Below are positions 1 through 64,000 of a stretch of 64,000 bases of DNA, one piece after another. Every line of letters starts with the position of its first letter. Within the stretch, counting starts at the first letter, position 1. The DNA comes from Chitinophaga pinensis (GTDB lineage: Bacteria > Bacteroidota > Bacteroidia > Flavobacteriales_D > Crocinitomicaceae), in assembly GCA_945863605.1 (NCBI GenBank), contig CAMAZP010000001.1, positions 1 to 64,000 of the forward strand, given 5' to 3'. The notes under the pieces were generated by a model that was not told where the DNA came from, did no database searches, and worked only from the letters and a program-made list of their open reading frames with translations. Made by a program: the position numbers and the translations under genes.

Positions 1-3000
1 CAAAACGTCACAATTTGTGAAGGAGATACGGCGACTTTAAATGCAACCGTAAACATTCCAAATGGCAATTTCAATTGGTACAACGAAGGAGATTTTTCTG
101 CAAGCATTGGAACAGGAAGCAGTATCAGTTTACCAAACTTATCAGATACAGTTAATATATACAATCTAGTTTACCAAGTGAATGGTTGTTCGGATACGGC
201 TACTGTAAATGTTACGGTTAATCCAAAACCAACGATTAGTATCAATGGATCTGACACCTTGTTGTTCTGTCCGGGTGCACAACCGATTACGCTCACAACG
301 GTTGTTACTCCAAATGGAATAGGTGGAACATACCTGTGGTTACATGATGCTTCAAACACAACATCATCTGCTACTATTACACCAAGTGTAAGTGGTGTTT
401 ACCAAGTTCAATTTACTTCGCTGCTCGGCTGTCAAAGTGATTTAGATCAAATAGTTGTCAATTTGGTCGGTAATCCAGATGCAACAATTAACGTTATTCC
501 TGGGGATATAGTCTGTTCAGGAACGACAATAACCTTAACGACCGTGCAAACTGGAGCACTTTATTCTTGGTCTCCAAATGGAAACACGCAAAGTATTTCT
601 GAAACAGTATTATCTAATGGGCAATTAGCAGATACCTTAACTTACTCAGTAATAGTGACTATACCCGGATGTTCAGATCCTGCTTATGATACGGTTGCTG
701 TTATTGTCAATCCAATTCCTATTATTAATACAATTACCGCTAACCCTGATACGCTTTGTTTTGGAGATTCGATTATCTTATCCGCACTTGTCGATCCACT
801 TGGAGGAACTTATACTTGGAACCCAGGTGTTGTAACCAATAACGATACTTTAGCATATACGCCAGGTAATTTAGGGGTTAACTCATACAATTTAACTTAC
901 ACCATAAACGGTTGTTCTTCTCAAGATTCTTTGTTTGTTGTAGTGAATCCAACGCCGGTTATTCAAAACTTGACAGGTGCAGGAATATGTAATGGTGATA
1001 CGGCAAACATATGCGCAATAATTGATCCTGTAGGAGGAGTAGATACTTCAAACGGAATATTTGAATGGTTTAACAATGGAAGTCAAATCGGTCAAGGAGC
1101 TTGTTTGGCTGTAAATCCGAGCGATACAACCATTTACGATTTTGTTTATACTACTCCAGGATTGTATGGTTGTACGAGTGACACAGGAAGTATTGAAGTG
1201 CGTGTTTTCACCGTACCGATTATTCAAAATTTAGTTAGTGGAAATATTTGCCCTGATTCCTCATTCATTTTGGATGCGACCGTAAATATTGCAGGTGGTA
1301 TCTTCATTTGGTCTGACAGTGTTCAAAACGTTGGAAGTAGTGGAATAAATTACGGAAACACGAATCCTTTGACTATTGCTCCCCAAGATACAACGTTGTA
1401 CACATTGATTTACGGTTTGACGTATGACAATGGTCAAGTGGTTTGCTACGATACAGCACAAGCACTTATAAATGTGTATCAAAAGCCATATGTTCAGAAT
1501 GTTTTGGATACCATTTGTAGTGGGTTTCCTTTCTCTGTCAATCCAGCTGATTTTGTTGGAAATATTATTCCAAACGGAACAACTTACGACTGGTTGTATA
1601 CGGACAACCCAAATGTGAACAACGAAGCAAATAGCCCAACTTCATCACCCTTTATTTCTGGATCGGCACTAATTAATAATTCTCCACTTAGTCAAAATGT
1701 AACGTACACTGTAACGCCTACTTCAGGTACGACAGGAAATTGTCCTGGAAATGACTTCAACGTTATCATTACAATCATTTCAGCTCCTCAGATAAGTGAT
1801 AAACTAGACTCCATTTGTAGTGGAGAATCACCGTCAATAATCGCATCAACTGCGGATGTCATACCTTCTGGAACACAATACACTTGGATTGTTCAAACAG
1901 GAAGCCCTAATATTACAGGTTATTCTGATAATTCTATACCAGCTCCAGACTTTTCGAGTCAAGATTTGATTAACCAAACTTCTTTTATTGATTCAATCAT
2001 CTATTTAGTTACACCAACAACTGGAAATTGTATTGGAGATCCGTTTTTATTTAAAGTCGTAATAAAACCTGCGCCTAATCTTACAGATGCCTATGATACA
2101 ATTTGTAGCGGAAATCCATGGGTATTTAATCCAGGAAATATTGCAATGGGAGATATTGTCCCAACGGGTTCACTATTTGATTGGACTGTTGTTCCTTCAA
2201 CTTCTGTTTCTAATGAGACTTCTAATTTAGGGGCTCCAGTAAACTCAATAAGTCAATTAAATCCAAATCTTGTCAATAATACGAATTTAGACCAAACCAT
2301 TGTCTATGATGTAGTTCCAACTTATTTGGGTTGTGAGGGAGACACATTTAAAATTAATTTGCTTCTGAAACCAACTCCTTTAATTGTCGGTCAAAACTTT
2401 ACGATTTGCAGTGGAACATCGTTTACGCATGCGCCACAAAACGGTCCGCCAAATATTGTTCCTTTTGGTACCAGCTTCACATGGTTTGTTATCGGAAATA
2501 ATACAAACGTTTCAGGCTGGTCCGATCAAACGACTCCTCAAGCATCGATTAGTCAAACATTGGTGAATAATACATCGGTTCAGCAACAAGTGGTTTATCA
2601 AATCACCCCGATTTATGGTAGCTGTCCTGGATTACCTTTTACAAATACTATTTTTATCAATCCTACTCCTGTTATTTCAAATATACAAGATACTGTCTGT
2701 AGTGGAAGTTCCTATTGTGAAGTTCCTTTGCCAGGATCTTTAATTGTACCAATTGGAACATCTTATTCTTGGCAAGCGCCACAATCAATTCCTCAGAATT
2801 CGATTCAAACAGCAAGTGGCAGTCCATTCGGCCCTGGTTTGAATTCAAATTGTATTGGTTATGGAACGTTTCCCATCTATAATAATTTGAATCCTTTAGC
2901 CCCAGCACAACTTACGTTTCAAGTAATCCCAAGAACAGGTGTTTGTATTGGCGATACATTTGATGTACAATTGGTTGTAAATCCAATTCCTACAGTTCTC

Positions 3001-5283
3001 GCGTCTGCCGTTGATTCGGTTCTTTGTCCTGGTGAACAAACTCAATTAAATGCTGTCGGATCTCCGGCAACGGATCTTTCCGGCAATTCTGGCACCTATA
3101 CGTGGTTGAATTCTCTGCTGTATCAAGGGTCAAATCTTGGCAGCAACGTAAGTACTACACCTTTAAATTCTACGACTTCATATACGGTTGAATACAATCT
3201 TGCAGGATGTATTGGATCAGATAATGTTACAGTACTTGTCTCGCCTGTACCTATAATTACAAGTATTCAAGTAAGCGAAGCGGTAATTTGCGAAGGAGGT
3301 TGTGATACGCTTACTGCCAATATTCAGGGAGCTTATGATACCATACTTTGGTCTGGACCAATACCATTTACTGTTATTGATAACAATACTATTGCATTCT
3401 GCTACAACGATACGCTCACGGGTGAATTTTTTGCCCAAGCTCAATTAGGGAATTGTTTTAGTAACTTGGATTCAATAACAATTAACATCATCCCAGATCC
3501 ATTACTTACTTCCCAGCCTGTTTTGGATACTACAATTTGCGTTGGTGGAAATTATTCTTTTTCGATTGGTGTTTCAGGGGGTGCTGGTGGACCTAATTAT
3601 CAGTGGTATCAAATAAATACTACTACGCTAGATTCAATATCTCTTGGCTCTTCTAATGGAGCAAATTCATCCACTTATACGCCACTGCCGATATTTAATA
3701 CTTCTGGTGATTATCTTTATTTCTGTGAGGTAACATATACTGCAAGTGGATGTAACGATACAACTTCACTGACAGCCGAGTTTCATGTCTTGTCGGATCC
3801 TGTAGCTAGCATTAACTCTTTTGGAGCTGATTCAGTATGTGTAGGTGGCCAATTGGGTTGTTTAACTGCAAATGTTTCTGGTGGATTTGGGTCTTCAGTT
3901 GGCTATGTTTGGTCATTATTTACACCGCCTTCATTTACACAAGTGTATGATACGATTCCACCTGACTCCGTTTTCTGTCCTCCAACTGAAGCGCCAGGAA
4001 ATTACTTGTATACGGTAAGTATCATTCAGTCCGGAAATGGTTGTATTTCAGCTAACGCTCCGTTCGATACAGTTTTTGTGGTTCCAGATCCAATAATCAC
4101 AATTAATGGTGAAATCGAAGTGTGTGTTGGCGCTGAAGTTCCACTTACAACTACGGTTACAGGGGGAATAGGTGACGTAACGAATTATTATTGGCTTCAG
4201 TCTCAACCAGTAGGAAGTCCATATACAATTATTCTAGACTGGAACGGACAGGGTGATACAACAGTTGCACTTCAAGAAGATATAATGTATCAAGTACAAA
4301 TTCTTCAAGAAGGGAATGGTTGTAACGCGGCTGATACACATTTTATAAATGTTGTCGCGGATCCAATTGTAACTGTTGATTTCGAAGAATTGGTTTGTGT
4401 TAATACTCCTACTGTTTTAACTGCCAATGTAACTGGTGGAACAGGTATTGCCTACTTTGATTGGTACCAAGTCGATAGTTTACTACCTGTGGGAGGAACG
4501 CCTATTCTCAATGATGGGCCTTCAGTCAATACGATTACTCAAACCATTTATGATTCCTACTACAATTTTTATTATGTAGCCTTGGAAATGACTGGATTGG
4601 GCTGTGATCTTGATACAAGTGAATTGGTTATAATTGAAGCTTTGGATTGGGCTATTTCAGATTTTGATGTTTCACCAGACACCCTTGAACAAAGTCTTTT
4701 TAACCCAACTTTTTCTTTCATCAACCAAAGCCAATTTGCGACAGATTATTTTTGGAATTTAGATGAATGTACCCCACAACTTCCTTTTTCACAATTATAT
4801 CAAATTCCAACTCCTTTTTATAATCCAAATTCAGAAGATATATTAGATTATACCTACGGTTGCCCACCTGGAGTTTATAACACTTATCTAATAGCATATA
4901 ATCAAGGGATTTGCCCTGACACATCATGGCAATCAATCAGTATTAAAGACGAATTAGTTGTTTATGTTCCAAATACATTTACTCCAAATAGTGATAATAC
5001 CAATGATCTTTTTATTCCTATCGTTACATCTTATTGGGAGTTAGAGGAATATGATTTTACTATTTATGACAGATGGGGCGAAATTATCTTTCAATCTGAT
5101 CAGAGAGGTGAAGGTTGGGATGGAATTGCTGGAAGACCTTGGCCAACTACAACTGGATCCGAAAGTCCAAAATCATCTCGTATTACTGAACAAATTGGCA
5201 CATACATTTGGACCTTGCGTGTTCGGTTAATGAATTCAACAGAAACCAAAGAATTCATTGGTCATGTCAATGTTATAAAATAA
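1..5283 (+). CDS. Giant secreted adhesin-like repeat protein with gliding-type (type B) C-terminal domain, 5' partial
   Basis: The frame is open from base 1, so the N-terminus lies upstream; 1760 residues are visible. It is a chain of Ig/PKD-like beta domains, each with a conserved Cys and the phrases NPxPxI and TxTW. Five clear ~97-100 residue repeats opening with [D/F]xxCSG start near bases 1507, 1807, 2095, 2398 and 2689; later repeats are more diverged. The last ~100 residues match the gliding motility-associated C-terminal domain: VYVPNTFTPNSDNTND, then FTIYDRWGE, then WDG. This domain directs secretion by the type IX system in Bacteroidota, so the protein is inferred to be exported to the cell surface. 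Oddity: 24 residues separate WDG from GTYIW, where roughly 8-10 are usual. No PorP/SprF gene adjoins it on the visible side. Substrate or partner is unknown. Confidence 0.85.
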   Translation, partial: QNVTICEGDTATLNATVNIPNGNFNWYNEGDFSASIGTGSSISLPNLSDTVNIYNLVYQVNGCSDTATVNVTVNPKPTISINGSDTLLFCPGAQPITLTTVVTPNGIGGTYLWLHDASNTTSSATITPSVSGVYQVQFTSLLGCQSDLDQIVVNLVGNPDATINVIPGDIVCSGTTITLTTVQTGALYSWSPNGNTQSISETVLSNGQLADTLTYSVIVTIPGCSDPAYDTVAVIVNPIPIINTITANPDTLCFGDSIILSALVDPLGGTYTWNPGVVTNNDTLAYTPGNLGVNSYNLTYTINGCSSQDSLFVVVNPTPVIQNLTGAGICNGDTANICAIIDPVGGVDTSNGIFEWFNNGSQIGQGACLAVNPSDTTIYDFVYTTPGLYGCTSDTGSIEVRVFTVPIIQNLVSGNICPDSSFILDATVNIAGGIFIWSDSVQNVGSSGINYGNTNPLTIAPQDTTLYTLIYGLTYDNGQVVCYDTAQALINVYQKPYVQNVLDTICSGFPFSVNPADFVGNIIPNGTTYDWLYTDNPNVNNEANSPTSSPFISGSALINNSPLSQNVTYTVTPTSGTTGNCPGNDFNVIITIISAPQISDKLDSICSGESPSIIASTADVIPSGTQYTWIVQTGSPNITGYSDNSIPAPDFSSQDLINQTSFIDSIIYLVTPTTGNCIGDPFLFKVVIKPAPNLTDAYDTICSGNPWVFNPGNIAMGDIVPTGSLFDWTVVPSTSVSNETSNLGAPVNSISQLNPNLVNNTNLDQTIVYDVVPTYLGCEGDTFKINLLLKPTPLIVGQNFTICSGTSFTHAPQNGPPNIVPFGTSFTWFVIGNNTNVSGWSDQTTPQASISQTLVNNTSVQQQVVYQITPIYGSCPGLPFTNTIFINPTPVISNIQDTVCSGSSYCEVPLPGSLIVPIGTSYSWQAPQSIPQNSIQTASGSPFGPGLNSNCIGYGTFPIYNNLNPLAPAQLTFQVIPRTGVCIGDTFDVQLVVNPIPTVLASAVDSVLCPGEQTQLNAVGSPATDLSGNSGTYTWLNSLLYQGSNLGSNVSTTPLNSTTSYTVEYNLAGCIGSDNVTVLVSPVPIITSIQVSEAVICEGGCDTLTANIQGAYDTILWSGPIPFTVIDNNTIAFCYNDTLTGEFFAQAQLGNCFSNLDSITINIIPDPLLTSQPVLDTTICVGGNYSFSIGVSGGAGGPNYQWYQINTTTLDSISLGSSNGANSSTYTPLPIFNTSGDYLYFCEVTYTASGCNDTTSLTAEFHVLSDPVASINSFGADSVCVGGQLGCLTANVSGGFGSSVGYVWSLFTPPSFTQVYDTIPPDSVFCPPTEAPGNYLYTVSIIQSGNGCISANAPFDTVFVVPDPIITINGEIEVCVGAEVPLTTTVTGGIGDVTNYYWLQSQPVGSPYTIILDWNGQGDTTVALQEDIMYQVQILQEGNGCNAADTHFINVVADPIVTVDFEELVCVNTPTVLTANVTGGTGIAYFDWYQVDSLLPVGGTPILNDGPSVNTITQTIYDSYYNFYYVALEMTGLGCDLDTSELVIIEALDWAISDFDVSPDTLEQSLFNPTFSFINQSQFATDYFWNLDECTPQLPFSQLYQIPTPFYNPNSEDILDYTYGCPPGVYNTYLIAYNQGICPDTSWQSISIKDELVVYVPNTFTPNSDNTNDLFIPIVTSYWELEEYDFTIYDRWGEIIFQSDQRGEGWDGIAGRPWPTTTGSESPKSSRITEQIGTYIWTLRVRLMNSTETKEFIGHVNVIK
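1507..2990 (+). repeat. Five ~290-300 bp repeats encoding CSG-type beta domains
   Basis: The coding sequence for [D/F]xxCSG recurs at about 1507, 1807, 2095, 2398 and 2689, spacings 300, 288, 303 and 291 bases. Each unit continues with IVPxGTxYxW, an N-rich stretch, L(V/I)NNT, then VTPTxGxCxG and a closing PxP. The units are diverged at DNA level, so this is an old protein-domain amplification rather than a recent DNA duplication. Confidence 0.8.
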
Positions 5284-5372
5284 CTGTTTTATATTTAGAA
5301 TCAAATTAGTTTCATCAAAAATATTAAACGTCATATATTTTTTCTAAACTTAATATTATTCTTATTGTTAGT

Positions 5373-5380
5373 TAAATTTG
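5373..5380 (+). promoter_or_regulatory. Bacteroidota -7 box (TAAATTTG) of GAPDH gene
   Basis: TAAATTTG matches TAnnTTTG exactly and ends 18 nt before the ATG at 5399, the usual distance for this genome window. I see no good TTG -33 element at the expected spacing. An exact 8-mer like this arises by chance about once per 1.4 kb per strand in such AT-rich DNA, so position is the main support. Confidence 0.5.
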
Positions 5381-5398
5381 TATAATAATAGCGAGATT

Positions 5399-6388
5399 AT
5401 GAAAAATGTTGGAGTAAATGGTTTCGGAAGAATTGGTCGTTACTTTACCCGTTTAGCTTTGCTGAATGAGAACTTAAATATAATGATGGTAAATGACCCA
5501 GCTGATACAAAAACGCTAATGCATTTACTCAAATATGATAGTGTACACAGAATATTTCCTCTTAATTTCACAATTGAAGGTGATGAAGTGATTTTTGAAA
5601 ATGGAAAGAAAATAATTTTTTCTCATGAAAAAAATCCAGAGTTAATTACTTGGGGTGAAAACAAGGTTGATATCGTAATTGAATCCTCTGGTTTATTTCT
5701 TACAAAAGAAGCAGCAAATAAACATATTTCTTCAGGTGCCAAAAGGGTTATTATATCAGCTCCTGCAACGGATCCGGAAATTCCAGTAGTTGTACTTGGT
5801 GTCAACGAAGAAATTTTGGAAAAAAACGAAAATATTATATCAAACGCATCCTGTACTACCAATAACGTAGCCCCAATGATTGCAGTATTAAGGTCTTTGT
5901 TTAAAATAGATTTTGCATACCTTTCAACAATTCATAGCTACACCTCCGATCAACGTTTACACGATGCACCACATAGAGATTTAAGAAGAGCACGTGCAGC
6001 CGCTAATTCCATTGTGCCAACTTCAACCGGTGCCGCAAAAGCCGTAATTAGTATATTTCCTGAATATGATGGTAAAATTACAGGTGGAAGTGTTCGTGTT
6101 CCTGTTGCCGATGGTTCTATGACAGAGTTGACAATTTTTACTGAGCAACTTGTTACTGTTGATCAAGTAAATGCAGCAATGAAAAAAGCTTCAGAAACTA
6201 ATTTTAAAGGAATTTTAGGTTATACAGAGGATCCAATTGTTTCTGTTGATATTTTGGGGAGTCCTTTAAGTTGTTTGTTTGATGCACAATTAACTATTGT
6301 AATGGGAAAATTAGTTAAGGTTTCTAGTTGGTACGATAATGAAGCTGGTTATTCAAATCGACTTATCGACTTAGTGATGAAGTTATAG
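5399..6388 (+). CDS. gap: Glyceraldehyde-3-phosphate dehydrogenase, type I
   Basis: 329 residues. The enzyme oxidises glyceraldehyde 3-phosphate with NAD and phosphate to 1,3-bisphosphoglycerate in cytosolic glycolysis. The N-terminus shows the Rossmann motif NGFGRIGR. The catalytic loop SNASCTTN carries Cys152 by this numbering, followed by the HSYTSDQ region, and SWYDNEAGYSNR lies near the C-terminus. I start at the ATG at 5399: the upstream in-frame TTG at 5378 lies inside the -7 box TAAATTTG and adds non-homologous residues. Length is normal for the family. The gene stands alone, with a larger gap upstream and the convergent ABC exporter downstream. Whether it runs mainly forward or in gluconeogenesis cannot be seen; the neighbouring sequence offers no paralogue for comparison. 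Confidence 0.95.
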   Translation: MKNVGVNGFGRIGRYFTRLALLNENLNIMMVNDPADTKTLMHLLKYDSVHRIFPLNFTIEGDEVIFENGKKIIFSHEKNPELITWGENKVDIVIESSGLFLTKEAANKHISSGAKRVIISAPATDPEIPVVVLGVNEEILEKNENIISNASCTTNNVAPMIAVLRSLFKIDFAYLSTIHSYTSDQRLHDAPHRDLRRARAAANSIVPTSTGAAKAVISIFPEYDGKITGGSVRVPVADGSMTELTIFTEQLVTVDQVNAAMKKASETNFKGILGYTEDPIVSVDILGSPLSCLFDAQLTIVMGKLVKVSSWYDNEAGYSNRLIDLVMKL

Positions 6389-6401
6389 GAAATTATTCCT
6401 A
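6386..6401 (+). terminator. Short hairpin overlapping the GAPDH stop codon
   Basis: TAGGAA-ATTA-TTCCTA forms a perfect 6-bp stem that includes the TAG stop. The T-rich stretch after it is interrupted, so this is only a weak candidate terminator between two convergent genes. Confidence 0.35.
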
Positions 6402-6425
6402 ACTATTATCTTTTTAAACAAAATT

Positions 6426-8171
6426 TCAAACTCTTCGTTCACCAATTTGTTGGCGCCACATCGCGTAATATAATCCTTTATCTGTAAGTAAATCGCTATG
6501 TTTTCCTATTTCAACAATTACACCTTTTTCTAATACGAAGATTTTATCCGCGTGCATGATTGTAGATAAACGATGTGCTATCAAAACTGTTATGTGTTCT
6601 TTTTGATTTCCAATAGATCGAATTGTGTTTGAAATTGCTTCTTCAGTAATTGAATCTAGAGCAGATGTTGCCTCATCAAAAACCAATAATTTTGGTGTTC
6701 TCAACAATGCTCTAGCGATAGATATACGTTGTTTTTCTCCACCAGAGAGTTTCATTCCACCCTCGCCAATAATAGTATTTATTCCAAATTCACTTCTTGC
6801 AATTAAACTTTCACAAGCGGCCTGGCTCAAAGCAAAATTCAATTGTTCGTCGGTTGCATCTGGTTTTGTGAAAAGTAAATTCTCACGAATTGTTCCTGCA
6901 AAAAGTTGAGTATCTTGTGTAACAAATCCCAATTGTTGTTGTAATTCATCTTTGTCGATTGCATTCGAATCAATATCGTTATATAAAATCCTACCTGTAG
7001 GTGTAGAATACAAACCTACCAACAATTTTACTAAAGTACTTTTCCCAGAACCGCTTGGGCCAACGAATGCAATTGTCTCGCCTTGTTGAACTTCAAAAGA
7101 AATAGTGCTTAAGGCATCATAATTTGCTGATTTATGGCGAAAAGTAACCTTGTCAAAAGCTAATTTTTGAATCGCATTTAAAGGAACTGGATTTTCTGGT
7201 TTTTCTTCTATTGGTGTATTGATTATTTTCTCGAAATTAGTCAAAGATGCTTCTGCTTCACGGTAGGCAATAATCACATTTCCAACCTCTTGTAAGGGTC
7301 CAAAAATAAAAAAAGAATAAAACTGCAAAGTCATTATTTGTCCAAGTGTCAGATTTTCTTTAAAAAGTAAATACAACAAAACAAACATTATAGACTGACG
7401 CAAAAGATTCACAGTCGTTCCTTGAATGAAACTGATACTTCGGATTTGGCGCACTTTTTTCAATTCAAGAACTAAAATTTTACGTGTTCGATCATTCAAC
7501 CGTGAAGTTTCTTGATGCGTTAAGCCCAAGCTTTTTATAAGTTCTATGTTTCGTAAACTTTCAGTGGTGCTCCCAGCTAATTGCTTCGTTTCATTCATGA
7601 TAACAGTTTGAACTTTTTTTATTCTTTTTGAAAGAAAACTAATAAAGAAACTCAGACCAGCCGCTGAAAGAAGATACAACAAAATCAATCCAGGTTGAAC
7701 CGTCATTGCGTAAACCATCACGAAAATAATTCCTACAATAGAAACGAATAGTACGTTGATGAAACTCATAATAAATCGTTCAGAATCTGTCCGAACTTTT
7801 TGAAGAATATTCAACGTTTCACCACTTCGTTGATCTTCAAATTCGTTGTAAGCGACTTGTAAGGTGTGTTTCAAACCATCGGTGTAGATGTCAGCGCCTA
7901 ATTTTTGAATAATCAAATTAATGCAATAATCTTGAAACGCTTTTGCGATTCTACTGATCATTGCAACTCCCATTGCAGCACCGATTAACAGTAAAACACC
8001 TTTTAAGAATTGTGATTCTGTGTAATCTTTTGGGTGAGAAGCAAAGCCATCAAGGATTTTACCAAAAATATAGGGGTCCAACAACGAAAAAACTTGATTA
8101 ATACTTGCAAGAAAAAGCGCTAAAAAAACCAGCATTTTATATCTGGAGAGGTAATTTACAAGTATTTTCAT
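6426..8171 (-). CDS. ABC exporter, fused membrane and ATPase domains (MsbA/lipid-drug exporter type)
   Basis: 581 residues, a half-transporter expected to work as a dimer in the inner membrane. Residues ~1-310 form the six-helix ABC type 1 exporter domain. The ATPase domain follows: Walker A GPSGSGKST near residue 370, Q-loop FVTQDTQLF, signature LSGGEKQRIS near 470, Walker B LLVFDEATSALD, and the switch His in IAHRLST. All catalytic motifs are intact. The substrate cannot be read from sequence; lipid, peptide or drug export are all possible. It is convergent with the GAPDH gene. A near-match -7 box (TACATTTT) lies just upstream of the start, so it is probably transcribed alone. Confidence 0.9.
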   Translation of the reverse strand: MKILVNYLSRYKMLVFLALFLASINQVFSLLDPYIFGKILDGFASHPKDYTESQFLKGVLLLIGAAMGVAMISRIAKAFQDYCINLIIQKLGADIYTDGLKHTLQVAYNEFEDQRSGETLNILQKVRTDSERFIMSFINVLFVSIVGIIFVMVYAMTVQPGLILLYLLSAAGLSFFISFLSKRIKKVQTVIMNETKQLAGSTTESLRNIELIKSLGLTHQETSRLNDRTRKILVLELKKVRQIRSISFIQGTTVNLLRQSIMFVLLYLLFKENLTLGQIMTLQFYSFFIFGPLQEVGNVIIAYREAEASLTNFEKIINTPIEEKPENPVPLNAIQKLAFDKVTFRHKSANYDALSTISFEVQQGETIAFVGPSGSGKSTLVKLLVGLYSTPTGRILYNDIDSNAIDKDELQQQLGFVTQDTQLFAGTIRENLLFTKPDATDEQLNFALSQAACESLIARSEFGINTIIGEGGMKLSGGEKQRISIARALLRTPKLLVFDEATSALDSITEEAISNTIRSIGNQKEHITVLIAHRLSTIMHADKIFVLEKGVIVEIGKHSDLLTDKGLYYAMWRQQIGERRV

Positions 8172-8231
8172 TTGCTAAAAATGTAAGTTTAAGTATTTAA
8201 AGTTTCTTAAGTTTTGTTTTAAATTATAGAC

Positions 8232-8831
8232 TTATTGAATTGAATTATTTTTTTTATTTATTATTTTTTCAACCAAAAAGCGAATACAAAAGCCAATAAA
8301 TGTTCCTAATAATGCACCAACAAGGACATCCGAAAAATAATGAACACCAAGATAAATTCTACTGATACAAACAAGTATACCTAGGACTAATAAAACACCA
8401 AATACTTTTGTTTTTTCTTTTTTGAAAAAAGGATAGATATAGCTTAAAAGTCCAAAAAAGTTAGCAGCATGAGAGGAAACAAACCCATATTTTCCACCTG
8501 TGTATAAATCACCATGTTTTATCTCGTAGAAATGCAGTAAGTGTTTGAAGTTTTCATTGTGAGATGGTCGATATCGTTCAAAAACATTTTTAAAAAGATG
8601 AACGGATGTTTGGTCAGCTATCAAAATCACAACAAAAATACCTGTTACAATAATGCCAAGCTCTTTCCAAGAATAAATTTTCTTTAATAGAAACATCAAG
8701 AAGAAATAGAGTGGGAGGAAAGTTAATTTTCCAGAGATTAACCACATTATTTCATCTAGTAAAGGTGTGTGTAAACCGTTTACAAAAAGTACAATCTGTT
8801 GATCAATCAACTTAAGCCAATTCATCAGCAT
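8232..8831 (-). CDS. PAP2-family membrane phosphatase
   Basis: 199 residues with about five hydrophobic helices. The three PAP2 phosphatase motifs are present: a K-rich run ending RYRPSHN, then SSHAANFFG, then [13 protein letters not shown]. The family removes phosphate from lipid phosphates such as undecaprenyl pyrophosphate or phosphatidic acid at the membrane; which one applies here is not decidable. The start overlaps the 3' end of obgE by 20 bp (or 14 bp if the second Met at 8825 is used), so translation is probably coupled to obgE in an hpt-adk-obgE-PAP2 operon. First motif is slightly unusual (KNVFERYRP). Confidence 0.85.
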
Positions 8832-9813
8832 TAAGGTGTTTCCAGATTAAATCCTTTAATTCAACAAGTCCTTGTTGTGCAACAGAAGAGATAAACACAG
8901 CTGGAATTTTCGGTAATTCTTTTTTCAAAGCTTTAATTAATTCCTCATCCAACATATCTGATTTTGTAATTGCCAACAATCGTACTTTGTGCAATAACTC
9001 AGGGTTGTATTGCTTCAATTCGTTCAACAGAATATTGTATTCTTTTTTTATATCGTCGCTATCTGCAGGAATCATAAACAACAATAAGGAATTTCGTTCA
9101 ATGTGACGTAGAAAGCGCAATCCTAAACCTTTACCTGCATGTGCACCTTCAATAATTCCTGGAATGTCAGCCATTACAAATGAACGGTGATCGCGGTAAG
9201 AAACGATTCCTAAATTTGGACGCAAAGTAGTAAAAGGATAATCGCCAATTTCAGGTTTTGCAGCTGTAATTACCGAAAGTAAAGTGCTTTTTCCTGCATT
9301 TGGAAATCCAACTAAACCAACGTCAGCAAGGATTTTCATTTCAAGGATTTTCCAACCCTCTACACTTTCTCCACCTGGTTGAGCATATCTAGGAGTTTGG
9401 TTAGTTGGCGATTTGAAAAAGTTATTTCCCATTCCACCCATTCCTCCTCGTTGAATAATGTATTCTTCTCCGTCTTGAGTAATTTCAAAAAGAACTTCAC
9501 CTGTTTCGCCATCTTTTGCAAGCGTACCAAGTGGAACTTCAATATAAACATCCTCGCCTTGAGAACCAGTTTTGAGGTTACCTGCACCATGAGCACCATG
9601 GCCAGCTTTGATATGTTTCTTGAATTTCAAATGCAACAAGGTCCAGAGTTGTTTATTTCCACGCAAAATTACGTGTCCACCTCTTCCTCCATCACCACCA
9701 TCAGGTCCTCCCAGAGGTATGTATTTTTCACGACGAAAATGCGTAGAACCTCCACCACCACTACCTGAAGTACAATGAATTTTTACGTAGTCAACAAAAT
9801 TATCTGAAGCCAT
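8812..9813 (-). CDS. obgE: Obg-family ribosome-assembly GTPase
   Basis: 333 residues. Residues 1-~158 form the glycine-rich Obg fold ([21 protein letters not shown]). The G domain follows with G1 GFPNAGKST near residue 168, the switch region [12 protein letters not shown]3 [17 protein letters not shown]4 TKSD and G5 SS. The family binds the large ribosomal subunit and takes part in late assembly and stress control. There is no C-terminal OCT domain, which is normal in Bacteroidota. It starts 3 bp after the adk stop codon and overlaps the PAP2 gene downstream, consistent with one operon. Confidence 0.96.
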
Positions 9814-9816
9814 TAT

Positions 9817-10392
9817 TTAATTTAAGTGCGGTTCGATTGCCGCGTATAATTTTTCTGAAATAGCGTCGATTTCACCTACTCCATTAATTGTAGTAACTTT
9901 ATTTTGAGCAACATAGTAAGGCAATACATGAATCGTTTTGGTGAAATATTCATTAATGCGTTTCAATAACTTTTCTGCAGCATCATCTGCACGCCCACTT
10001 ACTTTACTTCTAAGTTCTATTCTTTCTTTGATCACCTCTTCAGGAACATCTAATTGCAATACTGTATTAATTGCTTGTTCTTTGCTTTTTAAATACGCAT
10101 CTAATGCTTCAGCTTGTACAACTGTTCTTGGGAACCCATCAAAAATATAACCTTTTGCATTTGGATATTTTTGAACTTCTTCTTCTAACATATCAATTGT
10201 TACAGAATCAGGAACTAAAAATCCATCTGCTAAAATTTGTTTTACTCGTTGTCCTAATTCTGTATCATTTTCGATATGCGCTCTGAACATATCTCCAGTC
10301 GAAAGATGTACTAAATCATATTTTTCAATTAATCGCTCGGATTGTGTTCCTTTCCCTGCACCTGGAGGGCCAAATAGCACGATGTTTAACAT
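9817..10392 (-). CDS. adk: Adenylate kinase
   Basis: 191 residues. It interconverts ATP+AMP and 2 ADP in the cytosol. The P-loop GPPGAGKGTQ sits at residues 7-16, the AMP-binding region STGDMFRAHI follows, and FDGFPRT is present. The LID region (SKVSGRADDA) is short and has no zinc-Cys cluster, so this is the short-form enzyme. It lies 2 bp downstream of hpt and just ahead of obgE. The hpt-adk-obgE order is common in flavobacteria, which supports both the calls and the operon. Confidence 0.96.
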   Translation of the reverse strand: MLNIVLFGPPGAGKGTQSERLIEKYDLVHLSTGDMFRAHIENDTELGQRVKQILADGFLVPDSVTIDMLEEEVQKYPNAKGYIFDGFPRTVVQAEALDAYLKSKEQAINTVLQLDVPEEVIKERIELRSKVSGRADDAAEKLLKRINEYFTKTIHVLPYYVAQNKVTTINGVGEIDAISEKLYAAIEPHLN

Positions 10393-10394
10393 TT

Positions 10395-10937
10395 TTATTC
10401 TTCTTTTAATTGGTACAATTCTTTTAGGTTTCTTCCCAATTCATTATAGTCTAATCCATAACCTACAACAAATTTATTTGGGATTTTAAATCCAATATAT
10501 TTTGGTTTATTTTTTCCTTTGAATGATTCTGGTTTGAACAATAATGTGCAAACTTCAACCGATTCGGGATAATTAGATTTTAAAAGCGTAATGACTTTAT
10601 CAATAGTAATTCCTGTATCGACAATGTCTTCAAGTATCACAATATGTTTTCCTTGAACTGAGGTATTCAAACCAATCAATTCGTCCACTCTACCGGTAGT
10701 ATGAATACCACTGTAGGAACTGACTTTGATAAATGAAATCACAGCATCTTTATCATAAAATTTCATAAGGTCAGATGCAAACATGAAAGAGCCATTTAAT
10801 ATTGCAATAAAAAGTATTTCCTTTCCCTCGTAGTCCTTTTGGAGCTCTTGTGTTAGGTTTGTTATACTTAAATATATCTCCTTTTCAGAAATGAATGGAG
10901 TAAAAATTTTATCGTGAAGTTGTCGTTCTTTTAACAT
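10395..10937 (-). CDS. hpt: Hypoxanthine(-guanine) phosphoribosyltransferase
   Basis: 180 residues from the chosen start. It salvages hypoxanthine/guanine with PRPP to IMP/GMP. The PRPP-binding signature VILEDIVDTGIT is intact, and VSSYSG supplies the flexible-loop region. I chose the ATG at 10937 (MLKERQLHDK): the extra 20 residues of the longer frame to 10997 are basic and non-homologous, and a perfect -7 box lies at 10947-10954, which would be inside that longer frame. First gene of the hpt-adk-obgE-PAP2 operon. The leader between box and ATG is only 9 nt. Confidence 0.92.
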   Translation of the reverse strand: MLKERQLHDKIFTPFISEKEIYLSITNLTQELQKDYEGKEILFIAILNGSFMFASDLMKFYDKDAVISFIKVSSYSGIHTTGRVDELIGLNTSVQGKHIVILEDIVDTGITIDKVITLLKSNYPESVEVCTLLFKPESFKGKNKPKYIGFKIPNKFVVGYGLDYNELGRNLKELYQLKEE

Positions 10938-10946
10938 ATCGGATTG

Positions 10947-10954
10947 CAAAGTTA
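10947..10954 (-). promoter_or_regulatory. -7 box (TAACTTTG) of the hpt-adk-obgE operon
   Basis: On the minus strand TAACTTTG matches TAnnTTTG and ends 9 nt before the hpt ATG, giving a very short predicted leader. No TTG -33 element is visible at the usual distance. It also argues against the upstream in-frame start at 10997. Confidence 0.5.
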
Positions 10955-11133
10955 AGATTTTAAAGCGTAAAAGAAAATTTTGTATTTTTCGTATCAAATT
11001 AGCAGCAATTTTAAATAAGAAGAACCTAAAAAAATATTTTTAATGATTTTATTAAATTCAAAACTCACTTTTTAATAAATAAAAAACAAAATTGAATCAA
11101 TCTATTAGAGCTTTTAATTAAGGTTTATAATTG

Positions 11134-11141
11134 TATTTTTG
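11134..11141 (+). promoter_or_regulatory. -7 box (TATTTTTG) 5 nt before a start codon
   Basis: TATTTTTG matches TAnnTTTG and its last base is only 5 nt from the ATG at 11147. With a start site a few bases after the box, the mRNA would be almost leaderless. No TTG -33 element is obvious. Confidence 0.45.
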
Positions 11142-11146
11142 TGATA

Positions 11147-12478
11147 ATGCAAGCCACAATTATTATTCTTCCACTTTTTTATCTAGCTATATTCTTATTG
11201 CTCATTGGAAAATTAAATTATTTCAAAACTTCTGGTTTTAGTGCAATATCCTTACAGTTTGCCTTTTTAATCAAAGCTTTTTGTGGATTTGCAATTTATT
11301 TAATTTACACTTATTACTATCCGGTGAGAATGGAAGCAGATACTTTCAAGTACTTTGATGATAGTAAATATTTATACTATGCGCTTTGGGAACATCCTTT
11401 GGATTATTTTAAAATGCTTTTCGGAATAAATTGTGAAAATGACTATTTCTTAAAACAATATTATTCAGATATGTATAACTGGTATCGTTCGTATGACAAC
11501 GGTTTACTTAATGATAATCGCCTAGTTATAAGAATTAATGCCTTTGTTCGTTTGTTTTCCTTTGGTAATTACCACGTTCACAGTCTTTTCTTTAATTTTC
11601 TGACCTTCATTGGTTCGTATTCGCTTGCTCGTTTGTTCCTTGTTTTTTCTGAAAGTAAATGGAAAACCTATTTAGTTGTTTTCTTAATCCCATCTTTTGT
11701 GTTTTGGAGTGCAGGGATTTTGAAAGAATCAATTTTAATTTTTGCTTTAGGTTCATTTACTTGGAATGTTTACAAACTGATTAGTGGTTCTCACAAGCTA
11801 TCCACTTATTTATGGATTCTATTTCTGATTCCAATTTTATTAATAATGAAGTTTTATGTTTTTGTTGCTTTAATTCCTGCCATTCTAGGGTGGTGGATTT
11901 CTCAAAAAACAAAACGAACAATTAGCATTCATTTGGTCACAATTGTTGCTTGTTTACTTACAGCTTTAGGAATTGAAACTATTTTCCCTACTTACAATTT
12001 CTTAGTGATAATGGCAGCGAAACAAGGAGATTTTATCAATTTGGCTAATTTCTTAAAAGTCAATAGTTCAATTTATATGGATTATCTGGAACCAAACTTA
12101 TGGTCATTTATTAAAGCAAGCCCTAAAGCTTTTATCAATACGTTAACGCGTCCTTGGCCCACCGAATTGAAAGGAATTTTGTTTTACCCACCACTTTTTG
12201 AAAATTTGTTTGTCATATTCATTTTATTCATGGGTTGGTTTTACCGAAAAAAAGTGAATCCTCAACAGTGGAAATTCATTATTTTTTGCACGTCTTTTTC
12301 CATTCTTTTGTTTGTGATTATTGGCTTAACAACTCCTATTATTGGTGCAATTGTTCGCTATAAAATCCCAGCAATTCCCTTTTTGATTTTTGTTGCTTTA
12401 CTGTTTTTAGACGATTCTAAACTTCCTCAAAAATTACGTTCAAATAAATTTATTTTATGGCTTCATTCGTATTTATAA
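11147..12478 (+). CDS. Polytopic inner-membrane protein, unknown (possible GT-C-like)
   Basis: 443 residues with roughly ten hydrophobic segments spread along the whole length; the first follows the Met directly (IIILPLFYLAIFLLL). The soluble parts include a long extracytoplasmic-looking loop rich in Tyr, Trp and Asp between residues ~55 and ~130. I do not recognise the family with confidence; the architecture resembles membrane glycosyltransferases or O-antigen-type proteins, but no catalytic motif is clear. I use the ATG at 11147; the GTG two codons earlier falls on the last base of the -7 box. The 3' end overlaps the following SDR gene by 22 bp, so the two are translationally linked. Confidence 0.75.
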   Translation: MQATIIILPLFYLAIFLLLIGKLNYFKTSGFSAISLQFAFLIKAFCGFAIYLIYTYYYPVRMEADTFKYFDDSKYLYYALWEHPLDYFKMLFGINCENDYFLKQYYSDMYNWYRSYDNGLLNDNRLVIRINAFVRLFSFGNYHVHSLFFNFLTFIGSYSLARLFLVFSESKWKTYLVVFLIPSFVFWSAGILKESILIFALGSFTWNVYKLISGSHKLSTYLWILFLIPILLIMKFYVFVALIPAILGWWISQKTKRTISIHLVTIVACLLTALGIETIFPTYNFLVIMAAKQGDFINLANFLKVNSSIYMDYLEPNLWSFIKASPKAFINTLTRPWPTELKGILFYPPLFENLFVIFILFMGWFYRKKVNPQQWKFIIFCTSFSILLFVIIGLTTPIIGAIVRYKIPAIPFLIFVALLFLDDSKLPQKLRSNKFILWLHSYL

Positions 12479-13215
12479 CTGGTGCAACCTCTGGTTTCGG
12501 AGAGGCAACTGCTCGAATTTTTGCAAAAAATGGATATTCATTGGTCTTAATGGCTAGACGTCAAGATCGATTAGAAAAACTAAAAGAGGAGTTAAGTTCC
12601 GAGTCAATTCAAATAGAGCTTCTTTGTACAGATGTTCGCAATGAACAAGCAGTAAATGAAGCTGTAAATTCTCTTTCGGAATCAGTAAAAAGCAACATCC
12701 GAATTCTTGTAAATAATGCCGGTTTAGCAGTTGGTAGAGGTCCTATCGATGGTGGACTCACAGACGATTGGAATAGAATGATTGACACCAATGTGAAAGG
12801 CTTATTGTATGTTTCAAAAGCTGTTATTCCTTTTTTAAAAGTAAATGGAAATTGTCAAATTATCAATATTTCAAGCATTGCAGGAAAAGAAGTGTATGCT
12901 GGTGGAAATGTTTACTGTGCGACTAAACACGCCGTAGATGCGCTTTCACAAGCAATGCGAATAGATTTAGTTGAGTATGGTATCAAAGTAACGAATATTG
13001 CTCCTGGAGCAGCGGCAACTGAATTCTCAATTGTTCGTTTTAAAGGCGACAACAAAGTAGCAGAAGCTGTTTATGAAGGTTATGATCCTTTACAAGCTGA
13101 AGATATAGCGGAAACAATTTGGTTTGTTGCAAGTCGTCCAGCGCATGTAACAATCAATGACTTAACGATAATGCCTACTGCGCAAGCGGCAGCAACTGTT
13201 CTTTGGAAAAAATAA
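12457..13215 (+). CDS. Short-chain dehydrogenase/reductase (YdfG-like)
   Basis: 252 residues. Classical SDR fold: cofactor motif TGATSGFGEA at residues ~8-17, NNAG near residue 85, catalytic Ser in INISSIAG, and the YCATK Tyr/Lys pair. The basic patch after beta-2 (ARRQDR) suggests NADP(H). The closest well-known pattern is the YdfG/serine-3-dehydrogenase group (broad 3-hydroxy acid dehydrogenases), including the C-terminal phrase ETIWFVASRPAHVTIND. It overlaps the membrane protein upstream by 22 bp and lies 17 bp ahead of the SGNH gene. The biological substrate is unknown. Confidence 0.9.
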   Translation: MASFVFITGATSGFGEATARIFAKNGYSLVLMARRQDRLEKLKEELSSESIQIELLCTDVRNEQAVNEAVNSLSESVKSNIRILVNNAGLAVGRGPIDGGLTDDWNRMIDTNVKGLLYVSKAVIPFLKVNGNCQIINISSIAGKEVYAGGNVYCATKHAVDALSQAMRIDLVEYGIKVTNIAPGAAATEFSIVRFKGDNKVAEAVYEGYDPLQAEDIAETIWFVASRPAHVTINDLTIMPTAQAAATVLWKK

Positions 13216-13232
13216 TTTTTTAAAATTTTAAT

Positions 13233-14483
13233 ATGCGTTTTATTTACTCTACAATCCTTACATTATTCATTTGTTTTACCTCTTTTTCACAAGATAGTTT
13301 ATCTGTTCTTTTTATTGGAAACAGCTACGTTTACACCTTTGATTTACCAGCAGTACTGAAAAGTTTAGCCGAATCGAAAGGAGATGTTCTAACAGTTGCC
13401 TCGAAAACGAATGGTGGTTTTACCTTTCAAAATCACGTCAATGACCCTGTTACCTACACTAAAATTCATTTAACCGATTGGAATTATGTGGTATTGCAAG
13501 GTCAAAGTCAAGAACCAAGTTTTCCTTATGATCAAGTTAATTCAACAACCTTGCCTTTCGCACTTCAATTAGCGGATTCAGTTTATGGCAATTCTCCTTG
13601 TTCACAGGTGCAATATTTTATGACGTGGGGACGACAAAACGGTGATACACAATGGGATTCAATCAATACGTTTGACAAAATGAATGCAAGACTTCGCGAT
13701 GCTTACTTGAGAATTGCAGAAAATGCCAATGCAAGTGTTGCTGCTGCTGGTCCAGCTTGGAAGTATATTCGCGATAATCATCCAACAATTAATCTTTTTT
13801 CAACAGATGGTTCTCATCCAAGCTTTGCAGGAACGTATTTGAATGCGTGTGTATTTTACAGTTCGCTTTATCACAAAAGTCCGGAAGGAGCTAGTTACAT
13901 TGGTTCACTTGACCTAGCAACGGCTCAAACTTTACAACAAGTAGCAAAAATGACTGTTTTAGATAGTTTATCAACTTGGAAATTAACCCATCCTGATTCG
14001 CTTGCTGATGTCTCAGTTTCTTATCAACTAAATCAAACACCTGCGACCTATCAGTTTTCTTCTAATGCTTCCTTAATAACAAATTACAACTGGAATTTTG
14101 GTGATGGAGTAACATCAACTGAAGTAAATCCCTTACATACTTTTACCGCAAACGGTTCTTATACAGTACAATTAATCGGAGAAGGACCTTGTGGTATAGA
14201 CACTTCAACAGTCCAAATTATTGTAAGCATTACCAATAATGAAGAACTTTCAGGAAAAATAAACATTGTGACAATCGGAAACAAAACTTTTAAAATTTCT
14301 GGAATTAGCAATTCTTCGAAATTTCAAATTGTTGACTTAACTGGAAGAGCAGTTGCATTTGAAAAAATACTTCAATCTGAAAATGAAACGATATTAAAGT
14401 TAGCAAATTCAGGAATTTTCTTTTTAATTATCAGCTCAGATTCAGGAGAAATGAACGTAAAATTACCTTACACTATTGATTAA
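13233..14483 (+). CDS. Secreted SGNH/DUF4886-like esterase with PKD domain and C-terminal sorting-like domain
   Basis: 416 residues. An N-terminal signal peptide ends near FTSFSQ. The hydrolase domain shows block I LFIGNSYVYTF with the nucleophile Ser, the WNYVVLQGQSQEP block, and block V TDGSHPSFAGTYL with Asp and His. A PKD domain follows (NYNWNFGDGVTS, HTFTANGSYTVQLIG). The final ~75 residues (KTFKISGI, FQIVDLTGRAV, SGIFFLII) look like a T9SS type A sorting domain, but the usual YPNP entry is missing, so that is tentative. The family hydrolyses esters, often on polysaccharides. A paralogue without the extra domains is at 32071-32829. Confidence 0.85.
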   Translation: MRFIYSTILTLFICFTSFSQDSLSVLFIGNSYVYTFDLPAVLKSLAESKGDVLTVASKTNGGFTFQNHVNDPVTYTKIHLTDWNYVVLQGQSQEPSFPYDQVNSTTLPFALQLADSVYGNSPCSQVQYFMTWGRQNGDTQWDSINTFDKMNARLRDAYLRIAENANASVAAAGPAWKYIRDNHPTINLFSTDGSHPSFAGTYLNACVFYSSLYHKSPEGASYIGSLDLATAQTLQQVAKMTVLDSLSTWKLTHPDSLADVSVSYQLNQTPATYQFSSNASLITNYNWNFGDGVTSTEVNPLHTFTANGSYTVQLIGEGPCGIDTSTVQIIVSITNNEELSGKINIVTIGNKTFKISGISNSSKFQIVDLTGRAVAFEKILQSENETILKLANSGIFFLIISSDSGEMNVKLPYTID

Positions 14484-14526
14484 ATCATTCTTAAAACCTT
14501 AATGTTTAATATTCATTATTGTTTGG

Positions 14527-14534
14527 TAGATTTG
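14527..14534 (+). promoter_or_regulatory. -7 box (TAGATTTG) of VanZ-like gene
   Basis: TAGATTTG matches TAnnTTTG and ends 21 nt before the ATG at 14556, a normal leader for this window. Confidence 0.5.
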
Positions 14535-14555
14535 CCCATAATAGTTTAGTTTTCT

Positions 14556-14912
14556 ATGAAAATTTGGAATAAAAAATTGATATTAGTTTCTTTAGTTTTT
14601 GTGACTGTAGGAATCACAGTTTTAAGTTTGATGCCTCCAAAGTCAGGAATTGAAATACAAGGAAATGACAAAATCAATCATTTTATTGCTTACACTGTTT
14701 TTAGTTTAAACGCGGGGATTCTAGTTAAAAATTTTAGAAAACACTTGTTGATATTGCCTTTGCTAATACTTTATGGTTTATTTATGGAATATTGTCAAGG
14801 TTTTGTTCCAGGTAGAAGTCAATCTTGGCTTGATGCATTAGCAAATACGACAGGTGTTGCAATTGGTTTTATTTTAACTATAATTACAAGAAGATTGAAT
14901 GTTAAATTATAG
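14556..14912 (+). CDS. VanZ-like family small membrane protein
   Basis: 118 residues with four hydrophobic helices. The family signature is present: GNDKINHFIAYTVFSL in the middle, then EYCQGFVPGRSQSWLDAL and a final helix. VanZ-like proteins are widespread and mostly uncharacterised; the name comes from teicoplanin resistance in the vanA cluster, which should not be inferred here. It has its own promoter and no clear functional link with its neighbours. Confidence 0.8.
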   Translation: MKIWNKKLILVSLVFVTVGITVLSLMPPKSGIEIQGNDKINHFIAYTVFSLNAGILVKNFRKHLLILPLLILYGLFMEYCQGFVPGRSQSWLDALANTTGVAIGFILTIITRRLNVKL

Positions 14913-14975
14913 AATATAATTCAGTTGAAAAACTTACTCTAATCGCTACTCCAAAACGCTTCATCTATTTTCTTT

Positions 14976-15326
14976 ATGGTTACCACTTTGAATAATAAAA
15001 ATAAAGATTTCTTTGAGCAAGTTTATGCAGTCGTGAAATTAATCCCTGAAGGAAGAGTTACTTCTTATGGTGCTATCGCAAACTATCTAAGCGCAAAAAG
15101 AGCCTCAAGAATGGTTGGTTGGGCAATGAATGCAGCGCACTCAAATCCTGAAATTCCAGCACATCGCGTTGTGAATCGAAATGGTTTATTGACCGGAAAA
15201 ATGCACTTCTCAACTCCAACTGCTATGCAAGAAAGATTAGAAGCAGAAGGAATTGAAATCATTGAAGATGAAATTCAAAACTTTAAAACCCACTTTTGGA
15301 ATCCTGAAGAACTTGATGAATTTTGA
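14976..15326 (+). CDS. Alkyltransferase-like protein (MGMT family without the acceptor Cys)
   Basis: 116 residues of the O6-alkylguanine-DNA alkyltransferase C-terminal domain. Visible are the winged-helix start IPEGRVTSYGAIANYL, the Arg-finger region SRMVGWAMNA, and the active-site box. That box reads IPAHRV with Ala62 where MGMT has Cys in PCHRV. Such alkyltransferase-like proteins bind O6-alkylguanine and flip the base but cannot transfer the alkyl group; in studied cases they recruit nucleotide excision repair. The ATG at 14976 gives the normal length. It stands between the VanZ-like gene and the PLP enzyme, with no repair gene adjacent. Confidence 0.9.
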   Translation: MVTTLNNKNKDFFEQVYAVVKLIPEGRVTSYGAIANYLSAKRASRMVGWAMNAAHSNPEIPAHRVVNRNGLLTGKMHFSTPTAMQERLEAEGIEIIEDEIQNFKTHFWNPEELDEF

Positions 15327-15365
15327 TTCGCTAATCAGCAATTCTCATTCATCAGGTATTTCTAT

Positions 15366-15373
15366 TATTTTTG
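15366..15373 (+). promoter_or_regulatory. -7 box (TATTTTTG) of PLP enzyme gene
   Basis: TATTTTTG matches TAnnTTTG, ending 16 nt before the ATG at 15390. A TTC sits where the -33 TTG would be (21 nt upstream), a partial match. Confidence 0.5.
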
Positions 15374-15389
15374 TCGAAAACTTTTTAAA

Positions 15390-16529
15390 ATGAAATTCGG
15401 TACGAAAGCAATCCATGCGGGTGTTCACCCAGATCCTACGACAGGAGCAATTATGACACCAATTTATCAAACTTCAACGTATGTTCAAGAAGGTGTTGGA
15501 AACCACAAAGGATATGAATATTCCAGAACGTTAAATCCGACTCGTCACGCATTGGAAAAAAACATTGCTGCTATCGAAAATGGAAAATATGGTGCTTGCT
15601 TTGGTTCAGGTTTGGCAGCTATTGATTGTATTATAAAAATGTTGAATCCAGGCGACGAAGTAATTTCAACCAATGATTTATACGGCGGATCATACAGAAT
15701 CTTTAAAACAATTTTTGAAAAATATGGTATTAAGTTTCACTTTGTAAACATGCAACATCCAGCTGAAGTGGAAGCTTTAGTAAATGCTAATACAAAGCTA
15801 ATTTGGGTTGAAACACCTACTAATCCGATGATGAATATAGTAGATATCGTCGCAATGGCTACGATTTCTAAAAAAGCAGGTGCAATGTTGGCAGTCGATA
15901 ACACATTTGCAACGCCTTACTTACAAAACCCATTAGATTTAGGTGCTGATATCGTTATGCATTCAGTTACAAAATATTTGGGTGGTCACTCAGACGTTGT
16001 AATGGGAGCTTTGGTTACTTCAAACGACGACATCGCAAGTGAAATGTATCGCATCCAAAATTCATCGGGAGCGGTTACTGCTCCAATGGATTCGTTTTTG
16101 GTTTTAAGAGGAATAAAAACGCTACATTTAAGAATGCAACGTCATTGCGAAAACGGCGAAAAAGTGGCTCATTTTCTAAAAACACATCCCAAAATTGACA
16201 AAGTGTACTGGCCAGGTTTTGAATCGCACCCGAATCACGATGTTGCTAAAAAACAGATGCGCGGTTTTGGTGGAATGATTTCGTTCAATTTGAAAGGAAA
16301 TAAATTGGAAGATGCATTAGAAATCGTTAAAAAAGTAGAGATTTTTGCCTTGGCTGAATCTTTAGGTGGTGTTGAATCATTAATTGGACATCCAGCTACG
16401 ATGACTCACGCCTCCATTCCGAAAGAAGTTCGCGAGCAAAGTGGCGTGGTTGACTCTTTGATTCGATTAAGTGTTGGCGTAGAAGATGCAGAAGATTTAA
16501 TTGAAGACTTGATTCAGGCATTAGCTTGA
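15390..16529 (+). CDS. Cystathionine gamma-synthase/lyase family PLP enzyme
   Basis: 379 residues, fold-type I PLP enzyme of the Cys/Met metabolism family. Visible are the N-terminal GTKAIHAGVHPDPTTGAI, Tyr and Arg in GYEYSRTLNPT, the PLP-phosphate loop GSGLAAID, the NTFATPY region and the Schiff-base Lys195 in HSVTKYLGGHSD. The C-terminus has SLGGVESLIGHPATMTH. The family covers cystathionine gamma-synthase, cystathionine beta/gamma-lyase, O-acetylhomoserine sulfhydrylase and methionine gamma-lyase; sequence reading alone does not separate these, though the short length fits CGS/CBL/CGL better than sulfhydrylases. It lies alone between unrelated genes, so context does not help. Confidence 0.92.
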   Translation: MKFGTKAIHAGVHPDPTTGAIMTPIYQTSTYVQEGVGNHKGYEYSRTLNPTRHALEKNIAAIENGKYGACFGSGLAAIDCIIKMLNPGDEVISTNDLYGGSYRIFKTIFEKYGIKFHFVNMQHPAEVEALVNANTKLIWVETPTNPMMNIVDIVAMATISKKAGAMLAVDNTFATPYLQNPLDLGADIVMHSVTKYLGGHSDVVMGALVTSNDDIASEMYRIQNSSGAVTAPMDSFLVLRGIKTLHLRMQRHCENGEKVAHFLKTHPKIDKVYWPGFESHPNHDVAKKQMRGFGGMISFNLKGNKLEDALEIVKKVEIFALAESLGGVESLIGHPATMTHASIPKEVREQSGVVDSLIRLSVGVEDAEDLIEDLIQALA

Positions 16530-16623
16530 AATTTATTGTAGACTTAAAAAAGTTGACAAAATGAATTTTAAGAACTAACAATTTCGCAGCTAAAAAAATC
16601 ATCCTTGTTATTTTACCTTATAA

Positions 16624-17679
16624 ATGTTAAATAGTTCTAATAAACTTCCACTAAACGCTAGAATTAGTTTCGCTATTATAATTCTTTTTGGAATTTCTTA
16701 TTTTCTATATGTTGCTCAAGATATTTTGATACCAATTGTAATGGCAACAATTTTAGCTGTACTTCTAAATCCAATTGTAATTTTTTTGGAATCTAAAAAA
16801 ATTAAAAAGTTTTTCGCTATTTTCTTTACTGTACTAATAAGTTTCATTTTAGTAACAGGTTTCTTGTTTTTTCTTATATCGCAAGCTTCAAGTTTAAGTG
16901 ATGCTTTGCCAATATTGAAAAAAAAATTTAATGAAAGTAGTGCAGAGATTATCACTTTAATAGCAGAAAAAACAAATTTAAAAGAATCTAAAATTCAAGC
17001 TTGGATTTTAGATCAACAGAAAAATCAAATCAAAGATTTTAAAATCGGAGAAAAAATTAGTAGTGTTGGTAATGTGATGGTAACAATTTTTTTAATGCCA
17101 GTTTATTTAGTTATGATCTTGTATTATAAACCTTTACTGCTTGAATTTTTTAGAAAATTGTTTCGAAATAAGGATTTTATTGCTGTGGAAGAGATTTTAC
17201 TAAATACAAAAAAAATCATTCAAAGTTATGTAGTTGGTCTATTCATAGAGTTTGTTATTATTGCGTTTTTAAATTCACTTGGACTATTCATTATAGGTAT
17301 CCGTTATGCATTTTTATTGGGAGTAATTGGCGCTTTACTTAATTTAATTCCCTACTTGGGTGCTTTGATTGCAGCCACCATATATATGACAATTGCATTT
17401 ATTACAATGCCTCCTATTTTTGTGGTTTATGTACTAATCATGTATGTTGTTATTCAATTGATTGATAATAATCTAATAATTCCAAGAATTGTAGCATCAC
17501 GTGTGCAGATTAATGCTTTAGCTTCTATAATTTCTGTTACAATTGGTGGTGCTATTTGGGGAATTCCAGGAATGTTTTTATCAATTCCATTAATTGCAAT
17601 CGTTAAAGTAATTTGCGACAACATATACTCTTTAAATGCATGGGGGTTTTTATTAGGAGATAGTATTTCATCAAAATAA
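16624..17679 (+). CDS. AI-2E family transporter (TqsA/PerM type)
   Basis: 351 residues with about eight transmembrane helices. Typical family features are the N-terminal pair of helices, a basic loop (ESKKIKKFF), an amphipathic charged stretch of ~90 residues (FNESSAEIITLIAEK...), and the conserved C-terminal phrases LNLIPYLGALIAA, IQLIDNNLIIPRIV and WGIPGMFLSIPLIAI. Members were named for autoinducer-2 export, but many carry other solutes or ions, so no substrate is assigned. The next gene, a MerR-type regulator, has its own promoter. Confidence 0.87.
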   Translation: MLNSSNKLPLNARISFAIIILFGISYFLYVAQDILIPIVMATILAVLLNPIVIFLESKKIKKFFAIFFTVLISFILVTGFLFFLISQASSLSDALPILKKKFNESSAEIITLIAEKTNLKESKIQAWILDQQKNQIKDFKIGEKISSVGNVMVTIFLMPVYLVMILYYKPLLLEFFRKLFRNKDFIAVEEILLNTKKIIQSYVVGLFIEFVIIAFLNSLGLFIIGIRYAFLLGVIGALLNLIPYLGALIAATIYMTIAFITMPPIFVVYVLIMYVVIQLIDNNLIIPRIVASRVQINALASIISVTIGGAIWGIPGMFLSIPLIAIVKVICDNIYSLNAWGFLLGDSISSK

Positions 17680-17692
17680 TTCAACCGTAATA

Positions 17693-17724
17693 TTGAAATT
17701 TAATAAAAACCATAAATAAATTTG
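17693..17724 (+). promoter_or_regulatory. Promoter with TTG (-33) and TAAATTTG (-7)
   Basis: TTG at 17693-17695, then 21 nt, then TAAATTTG at 17717-17724. Both Bacteroidota sigma-A elements and their spacing fit. The ATG at 17766 is 41 nt further, a longer leader than the 16-21 nt seen at other genes here, leaving room for an operator bound by the regulator itself. Confidence 0.6.
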
Positions 17725-17765
17725 ATATCAAGCGAACAATTTTAAATTTCTGTTGTTTTCGGACT

Positions 17766-18659
17766 ATGGCAGGATATAAGATTAAAGATATAGAAGTATT
17801 AACTGGTATTAAAGCACATACAATCCGAATTTGGGAAAAAAGGTACGGTATTCTAGAGCCAACAAGATCCGAAACTCAAATTAGGACTTATTCAGATAAA
17901 GAATTAGCGTACCTGCTTAATATCAGTATGTTAAATAAGTCAGGATACAAAATTTCAAAAATTGCAAAACTAGAAAATGATGAACTGACTAAACTAGTTT
18001 GGGATTTAAAATATAATTCTTCTAATAATTCAGATGATAAATTAATACTAGCACTTGTTGAATTAGATGAAATTTTATTTCGCGATACACTAGCAATTCT
18101 TATAAAAGATCATGGTTTAGAAAATACCTTTACTGATTTTATTATTCCTTTTTTAGATAGAATTGGAATTATGTGGCTAATAGGTACAATAAACCCAGCT
18201 CAAGAACATTTCATTACAAATTTAATACGTCAGAAAGTTATAGGCGAAATAGATAAATTACCAATTCCTGACCCCAAGAAAGATGGGATAATGCTTTATC
18301 TTCCAGAGCATGAATGGCACGAATTAAGTTTACTTTTCTATCAATTTATACTACGTAAGAACAACATAAATACATTTTATCTAGGTCAAAGTTTACCTTA
18401 TGATTCTTTGATTGAATGTGTTAATAAACTACAACCAAAAGCGCTGATGACCTCTTTATTAGCAGCTGTTGAAGGTAGTTTTGTAGAATCTTATTTTGCA
18501 AATATCGAGAAAGATACAAATGGATTACCTGTTTTTGCAGGTGGAGCTCAAATAATGAATTACCAAGATAAATTACCTAAAACTGTTAAAGTAATTAAAT
18601 CTTATTTGGATCTAGAAAACTGTATCAAATCATTTATTGAAGAATTTTCTACCAATTAA
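17766..18659 (+). CDS. CarH-like MerR regulator with cobalamin-binding photoreceptor domain
   Basis: 297 residues. Residues 1-~75 are a MerR winged helix (YKIKDIEVLTGIKAHTIRIW, EKRYGILEPTR). The rest matches the B12-binding/methionine-synthase cap module: Trp137 followed by nine residues and Glu147-His148 (WLIGTINPAQEH) is the W-x9-EH signature of CarH-type adenosylcobalamin photoreceptors. Glu183-x-His185 in PEHEWHELS supplies the lower-ligand His, and GGAQ lies near the C-terminus. CarH proteins bind DNA in the dark and release it when light breaks the Co-C bond, usually controlling carotenoid genes. No carotenoid or photolyase gene is in this window, so the target is unknown. It overlaps the convergent GSCFA gene by 11 bp. 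Confidence 0.85.
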   Translation: MAGYKIKDIEVLTGIKAHTIRIWEKRYGILEPTRSETQIRTYSDKELAYLLNISMLNKSGYKISKIAKLENDELTKLVWDLKYNSSNNSDDKLILALVELDEILFRDTLAILIKDHGLENTFTDFIIPFLDRIGIMWLIGTINPAQEHFITNLIRQKVIGEIDKLPIPDPKKDGIMLYLPEHEWHELSLLFYQFILRKNNINTFYLGQSLPYDSLIECVNKLQPKALMTSLLAAVEGSFVESYFANIEKDTNGLPVFAGGAQIMNYQDKLPKTVKVIKSYLDLENCIKSFIEEFSTN

Positions 18660-19590
18660 TACCTTTTATTTCGTTATCCAATTGTATTTTTCTTTGGAGA
18701 ATTATACTTTGATTTTCAATTATTTTTCTACTTTTTTCGTAAAGTGGTAAATGATTTAAAGCCGATTTAATGGCTTTAATTTTATTACAAGCAATGTGAG
18801 TTGATTCTGTCAAATAAGTACTTGCGAAGCGCTGCCAAACGTGTTCTACCGCCAATTCATTCGGATGAGCAAAGTCATTTTTGAAGAAACGATAATCTCT
18901 TAATTCATCTATCACAATTTCATAAGAAGGAAAATAGTTGCAATTCTGAAGTTTCGCCAATGTTTCAATTGCCAAAAGTAATTGAGATTTTGAACGATTA
19001 TTTTCAATAATTCCATCTTTCAAATGTCGCACAGGACTAACTGTGAAAACTATTTGAATTATCGGATTGAGCGCAACTAACTTCTCAAGAATTGGTTTCC
19101 AGAATTGAATGATTTCCGCTGAAGTACTATTTTGAATTTCAAATAACGATGGATGCTGCTTGTGACAGTTTGCAACAGTTTGATTGCTTCTCTTGAGAAG
19201 GTAGCCTTTAGCAGTCCCAAAAGTCACGAAAAGATGAGAAGTATTTTGTAAAAGTTCCTTCAAATTCTTTCTTTGATTAATAATCTTGGATTCTAGTTCT
19301 TCTTTCGAATAACCAAATAGTTTACCTGAACTTCCCCAATGAAAAAACACATCGTCTTGTTGTATAATTTCGCAAACCGTGTTTTCCTCTATACTATCAA
19401 TGATTCCTTGTCCGATTGCGAAAGGATGAAACAAGGTTCCAAAAGGATTTGAATAAGCTTTAAGACCGTGAAGTTTTGCTTGATTTCCAATTTCATCCGA
19501 GAAACAGCTTCCAAGAAAAAGTATGGATTTTCCAATTTCAATCTTAGGTTCTTGACTTGGAATCTGAAAACTAAATTGAAATGAATTCAT
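18649..19590 (-). CDS. GSCFA domain protein
   Basis: 313 residues. The defining motif is LFLGSCFSDEIG near residue 27, with NPFGTLFHP shortly after, then VTFGTAKGYL and FTVSPVRHLKDG, and DFAHPNELA towards the C-terminus. This resembles an SGNH-like arrangement (Ser/Cys in GSCFS, His in AHPN), and GSCFA is placed near that clan, but its biochemical role is not established. No signal peptide is visible, so it is probably cytoplasmic. It begins right at the recN stop codon, so it is the last gene of the recN operon. Confidence 0.88.
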   Translation of the reverse strand: MNSFQFSFQIPSQEPKIEIGKSILFLGSCFSDEIGNQAKLHGLKAYSNPFGTLFHPFAIGQGIIDSIEENTVCEIIQQDDVFFHWGSSGKLFGYSKEELESKIINQRKNLKELLQNTSHLFVTFGTAKGYLLKRSNQTVANCHKQHPSLFEIQNSTSAEIIQFWKPILEKLVALNPIIQIVFTVSPVRHLKDGIIENNRSKSQLLLAIETLAKLQNCNYFPSYEIVIDELRDYRFFKNDFAHPNELAVEHVWQRFASTYLTESTHIACNKIKAIKSALNHLPLYEKSRKIIENQSIILQRKIQLDNEIKGINW

Positions 19591-21237
19591 TTATTGTACC
19601 ATTAAAAATTCAGCATTTTTCAAAGCTGCCTCTGTAATTTCTTCACCACTCATCAAACGCGCAATTTCTTGAACTCGTTCTTGTTGTGCTAATTGAATCA
19701 CTTTTGTGGTCATTCGATTTTCTTTTAATTCTTTTGAAACGACAAAATGATGTTTGGCTTTTGCAGCAACTTGTGGTAAATGCGAAATAGCAATCAACTG
19801 AACGCTTTCGCTCATTTTTTTCAATAAATTCCCCATTTTTTGTGCAACGTCACCTGAAACTCCAGTATCAATTTCGTCAAAAAGAATGGTTGGTAAAGCT
19901 CTTTTTTCAGAAATCAGTTGTTGTAGCGCTAGCATCAAACGCGAAAGCTCACCGCCACTCGCAGCTTTTTCAATTGGAACTGGTTCAACTCCTAAATTCG
20001 CAGAAAATAAGAAAGAAACGTTACTATTTCCAGATAAGTTAAGTTCCTCGTTTTGTTCTAATTTGATTTCCAACTTAGTGTGTGGAAGTTTCAATTCAGT
20101 CAAAAGTGCATTCAGTTCTTTAATTATTTTTGGAACAGCTTCCAATCTTTTTTCGTGCATCGAATTTGCTTTGACTAACAATTCTTGTTGCGCCTTTTCA
20201 AGCACTCTATTTAATTGGTCAACTTCTCTTTGCAATTCTTCAACACTATTTGTTTGTTGCGAAATTTCGTCTTCTAATTCCATCAATTGATGTTGTTTAC
20301 TCAATCGATGTTTATTCAATATTCGATTAAAAGCATCTACTTTTTCAATTAATTCATACCTAGAACTTGCTGAATCACCATTTGACTCCATAAACGAAAC
20401 AGCATCATTTGCTAATTCTTTTAATTCGATTAAAACACTTGTAACACGTTCCTTTATTTCTTTGATTTCAGGATCTAAGTGAGCAACTTTTTCTAGCGCA
20501 TTTTTTGTATGTAAAAGCGATTCATAGAAATTATTGTCATCTGTTAAAGAAGCTAATTCACTAAAAATTATTGTTAATTGTTCAGATTGTTCCAGTTTCA
20601 ACAACTCACTTTCTAATTTTGAATAATCTGTTTTTGAAAGATGCAATTGTGATAATTCATCTAAAACAAACTGATTATAGTCTTGAGATTTTAATGATTG
20701 TTCCAAAGTTTCAACTTTTTGTTGAAGATCTCGTTTCTTTTGTTGATGCTGTTTAAACGCGCTAGCAAAAACAGCTCTTTCACTCGTTAATCCTGCTAAA
20801 ATATCAAGAATTTCTAACTGATAAGTTTTAGATTTTAATTCGAGTGTATTGTATTGTGAATGAATTTGAACTAGCTGAATGGCAAGTGTCTTAAGCGTTG
20901 TTAATGAAACAGGAGAATCGTTTATAAAAGCGCGCGATTTACCATCTTTACTGATTTCTCGACGAATCAAAATTAAATTTTCAAAATCTAAATCATTTTC
21001 AGTGAAAAAACCTTGAAATTGCGAACATTCTTGAAATTCAGCTTCGACGATAGCTTTATTTGATTTCGGTCCAATTACTCCAAAGTCAGCCCTATCGCCA
21101 AGAATTAAATTCAAAGCATTTAGTAAAATTGATTTTCCCGAGCCAGTTTCTCCTGTGATGACAGAGTATCCATTTTCCAAAAGGATAGTTGTTTCATCAA
21201 TTAAGGCGAAATTAGAAATGTAAAGTTGACGAAGCAT
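19591..21237 (-). CDS. recN: DNA repair protein RecN
   Basis: 548 residues, an SMC-like ATPase acting in double-strand break repair. Walker A GETGSGKS is near residue 31 in the phrase YSVITGETGSGKSILLNAL. Central residues ~150-380 form the antiparallel coiled coil, rich in Leu, Glu, Lys and Gln. The ABC signature ASGGELSRLMLAL and Walker B TILFDEIDTGVSG follow, with ISHLPQVA at the end. Length is normal. It follows porD by 1 bp and abuts the GSCFA gene, in the order coaBC-porD-recN that is common in flavobacteria. Confidence 0.96.
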   Translation of the reverse strand: MLRQLYISNFALIDETTILLENGYSVITGETGSGKSILLNALNLILGDRADFGVIGPKSNKAIVEAEFQECSQFQGFFTENDLDFENLILIRREISKDGKSRAFINDSPVSLTTLKTLAIQLVQIHSQYNTLELKSKTYQLEILDILAGLTSERAVFASAFKQHQQKKRDLQQKVETLEQSLKSQDYNQFVLDELSQLHLSKTDYSKLESELLKLEQSEQLTIIFSELASLTDDNNFYESLLHTKNALEKVAHLDPEIKEIKERVTSVLIELKELANDAVSFMESNGDSASSRYELIEKVDAFNRILNKHRLSKQHQLMELEDEISQQTNSVEELQREVDQLNRVLEKAQQELLVKANSMHEKRLEAVPKIIKELNALLTELKLPHTKLEIKLEQNEELNLSGNSNVSFLFSANLGVEPVPIEKAASGGELSRLMLALQQLISEKRALPTILFDEIDTGVSGDVAQKMGNLLKKMSESVQLIAISHLPQVAAKAKHHFVVSKELKENRMTTKVIQLAQQERVQEIARLMSGEEITEAALKNAEFLMVQ

Positions 21238-21238
21238 T

Positions 21239-22144
21239 TTAGTTAAGTATTTCCTGGTAAAGCGAGGAATTTCCGGAGTCTAATTTTTTTAAAAGATTTA
21301 CGAAATCTGTTTTTTCTTTTGTTTCAGAATCTGATAATACGTTTTTGAATTCTTGTATTTTGCTGTATAAAAAGTTTAGTGTATTTAAGTTGTTAGGGTT
21401 TCGTTGTACAACTGTTGTTAGTTTATTCAGTGCTTCATACATTGATTTTTTACCTAATACTTTATTTTCATAGAGCATATCTATACCTTTTCTATGATAG
21501 GTATAATTACATTCTCTAACAGGTTCAAATGCAGGTTGAAGTATATTTTCAACCAACCAATACCTATTTCTTTTGCCTGTCTCATTTGCTTTCCATCCAG
21601 CTGCACCAGATACTTGCGCATTGGTAACAATTTGTTGTGCTTTGGTAAAATAAGTAGTTCCACCTTTTAAAGAGAATGAATCATAATCCATTCCTAATAT
21701 AAAATAGGCATAAAAGGAAAGTATAGATGTTAAATTGTCTTTGTATTGATTTTCATTGTAAAGTAATACTGCATTTCTAGAAAATGAAAATGCTACATCA
21801 TCATCTTGAAAATTAAACACTACTGAATTATAGTTGGAATTTAATGCCGGACGACTAAATTGAACTTGAATATACCCTGTGTAGCTACCTGAACTAGGGA
21901 TTGTTTTAATTTGAATTTGAATATTACAGTTGATTCGTTCCTCCGTTTTAAATTCATCTTCAGTCCATTTTGTGTCATTCATGAAATCATAAACACTTTG
22001 TTTCATTTGTTTTATAATTTCTTGTTCGGTTGAGTTGACTTCAACTCTTGCATCTGTTAAAACAGAAACTTGGCAATTTAATTCTTGACTAAAACTTGAT
22101 GAAATTGGGAAAATCATCAAAAGAAGTAAGTGATATAATTTCAT
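21239..22144 (-). CDS. porD: DUF4835 family protein, PorD-type T9SS-associated
   Basis: 301 residues with a signal peptide (LLLMIFPISSSFSQ). Typical family phrases are ELNCQVSV near the mature N-terminus, the middle FILGMDYDSFSLKGGTTYF, and GWKANETGKRNRYWLVENIL. The family (DUF4835) is annotated as PorD in type IX secretion systems; its exact role there is poorly defined. The position between coaBC and recN matches the conserved flavobacterial neighbourhood. It overlaps coaBC by 4 bp (ATGA), which indicates coupled translation. Expected periplasmic or outer-membrane associated. Family call is firm, function less so. Confidence 0.85.
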   Translation of the reverse strand: MKLYHLLLLMIFPISSSFSQELNCQVSVLTDARVEVNSTEQEIIKQMKQSVYDFMNDTKWTEDEFKTEERINCNIQIQIKTIPSSGSYTGYIQVQFSRPALNSNYNSVVFNFQDDDVAFSFSRNAVLLYNENQYKDNLTSILSFYAYFILGMDYDSFSLKGGTTYFTKAQQIVTNAQVSGAAGWKANETGKRNRYWLVENILQPAFEPVRECNYTYHRKGIDMLYENKVLGKKSMYEALNKLTTVVQRNPNNLNTLNFLYSKIQEFKNVLSDSETKEKTDFVNLLKKLDSGNSSLYQEILN

Positions 22145-23334
22145 TTTAAACTTAAAATTGATTCTATAATATCTTCTGCTACAGCGGTTTTTGATTTTAA
22201 ATCAAATTCTTTTATGGCATTGCTTTTATCTAAGATAGTAATTTTATTCGTGTCACCTTGAAATCCTGCTCCTTTATTTTCAAGTGTATTCAAAACAATC
22301 ATATCGAGATTCTTAGCGTTTAGTTTCAATAACGCATTTTCTTCTGCATTATTTGTTTCCAAAGCAAAACCTATGACTTTTTGTGCGTTGTTTCTATTTT
22401 CTGAAGCCCAACGTAAGATGTCTGGATTTTTAACTAGTTCCAAAGTTAAAGTTTCTTCTTTCTTTTTAATTTTTTGAGCTTCTTGATTTACAGGTCGATA
22501 GTCAGCAACGGCAGCAGCGAATATTCCAATGGAACAGTTGTCCCAATTAACTGAAACTGCCTTCAACATTTGTTCCGCTGATTTTACGGCAATTATCTCC
22601 AAGTTCGGATGATGTAATTCTAATTGAGTTGGACCACTTACTAAAATCACATTCATTCCACGTTTTAAACACGATTCCGCTAATGCAAAGCCCATTTTTC
22701 CACTGGAGTGATTGCCAATAAATCGAACTGGATCAATTGCTTCATAAGTTGGACCGGCTGTAATTAAAACTGTTTCAGCACTTTTATTCGTTTGAGAATT
22801 AAAATAATTTGACAAATAAGCAGCAATTACTTCAGGTTCCTCCATTCTTCCTTCACCTTCTAAACCGCTTGCGAGTTCGCCTTTTGTTGCTGGAATCACT
22901 AAAACGCCGTCTGAAAAAAGCGTAGCGACATTTCGTTTAAAACTTGGGTGCTGATACATATCCAAATCCATTGCTGGACATACGATTGTTTTCGTTTTCA
23001 TGGAAAGATAAGTAGCAAGTAATAAATTGTCACACAAGCCATTTGCCATTTTGGCAATAGAATTTGCAGTAGCTGGTGCAATCACAAAGACATCTGCCCA
23101 AAGTGCTAGTTCAACGTGATTGGTCCATACTCCTGTTTGTTTGTTCCAAAATTCAATATGAACTGGATTTTGTGAAAGAGTTGAGACGACAAGGGGGCTT
23201 ATAAAATCAGAAGAGGCAGGAGTCATTATACATTTGACTTCTGCCCCTAGTTTCTTTAATATTCGAATGAGATACGCAATTTTGTAAGCTGCAATACCTC
23301 CTGTTATGCCAAGAAGAATGCGCTTTCCATGCAT
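22141..23334 (-). CDS. coaBC: Bifunctional phosphopantothenoylcysteine decarboxylase / phosphopantothenate-cysteine ligase
   Basis: 397 residues, coenzyme A synthesis. The N-terminal flavoprotein half (CoaC, residues ~1-185) has LLGITGGIAAYK, the decarboxylase Asn in APATANSIAKMANG and the flap PAMDLDMYQHP. The C-terminal ligase half (CoaB) shows ITAGPTYEAIDPVRFIGNHS, GKMG, and AAAVADYRP. Both halves appear intact. One-base overlap (TAATG) with rpoZ upstream and 4-bp overlap with porD downstream put it in the bamD-rpoZ-coaBC-porD-recN operon. Confidence 0.96.
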   Translation of the reverse strand: MHGKRILLGITGGIAAYKIAYLIRILKKLGAEVKCIMTPASSDFISPLVVSTLSQNPVHIEFWNKQTGVWTNHVELALWADVFVIAPATANSIAKMANGLCDNLLLATYLSMKTKTIVCPAMDLDMYQHPSFKRNVATLFSDGVLVIPATKGELASGLEGEGRMEEPEVIAAYLSNYFNSQTNKSAETVLITAGPTYEAIDPVRFIGNHSSGKMGFALAESCLKRGMNVILVSGPTQLELHHPNLEIIAVKSAEQMLKAVSVNWDNCSIGIFAAAVADYRPVNQEAQKIKKKEETLTLELVKNPDILRWASENRNNAQKVIGFALETNNAEENALLKLNAKNLDMIVLNTLENKGAGFQGDTNKITILDKSNAIKEFDLKSKTAVAEDIIESILSLK

Positions 23335-23657
23335 TACGCTTTTACTTCTGGTTGACGAATATAAATTTTGTCGTCTAATAGTTCTTGTGTTGCAATTGCT
23401 GTTGCTTTCGGCATACGTTCGTAATGTTTCGAAATTTCAATTTGCTCACGATTTTCAAAAATCTCTTCTAAGTTGTCAGTGGTTGTTGCGAATTCTTGCA
23501 ATTTTTGAGTCAACTCTTCTTTCATGTGTGAGCTAATTTGATTGGCTCTTTTTGAAACTGCTACAAGTGATTGATAGATATTACCAGTTTTTTCTTCCAA
23601 ACGAATGGTGTCTCTTGTAATTGTTGATTTTTCAGGTAAAGTTACTTTTTGACTCAT
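23334..23657 (-). CDS. rpoZ: RNA polymerase omega subunit, Bacteroidota type
   Basis: 107 residues. The Rpb6/omega core is recognised in TGNIYQSLVAVSKRANQIS followed by an acidic helix. The C-terminal extension (ERMPKATAIATQELLDDKI) is typical of the Bacteroidota form. Omega helps assembly and stability of RNA polymerase. The place between bamD and coaBC is conserved in the phylum and strengthens the call. Translation is coupled to coaBC by TAATG. Confidence 0.88.
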   Translation of the reverse strand: MSQKVTLPEKSTITRDTIRLEEKTGNIYQSLVAVSKRANQISSHMKEELTQKLQEFATTTDNLEEIFENREQIEISKHYERMPKATAIATQELLDDKIYIRQPEVKA

Positions 23658-23675
23658 TTTAAATCGATTATCTGT

Positions 23676-24470
23676 TTATTTATTTTTACTTCTTTCCAAT
23701 AATTCAATATAACCTTGTAGTTCTGACAAGTATGTGGATTTAGAATAAAGGACTGCAAAGTTACTGAATCTTTCAATAGTTTGTTCAATTCTTTCTAATT
23801 TTTTACTAGGAATACTGTTTATAGATAGCAAATATGAATTTTTCACAAGTAAATAATTTACTTCTTCAAAGAATTGTGATTTAGAATATTTCTCCATAAA
23901 AATTTCTGCAGCTGTAACCGCTGCTCTAAAATTTTCAGTTTTGGAGTACAGTCTGACCTGTTCGAAATCTTTTTGTTCAAGCTTAAAACGTAAATTATCA
24001 ATTACTGAATTACATGAATCAATTAATTTAGAAGTTGGATAACGGTCAATAAAAGATTGAACACTAATAATAGCTTGTTCAGTTTCTGTTTGGTCAAGTG
24101 CGAATTCAGGAGAGTTTTTTACGTTGCTTATTGACATTAAAAAATAAGCTTCTTCGGTTTTTGTACTGAACGGAAAACGTTGAATATATGAACTGAAGTA
24201 ATAACCAGACATGTAGTAATCTTCCATCTCGAAGTAGCTTTTACCAAGGCGATAATATGCCAATTCGCCCTCACCAGATTTAGGTGAATGTTGGTAAACT
24301 TGTTCGTAAAGCACAATACAACGATCGTATTCTTTGTCGTCGAAAAGATTGTTTGCTCTCGAAAATTTTGCTTGGTAGTCGTCTCCTTTTACAATTTTAT
24401 TGTAATCCGAACAAGAAATTACCAAAACAAGCGTTAATGAAAGTGATAAGTATTTTAATAGATTATTCAT
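23676..24470 (-). CDS. bamD: Outer membrane assembly lipoprotein BamD
   Basis: 264 residues. Lipoprotein signal with lipobox LVISC, acylated Cys near residue 20. The remainder is TPR-like: GDDYQAKFSRANNLFDDKEY, YYRLGKSYFEMEDYYMSGYY, and SIQ-type helices through residue ~230. BamD is part of the BAM complex that inserts beta-barrel proteins into the outer membrane, relevant here because PorP/SprF and other barrels are encoded nearby. Starts 1 bp after the stop of the M23/LysM gene and precedes rpoZ. Confidence 0.92.
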   Translation of the reverse strand: MNNLLKYLSLSLTLVLVISCSDYNKIVKGDDYQAKFSRANNLFDDKEYDRCIVLYEQVYQHSPKSGEGELAYYRLGKSYFEMEDYYMSGYYFSSYIQRFPFSTKTEEAYFLMSISNVKNSPEFALDQTETEQAIISVQSFIDRYPTSKLIDSCNSVIDNLRFKLEQKDFEQVRLYSKTENFRAAVTAAEIFMEKYSKSQFFEEVNYLLVKNSYLLSINSIPSKKLERIEQTIERFSNFAVLYSKSTYLSELQGYIELLERSKNK

Positions 24471-24471
24471 T

Positions 24472-25467
24472 TTATTTTATCCTTAAACTTCTGCCAACTT
24501 GAAGTAAAGTTGTTGGTTTTATTCCGTTCAATTGGCAAATTTTTGATACGGTTGTATTATTTCTATCTGCAATTTCTGTTAGAGTATCACCTGATTTGAC
24601 TCTGTAAAATTTAGTTTGTTGTACTTTAACAACAGGGGGGTTAACAACTTGTTGCTGTTCACTTGGCTCATCAGGATGTGCTTCATAAAAGTCGCTAGGT
24701 TTTGCTCCCGGTCTAAACAAGCCTTTGTGAACGAATAAATTTTCGTTTTTCAATTGTTTTGATTCAAAGTTAATCATTTCCTCAGGATTAATTGGGGCAT
24801 CATAGAATCGAACTTCAAAATGCAAATGGGCACCGAACGAACGACCGGTATTTCCTCCTAAACCTAATACTTCTCCTGCCTGAACTTCTTGATCAGGAAA
24901 AACTAAAAGTTTGCTCAAATGCGCATAAAAGGTTTCTAATCCATTATAATGTCTCACGATTACTAAATTACCGAATCCACCTTCATTGTATTTAGCGTAA
25001 CGAACTTTCCCTGCCCATGCTGAAACAACTGTATCTCCAGTATTCAGGTTTAAGTCAATTCCATTGTGATTTCTTCCACTTCTGGGACCGTATCTTGAAG
25101 TTACAACACCCGGAACAGGTATTTTGAATTCAGAATGAACTTCGTCGTTTAAGCACAACCAAATCGTATCTTTTAATTTTGATAAATCATTATTACGGGT
25201 TGTAAAACAAATTTCATTGTTCCAAGGCAACGTATAGGGTACATCTTGTTGCGTGGTCATTATTTTGTGAATGCGTACATTCATAACTCCATCAAATAAA
25301 TTTGTTTTTACCAAAGCCCAAGTTTTGTTAGAAAAAATCACCATTCTTCCAAACTGAGTATCAATGGTATCCAACACTTTTTGAGCTTCCAATGTAACTG
25401 GAAGAAACAGAAATAGGAAGGGAATAAGATGAATTAACTTGCGCAAGCTTTTTTTTTGGAAATCCAA
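24472..25467 (-). CDS. M23 family metallopeptidase with LysM domain
   Basis: 331 residues. Signal peptide (LIHLIPFLFLFLPVTLEAQ). The M23 domain lies at ~120-215: zinc ligands His and Asp in RNHNGIDLNL, and HLHFEVR with catalytic/ligand His, plus YAHLS. A single C-terminal LysM domain (YRVKSGDTLTEIADRNNTTV) would bind peptidoglycan. The active-site set appears complete, so it could cut peptide cross-links in the periplasm. No ATG precedes the signal peptide: the best start is TTG at 25467, with the preceding gene ending only 16 bp upstream and a GAGGA in between. It belongs to the same minus-strand run as bamD. Confidence 0.9.
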   Translation of the reverse strand: MDFQKKSLRKLIHLIPFLFLFLPVTLEAQKVLDTIDTQFGRMVIFSNKTWALVKTNLFDGVMNVRIHKIMTTQQDVPYTLPWNNEICFTTRNNDLSKLKDTIWLCLNDEVHSEFKIPVPGVVTSRYGPRSGRNHNGIDLNLNTGDTVVSAWAGKVRYAKYNEGGFGNLVIVRHYNGLETFYAHLSKLLVFPDQEVQAGEVLGLGGNTGRSFGAHLHFEVRFYDAPINPEEMINFESKQLKNENLFVHKGLFRPGAKPSDFYEAHPDEPSEQQQVVNPPVVKVQQTKFYRVKSGDTLTEIADRNNTTVSKICQLNGIKPTTLLQVGRSLRIK

Positions 25468-25483
25468 ATATAGTGAATTATCC

Positions 25484-26374
25484 TCAAATTGCTTTTACAT
25501 CAACGATTTCAATGTTGAATAATACCGTTTCATTGGGTTGGATTAAATTAGCATAACCCCTGCTACCATAAGCTTGAGGACTTTCTAAAAGAATTAAATA
25601 CCGCTCGCCTTTTTGTGCATTTTTAAGAATTTTTCGCAAACCAGGAACAATTGATTTTTGTCCGGGAATATACTTAATAGGAAAATTTGAAAGATAGGTG
25701 TTCATTACCGCAGCTTTAGATTCTGTAGATACAATTGTATGAAAAGAGATTTCACGGTCTGCTTCGATTTTTTGATTTGTTTTTTCAGCATCTTTTATTT
25801 TCCAAGAGGTAATTCCATCTTCATTAAAACCGGGAGTAACAATTGCGTAGAGTTTTACAAAAAGCCAGTTAGGAGAATTTGGGGGAATAACTCCTTTTAT
25901 ACTCTTTTTTCCTAAAGCTAATTCAGCTGGAATTTCAATTTTCGCAAAATCTCCAATGTTTAATTCAGTAAATGCTAAATCCCAACCTAGTGTTTGCATA
26001 TTAAATCCAACAATAAAAGGAATGGCAGGTAGATTTAATTTATTGTTTCCATCAACGATTTTTCCATCTGGAAGCGCTAAACGGTATTCAATCAATACCA
26101 TATCACCTTTTTTGATTTTTTGACCATTGCCTTTGACCATCCATTTGATAACAATGCCGTTATCTAAACTTTTAGTGCGTTCAATTTTGCCTTTTTCAAA
26201 GTTTTTTAGATTGCTTTTGGCTGCTGTAAAACTGGTGTCTATGGCTTTACCATCTGTTTTTGATTTAGCTGAAACAGTATTTTTTTTTGCTGGTTTTAAA
26301 ATGCTTTTTTTTGGGTCGTCGCAAGAAAACAATGCAAAAGCAAAAATCAAGATAAGGGTGAATAGTTGTTTCAT
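25484..26374 (-). CDS. FKBP-type peptidyl-prolyl isomerase lipoprotein
   Basis: 296 residues. Lipobox FALFSC gives a lipoprotein. Two FKBP-like segments are visible: residues ~75-165 (GNGQKIKKGDMVLIEYRLAL ... IPAELALGKKSI) and ~215-296 (PGLRKILKNAQKGERYLILL, YGSRGY). The second looks more complete; the first keeps the fold but the catalytic aromatic residues are partly replaced. Likely a periplasmic folding factor. It overlaps the next FKBP gene (GldI-like) by 4 bp (ATGA), so the two are made together. Confidence 0.85.
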   Translation of the reverse strand: MKQLFTLILIFAFALFSCDDPKKSILKPAKKNTVSAKSKTDGKAIDTSFTAAKSNLKNFEKGKIERTKSLDNGIVIKWMVKGNGQKIKKGDMVLIEYRLALPDGKIVDGNNKLNLPAIPFIVGFNMQTLGWDLAFTELNIGDFAKIEIPAELALGKKSIKGVIPPNSPNWLFVKLYAIVTPGFNEDGITSWKIKDAEKTNQKIEADREISFHTIVSTESKAAVMNTYLSNFPIKYIPGQKSIVPGLRKILKNAQKGERYLILLESPQAYGSRGYANLIQPNETVLFNIEIVDVKAI

Positions 26375-26895
26375 TTTAAACTAATTAGTTCTAAATCAAT
26401 GTATAAAATTGCTTGTGGTGGAATGGTTTGTCTATCTCCAAGTAATCCGTGCCCTAAGTAACTGGGTAAAATAAGTTTTGCTCTGTCTCCAACTTTCATA
26501 TATTTCAATGCTTCGTGAATTCCTGATTCTTTTTCACTTTTGTCTATAGCAAAAGATTCTGTTTTATCTGCCTCGGTTTCGTATCTAACTAATCCATCGA
26601 GCGTTTCAACTTTTACACGAATATTTGCTATTTGACCTGATTTTGCTAATTCTCCAACTGGGCCTTGTTTGTAAATCATATAGCGCAAACCTGATTCAGC
26701 AAGCGTCATTTTTAAATACGAATAATGCGCAAGAAATAGTTTTATTTGGATTTGCTCTCGTTCATTGATTTCTTGGTTATAATCAACCGAGTGATTGTCG
26801 CTCCATTCACGTTTTTCAACTTTTTTTTTCTCACCACGGCAAGCGCTAAGTAGCAAGCTAGATAAAATCAGTATAGAAGCAACAATTATTTTCAT
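26371..26895 (-). CDS. gldI: GldI-like FKBP peptidyl-prolyl isomerase lipoprotein
   Basis: 174 residues. Lipobox LLSAC. The FKBP domain covers residues ~75-174, with SGIHEALKYMKVGDRAKLIL, then YLGHGLLGD and IPPQAILYIDLELIS. Size, lipoprotein signal and the N-terminal helical segment match GldI, needed for gliding in Flavobacterium johnsoniae as a likely folding factor for surface proteins. That identity is inferred from pattern; a general FKBP is the alternative. Overlaps by 4 bp both the DHH gene upstream and the larger FKBP gene downstream. Confidence 0.7.
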   Translation of the reverse strand: MKIIVASILILSSLLLSACRGEKKKVEKREWSDNHSVDYNQEINEREQIQIKLFLAHYSYLKMTLAESGLRYMIYKQGPVGELAKSGQIANIRVKVETLDGLVRYETEADKTESFAIDKSEKESGIHEALKYMKVGDRAKLILPSYLGHGLLGDRQTIPPQAILYIDLELISLK

Positions 26896-27884
26896 GGAAT
26901 TAATTCCTCTACTAACGATTTGAACCTGGATAAAGTTACATATAACGATTCTGAACTAAAACCACCTGCAGCATACTTATGTCCGCCTCCTTCAAAATGT
27001 TTGGATGCGAATTCATTGACAAAGTAATTTCCTTTCGAACGAAATGAAATTTTTATTCCTTCTTTATGTTCCATAAAAAGCGCTGCAATCGACATTCCTT
27101 CGATGGATAAAATCACATTCACCAGGCCTTCAGTATCGCCTTTTTGGTAATTAAATCTGTTTAATTCATCTTGTGAAAGTGTAATTATTCCCATTGGAAG
27201 ATTAGGGATAATTTCAAGTTTCTCTGCAATTGCATAACCACGTAAACGCAAGCGATCCATAGTGTTGACATCGTAAATAGCTTCGTGGATTTTATAATGT
27301 TCCACTCCAATTTCTAACAATTTTGCAAGTGCTAAATGGGTGTTTTTATCAACAGAAGGGAAGCGAAAAGAACCTGTATCTGTAAGAATTCCTAGATAAA
27401 TTCCATTTCCAGCTGGAATGTTTAATTTGTCAATTAATTCTAATTCTGAGATACAATCAAAAATCAATTGTGCCGTCGAACAAACGGTTGGTCTAGAAAT
27501 CGTTAATTCGCAGAAATCTTCTGGGTTTGGATGGTGATCAATCATTACTTTCGTCCCTGAAAACAAGTCGAAAATTCCTTCCATGTTCCTTCCAACTCTA
27601 CTTTTGGCATTGTAATCTAAACAGAAAAGTAATTGATAATCATTCAATAAAGTGTTTACTTGTTCATCATTTTTGTCATAAATCAAATAATCGACATCTG
27701 ACAAAAAGGGTAGGAGAGAAGCGGAAGGTTCATCGGGGATGATAATTAAGACTTTCTTACCTAAATTTTTAACGAATTCGTACCAAGCAACAGAACTCCC
27801 GATAGCGTCACCATCGGGAGATTTATGTGTTGTAATTAAAATGGAATTATTGTTTTCTAAAAGTGATTGCAATTGTTGTATCAT
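26892..27884 (-). CDS. DHH/DHHA1 phosphoesterase, NrnA-like
   Basis: 330 residues. DHH domain: HKSPDGDAIGSS near residue 20, LDYN and the name-giving DHHPNPEDF near residue 117. The DHHA1 domain ends with the GGGHKYAAGG signature. NrnA-type enzymes degrade nanoRNAs and/or dephosphorylate pAp; other family members cleave cyclic dinucleotides, but no extra PAS or GGDEF-like part is present. Begins 9 bp after the stop codon of the thioredoxin-like gene and overlaps gldI by 4 bp. Confidence 0.92.
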   Translation of the reverse strand: MIQQLQSLLENNNSILITTHKSPDGDAIGSSVAWYEFVKNLGKKVLIIIPDEPSASLLPFLSDVDYLIYDKNDEQVNTLLNDYQLLFCLDYNAKSRVGRNMEGIFDLFSGTKVMIDHHPNPEDFCELTISRPTVCSTAQLIFDCISELELIDKLNIPAGNGIYLGILTDTGSFRFPSVDKNTHLALAKLLEIGVEHYKIHEAIYDVNTMDRLRLRGYAIAEKLEIIPNLPMGIITLSQDELNRFNYQKGDTEGLVNVILSIEGMSIAALFMEHKEGIKISFRSKGNYFVNEFASKHFEGGGHKYAAGGFSSESLYVTLSRFKSLVEELIP

Positions 27885-27893
27885 GCTGCGAAA

Positions 27894-29468
27894 TTACTCT
27901 TTCTTTTGCATCTGTTCGTCTTCCTCTGGATCTGGAGGAAATAATTTTGGCGCATCTGTTTTATTTTGTAAGCGATCTAAGATGTCTTCAATTTGAGAAA
28001 TTGAAACTCTTTTTGCAATTATTTTTTTGTCTTTATCTAAAATATATGCAATTGGAGTTGAAAATATATCATAAGTTGTTTGGTAGTTCAAAGATTCTAA
28101 AGTTGTAGGTTTTCCTTTTTCACCTGGATACATTGGCACTAATTTCTCTGGTTCTTTTTTTGCTAATTCATAGAGTTTATCGGTAACTGCGACATTGATA
28201 AAAGACATTTTGTTTTCTCTAATGAATTTTTTCCAACCTTCAAAGTCTTTACCAATAGCTTTTCCAACGGCATAAACTTCTACGTTTCTAGCTTTTAGTT
28301 TTTCGTCATATAAACGCGCTAATTTTGGTGTTGTTTTTTTACAATGACCGCATTCTGGATCCCAAAAATAAAGGATGGTATATTCTGCTTTTAAACTATA
28401 TAACTCGCGGTAAGTAACATCAGTGGTATCTCTCAAAATCAAGTTTGGAGGTCTAACACCCATCACCAAATTCAATTTGTTTTTTAAATTGTCACACAAT
28501 TCTGTGAATTTTTCTTCAGCAACCCAAAAAGCTGGATATTTTCCTTCAGCGTTTTTTGTACAGAAATAACGGTCAAGCATATACAAGTAAACTTTATCCA
28601 TTCCCATAATCTCGCTTTTACCGTAAGTTGAAGCAACCCATCCAACAACGTATTCAAACATTTTGGATTTTGGATTCAATCGATCTATAAAATCAAATGA
28701 ATGAGCAATAACCGTATCCCAATGTTGGATAATCATATTTTTACCAAAGTAATACTCCATTTTATTGTGGAACACAGGATTGTTAACCAATGCATCATCT
28801 TTTAAATCAACGTTATCCCAGTAGTGTTTTCTGTAATATTTATATTTGAAAGTTGAATCAGTTACAATACCTCGTTCATTTTTCGGTGGCTCGGGAATAT
28901 CAATTTCCATCGACATTTTGACGATTTTTGCCACCAACTTTCCTTGATTGTTATTGATCAATAATTTTTGATAGTCCTCCACTTCAGTATTTATTCCATC
29001 GATTTGGTCGGATAATCTTTTGTATTCTGGGTCTTTAGGATCTTGATTTTTTAATTTACTTCGTTCTTCAGCAAGTTTATTGATGTTCGATTTTTTGCCA
29101 CTAATAAAGTTCACATAAGGAATAAAAACGGAGTTCTCTACTGATTTTTTAACTTTCATCGTTGCCATGAAATCAGGACCTGTTGTTTCTAAATGAACGT
29201 CTTCGTTGTTGTAAACGAATTCAAAGTAACGCTGTCCTGGTAAATACAATCCAACAATACCTGGTTGTTGCTTTTTACCATCAAATACAACATCACCACC
29301 TTTCATTTCAGCAGTGTCGGCATAGTATAGTTTTTGTCCAAAATATTTGATCAAATAAACCGTGGTATCTTTTTGACCGTTTACTTTAATTCTGATTTTC
29401 TGACTTATAGCACTTAAAGAAATGCAAGTAATTACTAAGAATAGAACTTTATTTAATTGAATTTTCAT
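27894..29468 (-). CDS. Secreted DUF4369/DUF5106-type protein with TlpA-like thioredoxin domain
   Basis: 524 residues. Signal peptide VLFLVITCISLSAISQ; I chose the ATG at 29468 because it precedes this segment directly, whereas the longer frame to 29534 begins with unrelated residues. The N-terminal ~130 residues resemble DUF4369 (KDTTVYLIKYFGQKLYYAD), the middle is DUF5106-like helical, and the C-terminus is a thioredoxin fold with the active site WDPECGHCKKTTPKL (CGHC). Such proteins are periplasmic thiol-disulfide oxidoreductases in Bacteroidota. The charged tail (DPEEDEQMQKKE) is unusual. It precedes the nrnA-like gene by 9 bp. Confidence 0.85.
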   Translation of the reverse strand: MKIQLNKVLFLVITCISLSAISQKIRIKVNGQKDTTVYLIKYFGQKLYYADTAEMKGGDVVFDGKKQQPGIVGLYLPGQRYFEFVYNNEDVHLETTGPDFMATMKVKKSVENSVFIPYVNFISGKKSNINKLAEERSKLKNQDPKDPEYKRLSDQIDGINTEVEDYQKLLINNNQGKLVAKIVKMSMEIDIPEPPKNERGIVTDSTFKYKYYRKHYWDNVDLKDDALVNNPVFHNKMEYYFGKNMIIQHWDTVIAHSFDFIDRLNPKSKMFEYVVGWVASTYGKSEIMGMDKVYLYMLDRYFCTKNAEGKYPAFWVAEEKFTELCDNLKNKLNLVMGVRPPNLILRDTTDVTYRELYSLKAEYTILYFWDPECGHCKKTTPKLARLYDEKLKARNVEVYAVGKAIGKDFEGWKKFIRENKMSFINVAVTDKLYELAKKEPEKLVPMYPGEKGKPTTLESLNYQTTYDIFSTPIAYILDKDKKIIAKRVSISQIEDILDRLQNKTDAPKLFPPDPEEDEQMQKKE

Positions 29469-29546
29469 GGGATTAAACGTGTTTATTTGATACGAATTTG
29501 ATTTAAATTTAACAGAAAACAAAAAAATTAACATTTCTTTAACCTC

Positions 29547-30728
29547 TTATTTGTTATGAAGCGAGAGCACGCCTTTGTTTGCAGTTATTAAGCTTGATAT
29601 AGCGAAAATGAATAAACTTAAAGCCAAAGTAATAAACGAAATCCAAGAAATAGATTGGTTGAGATTGATTCCTCCAGTTTTAAAGATTTCGTCCACTATA
29701 ATTTTTAGTCCAATAAAAGACAAAAATCCTAAGGATGCAATTATCACAAAAAGCTTTAAGAAATAAAGGAAGAAGGCGTTGATTAGTCCTTTTGGTGCGT
29801 ACCCCAAGCGAAGTAATGTTCGAATTTCATATTTATTATTTGTCATTAAAAGTTGTAAATATTGAATCAAAACCAAGCCTGAAAGCAAAACTGCAATAAC
29901 TGAAATCCCAGAGATAACACCGAAAAGTGTTCCTACAATGCTTTTTAGACGACTGACAACTACTTGCGAATTTCTTGATTCTAAGCCATGTTCATCCATG
30001 TACGCTTCCAATTTACCAAATTCTCCTTCTTTTCCTGCAATCATCACTTGTGTAATATTTGCTTCGGAACCATCCGAAAAATTAGCATTGGCATAGTCCA
30101 TAAATTCTTCAGGTACCAACAGCGCTGGAATTTCATTCGTAAAACCAATAATTTTCGAATCGACCCATTCTTCTTTTTGACCGTTGGAAATTCGCAACCT
30201 GAATTTAATATCCAAAGCGAGTTCATCTGAAATTTGAGGAATTCCGCTAGCACTCATAAAGGTATTGAGCATAACGATAAAATCGCGCGGCATAATGATT
30301 GGAACAAAACTATCACCCTCTTTCCATTTCCATCTATCCGATTTGACATCTAAGAATTTTTTGTCAACCGCTTGAATGAAAACATCCGTTTTAAAAGGTG
30401 GAATTCTTTTTTCATTGAGCTCTAACCAAACCCGAAAATTATTACTCACAACAGCTTGTACATCATCGATGAAAGGTTCTTTTTTCATTTGCTCAATTTC
30501 TTCTAACTCAAAATCGGTTTTGGTTAAATTCAGTGTACTTGAACTGGTAACTTTTCGTTGAATTACTAAAATATTTGCGCCAATAATCTCGGTATCTTTT
30601 CCAAATTCACTTACGCGAAGCAAGTAATGAACCGATGTGACAAGAAAAGTAATTCCAATAAAAACGCCAAGCAGCGCAATGTATAATTGCTTTTTATCTT
30701 GATGATTGAATAATAGTTTTCGGATCAT
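29547..30728 (-). CDS. ABC transporter permease, FtsX/MacB-like
   Basis: 393 residues. One N-terminal helix (YIALLGVFIGITFLVTSVHY), a large extracytoplasmic domain of ~220 residues, then three C-terminal helices (IVGTLFGVISGISVIAVLLS, FFLYFLKLFVIIASLGFLSF, and a last one near residue 370). This is the FtsX/MacB topology. It pairs with the ATPase gene immediately upstream (3 bp spacing). These transporters act as mechanotransmitters or exporters of lipoproteins or peptides; which is unknown. Confidence 0.87.
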   Translation of the reverse strand: MIRKLLFNHQDKKQLYIALLGVFIGITFLVTSVHYLLRVSEFGKDTEIIGANILVIQRKVTSSSTLNLTKTDFELEEIEQMKKEPFIDDVQAVVSNNFRVWLELNEKRIPPFKTDVFIQAVDKKFLDVKSDRWKWKEGDSFVPIIMPRDFIVMLNTFMSASGIPQISDELALDIKFRLRISNGQKEEWVDSKIIGFTNEIPALLVPEEFMDYANANFSDGSEANITQVMIAGKEGEFGKLEAYMDEHGLESRNSQVVVSRLKSIVGTLFGVISGISVIAVLLSGLVLIQYLQLLMTNNKYEIRTLLRLGYAPKGLINAFFLYFLKLFVIIASLGFLSFIGLKIIVDEIFKTGGINLNQSISWISFITLALSLFIFAISSLITANKGVLSLHNK

Positions 30729-30731
30729 TTC

Positions 30732-31373
30732 TTAAAGTTTTATTTCTCTGTTAAATGATACGGCTTCAGTTGAATTTAAAGTTGTCAAGATAAATCCTGC
30801 CTTTAATTCATCACATCTTTTATTGATTAATTGCATACATTTTGATGCATTTTCAATATCTAAATGGGAGAAAGGTTCGTCTAAAATAATCCATTCAAAA
30901 GGTTGTAAAAGCGATCGAATTATTGCAACGCGTTGTAATTGTCCCATCGAAAGAATGGCGCATTTTTGATTCCATTTGTCTGCTAAACCTACAAAATCAA
31001 GATAATATTTCGCTTTTTCGCTGTCGAAATTTCCAGTTAATGATGCCTTTAATTGAAGATTGTCTTCGACAGTAAGTTGGGAGAATAGTTGTAAATCTTG
31101 AAAAACGACAGCCAGTTTTTGCTGACGAATTTCAGTCCATTTTTCAATCGAGAAATCCTTTATTGATTGATTGTCAAATGAAATAGTTCCTTTGAAATCT
31201 GTGCGTAATCCATAAGTGAAATGGGTAAAAGTTGTTTTTCCTTTTCCACTCGATGCATTCAAAAGTACACGTTCTCCTTTTGATAGTGTCCAAGAATTCC
31301 CCCAAAAACTGGTGGAATCGAAGGTCAAACTAGCGAAAGGTTCTGGTATAACATTTTCAAATTTCAATTCCAT
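30732..31373 (-). CDS. ABC transporter ATPase with atypical Walker A
   Basis: 213 residues, partner of the FtsX-like permease. Q-loop LAVVFQDLQLF, signature LSMGQLQRVAIIRSLL and Walker B WIILDEPFSHLD are present. The Walker A reads NASSGKGKTTF: Ala replaces the first Gly of GxxxxGKT, while GKT itself is kept. The signature has Met for the second Gly (LSMGQ). These changes may be tolerated, but activity should not be taken for granted. No switch-His phrase is obvious at the C-terminus (TLNST where TH is common). Confidence 0.85.
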   Translation of the reverse strand: MELKFENVIPEPFASLTFDSTSFWGNSWTLSKGERVLLNASSGKGKTTFTHFTYGLRTDFKGTISFDNQSIKDFSIEKWTEIRQQKLAVVFQDLQLFSQLTVEDNLQLKASLTGNFDSEKAKYYLDFVGLADKWNQKCAILSMGQLQRVAIIRSLLQPFEWIILDEPFSHLDIENASKCMQLINKRCDELKAGFILTTLNSTEAVSFNREIKL

Positions 31374-31454
31374 TTCTATCGATTTTGTGGTGTAATTTCA
31401 AGAATCATTCCACAAAAGAAATATTTAATTTTTAAATGGAAGTGAATTTAGTTT

Positions 31455-31730
31455 TTAAAACAAATCTGAATGACTGCCCGTTCTAGTAAGGGATATTAAT
31501 TTGATTTCTTCGTCCTGCTTCCAAATCAAAAGCCAATCGGGCTGAATGTGACATTCCCAGAGACCTTTGTAATTGCCTTTAAGAATATGCGGTTTGAATT
31601 TAGGTGGTAGCTTACCTGTTGCTTCAAGTTGAATGACAACTTCTTTGAATAAATTAAAATCTAAACCTCTCTTTTTAGCTAGTTTGATATCTTTTTTGAT
31701 TTTTCCAGTATATTCAATTTCATAGCTCAT
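31455..31730 (-). CDS. YafQ-like type II toxin (RelE/ParE superfamily mRNA interferase)
   Basis: 91 residues. The family pattern is clear: IEYTGKIKKDIKLAKKRGLD, KFKPHILKGNYKG, WECHIQPDWLLIWKQ, SLTRTGSHSDLF. Catalytic His candidates of YafQ (HILKGNYKG, ECHIQPDW, and the C-terminal SHSDLF) are all kept. It would cut mRNA on the ribosome and be neutralised by the upstream antitoxin. The start overlaps the antitoxin stop by 4 bp. Confidence 0.9.
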   Translation of the reverse strand: MSYEIEYTGKIKKDIKLAKKRGLDFNLFKEVVIQLEATGKLPPKFKPHILKGNYKGLWECHIQPDWLLIWKQDEEIKLISLTRTGSHSDLF

Positions 31731-31936
31731 AAACCTAATTCTTTGAATAAATCTTTGGTGTTTTTTACTTTAAAAGTTCTTCCAGCCTCAACATCCTCAA
31801 TCGCTTTGATTGTTTCAGCGTTAAACGTACGAACGACTTCCACACCTTTTTTATCTGCAGCCGTGATTTTTATCAAGTCAAGGATAACTTTTCCCATTTT
31901 GGAATTTTCGTTGATTCTTAGTGTTATCGTTTGCAT
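31727..31936 (-). CDS. Antitoxin of the YafQ-like module
   Basis: 69 residues, starts with TITLRINENSKMGKVILDLI, an N-terminal ribbon/helix reminiscent of RelB/DinJ or a small Phd-like antitoxin, followed by a C-terminal toxin-wrapping stretch (EDVEAGRTFKVKN). The family name is uncertain; the role comes from size and position ahead of the toxin with a 4-bp overlap. The operon has its own -7 box at 31955-31962 and probably represses itself, as is usual. Confidence 0.8.
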   Translation of the reverse strand: MQTITLRINENSKMGKVILDLIKITAADKKGVEVVRTFNAETIKAIEDVEAGRTFKVKNTKDLFKELGL

Positions 31937-31954
31937 AATTCAATAGATTTAAAA

Positions 31955-31962
31955 CAAAGTTA
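31955..31962 (-). promoter_or_regulatory. -7 box (TAACTTTG) of the toxin-antitoxin operon
   Basis: TAACTTTG on the minus strand, ending 18 nt before the antitoxin ATG. Confidence 0.5.
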
Positions 31963-32070
31963 AGGAATCTGACTTAAACTGAAAATTGATTTTATGTAAT
32001 TATTTGGTAAAATATGGTAGAGCTACCTTATAATCTCGTTACTGTATGGATGAATTACGATTCAAAAGAC

Positions 32071-32829
32071 TTACAGATTTTCCTTTTCGAAATTCAAAGG
32101 AGAAAATTTGTAGCTTTTGACCGTCACAAAGGAAGTTTTTCCGATTTTTCGTTGAATAGAACGGTCGAATAAATTCAAGTGTTTTTTGATGCGTTCTTTG
32201 AAAATCGAGACATAAAAACAAGAAGCAACAAGATAAGAACCTTGTAAACTTGGATGAGCCCCATCTCGATGATACAGTTTACTTTTCTTTTCTGTCACTC
32301 GTACTTTTTTCCAAGCTAATCCAACCGGTACAACCGGAATATTGTAATTGGTACTCAAGAATTCGTAGCCATTTTTTACGTTTTTAGTCATTTCAAAGTA
32401 GCTTTTTTCACCGTAACCTTTTTGATAAGCCCAAGTCATAAAGAACAAAATTTTTGTCTGTTTGGAATTTGATTTTACTGCTCCAATTAACTTCTCAAGT
32501 CCAGGAATTGTTTTTGTTTTAAACGTAACAGAGTCTTTAATCATATCGCGACTTGAACCTTGTAAAATGACGTAATCCCATTTTTTCCAAGCAATTGCTT
32601 TGTACAAATTCTGTCTTTTTGAATGTCTGTAAAAGGAAGTCATTCCTTTTGTGTTAGAGTAAACTTTCAACGATTTACCATTTAACCTTGCCAATTTTTC
32701 AAAGATTTTTGGCATATGATTACGGTAAGTATAGCTGTTGCCAATAAATAGTATATTAATTTCTTTTTTCGCTGTTGCTTGAAAAAACAACAATATTGAA
32801 ATTGAAAATAATATTATCCATTGCTTCAT
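32071..32829 (-). CDS. Secreted SGNH/DUF4886-like hydrolase in the gldFG operon
   Basis: 252 residues. Signal peptide ISILLFFQATA. Block I LFIGNSYTYRNHMP with the nucleophile Ser, then WDYVILQGSSRDM, and the Asp/His block RDGAHPSLQGSYL: the full SGNH triad. It is the shorter paralogue of 13233-14483, without PKD or C-terminal domains, so it probably stays in the periplasm or outer membrane. It lies 3 bp after the DUF4340 gene and shares its orientation with gldF and gldG. The tail (QRKIGKTSFVTVK...) is basic. A role in ester removal from a surface glycan is a guess. Confidence 0.82.
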   Translation of the reverse strand: MKQWIILFSISILLFFQATAKKEINILFIGNSYTYRNHMPKIFEKLARLNGKSLKVYSNTKGMTSFYRHSKRQNLYKAIAWKKWDYVILQGSSRDMIKDSVTFKTKTIPGLEKLIGAVKSNSKQTKILFFMTWAYQKGYGEKSYFEMTKNVKNGYEFLSTNYNIPVVPVGLAWKKVRVTEKKSKLYHRDGAHPSLQGSYLVASCFYVSIFKERIKKHLNLFDRSIQRKIGKTSFVTVKSYKFSPLNFEKENL

Positions 32830-32832
32830 CTT

Positions 32833-33867
32833 TTACTTGGCTTTTGGAAATGATTCTTCCATCGCAGGAAAATAAACGTGCCCTAAAATTAATGGATTAA
32901 ATGTGAAATATTGACATTTAACTAATTCACCACTTGGCAACTGACACCAAAACTTGTTCATATCCATATTTACAAGTTCTCCAAACTCATTGCGCTGCGG
33001 TTCTTCAGATGGTATTTTGAACATACGTAGTTTATGTACTTTTCTCTTTGTCTCCTTAACCGTTAAAACACAAAAAGGAGTTGTTTTTTTTATACTATCC
33101 ACTTGGTTCGCTTTCAATTCATAGTTGGCATTATCAAAATGTATTTTGCGATAGCTTTGTAAATATCTAAATACATTGGAGGTATCAATTGAAGAAAGTT
33201 TCTTGCCATTTTGCGTCACTTTGAAGCGACTTCCATTCTGTTGAATCGCAAAACTTCGATATTTTTCCTTCGGGAATTTAACATCAACGGAGGCAATTTC
33301 ATCCATATCTAGACTAAAAATATTGGTGCAAATCCATTTTCGTGGGTCAGCAAAAAAGCGTGGTTCTATCACACCGTACATTCCTGAAACACTCATCATC
33401 ACAGGATAATCACTTTTCCCATCTTCAGCAGTTTCTAACAACATAATTTGCCCCAAATGATCTTGTGCTGCAGGACCTATGTACCACGTTTTTGTCCATT
33501 CACCCTCTTCAAAAATCTCTACTTTCGTAAAACTAGTGGACATTAAATCAACAAATTTTTGTTGCGATTTTTCGGGCAAATAACCTTTTAATGTAATTTT
33601 TGCAAAAGCATCCAAAATCAAAGAAACACTAGATTGAGTAATGCATCCACCTTTTGCATCTGTCCATTCTTTTCCTTTTCTAACGATTTCAAAGCGATTG
33701 GAAAAAGCATCAGAAATGATGATTCGGTCAACATTGTTAGTGTCTTTAACCGCAAATTCAATTAACTCAGAATCGGAATGTCCATCACCAGAAATTAGTT
33801 TTTTAGTGTACCAACCTAAAGCTAATAGACCAATAATTGCAAGGATAAGAAAGATTATTTTTTTCAT
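32833..33867 (-). CDS. DUF4340 domain protein linked to GldFG
   Basis: 344 residues with one N-terminal membrane anchor (IFLILAIIGLLALGWYT). The rest is a predicted periplasmic beta-rich region (ESKQ... IVRKGKEWTDAKGGCITQSS, WYIGPAAQDHLGQIML). DUF4340 proteins commonly follow GldG-type ABC components; the function is unknown. It directly abuts gldG (stop codon and start codon separated by no bases) and is followed by the SGNH gene. Confidence 0.85.
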   Translation of the reverse strand: MKKIIFLILAIIGLLALGWYTKKLISGDGHSDSELIEFAVKDTNNVDRIIISDAFSNRFEIVRKGKEWTDAKGGCITQSSVSLILDAFAKITLKGYLPEKSQQKFVDLMSTSFTKVEIFEEGEWTKTWYIGPAAQDHLGQIMLLETAEDGKSDYPVMMSVSGMYGVIEPRFFADPRKWICTNIFSLDMDEIASVDVKFPKEKYRSFAIQQNGSRFKVTQNGKKLSSIDTSNVFRYLQSYRKIHFDNANYELKANQVDSIKKTTPFCVLTVKETKRKVHKLRMFKIPSEEPQRNEFGELVNMDMNKFWCQLPSGELVKCQYFTFNPLILGHVYFPAMEESFPKAK

Positions 33868-35679
33868 TTAAAGCTCTTTGTATTTATTGAGTTGTGCATA
33901 TTTTCTTCTTCTTAAATAATTCAAAATAAACGCCATAAGTAAAACAATTCCTATTGGAAGCAATAGATTTACTGTTTTGTAAAAGCCCGCGAATGTTTTG
34001 ATTTTTTCTTTATCAATTTCTTTAATATCAATTTGTCGACTACGAACATCCAAAACGGAATTATCTCCCATCATATAATCGACAATATTTTGAAAAAACT
34101 CTTGATTACCAAAGTAAAGCGGCACATTTCTTTCAGCTAGTTCAGGTTCCATTTTCATATCGTTAATTTGATTTGGGCGATATAAATAACCATTTCCTTT
34201 TGGATTCGGAATTGAGTCATATCTATTAGCTATAAAACGACCATTTCCTACCACTAGTACTTTGCCCTCATTCGTACTTTTTGCTTTATACTTCGAGTTA
34301 GGATTATTTGCAAACTCTCCCACTAAACGATTTTGGAAATGCGATTTAAAGAATCCCTCAGCCAAACCAGCTATACAAATTTTGTTCACTTCATCAGTTG
34401 GATTCGCTACTAATTCTGGATTATTTCCGTAAGAAAGTGGCAGAGACAAACTTACCAAAGGCGCTAAACCTGTTTTATTAGCGTTTGTCGAAGAAGTTAA
34501 AATTGGAGTTAAAGCCACTTTTTCTTGCTTGATAAATTGGATTTCATTGGTGAATTTCAAGGAAACTGGCTCAATGTTTTTGGTCATTGGATGAATTGTA
34601 GGCGTTGCCAACACGTGGAAAAACCAAGGAATAAATGTTTGATCGGAATAAGGAATCACTTTTGGCGCACAATTGACATCCAAAACATAATTCTCATTTA
34701 CTTTAAGACCATAATCAAATAGCATATTTTCTAATTTCAAATTTTTGCGCATTGTGTGCGTTACTCCTCTTACCATTAAAGAATCCTCATTCAGATACAA
34801 TGTATTCATAAAACACATTAGCTTTCCTCCTCGCATTACAAATTGGTCAATGAGGTATAAATCTTTGTTTGAAAAAGAAGCTTGCGGATCAGCAATAATT
34901 AAACCATCTACATCTGTTAATGCTGAAATAGAATCGTTTAAACGTACATCAGTGATCGCATAATAGGGCGCAAGTAGAGAACGGGCGCGAAGGGTTTGAT
35001 TTGGATTTAATTCTCCGTGACCTTGAAGAAAAGCGATGCGTTGTTTCTCTTTTTGAACCAGTTTACGCATGTTGGAAACGATATTATATTCCAAATTATT
35101 CAGTGCATTTTCAATAATATCGGTCATTCCCTCTAATTGGTATGGGCGACCTGGTTTTGATCCTGGAAGAAATTGAACAACTTGTTCTTTCACAATTCCA
35201 TTTATTGAGTAAGACATTTTAGCACCTGGCCACAACATCATTTGGCGTTGTTCACCATCTTTTTTATAGATGATTTCAAGTGGCAAAATTCCACGAGCTT
35301 GGTCGTACAACTGAATAAACAATTCTTGTTGGTCTTCTTTGGAACCATTTTGTGGATTGATAAAATTAAATTCAATTCTATTTCCAGCGATGGATTTAAA
35401 ATCATTTAATTTATCTTTCAATGAATTTTGAAAATTTTGGATTTCAGCAGGAAGATTACCTTCTAGATAAACCTGAATACTGATCCTGTTTTCAAATTTA
35501 GATTTGTCATTTAGAAATAATTCTGTTCCAGGCGCCAAAGAATAACGTTGATCCTTCGTCATATCGATTCTAAAATAAAGATAAGAACCGATTGTATTGA
35601 TTAAAACAGCAGCTACGACAATGATTATCAATACTGTCCAATTAAATAAACCTTTAAATAGTTTTGAATTTTTCAACAT
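33868..35679 (-). CDS. gldG: Gliding motility ABC transporter component GldG
   Basis: 603 residues. N-terminal helix (WTVLIIIVVAAVLINTIGSY), a long extracytoplasmic domain (IDMTKDQRYSLAPGTELFL; FLQGHGELNP; YGLKVNENYVLDVNCA) and a C-terminal helix (LLPIGIVLLMAFILNYLRRR). This is the GldG pattern. GldA-GldF-GldG form an ABC complex needed for gliding in Flavobacterium johnsoniae, though not all gliders use it. gldA is not in the window. Three bp after gldF. Confidence 0.92.
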   Translation of the reverse strand: MLKNSKLFKGLFNWTVLIIIVVAAVLINTIGSYLYFRIDMTKDQRYSLAPGTELFLNDKSKFENRISIQVYLEGNLPAEIQNFQNSLKDKLNDFKSIAGNRIEFNFINPQNGSKEDQQELFIQLYDQARGILPLEIIYKKDGEQRQMMLWPGAKMSYSINGIVKEQVVQFLPGSKPGRPYQLEGMTDIIENALNNLEYNIVSNMRKLVQKEKQRIAFLQGHGELNPNQTLRARSLLAPYYAITDVRLNDSISALTDVDGLIIADPQASFSNKDLYLIDQFVMRGGKLMCFMNTLYLNEDSLMVRGVTHTMRKNLKLENMLFDYGLKVNENYVLDVNCAPKVIPYSDQTFIPWFFHVLATPTIHPMTKNIEPVSLKFTNEIQFIKQEKVALTPILTSSTNANKTGLAPLVSLSLPLSYGNNPELVANPTDEVNKICIAGLAEGFFKSHFQNRLVGEFANNPNSKYKAKSTNEGKVLVVGNGRFIANRYDSIPNPKGNGYLYRPNQINDMKMEPELAERNVPLYFGNQEFFQNIVDYMMGDNSVLDVRSRQIDIKEIDKEKIKTFAGFYKTVNLLLPIGIVLLMAFILNYLRRRKYAQLNKYKEL

Positions 35680-35682
35680 CGC

Positions 35683-36414
35683 TTATTTTTTTAAGGTTTT
35701 AACAACAGTCAATGAAGCGCTAATAAACACCACGATTACAGAAAGGAAATAAACGATATCACCCGAATTTATCACTCCTTTCTTAATTGAATCGTAATGT
35801 TTGGCAATACCAAAGTTTTGAATAATCGTGTCGAGCGAACCAATTTGACTAAAATTACCAAGTAAGTTGAAACCATCATAAAAAAACCAGCACATAAACA
35901 TCGCTAGTATAAACGCAACAATTTGGCTACTCGTGAGTGAGGAAGCGAAAATACCGATTGCGACAAAAACTGCACCCAGTAAAATTAAGCCGATATAAGA
36001 AGTGAAAGTTGCTCCGCTATCAATAATTCCAACAGGTTTTCCTAGATTATACATCGTAATGTAATAAACGATTGTTGGAATAATTGCTATAACAAGTAAA
36101 GTTACTCCTGCGAAATATTTTGCGAGTATCATTCCTAAATCAGAAATTGGTCGAGTAAGTAAAAGTTCTATCGTTCCAGTTCGTCTTTCTTCAGCGATTG
36201 AACGCATTGTAATCGCTGGAATTAACACCAAGAAAATTACGGGAGATAGGTTGAAAAATGGAATCAGATCCGATTCAGCTCCCTCTAAAAGATTCGTATT
36301 ATAAGATAAAACCCAATGAAATAAACCTGAAGCAATCAGGTAAATAATAATGAAAACATAGCCTATGATTGAACTCAAAAAACTATTTATTTCTTTGAAA
36401 TAAAGTGCGCGCAT
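35683..36414 (-). CDS. gldF: Gliding motility ABC transporter permease GldF
   Basis: 243 residues, six membrane helices. Typical phrases are SSIIGYVFIIIYLIASGLF at the N-terminus, PAITMRSIAEERRTGTIELL and LLTRPISDLGMILAKYF in the middle, with a last helix VYFLSVIVVFISASLTVVK. The ERRTGTIELLLTRP motif is characteristic of ABC-2 permeases. It begins the operon gldF-gldG-DUF4340-SGNH, with a -7 box at 36432-36439. Confidence 0.92.
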   Translation of the reverse strand: MRALYFKEINSFLSSIIGYVFIIIYLIASGLFHWVLSYNTNLLEGAESDLIPFFNLSPVIFLVLIPAITMRSIAEERRTGTIELLLTRPISDLGMILAKYFAGVTLLVIAIIPTIVYYITMYNLGKPVGIIDSGATFTSYIGLILLGAVFVAIGIFASSLTSSQIVAFILAMFMCWFFYDGFNLLGNFSQIGSLDTIIQNFGIAKHYDSIKKGVINSGDIVYFLSVIVVFISASLTVVKTLKK

Positions 36415-36431
36415 ATTTTAATTTAAGCATT

Positions 36432-36439
36432 CAAAATTA
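36432..36439 (-). promoter_or_regulatory. -7 box (TAATTTTG) of the gldFG operon
   Basis: TAATTTTG on the minus strand ending 17 nt before the gldF ATG. No TTG at the -33 position. Confidence 0.5.
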
Positions 36440-36525
36440 TTGAATTCAATTGATATTTCATTTTTTAATTTTCAGTAACAAAATGTTGATTAAATAAACT
36501 TAAATTATAATTAATCGCTAGTGGA

Positions 36526-37164
36526 CTATTCTTTTGACTCATACAACTTTGAAAACTCATCGGCAAATTCCTCAAAAGTTACTTTTTTATAATCTTTAGG
36601 AATCATAAATAATTCAAGTGGTGGATTTACTTTTTTGAATGCTTGCAAAGTGTATCTGAACAAACCATCAGGAGTTGAAACATAGAACAAAACGGGTAAT
36701 CCAGGGAAATCACTATAAATATTAGCGTATTTTGCAGGAACCTTTTTTAAGTAAAGAAAAGTCAATTCATTTTGAACACTTTTTAATTTTACTTTAAGCA
36801 TGTTTGCTCGCATTCCAGCTATTTTTTTGTGGCCTCTTTGCTTTTTAAATGTATAATTAACAGCAGTATCTTTTACAAGATGTTCATTGGTTTTAATAGC
36901 AAAATTTTGAAGTGGCGTTTCCAATAAGAGATAGGATTTATTTAATCGAAGGTGCTTGATCAACTCTTGTTTTCCTTTTTCTGAGGTGAAATTGACCACT
37001 TTCAATAAGGAGTCCTTTGCAAAAATTAATTGCATCGACTTGGAAGAATCGTTAACGTCAACGCGCTCAATTTTATAAGTTAACTCGCCTGAAAAAGGAT
37101 ATTGTTTCTGTGCATTAAAATTCCAAAAATTGGATAACAGAATAAAAAAAAATAAATGACGCAT
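36526..37164 (-). CDS. Secreted protein of unknown function
   Basis: 212 residues from the ATG at 37164; a TTG two codons upstream (37170) sits within the -7 box and is rejected. Signal peptide RHLFFFILLSNFWNFNAQ. The mature part begins FSGELTYKIERVD and contains KIAGMRANMLKVKL and YSDFPGLPVLFYVSTPDG, a lipocalin-like or DUF4412/GLPGLI-like beta pattern. Neither is certain. It is separate from gldF by 111 bp. Confidence 0.7.
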   Translation of the reverse strand: MRHLFFFILLSNFWNFNAQKQYPFSGELTYKIERVDVNDSSKSMQLIFAKDSLLKVVNFTSEKGKQELIKHLRLNKSYLLLETPLQNFAIKTNEHLVKDTAVNYTFKKQRGHKKIAGMRANMLKVKLKSVQNELTFLYLKKVPAKYANIYSDFPGLPVLFYVSTPDGLFRYTLQAFKKVNPPLELFMIPKDYKKVTFEEFADEFSKLYESKE

Positions 37165-37167
37165 ACA

Positions 37168-37175
37168 CAAAAGTA
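37168..37175 (-). promoter_or_regulatory. -7 box (TACTTTTG) 3 nt before a start codon
   Basis: TACTTTTG on the minus strand; its last base is 3 nt from the ATG at 37164. This would place transcription start at or within the start codon. Confidence 0.4.
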
Positions 37176-37386
37176 AATATAATGAAATAATAACGAGGTT
37201 TAAGATTTAGTTACTATTTGTTACTGATGGATTAGTGATAAAATAGATAATGACTTAATAAATAATCTTGATTCATTGTTGTGAAGAAATAATTAGAATA
37301 CTCCTTATTTTCTCTGCCATTTTTCCCAAAAAAAATAATATTTACTTAATCAACTAATTTTAATGTAATTTAATAAATTTGGTTTG

Positions 37387-37394
37387 TATTTTTG
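37387..37394 (+). promoter_or_regulatory. -7 box (TATTTTTG) of AsmA-like gene
   Basis: TATTTTTG ends 17 nt before the ATG at 37412. Confidence 0.5.
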
Positions 37395-37411
37395 ATTCCA
37401 AATGATAACTA

Positions 37412-40400
37412 ATGTCAAAAAAAAACATCCCTCAACCAACTAAGAGATTAGGAAAAAAAAAATGGATTCGATTAAGTTTATCAATTATACTTCTTCCTGT
37501 CCTACTTTTTGTAACAATTACTTCGATTGTCTTTTTTAAACAGAAAGAAATTGTTCAAGAATTACTAGTTCATATAAACGAAGACTTTGAGGGAAGCATT
37601 CAACTGAAAGGAAGTCATGTCAGTCCATTCGCAGCGTTCCCATACATATCAATTGATCTTGAAGATTTACATATTTATGAAGGAAAAAAGCACCATAAAA
37701 AAGAAGAAATTTTACATATTAGTGACTGTTATGTTGGATTTAATATATGGGATATTTTAAAGGGAAATTATACAATAAAAGCTGTGAAAATCGCAAATGG
37801 CGTAATTCGTTTAGTACAACATAAAGATGGTTCACTTAACATTGCAAATGCTTTAAAAAGTAAAAAACCAGTAGAAGACGTAAAGAGTGATTTCAAAATT
37901 GACTTAAAATCGATCAGTGTCAAAAATGTCGATGTTTCAAAATTGAATGAAGCAAATAATTTAATGGTGGATGCGTATATTGAAAAAGCTAAAACGAAAG
38001 TTAAAAGCAGCAATGAACAGTTTTATTTGGATTTGGATACAAAATTCAAGTTATCAGTAATTCAAAATGGTGATACTACTTTTATTAAAAATAAACACTT
38101 TGAGGTTGATACTGAATTAGAGATGAGTGAAACAAACAAAACACTTACTATCCAACCAACAGAGGTGATTTTTGAAAATTCAAGTTTTGGTTTTAGTGGA
38201 GTCGTTGGTTTAACAAAAGATGCTGAGTTAGACTTAAAATTTAAAGGGGAAAAACCTAATTTTGATCTAATAATTGCTATTGCTCCTCAGGAAATTGCCG
38301 AAACTTTTCGTCAATTTGATAATGAAGGGAAGGTTTATTTTAATGCAACTATAAAAGGTAAATCTACCAATGGAAATATGCCTGCAATAAATGCTGATTT
38401 TGGGTGTGAAAACGGCTATTTTAATAATCTTGAAACCAAAAAGTCTTTAAATAAAATTGGTTTTAGCGGATCTTTTACAAATGGATCCAAAAGAGATTTA
38501 AGCACAATGGAGTTGAAAATAAACAAGTTCTCCGCTCGACCCGAAGCAGGAAAATTCTCTGGTAAAATTGCAGTTAAAAACTTTGAATCACCCGACATAG
38601 ATATCCGTTTAGTCTCTGATTTTGATTTAGACTTTCTTGCAAAATTCGTCAATGCTAAAGAGCTTAAAGGGCTTGAAGGGAAGGTGAAATTAACCATGAA
38701 TTTTCATGATATCATCGACCTAAAGCAACCTGAAAAAGCGATTGAAAAACTAAATGAATCGTATTTCACAGAGTTACTAATCGAAAACCTAAAGTTTAAT
38801 AGTCCAGATTTACCTGCTCCAATAAATGAGGTAGATATGAAAGCTACCTTGGTTGGACACAAAGCTAAAATCGAATATTTTAATGCAAAAATTGGTCATT
38901 CTGATTTTCATGTTAAAGGATTGGTCAGTGATTTACCTGCAATAATTCACCACACAGATATACCAGTAACTTGTGATTTAGCAATTCGTTCAGATAAAAT
39001 TGACATTAAAGAATTAACGAAAACTAAAACAGAGGAAGGTATTGACGAAAGAATCGATAAATTCAGTTTGAATCTAAAGTTTACTAGCTCAGCTAAAAAG
39101 ATTTTAGAATCAAAATATTTACCCGAGGGAGAATTCTTTATTAAGAATTTTTACGCAAAGTTCAAACATTATCCCCACACTTTACACGATTTTTATGCCG
39201 ATCTAATTATAGGGGAAAAAGACTTTAAAGTAATAGATTTTAAAGGGATTTTAGATGATTCGGATTTTAGTTTCAACGGCTACCTTCGTAACTATAATTT
39301 ATGGTTTGAAGATGAGGTAAATGGTGATACATTTATTGAATTTGATGTTGATTCTAAGAAAATAAAACTAGCTAACTTATTCACTTATGGAGGAGAAAAC
39401 TACGTTCCTGAAGATTATCGACATGAAGAAATCGACAACCTAAAATTTCATGGTAAAACCTACATTCACCTTGCAAATGGCGATTTCAAATCCATCGATT
39501 TTGATCTTTCTAATTTCTCTGGAAAAATGAAAGTTCATCCCTTAAAGTTTGAAAACTTTAGAGCTCATTTCTATTTTAATGCTGATTATATCGACGTCAA
39601 AGGATTTAAAGGGAAAATGGGTCATTCTGATTTTGATATTGATTTACATTACAATTTTACCGAAAAACAAAGTAAGGCTAAAAATAATTTTCATATAAAA
39701 TCTAATCGTTTAGACATAGATGAATTAATGAGTTATAATCCAATGCCAATCAATAGTTCGAATGTAACTTCTGTAAACCATGATAAAGGTTTTAGCTTAT
39801 ACGATTTAACGTTTACTGATATGGATTTCTCAATGAATGTAAATGCATTAAATTATCACAAGCATTCTTTGGTAGACTTAAAGTCTAAATTTCACACTAC
39901 AAAAGATCACGTTTTACATATCGACCGAATGGATTTTAATACTGCAGAAGGAAATTTAAAAATAAAGGGGTATCTCAGTGGAAAAGACAAAAATCATATC
40001 TATTTCAGCCCTAATATAACGGCGACGCATGTACAATTAGATAAGTTTATGTTGAAGTTTGATAATTTCGGACAGGACCATTTAGTTTCTGAAAATCTTC
40101 ATGGTCACTTCAACGGAACAATAACTGGAAAAATACATTTACATGCTGATTTAGTCCCGAAAATTGATGATTCTAAAGTGATTATCGACATGCTTGTGAC
40201 GGAAGGGAAACTTGAAAACTTTGCTCCTTTGAAAGCTTTAGAGGCTTATTTTGAAGATAAAAACGTAAGTAAAGTAAAGTTCGATACGCTAAAAAATCAA
40301 ATTACTTTTGATAAAGGAACTATTTTCATTCCCAAAATGACAATCAATTCAAGTTTAGGATTTATGGAATTAAGTGGGAACCAAAAAATGAATGAAACGA

Positions 40401-40606
40401 TGGACATGGACTACGAAATTGGTGTTCCATGGAAAATGATTGGAAATGTTGCAGCGAATAAACTTTTTAAACGCAACAAAAAATCAACTGATGAAAATGA
40501 AGATGAAATTCAATACCGCCAAGAAAAATCGAAATTCGTTTATGTTACTGTTAAAGGAGGAATTGATGATTTTAAAGTAAATGTTGGTCGAAAGAAAAAG
40601 AATTAG
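37412..40606 (+). CDS. AsmA-like inner-membrane protein (large)
   Basis: 1064 residues. A basic cytoplasmic N-terminus is followed by one membrane helix (LSIILLPVLLFVTITSIVFF), then a very long periplasmic beta-rich domain. The opening phrase INEDFEGSIQLKGSHVSPFAAFPYISIDLEDL is split by family-typical spacing and matches AsmA N-termini. Toward the C-terminus is an AsmA C-terminal-like region (LKGYLSGKDK, FAPLKALEAYFEDKNVSKVK, LGFMELSGNQKMNETMDMDY). AsmA-like proteins form long grooves that may carry phospholipids between the membranes. Stand-alone gene upstream of dnaK, which has its own regulatory region. Confidence 0.88.
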   Translation: MSKKNIPQPTKRLGKKKWIRLSLSIILLPVLLFVTITSIVFFKQKEIVQELLVHINEDFEGSIQLKGSHVSPFAAFPYISIDLEDLHIYEGKKHHKKEEILHISDCYVGFNIWDILKGNYTIKAVKIANGVIRLVQHKDGSLNIANALKSKKPVEDVKSDFKIDLKSISVKNVDVSKLNEANNLMVDAYIEKAKTKVKSSNEQFYLDLDTKFKLSVIQNGDTTFIKNKHFEVDTELEMSETNKTLTIQPTEVIFENSSFGFSGVVGLTKDAELDLKFKGEKPNFDLIIAIAPQEIAETFRQFDNEGKVYFNATIKGKSTNGNMPAINADFGCENGYFNNLETKKSLNKIGFSGSFTNGSKRDLSTMELKINKFSARPEAGKFSGKIAVKNFESPDIDIRLVSDFDLDFLAKFVNAKELKGLEGKVKLTMNFHDIIDLKQPEKAIEKLNESYFTELLIENLKFNSPDLPAPINEVDMKATLVGHKAKIEYFNAKIGHSDFHVKGLVSDLPAIIHHTDIPVTCDLAIRSDKIDIKELTKTKTEEGIDERIDKFSLNLKFTSSAKKILESKYLPEGEFFIKNFYAKFKHYPHTLHDFYADLIIGEKDFKVIDFKGILDDSDFSFNGYLRNYNLWFEDEVNGDTFIEFDVDSKKIKLANLFTYGGENYVPEDYRHEEIDNLKFHGKTYIHLANGDFKSIDFDLSNFSGKMKVHPLKFENFRAHFYFNADYIDVKGFKGKMGHSDFDIDLHYNFTEKQSKAKNNFHIKSNRLDIDELMSYNPMPINSSNVTSVNHDKGFSLYDLTFTDMDFSMNVNALNYHKHSLVDLKSKFHTTKDHVLHIDRMDFNTAEGNLKIKGYLSGKDKNHIYFSPNITATHVQLDKFMLKFDNFGQDHLVSENLHGHFNGTITGKIHLHADLVPKIDDSKVIIDMLVTEGKLENFAPLKALEAYFEDKNVSKVKFDTLKNQITFDKGTIFIPKMTINSSLGFMELSGNQKMNETMDMDYEIGVPWKMIGNVAANKLFKRNKKSTDENEDEIQYRQEKSKFVYVTVKGGIDDFKVNVGRKKKN

Positions 40607-40639
40607 GTAACGACTAAGTATTTTTAACTTACATTTTTT

Positions 40640-40697
40640 TGTCATTATTTCCGTCAATATGACAGCGTTTAAAAACTTTATTCAATCAAAATGTCAT
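40640..40697 (+). promoter_or_regulatory. Candidate operator: GTCA half-sites upstream of dnaK
   Basis: TGTCAT at 40640-40645 and ATGACA at 40659-40664 form an inverted repeat with 13 nt between. Inside it, GTCA at 40653 and TGAC at 40660 make a tighter inverted pair with 3 nt between. A further TGTCAT lies at 40692-40697. No CIRCE element (TTAGCACTC-N9-GAGTGCTAA) is present. The role in heat-shock control is inferred only from position. Confidence 0.4.
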
Positions 40698-40730
40698 TGT
40701 TTTCATCTTAATATTCAATGGCATATAAAT

Positions 40731-40738
40731 TGACTTTG
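40731..40738 (+). promoter_or_regulatory. Weak -7 box (TGACTTTG) of dnaK
   Basis: TGACTTTG keeps TTTG but has TG for TA, 31 nt before the dnaK ATG at 40770. Confidence 0.3.
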
Positions 40739-40769
40739 AGCTTTCATCAAATTGAAAATATAATTTAAA

Positions 40770-42671
40770 ATGGGAAAAATAATTGGAATCGACTTAGGAA
40801 CAACAAACTCTTGTGTTTCTGTAATGGAAGGAAATCAACCTGTTGTAATCGAAAATGCAGAAGGTAAAAGAACAACTCCATCAGTAGTTGCATTTGTGGA
40901 AGGTGGAGAACGTAAAGTGGGTGATCCTGCAAAACGTCAAGCAATCACAAATCCTACAAAAACGATTAGTTCTATCAAACGTTTTATGGGAACTAGCTTT
41001 GATGAGTCTAGCAAAGAAATCGCTCGTATGCCTTATAAAGTTGTAAAAGGCGACAACAATACTCCTCGTGTGCAAATCGACGACCGTCAATATTCGCCTC
41101 AAGAAATTTCAGCAATGATTCTTCAAAAAATGAAAAAAACTGCTGAAGATTATTTAGGGCAAGAAGTTACTGAAGCAGTTGTTACTGTTCCTGCTTACTT
41201 TAACGATTCTCAACGTCAAGCGACTAAAGAAGCTGGTGAAATCGCTGGTTTAACAATTAAAAGAATCATCAACGAACCAACAGCTGCAGCATTAGCTTAC
41301 GGTTTAGATAAAAAAGGAATTGATCAAAAAATAGTAGTTTTCGACTTCGGTGGTGGTACACATGACGTTTCTGTATTAGAATTAGGTGACGGTGTATTTG
41401 AAGTATTGTCAACTGACGGCGACACACATTTAGGAGGTGACGACGTAGATGAGGCAATCATCAAATGGTTGGCTGACGAATTCAAAAACGACGAAGGTTT
41501 AGACTTACGTCAAGATCCAATGGCTTTACAACGTTTGAAAGAAGCTGCAGAAAAAGCAAAAATTGAATTGTCTTCAACAACTTCAACTGAAATCAACTTG
41601 CCTTATATCATGCCAGTAAATGGTATTCCAAAACACTTAGTTAGATCGTTGACACGTGCGAAATTTGAGCAATTAATCTCTGAAATCGTTGAAAGAACAA
41701 TTGCTCCTTGTCGTTCGGCTTTGAAAAATGCAGGTTTATCGCCATCAGACATCAACGAAGTGATTCTAGTAGGAGGTTCAACTCGTATTCCAATCATTCA
41801 AGATGCTGTAGAGCGTTTCTTCGGAAAAGCACCTTCTAAAGGAGTTAATCCTGACGAAGTAGTAGCAATCGGAGCTGCAATCCAAGGTGGAGTTTTAACA
41901 GGTGAAGTAAAAGATGTATTGTTATTAGACGTTATTCCTTTATCAGTTGGTATCGAAACAATGGGTGGTGTAATGACGAAATTGATTGACGCGAATACAA
42001 CTATTCCAACTAAAAAATCAGAAACATTCTCAACAGCTTCTGACAATCAACCATCTGTAGACATCCACGTGATTCAAGGTGAGCGTTCAATGGCTACTGA
42101 CAATAAAACGTTAGGAAGATTTCAATTAACAGATATTCCACCAGCACCAAGAGGAGTTCCTCAAATCGAAGTCACTTTCGATATCGATGCAAACGGAATT
42201 ATGAATATTTCTGCGAAAGATAAAGGAACAGGAAAACAACAATCAATTAAAATTGAAGCTTCTTCAGGTTTATCTGATGAAGAAATCCAACGAATGAAAG
42301 CAGAAGCAGAAGCAAATGCAGACGCTGACAAGAAGAAAAAAGAAGAAGTAGAGTTAATCAATAAAGCTGATTCAACAATCTTCCAAACTGAGCGTCAATT
42401 AAAAGAGTACGGAGATAAAATTCCAGCAGACAAAAAACAACCTATCGAAGATGCTTTAGCAGAATTGAAAAGAGAATTTGAAGCGCGCAACACAGCAAAC
42501 TTAGAGCCTGCAATGGAAAAATTAAACAATGTATTCCAAGCTGCTTCTCAAGATATGTACAACGCTGCAAACGCTGACGGTGGAGCACAAGGTGGAGCTG
42601 AGAACACTCAATCTGCTAATCCTCAAGATGAAGTTACAGATGTAGATTTCGAAGAAGTAAAAGATAAGTAA
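40770..42671 (+). CDS. dnaK: Molecular chaperone DnaK (Hsp70)
   Basis: 633 residues. Nucleotide-binding domain with [16 protein letters not shown], the [18 protein letters not shown] loop, and [13 protein letters not shown]. Linker [19 protein letters not shown]. Substrate-binding domain follows and the C-terminus ends in the acidic [14 protein letters not shown] tail. The GGGTHDVS form, with His, is usual in flavobacteria. dnaJ and grpE are not adjacent. A strong terminator closes the gene at 42695-42727, so it is transcribed alone. Confidence 0.97.
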
Positions 42672-42694
42672 GTTTTTTCATAATAAGTAGTAAG

Positions 42695-42727
42695 CACCTG
42701 TTGATGATTCAGTAGGTGTTTTTTTTT
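42695..42727 (+). terminator. Intrinsic terminator of dnaK
   Basis: Ten-bp stem (CACCTGTTGA with TCAGTAGGTG, two G-T pairs), 4-nt loop, then nine T. Strong. Confidence 0.85.
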
Positions 42728-42827
42728 GTCAACAACAAAATAGACCATAATAAAAATTGAGATTTTTCTAACAATTAAACATTAACTTTATGGTATTGTT
42801 ATTTAACGTTGAACATATACTGATTAA

Positions 42828-43601
42828 ATGCTTTATACAACCAAAATTTTTAATGATAATTCAACTGAATGGGTTGTTTTTGTCCATGGTGCAGGTGGAA
42901 GTTCTGCAGTATGGTACAAGCAAGTAAAACCGTTTTCTGAAAAATTTAATGTTTTATTAGTCGATTTACGTGGACATGGACAATCTAAGCTAAAATCAGA
43001 ATCCAAAAAATATAGTTTCAAGCTGATTGCTAATGATATATTGGTAACATTGAAAGCCCATTCCATTGATACGGCTCATTTTGTAGGAGTTTCTTTAGGT
43101 TCTATTATCATTAAACAAGTTTATTCGCTAGAACCAAAAATTGTAAAATCTATGGTATTTGCCGGTGCGGTAACAGAATTAAATTTTAAGTCACGACTAC
43201 TTTTAAGAATTGCTAGAATTTTCAATAGTATATTGCCTTATATGGTATTGTATAAAATATTTGCGGGGATAATGATGCCAAAAAAAAATCATCAAAAATC
43301 TCGAAAGCTGTTTGTTCAAGAAGCTAAAAAGTTGATGGATAATGAGTTTAAACGTTGGTTTAAATTAACTGCTAGACTAACTTCCTATTTATCTGAGTTA
43401 GAAAAAGGCAAATCCATTATTCCAAAACTTTATATCATGGGTGGTGAAGACCATTTGTTTTTGGCTCCTGTTAAAAAAATAGTTGAAAATGATTGTTACT
43501 CAAAGTTGTCAATTGTTGCCAATTGTGGACATGTTGTAAACATTGAAAATCCTGTCGTATTTAATCAATTAAGTATTGAGTTTATTCAAAAACACTATTG
43601 A
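42828..43601 (+). CDS. Alpha/beta hydrolase
   Basis: 257 residues. Oxyanion-loop VHGAGGSSAVW, VDLRGHGQS, nucleophile elbow GVSLGS, Asp in GGEDHLF, and His in NCGHVVNIENP complete the catalytic triad. No signal peptide. The lid region (residues ~120-180) is basic and hydrophobic. Substrate unknown: esterase, lipase-like or C-C hydrolase are all possible. It stands alone between dnaK and the convergent lolD. Confidence 0.87.
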   Translation: MLYTTKIFNDNSTEWVVFVHGAGGSSAVWYKQVKPFSEKFNVLLVDLRGHGQSKLKSESKKYSFKLIANDILVTLKAHSIDTAHFVGVSLGSIIIKQVYSLEPKIVKSMVFAGAVTELNFKSRLLLRIARIFNSILPYMVLYKIFAGIMMPKKNHQKSRKLFVQEAKKLMDNEFKRWFKLTARLTSYLSELEKGKSIIPKLYIMGGEDHLFLAPVKKIVENDCYSKLSIVANCGHVVNIENPVVFNQLSIEFIQKHY

Positions 43602-43637
43602 TAAATTGATTTTTATTACTCAACAATTTATATTTTT
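43601..43637 (+). terminator. Weak AT hairpin between convergent genes
   Basis: ATAAATTG and CAATTTAT form an 8-bp stem with a 15-nt loop, followed by a T-rich stretch. The stem starts at the last base of the hydrolase stop codon. Confidence 0.3.
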
Positions 43638-43647
43638 CTTCGATTCT

Positions 43648-44298
43648 TCAAATAAATCTTCCATCTCGCATCACCAAACTTCTATCAGCCATTTGGGCTA
43701 GTTCTTCATTATGTGTAACAATTATAAAAGTTTGATTAAACTCGTCACGTAATTGAAAAAATAATTCGTGTAGTTCTTTCGCGTTTTTAGTATCTAAGTT
43801 TCCAGAAGGTTCGTCGGCAAAAATCACTTTTGGATTATTGATTAAAGCTCTGCATACTGCCACTCGTTGCTGTTCGCCACCAGATAATTCAGAAGGTTTA
43901 TGCGTTTTACGGGAAGAAATCCCCAATCTTTCTAAAAGAGGCATAGCGAGTTGTTCTGCTTCCTTTTTACTTTTTCCACCGATTAAAGCAGGTAACATTG
44001 CATTTTCAATCGCCGTAAATTCAGGTAATAATTGATGAAATTGAAAAATGAATCCCAAAGAAGTGTTTCTGAAATTCGCTAATTCTTTTTGAGATAATTT
44101 AAACGGATTAACGCCACCAATTTCTAATATGCCAGCATCTGGTTTGTCTAAAGTTCCTAAAATTTGAAGTAAAGTTGTCTTTCCAGCACCAGAAGAACCA
44201 ACAATAGAAACGATTTCTCCTTTAGCGACTTCTAGATTAACTCCTTTTAGAATGGGCAGTTCACCGTAGGCTTTTTGTATGTCTTTTGCGACAAGCAT
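43648..44298 (-). CDS. lolD: LolD-like ABC transporter ATPase
   Basis: 216 residues. Walker [15 protein letters not shown]-loop [14 protein letters not shown], signature [16 protein letters not shown], Walker [13 protein letters not shown] and switch His in VTHN. The [12 protein letters not shown] stretch is typical of LolD, which powers lipoprotein release from the inner membrane. No LolC/E permease is adjacent. The start is the ATG at 44298; a TTG one codon earlier is not needed. The gene is coupled to ribBA by a TGATG overlap. Confidence 0.87.
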
Positions 44299-45512
44299 CA
44301 AATATCCAATTTTAAATTATGTCCCATTTTGTCTCTTTTTACCTGCAAGTAGCCCGCATTGTGAACGTTGCTTTTAATTTCCAAAGATACATTTTCTACA
44401 ATCTCCAATCCATAACCAACTAAACCAGTTCGTTTTTTTGGATTATTTGTCATCAAACGCATTTTTGACACACCTAAAGCACGTAGCATTTGTGCACCTA
44501 AACCATAATCTCTTTCATCAGCTTTGAAACCTAATTCGATATTAGCTTCCATTGTGTCCAACCCACCTTCTTGTAACTTGTAGGCTTTCAGTTTGTTAAC
44601 CAAACCAATTCCACGTCCTTCTTGATTCATGTATATGATTACACCTTTACCATCTTTTTCAATAAGATTCATAGCTGCATGTAATTGAGGACCACAATCG
44701 CAACGACAAGAACCAAAAATATCGCCTGTCATACAAGAAGAATGTACACGTACCAAAACAGGTTCATCTTTATCCCATGTTCCTTTAACCAACGCCAAAT
44801 GATCCATATCAGAATTCAAATCTTTGAAAGCGTGCAATTGGAAATCACCGATTTCTGTAGGTAAATTGACATCTACAACGTGTTCTATATGTGTTTCATT
44901 TTTGATTCGGTACTTGATTAAATCTTCAATAGAAACAATTTTCAAATCGAATCTTTTCGCGATTTCAATTAGTTGTGGCAAACGCGCCATAGAACCATCT
45001 TCGTTCAAAATCTCAACGATAATTCCAGCTTCTTCAAAACCTGCCATTCTTGATAAATCAACCGCAGCCTCGGTGTGTCCAGCGCGTCTCAAAACGCCAC
45101 CTTTACGTGCACGTAATGGGAAAATATGTCCAGGTTTACCTAGTTCTTCAGGGCGTGTTTTAGGATCAATCATTGCCAAAATCGTTTTCGCACGATCACT
45201 TGCAGAAATACCTGTTGTACAACCATGACCAATTAAGTCGACACTTACTGTAAAAGGAGTTTCATAAGCCGCAGAATTATTGCGGACCATCATCTCCAAA
45301 CCTAAGTTATCGCAACGTTCTTCGCTGATTGGTGCACAAATTAGCCCACGACCGTGTGTTGCCATAAAATTGATAATCTCAGGTGTTGCATTACGAGCAG
45401 CAGTAAGGAAATCTCCTTCATTTTCGCGGTCTTCGTCGTCCACTACTATGATTACTTTTCCATTTTGAATTTCTTCAATTGCCTCCTCGATTGTATTTAG
45501 TTGAAATGTCAT
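44298..45512 (-). CDS. ribBA: Bifunctional DHBP synthase / GTP cyclohydrolase II
   Basis: 404 residues, riboflavin synthesis. N-terminal RibB half (residues 1-~205): [20 protein letters not shown], and [17 protein letters not shown]-terminal RibA half: zinc Cys in [17 protein letters not shown] near residues 257-270, the [16 protein letters not shown] loop, and TNNPKK. Both halves look active. The next gene, lolD, begins inside its stop codon. No FMN riboswitch is visible upstream; the gap holds only repeats. Confidence 0.96.
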
Positions 45513-45523
45513 TTTTTTTATTG

Positions 45524-45555
45524 GGACTTTAGGATATTAGGACTTTAAGATGTTA
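45524..45555. repeat. Tandem 16-bp repeat, two copies
   Basis: GGACTTTAGGATATTA at 45524-45539 is followed directly by GGACTTTAAGATGTTA at 45540-45555, 14 of 16 bases identical. Confidence 0.8.
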
Positions 45556-45600
45556 TGAGAGAATGACAAATGAGAGAACGAGGGAATTACAAATGAGAGA
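45556..45600. repeat. Three copies of TGAGAGAA in spaced array
   Basis: TGAGAGAA starts at 45556, 45571 and 45594, with the first two followed by related A/G-rich sequence ending ACAAA. This continues directly from the 16-bp tandem repeat. Confidence 0.7.
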
Positions 45601-45658
45601 ATGAATTCAACTGTTGGCTGAGGCTCTCGAAAACAAATGTCACTCTTCACTTTCATCT

Positions 45659-45679
45659 TTCAGTTCTCAGTTTTCAGTT
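45659..45679. repeat. 7-bp tandem repeat overlapping the pepD stop
   Basis: TTCAGTT-CTCAGTT-TTCAGTT at 45659-45679. The third copy contains the pepD stop codon (TGA on the minus strand, 45674-45676). Confidence 0.7.
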
Positions 45680-47131
45680 TTTAATTGGTATTTGCTTCAG
45701 AGTTTCCAAATAGTATCCCCAGAATTTTTGAACCGAAGAAATCTGAACTTTTTCATCTGGTGAATGTGCTGCACGAATGTTTGGTCCGAAAGAAATCATA
45801 TCCACTCCTGGTAAATGTTTTCCTAAGATTCCACATTCTAAACCTGCGTGACACGCTTTTACTTGTGGTTGTTCGTTGAATAAATTGATATATAAGTTTT
45901 CCATTAAATTCAAAATCGCAGAAGTCGGGTTTGGTTTCCATCCTGGATAATCGCCGCCTTGAACAACGTCGCAACCTGCATTTTCGAAAGCACAACGAAT
46001 ATTCATCGCCACTTCTGATTTTGTAGATTCAACGCTACTTCTTTGTAGAGATTGACTCGTAAATGAACCGTTTGAAATAATAATTCTAGCCAAGCTTGAA
46101 GATGCTTCCACCAACCCAACGATATCTGGACTCATTCTGAAAACTCCGTTATGAACAGAACTGATAAGATTGATAATTCTCTTGAAATCAGCATCATTAA
46201 TAGCTTTTTTAGCGGCGTCAATTTCTTTAACTTGAATATTGATTGCTGGCTCGATGCTTTGGTATTCTTCTTTTAAAGTTGCTACTTGAAAGTCAAAAAG
46301 TTCGTGGAATTTAGCTGCATCTGTTGCTTGAATAGCAAGTAAAACTGTCGCTTCACGCGGAATTGCATTACGTAAACTTCCTCCGTCAAACGCCACTAAT
46401 TGAATAGAAATCGATTGACTAATTTCCCATAAAATGCGCGCCATCCATTTGTTAGCGTTTCCTCTTCCTTTGTCGATGTCCATTCCAGAATGACCACCTA
46501 ACAAACCACGGATAGAAATTTCAACCGTTTTACTGTTTGCTTTTACTGGAACTTCTGAATAAGTGTAGGATGTATTGGTGTCGATTCCGCCTGCACAACC
46601 AATTGAAAGTTCATCGTCGTCTTCGGTGTCAATGTTTAATAAAATCTCGCCTTGCAACAAGGAACCGTCCATTTTCATAGCACCTGTCATTCCTGTTTCT
46701 TCATCGATTGTGAAAAAAGCTTCGACAGCTGGATGTTGAATTTCATTGGACGATAAAACTGCCATTATTGCTGCAACTCCGATTCCGTTATCTGCACCAA
46801 GAGTTGTTCCGTTTGCACGAACCCAATCACCTTCCACCAACATTTCAATTCCTTGTGTGTCGAAATCAAAAACGGTATCCGAATTTTTTTGGTGAACCAT
46901 ATCTAAATGCGCTTGAAGAATGACCGTTTTGCGGTTTTCCATTCCTGCAGAAGCTGGTTTTTTGATAATTACATTTCCAATTTTATCAACGATTGTCTCC
47001 AATCCAAGATTATTTCCGAAATCAACCATAAATTGACGTACACGTTCTTCTTTTTTAGAAGGTCGGGGAACAGCGTTTAAATCAGCGAAGTGATTCCAGA
47101 GAATTTGAGGTTCTAATGAGCGAATTGACAT
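45674..47131 (-). CDS. pepD: Aminoacyl-histidine dipeptidase (M20 family)
   Basis: 485 residues. Metal-binding motifs LQAHLDMVHQ, GADNGIGVAA and DEETGMTGAM, the dimerisation domain GLLGGHSGMDID, and late His in SFGPNIRAAHSPDE. It cleaves Xaa-His and related dipeptides in the cytosol. The length fits PepD. It starts 9 bp downstream of menB and its last codons run into a short tandem repeat. Confidence 0.94.
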   Translation of the reverse strand: MSIRSLEPQILWNHFADLNAVPRPSKKEERVRQFMVDFGNNLGLETIVDKIGNVIIKKPASAGMENRKTVILQAHLDMVHQKNSDTVFDFDTQGIEMLVEGDWVRANGTTLGADNGIGVAAIMAVLSSNEIQHPAVEAFFTIDEETGMTGAMKMDGSLLQGEILLNIDTEDDDELSIGCAGGIDTNTSYTYSEVPVKANSKTVEISIRGLLGGHSGMDIDKGRGNANKWMARILWEISQSISIQLVAFDGGSLRNAIPREATVLLAIQATDAAKFHELFDFQVATLKEEYQSIEPAINIQVKEIDAAKKAINDADFKRIINLISSVHNGVFRMSPDIVGLVEASSSLARIIISNGSFTSQSLQRSSVESTKSEVAMNIRCAFENAGCDVVQGGDYPGWKPNPTSAILNLMENLYINLFNEQPQVKACHAGLECGILGKHLPGVDMISFGPNIRAAHSPDEKVQISSVQKFWGYYLETLKQIPIKN

Positions 47132-47140
47132 AACTTGACT

Positions 47141-47962
47141 TTAAGGAAATTTAGGATATTGTTGGAAATTTGGATCGCGTTTTTCTAAGAAAGCGTGTTT
47201 TCCTTCTTGCGCTTCTTCCGTTAAATAATAGAGTAAAGTAGCATCGCCAGCCAACTCCATCAAACCGTGTTGTCCGTCTAGTTCAGCATTCATCGCACGT
47301 TTAATCATACGAATAGCCAACGGACTTCTTTTCATAATCGTTTTGGACCAAGCAACAACTGTGTCTTCCAATTCTTCAAAAGGAACCACTTTGTTTACCA
47401 TACCCATTTTTTCAGCTTCTTCAGCTGTATATTGTTCACACAAAAACCAAATTTCACGTGCTTTTTTCTGGCCAACGCAACGAGCTAGGTAAGATGAACC
47501 AAAGCCACCATCAAAACTTCCAACTTTAGGACCTGTTTGACCAAAGCGTGCATTTTCAGAGGCAATTGATAAGTCACAAACAACGTGAAGAACGTGTCCA
47601 CCACCGATTGCGTAGCCATTTACCATTGCAATAACTGGTTTTGGAAGCGAACGAATTGCTTTGTGAATGTCTAAAACATTCAAACGAGGAACGCCATTTT
47701 CTGAAATATAACCTCCAACACCTTTCACGTTTTGATCGCCACCTGAACAGAAAGCTTTGTCTCCTGCGCCTGTTAGCACTACCACGTTTATGTTTGGATT
47801 TTCTCTACAAATCACCAATGCATCTAGAATTTCAAAATTTGTTTCTGGACGAAAAGCGTTGTAAACTTGCGGACGATTGATGGTGATTTTTCCAATACCT
47901 TCAAAAAACTCAAACTTGATGTCGGTATATTTCTTAAGTGTTTCCCAATTTCTAGTTGCCAT
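47141..47962 (-). CDS. menB: 1,4-dihydroxy-2-naphthoyl-CoA synthase
   Basis: 273 residues of the crotonase fold. Strong MenB pattern: [65 protein letters not shown], and a C-terminal [16 protein letters not shown]. It makes the naphthoquinone ring in menaquinone synthesis. No other men gene is near. A good -7 box at 47977-47984 begins the menB-pepD unit. Confidence 0.95.
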
Positions 47963-47976
47963 AAAATAAGTTTTTG

Positions 47977-47984
47977 CAAAAGTA
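47977..47984 (-). promoter_or_regulatory. -7 box (TACTTTTG) of menB
   Basis: TACTTTTG on the minus strand, ending 14 nt before the menB ATG. Confidence 0.5.
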
Positions 47985-48115
47985 ACAACATCAAAGGAAA
48001 GGGGATTGTTTAGAATCGGTTATTTTGGAAAAAAGTGAGAATACAAAAATAAATCAACTCATTAGTATTACACTCAATTTGGAATATTGAAATTTTATTT
48101 AGAATTCTAGTAACG

Positions 48116-48445
48116 TTAAACTTTCTCTGCTTGTAAAGTATCGTTCAGGAGATCGTAAACAAAGGTTCCAAATTCGCTTTGGAAATAGCTATTGAATAAT
48201 TCTAAATCTGCGATAAGTGGTTGATTTTCTATGTTTTCTTCGATTGCGCCAAATTCTTGTTTTGCAATTTTCTTGAAGTATTTCTCTATTATTTTTTCTT
48301 CTTCCCAAAAATCATCTTCGATTAAATAGATAGTTGACTCAGGATTTGCATCGAAAAAGGGTGTTTCTTCAGCGACTGATTTTGCCCAATCAATAAAGGT
48401 TAGAGTAGGAGTTACTTTGATAAATCCGCGGTTTAAAATTTTCAT
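48116..48445 (-). CDS. Small conserved-looking cytosolic protein, unknown
   Basis: 109 residues, acidic, no signal peptide or membrane segment. It contains TLTFIDWAKSVAEE near the N-terminus and FEEEK/IEKYFKKIAKQEFG helices. I do not recognise the family. The start overlaps the lipoprotein upstream by 4 bp (ATGA), so both are probably expressed together. Confidence 0.7.
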   Translation of the reverse strand: MKILNRGFIKVTPTLTFIDWAKSVAEETPFFDANPESTIYLIEDDFWEEEKIIEKYFKKIAKQEFGAIEENIENQPLIADLELFNSYFQSEFGTFVYDLLNDTLQAEKV

Positions 48446-49068
48446 TTAGAAGGAATTAAAGTTAGTTTTTCATCAGCAAATTGATACCAAAGTGCTTTAG
48501 AATTTCGTTTTTGGATGATGATGTATTTATACGTTTCAGTATTTCTGTTGAATTTCACATAACGCATTAGTTTTGGAACATCCATTTTCATAGTGGAGTA
48601 GAAAAAATCGATGTGTTTTTCGGTAATCAACGCAGTGAAAAAGAGTTTTGAAAGTGATTTTGAAGAAAGTATTTTAGAAGACTTTTCGATGTCCAACCAA
48701 TTATAAAACGCATTTTTGGTAGCAACAGAATCCTTAAATTCCCAAGCAAAATGTTCGATATTTTCGGTTGAATCTTTTTGTTTAAGCAAAAAAGCAGTTT
48801 TTTTAATAGGTTGAAATCGATTGATAAAATGCGAATGTTCAATTGGTGAAATGGCTTCAATCTCCAGTAAAACAGAGTCTTGCGTATAACTCGTTAAATA
48901 GGGGAGAAGTGTATCTTTTGATTCTTTGGTCTCTTTAATTCGTTCATTACCTTCCGATTTCGGTCGAATTTCATCCAGGTTTTTTACAGGACCTGATTTT
49001 TCAGTACAAGCATTGATTAAACTCAGTATTCCGAGAGAAAAGAAAAAAAAGATACTTTTTATTTTCAT
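48442..49068 (-). CDS. Lipoprotein of unknown function
   Basis: 208 residues. Lipoprotein signal FSLGILSLINAC. A charged linker (KSEGNERIKETKESKDT) follows, then a compact mixed domain with FLLKQKDSTENIEHFAWEF and YTTE-type strands ending KLTLIPSK. No recognised family. Coupled to the 109-residue gene. Confidence 0.7.
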   Translation of the reverse strand: MKIKSIFFFFSLGILSLINACTEKSGPVKNLDEIRPKSEGNERIKETKESKDTLLPYLTSYTQDSVLLEIEAISPIEHSHFINRFQPIKKTAFLLKQKDSTENIEHFAWEFKDSVATKNAFYNWLDIEKSSKILSSKSLSKLFFTALITEKHIDFFYSTMKMDVPKLMRYVKFNRNTETYKYIIIQKRNSKALWYQFADEKLTLIPSK

Positions 49069-49158
49069 TGATAAGAGGATTTAAAACAATTTTTATAGTT
49101 TAAATTTCTTGTAATCAATTAGTTTTTTGATATTTAATCTTAACTGATTTTTGAAATT

Positions 49159-50166
49159 TTAAATAAATTTTTCCTTTTTTAAGTCAAGCCATTCCAAAGT
49201 AGAATGTGAGAAAATATCTTCAATTGTTTCTTTGGATAAATCACTTTCTTCGATGAATTTTCCAATCTCCAAATCGCCTAGCGGAAAAGGATAATCGGAA
49301 CCGAGGCAAATACGCTTTGAACCTTGTAATTTCAAAATATATTTCAAGGCATCAATATCGTGTGTGATACAATCTACCCAAAATTTACCAACATATTCTC
49401 TAGGATTTATAGAATTATCAACTGCAACTAAATCTGGGCGGCAATTAAATCCGTGTTCAATTCGTCCTAAAGTTGGCAAAAAAGAACCCCCTGCATGAGA
49501 AAAACACACTCTTAAATTTGGCAAACGTTCTAAAACGCCACCAAAAATCATTGAACAAGCTGCACGAGAAGTTTCTGCAGGCATACCAACCAACCAAGGT
49601 AACCAGTATTTTTTCATTGAATCAAATCCCATCATTTGCCACGGATGAACCATCAAAGCCATTCCCAGACGCTCACAAGCTTCAAAAATTGGAAAAAAAC
49701 GTTCTTCACTTAAATTTTCATCGTTGATATTTGACCCAATTTGAATCCCAACGTGTCCAGTTGTCTTTGCTCTTTCCAATTCTTTAATTGCTGCTTCAGT
49801 ATCTTGCATTGGAATTGTTGCTAAACCTATATAATTCTTAGGATGTTTCGCTACTAAATCAGCTATGTGATCATTCAAAAATTGAGAAAGTTCAACGCAA
49901 TCTTCAGTTTTCGCCCAATAGGAAAACATAACTGGAATGGTACAAACTACTTGAACTTGGGTATTAAACTGCTCATATTCACCTATTCTAAGTTCATCAT
50001 TCCAACAATTTTCTTGAATTCTTCTAAAAAACTGACCTCCTTGCATCATATCAGCTGATCGGTCTTCGTTGTGAACCAAATTGATAAATTTTCCATAACC
50101 GAATTTCTCTGTCCAATTGGGCATAATTTTCGGAATAATATGGGTGTGCATATCAATTTTCAACAT
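49159..50166 (-). CDS. ACMSD-like amidohydrolase (2-amino-3-carboxymuconate-6-semialdehyde decarboxylase)
   Basis: 335 residues of the metal-dependent hydrolase fold. HxH in KIDMHTHIIP, a WTEKFGYGKFI phrase like that of ACMSD, the His ligand in MVHPWQM, FSHAGGSFL, and the metal Asp in CLGSDYPFPLG. ACMSD decarboxylates ACMS in the kynurenine route, turning tryptophan degradation away from NAD synthesis. Other kynurenine genes are not in the window, so the substrate is inferred by similarity only; other decarboxylases in this family are alternatives. Confidence 0.85.
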   Translation of the reverse strand: MLKIDMHTHIIPKIMPNWTEKFGYGKFINLVHNEDRSADMMQGGQFFRRIQENCWNDELRIGEYEQFNTQVQVVCTIPVMFSYWAKTEDCVELSQFLNDHIADLVAKHPKNYIGLATIPMQDTEAAIKELERAKTTGHVGIQIGSNINDENLSEERFFPIFEACERLGMALMVHPWQMMGFDSMKKYWLPWLVGMPAETSRAACSMIFGGVLERLPNLRVCFSHAGGSFLPTLGRIEHGFNCRPDLVAVDNSINPREYVGKFWVDCITHDIDALKYILKLQGSKRICLGSDYPFPLGDLEIGKFIEESDLSKETIEDIFSHSTLEWLDLKKEKFI

Positions 50167-50205
50167 ACTAAATATGGTTTAGATTTTGGATTTAATAGAA
50201 TTTTA

Positions 50206-50685
50206 TTAAGCCATAATAGCTCTATTCATTAAACTTATCATTGCTATTGTAACTGTAAATAATTGACTAGCAGTCTCATCACTCATAGTGCTTCCGTCTT
50301 CATCATCTGTTGAAACTTCCATTGCCATAAATTGTGCAAGTTCAGGTTGGTCACAGAACGATTCTAAAATCTCTTCATCCTCATCATCGAAATACTGATC
50401 TAACATATCTGCAAAAGGTTCTTCCATTTCGTCTATGTCGTCCTCCGTAACTTCTCTTAATTTAATACCTTCTTGAGTGAAACACTCATTGATTAAGCAA
50501 AAGTAATAGATTAAAAGACCTTCCAATTCTTCATTTTCATATTCTACTGGAGCAGACATTACGTATTCCAATAAAATTTGTTGGGTTAATGCATATTTTT
50601 CAAATGTTGATTCTAATTGGTCATCGTCTAAATTATCTACGATATCAATTGCTTTTTCAATGGATGCTAGGGAAACGTGTTTCAT
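50206..50685 (-). CDS. Acidic protein of unknown function
   Basis: 159 residues. No signal peptide. Strongly acidic throughout (VTEDDIDEMEEPFADMLDQ, FDDEDEEILESF, STDDEDGSTMSDE), with a hydrophobic helix near the C-terminus (ASQLFTVTIAMISLMNRAIM). Family not recognised. It has its own -7 box at 50703-50710. Confidence 0.7.
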   Translation of the reverse strand: MKHVSLASIEKAIDIVDNLDDDQLESTFEKYALTQQILLEYVMSAPVEYENEELEGLLIYYFCLINECFTQEGIKLREVTEDDIDEMEEPFADMLDQYFDDEDEEILESFCDQPELAQFMAMEVSTDDEDGSTMSDETASQLFTVTIAMISLMNRAIMA

Positions 50686-50702
50686 GATAAATTTTGTTTT
50701 TC

Positions 50703-50710
50703 CAAAAATA
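50703..50710 (-). promoter_or_regulatory. -7 box (TATTTTTG) of acidic-protein gene
   Basis: TATTTTTG on the minus strand, ending 17 nt before the ATG at 50685. It lies back to back with the plus-strand box at 50777. Confidence 0.5.
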
Positions 50711-50776
50711 AGGAAGTATTTCAGAACTCAGTTTGAAAGTGTATCAAAAGTTACAAATAGAATTAAAAAACTACTC

Positions 50777-50784
50777 TACTTTTG
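50777..50784 (+). promoter_or_regulatory. -7 box (TACTTTTG) of the DUF6132-rhodanese operon
   Basis: TACTTTTG ending 17 nt before the ATG at 50802. Confidence 0.5.
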
Positions 50785-50801
50785 TCAAATAAAATTAAGA
50801 G

Positions 50802-50999
50802 ATGATAAAAGTTGCTTCGTTAGTTAATTTATTGGGATATGTGATTGGCGGTATAGGTGGAATAATTTATTTCAAATTGTTTCCATGTGAAACAGGCTGT
50901 GCTATTCGTTCAAACATCTTCTTTAACATATTGATGGGCGCATTAATCGGTGACTTATTTTTTCAATTAGTTAAGAAGTTTATAACACAAAAAAATTAA
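50802..50999 (+). CDS. Small DUF6132-like membrane protein
   Basis: 65 residues with two hydrophobic helices (LVNLLGYVIGGIGGIIYF and FFNILMGALIGDLFFQLV) separated by a short loop with PCETGCAIRS, a CxxxC pair. It matches the pattern of DUF6132 proteins common in Bacteroidota, whose function is unknown. First gene of a three-gene operon with two rhodaneses (gap to the next gene 3 bp), hinting at a sulfur-handling role. Confidence 0.78.
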   Translation: MIKVASLVNLLGYVIGGIGGIIYFKLFPCETGCAIRSNIFFNILMGALIGDLFFQLVKKFITQKN

Positions 51000-51002
51000 G
51001 TT

Positions 51003-51260
51003 ATGTCTAAAATTGGAACAATCGTAGATGTTAGAACTCATGCTGAATATAGCGGAGGTCATGTTGCAGGATCAGTAAATATTCCTTTGCAAGAAATCAC
51101 AGCTCACATCGAAGAAATCAGAGCTATGGAGCAACCAATCGTTTTCTGTTGTGCAAGCGGAAACAGAAGTGGACAAGCAACTCACTATTTCCAATCAATC
51201 GGAGTGGAATGCGAAAATGGTGGTTCGTGGATGGATGTTAATTATTTAGTAAGTATTTAA
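51003..51260 (+). CDS. Single-domain rhodanese (first copy)
   Basis: 85 residues. Rhodanese fold with TIVDVRTHAEYSGGHVAGSV at the start, VNIPLQEI, and the active loop FCCASGNRSGQA, with two adjacent Cys before the loop. Likely a cytosolic sulfurtransferase or thiol reader. Followed 2 bp later by a second rhodanese. Confidence 0.9.
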   Translation: MSKIGTIVDVRTHAEYSGGHVAGSVNIPLQEITAHIEEIRAMEQPIVFCCASGNRSGQATHYFQSIGVECENGGSWMDVNYLVSI

Positions 51261-51262
51261 TT

Positions 51263-51565
51263 ATGTCTATCCTTTCAAAATTATTCGGTATTAAGTCGGT
51301 TGACTATAAAGAATTGGTGAAAAATGGTGCAATGATTGTTGATGTTCGTTCACAAGGCGAATTCAAATCAGGACACATCAAAGGTGCTGTGAATATTCCC
51401 TTACCTGAAATTGCAAATTCTTTGAACAAAATTCCAAAAAACAAAGTAATTATAACGTGTTGTGCTTCTGGAATGAGAAGTGGTTCAGCAAAAGGAATTT
51501 TAAAATCAAAAGGTTATGATGTTCACAATGGTGGTTCGTGGGCAAGCTTAAATTCAAAAATTTAA
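51263..51565 (+). CDS. Single-domain rhodanese (second copy)
   Basis: 100 residues. A short N-terminal stretch (FGIKSVDYKELVKNG), then MIVDVRSQGEFKSGHIKG, VNIPLPEI and the active loop TCCASGMRSGSA. It shares the CCASGxRSG loop with the upstream rhodanese but is otherwise diverged, so the two are old tandem duplicates. Confidence 0.9.
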   Translation: MSILSKLFGIKSVDYKELVKNGAMIVDVRSQGEFKSGHIKGAVNIPLPEIANSLNKIPKNKVIITCCASGMRSGSAKGILKSKGYDVHNGGSWASLNSKI

Positions 51566-51580
51566 ATATTTTTCTAAAAT

Positions 51581-51610
51581 AAAAAAGGTCAGATTTATCT
51601 GACCTTTTTT
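51581..51610. terminator. Bidirectional intrinsic terminator
   Basis: A perfect 13-bp stem: AAAAAAGGTCAGA, loop TTTA, TCTGACCTTTTTT. Because A- and T-runs flank the GC core, it can serve both the rhodanese operon and the convergent T9SS protein gene. Confidence 0.9.
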
Positions 51611-51642
51611 ATTTTCTGATTTTTTACACTTTTATTTAATTT

Positions 51643-53844
51643 CTATTTTAGCTTAACAATTCTATTTTGAATTATATCATCTCCAAAGTAAAGATTAACC
51701 AAGTAAACACCCTGAGCATAGTCATTCCCAAAACTAAAATCATTGATTTCTTTATTGTCAGTGAATGTTTTTTCTTCCACAACAGTTCCCATTGGATTAA
51801 TTACTTTTATAATTAAAGGTTTATCTAAATTATTTTCAATGTTTATTTTAAAAATTGTATTTGATGGGTTTGGATAAATACTAAATATATCATTTTCAAG
51901 ATCATAAATATTTGCTATTAAATTTGGTTCAGTTTTATCATTAATATTTTCAAATGATTCTGATTCATTATTTAAAATGTATGTCAATGGTAAAGTAATA
52001 TTACATGATGAACCAAAATTAGACCAAACACCATTTGTTAAAACCGATACTTCAACTGAATAAGTAGAACCAAGTTGAATTCCAGAAGAGATTAATTGAT
52101 TAGGGACAAAAAAACTTGTAGAACTTGGATTGTGAATAAAATTTGTCAATCCTGGTCCATTGATTCGGAATCGATAGTCTGTTACACATGATACACTATT
52201 AGAATAAACTTTCGTACTCATAGTAGGTAATGAAGCACCACACATTGTGTTAGTTAATGTTGGTATTTGTAGTGTTAAATTTTTTGCAGGACCCCACGGA
52301 CACCAATTTCCATTTACAAAAACTCTACATTCTATAGAGTAAGTATTTCCATATGCCAGATTACTTGCTTGTGTAAGATAAGAAAGTCGCATTTGTGAAC
52401 CAGTACTTTGAATAACTTCATTTATATTAGACCCAATAACTCGGTATTCATATGGTGAGGCATAGGTAATGGCATTTACATATATGTTTGTAGCACAAGA
52501 AGTAATATTACTATTTATAAATCCACTTCTTAGTTCTGTTGTTGGTTGACAAACTGTTAATATTGTGCATGGCGCTCCCCAATCACTCCAGAATCCATTA
52601 ACTCTAACTTGAACAGAGATTTGATAAGATTTACAGTATTCAACCCCAGGAAATTTATTTAATGTAATTCCATTATAGGTTGTTAAGTTATTAACTGTAT
52701 CTGTTATAGTTGTTGAACCATCAATTATTCTATAACGATATGCTTCTGCACCGGGAATAATGTTAGCATGAATGGTGTCAGATTGAAGATAATTTATAGT
52801 TGTTCCACAATCAGAGTTTGAAATAGTTGTTGTTGGTACAGCTAATCTAACGGCACATATCGATCCAGGAGAACTAAAAGCAGATGTAGGAGTATTTCTA
52901 GAGCTAACTTCAACGTTATAATCTAGTCCAATAATTGGATGAGGTGCAGTCAATTCGTTTAGTTTAAAACTATTTGATGATTTTGTAAGTACGCCAACTA
53001 TTCCATAACCTGTTGCTGAAATTGTGAATTGATATTGAATAGCTCCTGTAACAGTATTACAGGTTATAGTAGTTGATGATGATGGTATACTTAAATTGTT
53101 ACACCAAGCGGGGTTAAGCTGAGTACTCTGTGATACAGGTGTGGTTATATTACAACTTGAACCATACGCACTCCAAGAACCAGTTGTTGGATCATAATAA
53201 GCAACTCTAATAACATATGTAGTTCCGCTCGTTATTGTACCGGCTGGCATCCATGTAAATCGAAAATTATATGCAGATCTTCCAGGATATAATATAGATG
53301 ATGTTAATGCATCATATTCTCCAATTAAATTATTACTTAAATCTCTAATTTCCCATTTATGACCACACATTTGATTCGCTGAAGCCGTTATATTAACCCC
53401 TAAACTTGAGATTGTTGTACCACAGAATGAGGATGCTACAGCTATAGGGAGTGAAGGAGTAGTGATGTTACAATATGATCCGTAGGTACTCCAATTTGAT
53501 CCGTCAAACCATGAAACTCTAATTTTGTAAGTCGTTCCATAACTAATGTTACAACCAGTTAACCAAGTAAATCTAAATGCATATTTGGAACGAGTTGGGT
53601 TGGTAATGTTTCCTGCAATTGCATCATAAGTATCGATTATTGTTCCATCTGTTTTAGAAATTTCAAATCGATGACCTTGCCCTAGATTACTAACACAGGT
53701 AATGTTTGCTCCAAGGTTACTTATGCTAGTATTACAAATTGAATTGGCTAACTGTGTACTTTGTGAAGCAACGTAGTTAACAAAAAGCGTTGATGAAAAT
53801 AATAAAATTAGATTAATTTTTTTCAACTGATGTAGTATATTCAT
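51643..53844 (-). CDS. Six-repeat T9SS type A secreted protein
   Basis: 733 residues. Start chosen at the ATG 53844, which precedes the signal peptide (INLILLFSSTLFVNYVASQ); the longer frame to 53874 adds unlikely residues. Six ~95-110 residue beta domains follow, the first two closely alike (Cys, then ISxLGxNI, then RSxYxFRFTW, GTTYxIRV, W and SxCNITTP). The last ~80 residues are a type A sorting domain (SIYPNPSNTIFKIN, GTVVEEKTF, AQGVYLVNLYFGDD). Export by T9SS and surface attachment or release are expected. Function of the repeats is unknown. Confidence 0.9.
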   Translation of the reverse strand: MNILHQLKKINLILLFSSTLFVNYVASQSTQLANSICNTSISNLGANITCVSNLGQGHRFEISKTDGTIIDTYDAIAGNITNPTRSKYAFRFTWLTGCNISYGTTYKIRVSWFDGSNWSTYGSYCNITTPSLPIAVASSFCGTTISSLGVNITASANQMCGHKWEIRDLSNNLIGEYDALTSSILYPGRSAYNFRFTWMPAGTITSGTTYVIRVAYYDPTTGSWSAYGSSCNITTPVSQSTQLNPAWCNNLSIPSSSTTITCNTVTGAIQYQFTISATGYGIVGVLTKSSNSFKLNELTAPHPIIGLDYNVEVSSRNTPTSAFSSPGSICAVRLAVPTTTISNSDCGTTINYLQSDTIHANIIPGAEAYRYRIIDGSTTITDTVNNLTTYNGITLNKFPGVEYCKSYQISVQVRVNGFWSDWGAPCTILTVCQPTTELRSGFINSNITSCATNIYVNAITYASPYEYRVIGSNINEVIQSTGSQMRLSYLTQASNLAYGNTYSIECRVFVNGNWCPWGPAKNLTLQIPTLTNTMCGASLPTMSTKVYSNSVSCVTDYRFRINGPGLTNFIHNPSSTSFFVPNQLISSGIQLGSTYSVEVSVLTNGVWSNFGSSCNITLPLTYILNNESESFENINDKTEPNLIANIYDLENDIFSIYPNPSNTIFKINIENNLDKPLIIKVINPMGTVVEEKTFTDNKEINDFSFGNDYAQGVYLVNLYFGDDIIQNRIVKLK

Positions 53845-54064
53845 TTGATTTTTTTTTAAAATTAAAGAAAACAATTCAGAATAAAAAAAATACTTCTTTT
53901 TTTTTTAGGTTTTGTGTAAAAAATCAAAAATTAAATATAATAAGTTACAACTGATTTGTTTTAAAATAAAACAAAATTTTTAGATTTTTTTACAGAATAT
54001 GAAATGAATTTATATTCATATTTTTATTTAAATTGTTTGTTTTTGTTTAAGTTAAAATAATCTC

Positions 54065-54096
54065 TTGTACATTTTAAAACCAAATTACTACTTTTG
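54065..54096 (+). promoter_or_regulatory. Promoter with TTG (-33) and TACTTTTG (-7), 5 nt before ATG
   Basis: TTG at 54065-54067, 21 nt, TACTTTTG at 54089-54096, then only 5 nt to the ATG at 54102. The spacing of the two elements is exactly that of the promoter at 17693-17724. The mRNA would be nearly leaderless. Confidence 0.6.
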
Positions 54097-54101
54097 AAAT
54101 T

Positions 54102-54842
54102 ATGAATAAAATTACTATTTCGGGTTTATTTACTTTCTTGCTTTTAAATTGTTTTTCACAAATTGTAACCAAACAAGAATCTAATTCAAAAGATAAGTCT
54201 GAACTAAAGCAAAAAACAGTCAAGGACACTGTTAGTATTTTCTATGTTGAAGCAAATTTTGCAAGTTCATCTAGAAAACTTGAGCCAAATGTTGATTTTT
54301 TAAATAAACCTTTGGGTGAAAGAGCAAATGAATCTAAACTTGGAATTTGGAGTTATTCTTTAGGCATGACAACTCCTTTAAGTAATCACATTTATTTTGA
54401 TGGAGCACTCTCTTTACTTAGAAATGGTGAACAATATAGTTGGAAATCAAATACGAGTGATAGCACCTTCAATTATCAATCTAAATATAATTACATAGCT
54501 TTACCCTTACAAATCAAACTGCAGGGTGGAAAAAAGTTAAAATACTTTGTAGGTGGCGGTTTGATTCCTCAGATGAATTTTTCCTACAAACAAATGCAAC
54601 AATGGACCGATTCGCTTGGTGCGAAAGGTGATGAAGCGATTAAAGTCAATAATGAAATAAATTCTTTTGCATTTTCATGGGTTGTAAGCGCAGGTTTGGA
54701 GTTGCAATTTGAAAATAATTTTGGTTTGCGATTAAGTGCAAGTTATCGAAATCAAGTAAGTAATACATACATCGAATTCAGTGATTATATCCACAAGTCA
54801 AATGCTATTGGGGTAAATATTGGAATCACGCGTAAATTTTAA
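54102..54842 (+). CDS. Outer-membrane beta-barrel protein
   Basis: 246 residues. Signal peptide (ISGLFTFLLLNCFS); the Cys lacks a good lipobox, so type I cleavage is expected. The mature part has alternating strands ending in aromatic residues (YNYIALPLQIKLQGG, YFVGGGLIPQMNFSY, LRLSASYRNQVSNTYI) and ends in GVNIGITRKF, whose final Phe is a classic OMP end. A small eight-strand porin-like or T9SS-related barrel is possible. The gene precedes the Nif3-like gene by 2 bp. Confidence 0.8.
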   Translation: MNKITISGLFTFLLLNCFSQIVTKQESNSKDKSELKQKTVKDTVSIFYVEANFASSSRKLEPNVDFLNKPLGERANESKLGIWSYSLGMTTPLSNHIYFDGALSLLRNGEQYSWKSNTSDSTFNYQSKYNYIALPLQIKLQGGKKLKYFVGGGLIPQMNFSYKQMQQWTDSLGAKGDEAIKVNNEINSFAFSWVVSAGLELQFENNFGLRLSASYRNQVSNTYIEFSDYIHKSNAIGVNIGITRKF

Positions 54843-54844
54843 AA

Positions 54845-55939
54845 ATGAAATTAAAAGCAATAACTCAGTTTCTAGAACATCAATTTCCGCTTTCACTTCA
54901 AGAATCGTATGATAATTCTGGATTATTAATTGGAAATCTAGAAATGGAAATAACGGGAGTTATTATCTGTTTAGATAGCATTGAAAAAATCGTAGATGAA
55001 GCTATAGAAAAGAATTGCAACCTAATTTTAGCCCATCATCCGATTATTTTTAAAGGTTTGAAGAAAATAACGGGGTCAAATTATATAGAACGGATTGTTT
55101 CAAAGTGTATCAAAAATGATATTGCTTTGTATGCAATTCATACGAATTTGGACAATCATTTTGAGGGTGTAAACAAAGAAATTGCGAATCGAATTGGATT
55201 GAAAAACATAAGTATTTTACAACCTATTCAAGGGAATCTCTCAAAACTGACTGTTTTTGCTCCGAAAGATGCTCTAGAACAATTAGACGAAGCAATTTTC
55301 AAAGCTGGAGGTGGGCAAATTGGAAATTATTCAGAATGTCATTTCAGAACCGAAGGAACAGGAACATTTAAAGGCAATGAAAACGCTAACCCACAAATTG
55401 GCAATAAAAATGTTCGAGAAGCTTTCGAAGAATACCGAGTTGAATATTTAGTTAGTAATTATAATTTAAGAAAGGTATTGAATGCAATGTACACGGCTCA
55501 TCTGTATGAAGAAGTGGCGTATGAAATTTATCCTATACAAAATTCAAATCAGTTTGAAGGCGCAGGAATGATCGGAGAATTGGAATTTGAACAAGATGAA
55601 ATTACTTTTTTAAGTCAACTTAAAACAACCTTTAAATGTGGTGTCATTCGTCATACACAATTTTTAGGGAAAAAGATTAAAAAAGTGGCGGTATGTGGTG
55701 GTTCCGGAAGTTTTCTTTTATCAAAAGCCATTCAACAAAAAGCAGATATTTTTATTACAGCAGATTTCAAATACCATGAGTTTTTTGACGCTGAAAACAA
55801 GCTGATAATTGCTGATATTGGCCATTTTGAAAGTGAACAATTTACAAGTATTTTATTAGCTGAAAAATTGAAAGAAAATTTTATTAACTTTGTAATCCAT
55901 TTAACAGAACATAATACAAATCCGATAAACTATTTTTAG
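54845..55939 (+). CDS. Nif3-like dinuclear metal centre protein
   Basis: 364 residues. Metal ligands in LILAHHPIIFKGLK near residue 60 and IADIGHFESEQF near the C-terminus; a PII-like insert lies between (residues ~130-230, KLTVFAPKDALEQLDEAIF). Members are annotated as GTP cyclohydrolase I type 2 homologues, but the biological role is not settled. It is followed 3 bp later by the zinc-ribbon gene, an arrangement often seen in Bacteroidota. Confidence 0.92.
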   Translation: MKLKAITQFLEHQFPLSLQESYDNSGLLIGNLEMEITGVIICLDSIEKIVDEAIEKNCNLILAHHPIIFKGLKKITGSNYIERIVSKCIKNDIALYAIHTNLDNHFEGVNKEIANRIGLKNISILQPIQGNLSKLTVFAPKDALEQLDEAIFKAGGGQIGNYSECHFRTEGTGTFKGNENANPQIGNKNVREAFEEYRVEYLVSNYNLRKVLNAMYTAHLYEEVAYEIYPIQNSNQFEGAGMIGELEFEQDEITFLSQLKTTFKCGVIRHTQFLGKKIKKVAVCGGSGSFLLSKAIQQKADIFITADFKYHEFFDAENKLIIADIGHFESEQFTSILLAEKLKENFINFVIHLTEHNTNPINYF

Positions 55940-55942
55940 CCC

Positions 55943-56695
55943 ATGGCAGCAACTGCAACTAAGAAAGAAGCTACAATCGCAGAGAAGCTAGATGCGCTTT
56001 TCGAACTTCAAAAAATCGATACTGAAATTGATCGAATTCGTACCATCCGTGGAGAATTACCACTAGAGGTTCAAGATTTAGAAGATGAAATTAGTGGTTT
56101 GAATACAAGAATTTCTAAAATCAACGAAGAAATTAAAGAAATTGAAACTGAAATTACTGATCGTAAACAAGCTTCAAAAGATTCTGAAACAGCAATTTCT
56201 AAATACAAAGAACAACAAAATAACGTAAGAAATAACAGAGAATTTGAATCACTTGCAAAAGAAATTGAGTTTCAAGAATTAGAAATTAAACTGAATGAGA
56301 AGAAAAGTAAAGAAGCAAAATTCAAAATCGAAGGAAAAAAAGAATTGCTTTCTGACGCTACAGATCGTTTAACAATGAAAAAAGAAGATTTAGCTTCTAA
56401 AAAAGCAGAATTAGATGCAATTGTTAGCGAAACGCAAAAAGATGAAGACAAATTAATGAAAGCTTCTGACGATGCTAAGAAAAAAATTGAATCTCGTTTA
56501 ATATTTGCATACTCTCGCTTAAGAGAAAATGCGAAAAATGGTCTTGGAGTTGTTCAAGTAATGCGTGGTTCTTGTGGTGGATGTTTCAACAAAATACCAC
56601 CTCAAAGACAATTAGATATTGTTACAAAGAAAAAGATTATCGTTTGCGAGCATTGTGGACGTATCTTAGTTCCAGTAGAGGGTACTGAGGTTTAA
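55943..56695 (+). CDS. C4-type zinc ribbon coiled-coil protein
   Basis: 250 residues. Residues ~20-190 form a long coiled coil (Glu/Lys-rich with regular Leu/Ile). The C-terminus is a zinc ribbon: CGGCF, then CEHCG. The architecture matches the Zn-ribbon DUF164-like family, suggested to bind nucleic acid. It is co-transcribed with the Nif3-like gene and closed by a terminator. Confidence 0.9.
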   Translation: MAATATKKEATIAEKLDALFELQKIDTEIDRIRTIRGELPLEVQDLEDEISGLNTRISKINEEIKEIETEITDRKQASKDSETAISKYKEQQNNVRNNREFESLAKEIEFQELEIKLNEKKSKEAKFKIEGKKELLSDATDRLTMKKEDLASKKAELDAIVSETQKDEDKLMKASDDAKKKIESRLIFAYSRLRENAKNGLGVVQVMRGSCGGCFNKIPPQRQLDIVTKKKIIVCEHCGRILVPVEGTEV

Positions 56696-56714
56696 ACTAA
56701 ATTCAAATCAAGTT

Positions 56715-56748
56715 AAAAGGCAATTTCATTTGAACTTGCCTTTTTTTT
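56715..56748 (+). terminator. Intrinsic terminator after the zinc-ribbon gene
   Basis: AAAAGGCAA pairs with TTGCCTTTT (9 bp) across a 12-nt loop, followed by more T (run of eight in total). Confidence 0.8.
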
Positions 56749-56790
56749 ATTCTTTATACACAAGGAACCATATTTTAATAATTTTATTCA

Positions 56791-57204
56791 ATGTCAAAAA
56801 TTATTTCATTAGATTTTGGTTTAAAACGGACTGGTGTAGCTATAACTGATGAAAAAAAAATTATTGCAAGTCCACTTACAACTGTAGATTCTATTAATTT
56901 GATGACATATCTTCATCAGTTAATGGGAAAAGAAAAAATTGAAATTATTGTTTTAGGATATCCTACACGTCTAGATGGAAGTGATTCACATATAACAGAA
57001 AATGTAAGATTGCTTAAAGTTGCAATTGAAAATGAATTCCCTTCAATACAAACAGTATTTGTTGATGAAAGGTATAGTTCTGTAAATGCTATGGAATCAA
57101 TTAATTTATTTGGGAAATCAAAACATAAAAAAGATAAAAAACTAATAGACCGCGTAGCAGCATCATTAATTTTAGCTGATTATTTACAAAGCATAAAAAA
57201 ATAA
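56791..57204 (+). CDS. ruvX: Holliday junction resolvase-like RuvX (YqgF)
   Basis: 137 residues, RNase H-like fold. SLDFGLKRTGVAIT at the N-terminus holds the first Asp, followed by VLGYPTRLDGS, and VDERYSS with the later acidic residues; DRVAAS at the end holds the last. Family proteins act in pre-16S rRNA end processing or resolve junctions. It lies 39 bp ahead of def. Confidence 0.92.
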   Translation: MSKIISLDFGLKRTGVAITDEKKIIASPLTTVDSINLMTYLHQLMGKEKIEIIVLGYPTRLDGSDSHITENVRLLKVAIENEFPSIQTVFVDERYSSVNAMESINLFGKSKHKKDKKLIDRVAASLILADYLQSIKK

Positions 57205-57216
57205 ATTCCAAAATTA

Positions 57217-57224
57217 TATTTTTG
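57217..57224 (+). promoter_or_regulatory. -7 box (TATTTTTG) of def
   Basis: TATTTTTG ending 19 nt before the def ATG at 57244. Confidence 0.5.
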
Positions 57225-57243
57225 CAAATAAAATCCTTTAGAA

Positions 57244-57843
57244 ATGATTTTACCTATTGTTGCATATGGCGACCCAATATTAAAAAAGGAAGCTGAGGAA
57301 ATTGAAAAAGATTTTCCAGATCTACAAGCATTAATTTCAGATATGTTTGAAACAATGTATCATGCAAAAGGAGTTGGACTTGCAGCTCCTCAAATCGGTA
57401 AAAGTATACGATTATTTGTTGTAGATGGTGCTCCATTTGCAGATGAGGAAGGAGAAGAACCAGACCCAAAAGCAATTGGAATTGAAAAATTTAGAAAGGT
57501 ATTTATTAATCCTATAATAGAAGAGGAGGTCGGTAAAAATTGGGCATTTCAAGAAGGTTGTTTGTCAATTCCAAAAATTAGAGAAAATGTCATTAGAAGG
57601 GAAAAATTATTGATTACCTACTTTGATGAAAATTGGAATTTTCATGAAGAAACATTTGATGGTTATGCTGCCAGAATTATTCAACATGAATATGATCACA
57701 TAGAAGGAATATTATTCACTGACCATTTACCTTCATTAAAACGTAAACTATTAAGTAAAAGATTAAACAACATTACTACAGGAAACATTTCAGTTGAATA
57801 CAGAATGAGATTTCCAGAATCTAAAAAATCAAAATTATTATGA
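57244..57843 (+). CDS. def: Peptide deformylase
   Basis: 199 residues. All three PDF motifs: GVGLAAPQIG, EGCLSIP and QHEYDHIEG (metal Cys and two His, catalytic Glu). It removes formyl from new polypeptides. The insertion DGAPFADEEGEEPDPKAIG is typical of the Bacteroidota form. The stop codon overlaps the next lipoprotein start by 4 bp. Confidence 0.95.
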   Translation: MILPIVAYGDPILKKEAEEIEKDFPDLQALISDMFETMYHAKGVGLAAPQIGKSIRLFVVDGAPFADEEGEEPDPKAIGIEKFRKVFINPIIEEEVGKNWAFQEGCLSIPKIRENVIRREKLLITYFDENWNFHEETFDGYAARIIQHEYDHIEGILFTDHLPSLKRKLLSKRLNNITTGNISVEYRMRFPESKKSKLL

Positions 57844-58406
57844 GAATATCATTTTTTTTAGTAATTATTTTTACTTTGATAAAAATTGTTTTTTCATGTG
57901 GGGCTGATCCAAAGAAAAAAGAATTAACAAGAGAGGATTATAAAGTTAGGATTAAACAAATGGAAGATTCCATTTCACTAATTCAGAAAAACCCTAATGC
58001 TGCCTCAAAAATGCCAAGTTTAACAAATATTGAATTAATAAATCGATTATTGGCATATTATCAAGCATTTCCTAAAGATGAATATGCAGCTGACTGTTTG
58101 TTTAAGGTGCATATGAAATACGGTGAACTTCAGGCTCATTATAAGGCTGTGGCATACGGTGATACTTTGTTAAAACATTTCCCAAATTACAAGAACAGAG
58201 ATTTTTTATTGGAAAGTATAGGGAGTACTTATGATGTTTACATAGATCCTAGAGATACATCAAAAGTAAGATATTATTATGAATTATTGCTGAAAGAGAA
58301 AAGCTTAAATAAAGATAAAAAAATGGAATTAAAATTAAGATTAAAATATTTACATTTGAACTTATTTGAATTTATTGACCTACAAAATAAGAAAATTAAC
58401 AGTTAG
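57840..58406 (+). CDS. Lipoprotein with TPR-like helices, unknown
   Basis: 188 residues. Lipoprotein-like signal (FTLIKIVFSC). The rest is helical: IELINRLLAYYQAFPKDEYAADCLF, AHYKAVAYGDTLLKHFPN, a TPR-like pair. Position after def with a 4-bp overlap is suggestive of a conserved link, but I do not know the function. Confidence 0.75.
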   Translation: MRISFFLVIIFTLIKIVFSCGADPKKKELTREDYKVRIKQMEDSISLIQKNPNAASKMPSLTNIELINRLLAYYQAFPKDEYAADCLFKVHMKYGELQAHYKAVAYGDTLLKHFPNYKNRDFLLESIGSTYDVYIDPRDTSKVRYYYELLLKEKSLNKDKKMELKLRLKYLHLNLFEFIDLQNKKINS

Positions 58407-58603
58407 TAAAAGAAATTAATCCAAAGGAACATTTTTGAATTAAATCTGTTATTCAATCAAAAATGCTCTAAATTAATTATGATTATGAATCACATAATTT
58501 AACATCATAATAAATTAATGACTAAAACTTTAAATTTAAGTTAATTTTTAAAAATTTATAATTAATTTGGCACACGTTAATATTGTAAAATCATCATAAA
58601 AAT

Positions 58604-61528
58604 ATGAACAAGAAAAAGTATCTTATTGGTTCTGTTGTTGTTGCAGGTGCTTGCGCATTGTTTGCACTTAGTAATTTAGACTTCAGTATTGTTAGTGGAA
58701 GCTATTCTAAGAAAGGTTTGTCTGTAATTCAAGATCAGAAAGCAGATGAAGCAAATGAGTGGATGAAAGCTCGCTACATCGATGTAACAACTGGTCAGCC
58801 AGTGTCAGTTGAAAAACTACAACAAATTCAAAAAGAAATTAGTAAAATTTCTAAAACGAAGTCAGTAACTTTTGTTGATATGGGGCCTGACAATATAGGT
58901 GGAAGAACAAGAGCAATTCAAGTTGATAGAAAATGGGAAGATAGAATTTGGGCAGGTGGAGTTTCTGGAAGTTTGTATGTTTCATATAACAAAGGTAATA
59001 CATGGGGAAGGGTTACTTCATTCGTTGAAGCAGGTGCAAATCCATTTATTTCTAGTATGACTCAAACACCCGATGGTACATTATATGTAGCAACGGGCTC
59101 CAATCAAGAGAGTTGGGCTGGAAATGGTGTTTGGTACACAACTGATGATGGTGCAACATGGTCTAAAATAAATGGAATTACAGAAAGTACAGAAATTGTA
59201 AGTTCTGAAAATGATAATTATATTTGGATGGCGACATCTCAAGGTCTGAAAAAATGGAAATTAGGTGATCAATCTATAACTTCAGTTACAGTTACAAGTG
59301 GTTCTTGTACTGCTCTACAATTATCAAAAGATGGACAAGTTGTAGTTGCGGCTTTCTCATCAAATAAGACTTATATTTCAAATGATGGTGGTTCAACTTT
59401 CGAAGATAAGTCTGGTACAGCTACAAATAATTTAGTTCCGAATGGGGCAGCTAGAATTGAATATGCAATTTCTCCGACAAAAAATGCTACTAATAATTAC
59501 ACCATATATGCTATACGTACTAATAGTAATTTATTAAGTATGCATGTTTCACAAAACAATGGACAAACATGGTCTCAATTTGTAGGAGCATCTAATCAAG
59601 ATCCATTAAATATATACAGAGATCAAGGTACTTACAACTCAATAGCATCTGTTAACCCAATTAATCCAGAACATTTGTTAATAGGTGGAATTGACATTTG
59701 GAGCTGGAAACAACAAGTAAATAATCCTCCATCTGGTGGATTCGATCAAGTAAGTCAGTGGTTTGTTAATCCAAATTCATCTATTTATGTTCATGCAGAT
59801 AATCATGAAATGAAATGGGATTCAAACAATCGTTTATATGTTGGTAATGATGGTGGAATTGGAATTTCAAACAACTTTGGAGAAACATGGTATCCAGCAA
59901 ACAGAGGCTACAACGTAACTCAGTTTTACGGAATCGCTTTTGATAGATCAGGTGCATTAATTGGTGGTACTCAGGATAATGGAACATTATATAATGATTT
60001 TACAGGTTCAACTTATCAATCTTTTAATGAAGTAACAGGTGGTGATGGTTTTGAATGTGAAATTTCATTTTATAATCCTAAAGTGATGTTTACATCAATC
60101 TATTACAACAGCATAAATCGCTCTGGAGATAGAGGACAAACATTCACATCTTTTTCACCTGCTTTACCAGGAACTTATGATCCACCTGGAACTGATGGAA
60201 GTTCTTACCATCCTTTCCATACAGAGTTTATTTTAGCTGAAAACTATGATCTGAATTCTAAAGACTCCGTAACATTCATTCCTACAAGAAATTATAATTC
60301 AGGAGATATATTAAGAGTTCCATCTATGGCTTCTGGTGATACTATAACATATGTGACATCTTCAAATTTATATTTCGATGATACACTAATTTACACACCT
60401 TCATTAACAGTAAACGGAGAAAACTTTGGTTTGAATCCTGCAACTAATGAAACAGTTAGCATGGGCGAAGACACTGTGATTTATAATGTTGCATGGGATA
60501 CGCTGAGAGTTCAAGATCCTTACCAATCTTGGTTCTTGGTTTATGTTAACGCGAACGGTGGAGAGTTATGGGGGACAAGAAATGCTACACGACTAGCAGT
60601 TACTAATCCATTGTGGGTTTGTGTTGCTAGAGGATTCGGTGGTGGAACCTTTAATAATATCGATCTTGAATTCTCGAAAGATTTAGAGCATCTTTATATT
60701 AGTGCTGGTGCAGGTGTTTGGAGAATTGATGGTTTGGGTTCAGTTTATACATCTGAAACTAATTTTGTATCGAAAGTTGCTTTTGTAGGAACAGGAGCTT
60801 CTGCTACAACTCCAACAGCTACAACTGCTACAAAAATTACTACAGTTAGTTATGAAGGTTTAGCAGTTAATCCAAGCAATTCTGATGATATCGTTTTGTT
60901 TTCTGGATTTGGAGGAAGTAATAGACGTTCTCTAAATGCTACAACATCATCGCCTTCGTTCACTAGTTTAGGGTCAATAACTAGCCCAGGATTAGCTTGT
61001 TATGATGGAATTATAGACAGAAATGATTCTGATATTATTGTTGTGGGAACTTCAAGCGGTGTTTTTGTAACTGAAAATGGTGGTGCATCTTGGGAAAACG
61101 CATCAACAGGGTTTGAAGGTGTTCCTGTTTATGAAGTTCGTCAATCATGGAGAACTTTTGAAGAAGGAAATGGAAGACCAGGAGAGATTTATTTAGGAAC
61201 ATTCGGTAGAGGTATTTGGAAATCTACAGCATATTTAGGTATTAATGATGAAACCGGTAATGTTATCAATACTATTAAAACTAAATTGAAAACATTCCCT
61301 AATCCGACTAATGATAATACAAACTTAAGTTTTAACTTATCAAACACAGGTGAGGTTTTAGTAAATGTTTATTCGATTACAGGACGTTTAGTTAAATCAA
61401 TTAGTAAAAACATGATTGCAGGAAGTAATATTCTTCCAATTGATTGTGAGAATTTACCAAATGGTACTTACATCATTAAATTTGTCTCAGGCAAACAAAA
61501 TGAATCTGTGAAATTTATAAAAATGTAA
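58604..61528 (+). CDS. T9SS type A protein with BNR/VPS10-like propeller
   Basis: 974 residues. N-terminal signal (YLIGSVVVAGACALFALSN). Residues ~85-500 hold BNR/Asp-box repeats (SYNKGNTWGRV, TTDDGATWSKI, SNDGGSTFED, SQNNGQTWSQF, SNNFGETWYPA) forming a sialidase/VPS10-like propeller; more follow near the end (TENGGASWENA). An insertion at ~520-690 interrupts the propeller. The last ~80 residues are a type A sorting domain (LKTFPNPTNDNTNLSFN, NVYSITGRLVKS, LPNGTYIIKF). Secreted by T9SS; substrate unknown. No catalytic sialidase Arg triad could be seen. Confidence 0.9.
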   Translation: MNKKKYLIGSVVVAGACALFALSNLDFSIVSGSYSKKGLSVIQDQKADEANEWMKARYIDVTTGQPVSVEKLQQIQKEISKISKTKSVTFVDMGPDNIGGRTRAIQVDRKWEDRIWAGGVSGSLYVSYNKGNTWGRVTSFVEAGANPFISSMTQTPDGTLYVATGSNQESWAGNGVWYTTDDGATWSKINGITESTEIVSSENDNYIWMATSQGLKKWKLGDQSITSVTVTSGSCTALQLSKDGQVVVAAFSSNKTYISNDGGSTFEDKSGTATNNLVPNGAARIEYAISPTKNATNNYTIYAIRTNSNLLSMHVSQNNGQTWSQFVGASNQDPLNIYRDQGTYNSIASVNPINPEHLLIGGIDIWSWKQQVNNPPSGGFDQVSQWFVNPNSSIYVHADNHEMKWDSNNRLYVGNDGGIGISNNFGETWYPANRGYNVTQFYGIAFDRSGALIGGTQDNGTLYNDFTGSTYQSFNEVTGGDGFECEISFYNPKVMFTSIYYNSINRSGDRGQTFTSFSPALPGTYDPPGTDGSSYHPFHTEFILAENYDLNSKDSVTFIPTRNYNSGDILRVPSMASGDTITYVTSSNLYFDDTLIYTPSLTVNGENFGLNPATNETVSMGEDTVIYNVAWDTLRVQDPYQSWFLVYVNANGGELWGTRNATRLAVTNPLWVCVARGFGGGTFNNIDLEFSKDLEHLYISAGAGVWRIDGLGSVYTSETNFVSKVAFVGTGASATTPTATTATKITTVSYEGLAVNPSNSDDIVLFSGFGGSNRRSLNATTSSPSFTSLGSITSPGLACYDGIIDRNDSDIIVVGTSSGVFVTENGGASWENASTGFEGVPVYEVRQSWRTFEEGNGRPGEIYLGTFGRGIWKSTAYLGINDETGNVINTIKTKLKTFPNPTNDNTNLSFNLSNTGEVLVNVYSITGRLVKSISKNMIAGSNILPIDCENLPNGTYIIKFVSGKQNESVKFIKM

Positions 61529-61544
61529 TATTCACATTTTGTAT

Positions 61545-61577
61545 AAAAAAAGACGACCTTGTGTCGTCTTTTTTTTT
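61545..61577 (+). terminator. Intrinsic terminator after the BNR protein
   Basis: AAAAAAAGACGAC, loop CTTGT, GTCGTCTTTTTTTTT: a 13-bp stem with a long T-run. Could also act on the minus strand. Confidence 0.88.
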
Positions 61578-61880
61578 GTAAATAACTAAAGTAAATTAAG
61601 TTAAATGCATTACTATTCATTAAGCTAACATTTATTTAAAACTGGTTTCTACTCGAAAAAGAGTTAACTCATTTTTTTTATGAAGTAAAGAGGTTGGTTA
61701 AAATAATTAAAAATTGTATTATTTATTTCTGAATTTTAAATCCTTAAATTCAAGTAACAAATACAACTTTGTGATTTGATTGAAATACTATATTTAATTT
61801 TTCATTGGGCTAACAAAAAACATTTTTGATTAATTTTTAACGTCGATTTTGACACGATTAGTTAGAAAAATAACTATTTA
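61578..61880. other. AT-rich convergent gap, no gene seen
   Basis: About 300 bp between the BNR protein terminator and the end of porP. No ORF, tRNA or repeat stands out. A weak hairpin (TAGTTA, loop GAAAAA, TAACTA, 61859-61876) lies just downstream of the porP stop and might end that transcript. Confidence 0.6.
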
Positions 61881-62897
61881 TTAGCGTCCCTTAAAAATGG
61901 ATTTATTAGTAATCAAATAGTTAATATTAACTTCTATCGTATGTTTATAAGCTGTACCTGCTATGCCACCAGTTTTGTCGTAAGATATACCAAATGAAAA
62001 TTCACCAAAATCAATTCCAACATAGGGGGAAAATGAATTAGGGATTCGGAAATAAGATCCTATGTACAAGTTTCTTTCTCTAGAAACACTCATTAAAGTG
62101 GAGACATCTTTTAGTCTTAGTTCATAGAATACTCCTAAATTAGTTTCAGAATGTGGACCCTGAAAGAATTGTGCAGCAGTAAACTGAATGCCAGAAACCG
62201 AGTTAATTCCAACGGTAAAATTGGTGTTAATGCAAATTTTACGGTATAATTTATCTTCTATTAAAACATTGTATTTTAAATCTGGTTGGGTTAAATGACT
62301 CATTGAAAATCCAAGTTGAAATCCATTGTTTTTAGATTTAAATTTTCTATTTCTTTTTTTATTGAATCGATATGAAATTCCAGCAGCTGCATCGACATAA
62401 CCAAAGGATGTAAATTCATTTAATTCTCCTGAAGGAATGCTATTATCGAAACCAGAACCATTGAATTGATTGTAATAATATAATCTTGAAAAGTCAGCTG
62501 TTCTACTTATGAAAGAAGTTTGAAAACCAGCAGATAACCAGTGTCCATCAGCTAAAGTTACATTTCCACTAGCAGAAAAACCTCCACCACTGCTTGTCAT
62601 TTTTGAGTCACCACCAAAATCGTTATTGAAAAACACACCAACACCTAAGTAAGCTTTATCTCGACCTCTTTTCTTCCCTAATGTTAATTCTGCTAAGGCG
62701 TTTGTTGTGTAAAATTTTGTCCCTGAGCCAAGCCATTGACTTCTGTGAAAAGCACTAAATTTTTCAAAACCATCAAAGTTTGATGTCGTTGCTGGATTTA
62801 TCAAAGGCATCATTTTATCGATTTGCGAAAAATGATAATCTTGAGCAGATGCAATTTCTGAAATTAACAAGCCGATAAAAACAAAAACCTTTTTCAT
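61881..62897 (-). CDS. PorP/SprF family type IX secretion outer-membrane protein
   Basis: 338 residues. Signal peptide (FVFIGLLISEIASA), mature start QDYHFSQIDKMMPLINPAT, close to the family hallmark QDxxFSQYxxxPxxxNPA. Barrel strands run to the end, with FRIPNSFSPYVGIDFGEFSF late. PorP/SprF proteins pair with cargo carrying type B C-terminal domains and anchor them in the outer membrane. The start is coupled by TAATG to the cargo gene upstream, giving a cargo-PorP pair. Confidence 0.92.
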   Translation of the reverse strand: MKKVFVFIGLLISEIASAQDYHFSQIDKMMPLINPATTSNFDGFEKFSAFHRSQWLGSGTKFYTTNALAELTLGKKRGRDKAYLGVGVFFNNDFGGDSKMTSSGGGFSASGNVTLADGHWLSAGFQTSFISRTADFSRLYYYNQFNGSGFDNSIPSGELNEFTSFGYVDAAAGISYRFNKKRNRKFKSKNNGFQLGFSMSHLTQPDLKYNVLIEDKLYRKICINTNFTVGINSVSGIQFTAAQFFQGPHSETNLGVFYELRLKDVSTLMSVSRERNLYIGSYFRIPNSFSPYVGIDFGEFSFGISYDKTGGIAGTAYKHTIEVNINYLITNKSIFKGR

Positions 62898-64000
62898 TAA
62901 CGTATCAAAGTTATGTTACCACTAATTGTTTCTTGTTTATTATTGAGATAGATAACTTCAACAGCATATGCATAGATGCCTGAATTGCACTTTTTACCGT
63001 TAAAAGTTCCATCCCATTTGAATTTTTTGTCTTTCGATTCAAACATTAAATTGCCCCAACGGTCAAAAATTCTAAAATTTATGGACTTGATATCAGTTCC
63101 AACAATAATTTGGAAAACTTCATTGTCACTACTTCCAGTTTCGTTTGGTGAAAAAGCATTTGGAATATAAATTCCTTCTTTACAATTTTCTAAATCAGAA
63201 TTTGGATCACATGGGTTTAATGGGCTGCTTCCGTTTTCAATCTCAGTTCCATCGTTTATTCCGTCACCATCAGTATCTGGATTTGTTGGGTCAGTACCTG
63301 AGGAAATTTCTTCTGAATTTGTTAATCCATCTTCGTCTTGATCACAAAGACCAGCATTCATATTAGGACTGCAAGGGTCGAGCGGATTAGAACTAGTTGT
63401 AACTTCAATGCCATCATTAATTCCGTCTCCATCTGTATCTGGATTTAAGGGATCGGTTCCAATAGTTGCTTCATCAATATTACTTACCCCGTCATTATCT
63501 AAATCTGTATTTTCAATAACTACAAAAACAGCTATTATTGTGTCATTTGAAGAAATATTTAATGAATTTGTGTCATTTACATTTGGCTGAGCTAATGAAT
63601 TATTTATGATTTCCCAATGTGAAAAAGTATAACCAATAGTTGCTCTAGCTATTAAATTCGTGTTAATCCCTCCAAAATTACTGGTTGTCATCGGATAGTT
63701 TTCGAGCCAAATAGAATTAACCTTAATTTCTCCAGCATTTACAGGACTTACATTAAATGTAACATCAAAAGGGCCACTTAAACTATAACAATCGATTAAA
63801 CCATTTTCTAAAACTTGACAACGCTGGTTAATAAAATCTCTCATGGCTGCAACATTTGCTTGCCATTCGATCATTGAACCTCCCCAACGTGCAACATGAG
63901 CTGTCATTTCTGGTTGAATTTCATTCACCATACTGTCCAACAAGAAATTCATATACTCACATGAAAAATAAGTATTTAACATGTCTGCGTATCGTGTCAC
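62897..64000 (-). CDS. CotH-kinase-like surface protein with TSP3 repeats and gliding-type C-terminal domain, 5' partial
   Basis: 367 residues visible; the frame is open to the window edge, where a GTG is not a real start. The visible N-terminal ~65 residues (RYADMLNTYFSCEYMNFLLD, HVARWGGSMIEWQANV) match the end of Bacteroidota CotH kinase domains. Next comes an InlB-like bacterial repeat (VSPVNAGEIKVNSIWL, TIGYTFSHWEI). Two calcium-type thrombospondin-3 stretches follow (DLDNDGVSNIDEATIGTDP; NPDTDGDGINDGIE, and a second pair). The end is a type B gliding domain: IYIPNAFSPNETGSSDN, FRIFDRWGNLMF, WDGTFNGKKCNSGIYAY. It overlaps porP by one base. Confidence 0.88.
   Translation of the reverse strand: MTRYADMLNTYFSCEYMNFLLDSMVNEIQPEMTAHVARWGGSMIEWQANVAAMRDFINQRCQVLENGLIDCYSLSGPFDVTFNVSPVNAGEIKVNSIWLENYPMTTSNFGGINTNLIARATIGYTFSHWEIINNSLAQPNVNDTNSLNISSNDTIIAVFVVIENTDLDNDGVSNIDEATIGTDPLNPDTDGDGINDGIEVTTSSNPLDPCSPNMNAGLCDQDEDGLTNSEEISSGTDPTNPDTDGDGINDGTEIENGSSPLNPCDPNSDLENCKEGIYIPNAFSPNETGSSDNEVFQIIVGTDIKSINFRIFDRWGNLMFESKDKKFKWDGTFNGKKCNSGIYAYAVEVIYLNNKQETISGNITLIR

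Follow-up and report, generated by a model that had tools for sequence, protein, structure and literature searches.

The window, that is, the whole stretch of 64,000 nucleotides analysed, holds on its forward strand a gene for a CarH-like regulator (hereafter carH) and, before it, a short leader. The features of this locus are as follows.

17693..17724, + strand: possible promoter, with TTG at 17693-17695 and TAAATTTG at 17717-17724
17735..17757, + strand: predicted carH operator AACA-N15-TGTT, an inverted pair conserved in the leader
17766..18659, + strand: carH-like regulator gene, a 297-codon frame from ATG to TAA, with MerR winged helix and B12-binding module
18174..18176, + strand: codon of Trp137 (W-x9-EH), invariant in 41/41 aligned homologues
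18204..18209, + strand: codons of Glu147-His148 (W-x9-EH), invariant in 41/41 aligned homologues
18318..18320, + strand: codon of His185, the expected lower axial cobalt ligand, aligned with ERH of Thermus thermophilus CarH and invariant in 41/41

The initial annotation had recognized a CarH-like protein from its MerR winged helix, W137, E147-H148 and E-x-H185, and the frame, Pfam and the alignment bore this out. MerR_1 (PF13411; residues 4-70, E 2e-13) and B12-binding_2 (PF02607; E 1.8e-7) both scored above cut-off on the 297-aa protein, and E183-x-H185 was found at the residues given for it. The best solved relative was the CarH of T. thermophilus (3whp, 5c8d; E ~1e-14), with which the motifs align. 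The NCBIfam CarH model NF052513 matched residues 3-233 with E 6.5e-25, its 87.9 bits lying below the equivalog cut-off of 400. In an AlphaFold2 model of modest confidence, made from a two-sequence input, helices and strands followed one another as expected, with a mean pLDDT of 65.6 and values <50 at residues 131-149. Sequence supports the CarH-like identity, and the gene product is probably a light sensor based on B12, of the CarH type already known.

Within the window, carH does stand apart from carotenoid and photolyase genes, as had been remarked: 11 query proteins of the genome, searched against window frames of at least 80 codons, gave no crt, rhodopsin or photolyase match at E 1e-4, and the three photolyase matches of the genome all lie outside it, on other contigs. 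By eye, a small frame at 14976-15326 of the window looked like an alkyltransferase-like DNA repair protein. The related claim that carH has no visible target genes held for the window but failed for the genome, given that a crt operon lies on the same contig, 61 kb further downstream, that homologues of carH in other genera adjoin crt genes, and that a dyad at crt and rhodopsin promoters tracks carH across genomes. The features concerned are these.

C1:79878-79907: exact dyad TGTTTAA-N16-TTAAACA, crt promoter, copy 1
C1:79913-79942: exact dyad, crt promoter, copy 2
C1:79952-83777: ECF-sigma-crtI-crtB-idi-PTPS apparent operon, beyond the window on the contig that carries carH, its start 61 kb downstream of that gene
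C12:78225-78254: exact dyad before the proteorhodopsin gene
L128:6300-8333 (contig C12): CrtY-Blh fusion of 677 aa, the next gene after the rhodopsin gene, with lycopene cyclase and beta-carotene 15,15'-dioxygenase domains in one frame

The ECF sigma gene starts at 79952 and the operon ends at 83777, idi being named by eye; the sole phytoene synthase (SQS_PSY) match of the genome is at C1:81999-82730, outside the window. Near this operon, on the opposite strand, C1:76589-79176 carries a second CrtI-like desaturase and, by eye, a LytS-like histidine kinase. Among 21 homologous loci read, carH stood directly before crt genes in 9, namely before sigma-crtI-crtB at six (L033 of Brumimicrobium salinarum, L044 and L047-L050) and before crtI with no sigma gene at three (L045, L051, L052); 12 had no crt gene near carH. 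Crt-adjacent carH genes fell on several branches of a tree of 41 proteins (midpoint root, long branches), and we infer that carH ancestrally stood next to crt and that this arrangement was given up in the lineage leading to the present genus.

A search of the genome for operators, which had been suggested, gave a likely one. The 3.09 Mb genome has just three copies of the exact dyad TGTTTAA-N16-TTAAACA, two of them at the crt promoter and one at the rhodopsin promoter, and the reversed-pattern control gave 0. Its specificity was confined to the 16-base spacing, as free spacing of 6-24 bases gave 7 matches against 4 in the control. In the window, dyads were not above chance. When one mismatch was allowed, the genome had 8 sites versus 10 for the control, so that taken together they do not rise above noise. 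Three of the five additional sites fall within genes, another has no gene in its vicinity, and the fifth (C30:7149-7178, locus L149) lies 43 bp before a gene for a 324-aa protein. Relatives of this gene, with 51% identity, adjoin dyads in genomes G052 and G038, and the site is a possible fourth dyad of the genome. Across the genus, the exact dyad was found upstream of the crt sigma gene in 30/30 genomes, and twice in 25 of them with copies ~35 bp apart. All 30 also have there the word TGTTTAA[CT]TTT[AG], which we take to contain a -7-like element; overlap of the dyad with this word fits repression. In 61 genus genomes, forward dyad matches numbered 122 as against 6 for the reversed control, and 57 genomes had a match.

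The third exact dyad lies 81 bp before a gene of the bacteriorhodopsin family (PF01036) on contig C12. The residues RYVDW, T and E of its product stand at what we take to be the places known for proton-pumping proteorhodopsins. A related rhodopsin was found in 40/61 genus genomes. Thirty of these 40 matches were made into loci; L101, which has no complete frame, and L108 and L124, with <100 bp upstream, were set aside, leaving 27 upstream regions. Five of them had the exact dyad and 11 a one-mismatch form, so that 16/27 had a dyad with at most one mismatch, versus 4/2700 shuffled regions. The remaining 11/27 rhodopsin promoters had no dyad within one mismatch. With L105 also excluded, as it was from the weight matrix, the pair AACA-N15-TGTT was present in 16/26 rhodopsin promoters. 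Among all loci read, L219 includes masked stretches.

The same pair is found in front of carH itself. The initial annotation had proposed a promoter with a 41-nt leader that could contain its own operator. TTG and TAAATTTG, which we take to match the Bacteroidota -33/-7 consensus, would give a putative leader of ~35-41 nt; a sigma-70-type scan of the upstream region remained at shuffle level (9 sites versus 8.3 in shuffles, no excess). We compared 30 carH leaders, the present one and its 29 next-best matches from its own genus and other genera of the family. AACA-N15-TGTT was present in 29/30 of these leaders, which are not independent because several are near-identical; dinucleotide shuffles gave a mean of 0.24 and a largest value of 3, and gaps other than 15 were found in at most 3. 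By itself the pair is not specific, since there are 5 copies in the 64-kb window. Among 11 more distant carH leaders, four had AACA-N15-TGTT, three had TGTT-N22-AACA (L050 having both) and five had neither. This conservation among close relatives supports the prediction that the leader holds carH's own operator.

The half-sites of the present leader match those at crt only in the AACA/TGTT core; under a strict weight matrix the leader scored poorly, and its pair was visible only in geometry scans. Outward gaps were 5 at crt (20/30) and 15 at carH and rhodopsin, a difference of about one helical turn.

In the wider family, the dyad travelled with carH. We used 47 genomes, made up of 20 of the 30 genomes with no carH match and 27 chosen with carH. 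The exact dyad was present in 24/27 with carH as against 3/20 without (Fisher p 4e-7, ignoring kinship), and the reversed control gave 5 matches over the same 47 genomes. We looked for crtB in all 20 genomes lacking a carH match and in 5 of the 27 with carH. The co-occurrence is partly joint pathway loss, because crtB was present in only 10 of the 20 genomes without carH. Two of these ten (G189, G195) have the dyad; at the crt locus, seven have no dyad within two mismatches, and in one of these seven, G073, the locus ends before the promoter.

We consider it likely, from all these data, that the dyads and the leader pair are operators of a CarH-type dark repressor of the carotenoid and proteorhodopsin genes, and probably of carH itself, under the control of adenosylcobalamin and light. 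That CarH binds the dyad, that binding represses and that adenosylcobalamin and light govern it, we infer by analogy with the CarH mechanism as excerpted from PMC8156234. In the dark, a CarH-type (class I LitR-like) factor would bind adenosylcobalamin, assemble, cover the promoters and repress its targets; in the light, the Co-C bond would be broken and the factor would leave DNA. Its targets in this genome would be the ECF-sigma-crtI-crtB-idi-PTPS operon on C1, the proteorhodopsin and CrtY-Blh operon on C12 and probably carH. Under such control of the crt and rhodopsin operons, cells in the light would make pigment, retinal and the light-driven pump at the same time.

Could the dyad belong instead to another light-response regulator, either a MerR or TetR protein not seen here or the ECF sigma of the crt operon, with CarH only co-travelling or acting elsewhere? 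We regard this as unlikely, though it is the best placed of the alternatives. It would account for the dyad in three genomes without a carH match, G189 (93% complete), G195 (90%) and G021 (59%), and also for the TetR gene that bears a dyad in both G052 and G038. The exact dyad is missing from three carH genomes. In G006 a dyad with one mismatch precedes the sigma gene, and G067 has one by eye; G027 has both carH and crt genes, its crt locus shows no dyad even with one mismatch allowed, and it is a counterexample. Against another regulator stands the co-occurrence of dyad and carH described above, as do the half-site cores and the one spacing that the carH leader has in common with rhodopsin promoters. 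At the crt locus, furthermore, the dyad accompanies carH and not the sigma gene: G043 has the sigma gene and lacks both carH and the dyad, whereas G010 and G052 have carH before crtI, no sigma gene between them, and the dyad. The crt ECF sigma was rejected as the dyad binder on account of this dissociation at the crt loci of the three genomes.

The CarH repressor that we favour might no longer sense light, and might control crt and rhodopsin genes without cobalamin, as CarA does, or through another input. Of the B12 motif of the CarH family, ExHx2Gx41SxV/Tx22-27GG as excerpted from PMC8156234, the present protein retains E183, H185, S230 and G259-G260 with the spacings published for them, and deviates by Ser for Gly188 and Leu for V/T232. 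The light-response signature of CarH and class I LitR comprises, in an excerpt of PMC11796333, GxxW, EH, GxxH and GxxxP. GxxW, EH and GxxxP were found in 41/41 homologues; GxxH reads HxxH in the present protein and in 35/41 homologues, with Gly in 4. The residue following Trp137 is Leu, not His. The fold by which CarH and class I LitR bind adenosylcobalamin consists of a four-helix bundle and a Rossmann domain; B12-binding_2 (PF02607) scored above cut-off, and the Rossmann B12-binding model (PF02310) reached 19.2 bits versus a cut-off of 32.1. With these deviations the protein is CarH-like by sequence and may be a CarH in the strict sense. Loss of light sensing seems improbable all the same: W-x9-EH and His185 are the same in all 41 aligned homologues, Gly188 is present in only 12/41 so that Ser looks tolerated, and the genome encodes a PduO-type adenosyltransferase. 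As for an orphan CarH that has neither carotenoid nor rhodopsin genes as targets, the reading suggested by the title of the initial annotation, which would suit a window free of crt, rhodopsin and photolyase relatives and with dyads at chance level, we rejected it as highly improbable in view of the crt-adjacent homologues and of the crt operon with its two dyads 61 kb off on the same contig.

The CarH-type repressor proposed here resembles the CarH proteins of T. thermophilus (PDB 3whp, 5c8d-f), Bacillus megaterium and Myxococcus xanthus in its MerR winged helix, B12 module, W-x9-EH, lower axial His and link to crt genes. It differs from them in the 61 kb that separate its gene from crt, in the rhodopsin operon as proposed target and in having no His beside the Trp. 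The operator published for T. thermophilus and B. megaterium consists of 11-bp direct repeats, nAnnTnnACAn, which is not a family-wide definition (PMC8156234, in excerpt). The predicted operators here are instead alternating inverted TGTT/AACA half-sites, and TTAAACA has the TnnACA core in common with the repeats; the same review, in the portion available, stresses the plasticity of CarH DNA binding (PMC8156234). Class II LitR proteins of Pseudomonas (PplR1, PmlR2) likewise are MerR-type repressors of light genes, have an inverted-type consensus, T(G/A)TACA-N12-TGTA(C/T)A, and control photolyase, SDR and folE genes, a regulon like that at the dyads of some relatives described below (PMC9758184, in excerpt). 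They differ in lacking the full B12 module and in acting with a LOV protein, and the excerpt names no rhodopsin or carotenoid target for them (PMC9758184). A Bacteroidota link between MerR and crt genes is also seen in flavobacteria such as Nonlabens spongiae, where a MerR family gene heads the crt cluster; in the portion of PMC11855829 available, this crt-adjacent gene is not studied as a photoreceptor, whereas the gene here is displaced and an operator and a rhodopsin target are proposed for it. In Chryseobacterium, carotenoids are induced by light and a CarA/LitR-like regulator is speculated upon (PMC7064467, in excerpt). Among titles and the first lines of abstracts in the open-access literature, we found no paper linking CarH, LitR, MerR or B12 to proteorhodopsin or rhodopsin, and a text search of a paper on rhodopsin distribution (PMC5932025) returned none of 'MerR', 'promoter' or 'cobalamin'. 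The protein is of a known kind; what sets it apart is the place of its gene away from crt, the layout of the predicted operators and rhodopsin as a proposed target.

Flavobacterial proteorhodopsin is induced by light. If the proposal is true, it provides a candidate regulator for this induction, gives the operator exactly and connects B12, carotenoids and rhodopsin phototrophy in a way that can be tested, and vitamin B12 supply would gate light-driven energy capture. With a little less assurance than for the genome studied here, we lean towards extending it to the family: a B12 photoreceptor would directly control proteorhodopsin, retinal synthesis and carotenoids by way of operators with a new layout, in which inverted TGTT and AACA half-sites alternate, with a regulon that is wider in some genera (PTPS-folE, fasciclin, SOUL, SDR and others). 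Among the matches listed for the genus, fasciclin genes have an exact dyad at their start at seven loci or more (L129 and L132-L137), and a dyad precedes folE at L130. An exact dyad at a fasciclin gene was also found at L210 (sister genome G184) and at L199, and the fasciclin genes are for secreted proteins. Ten dyads were found in G052, nine within 170 bp before a gene and one with no gene near. The genes concerned encode an SDR, PTPS-folE, a 162-aa protein with no Pfam match, the TetR, a fasciclin, a rhodopsin (two dyads), a SOUL protein and CarH. G038 has in common with G052 the sites at the SDR, PTPS-folE, 162-aa, TetR, SOUL and carH genes.
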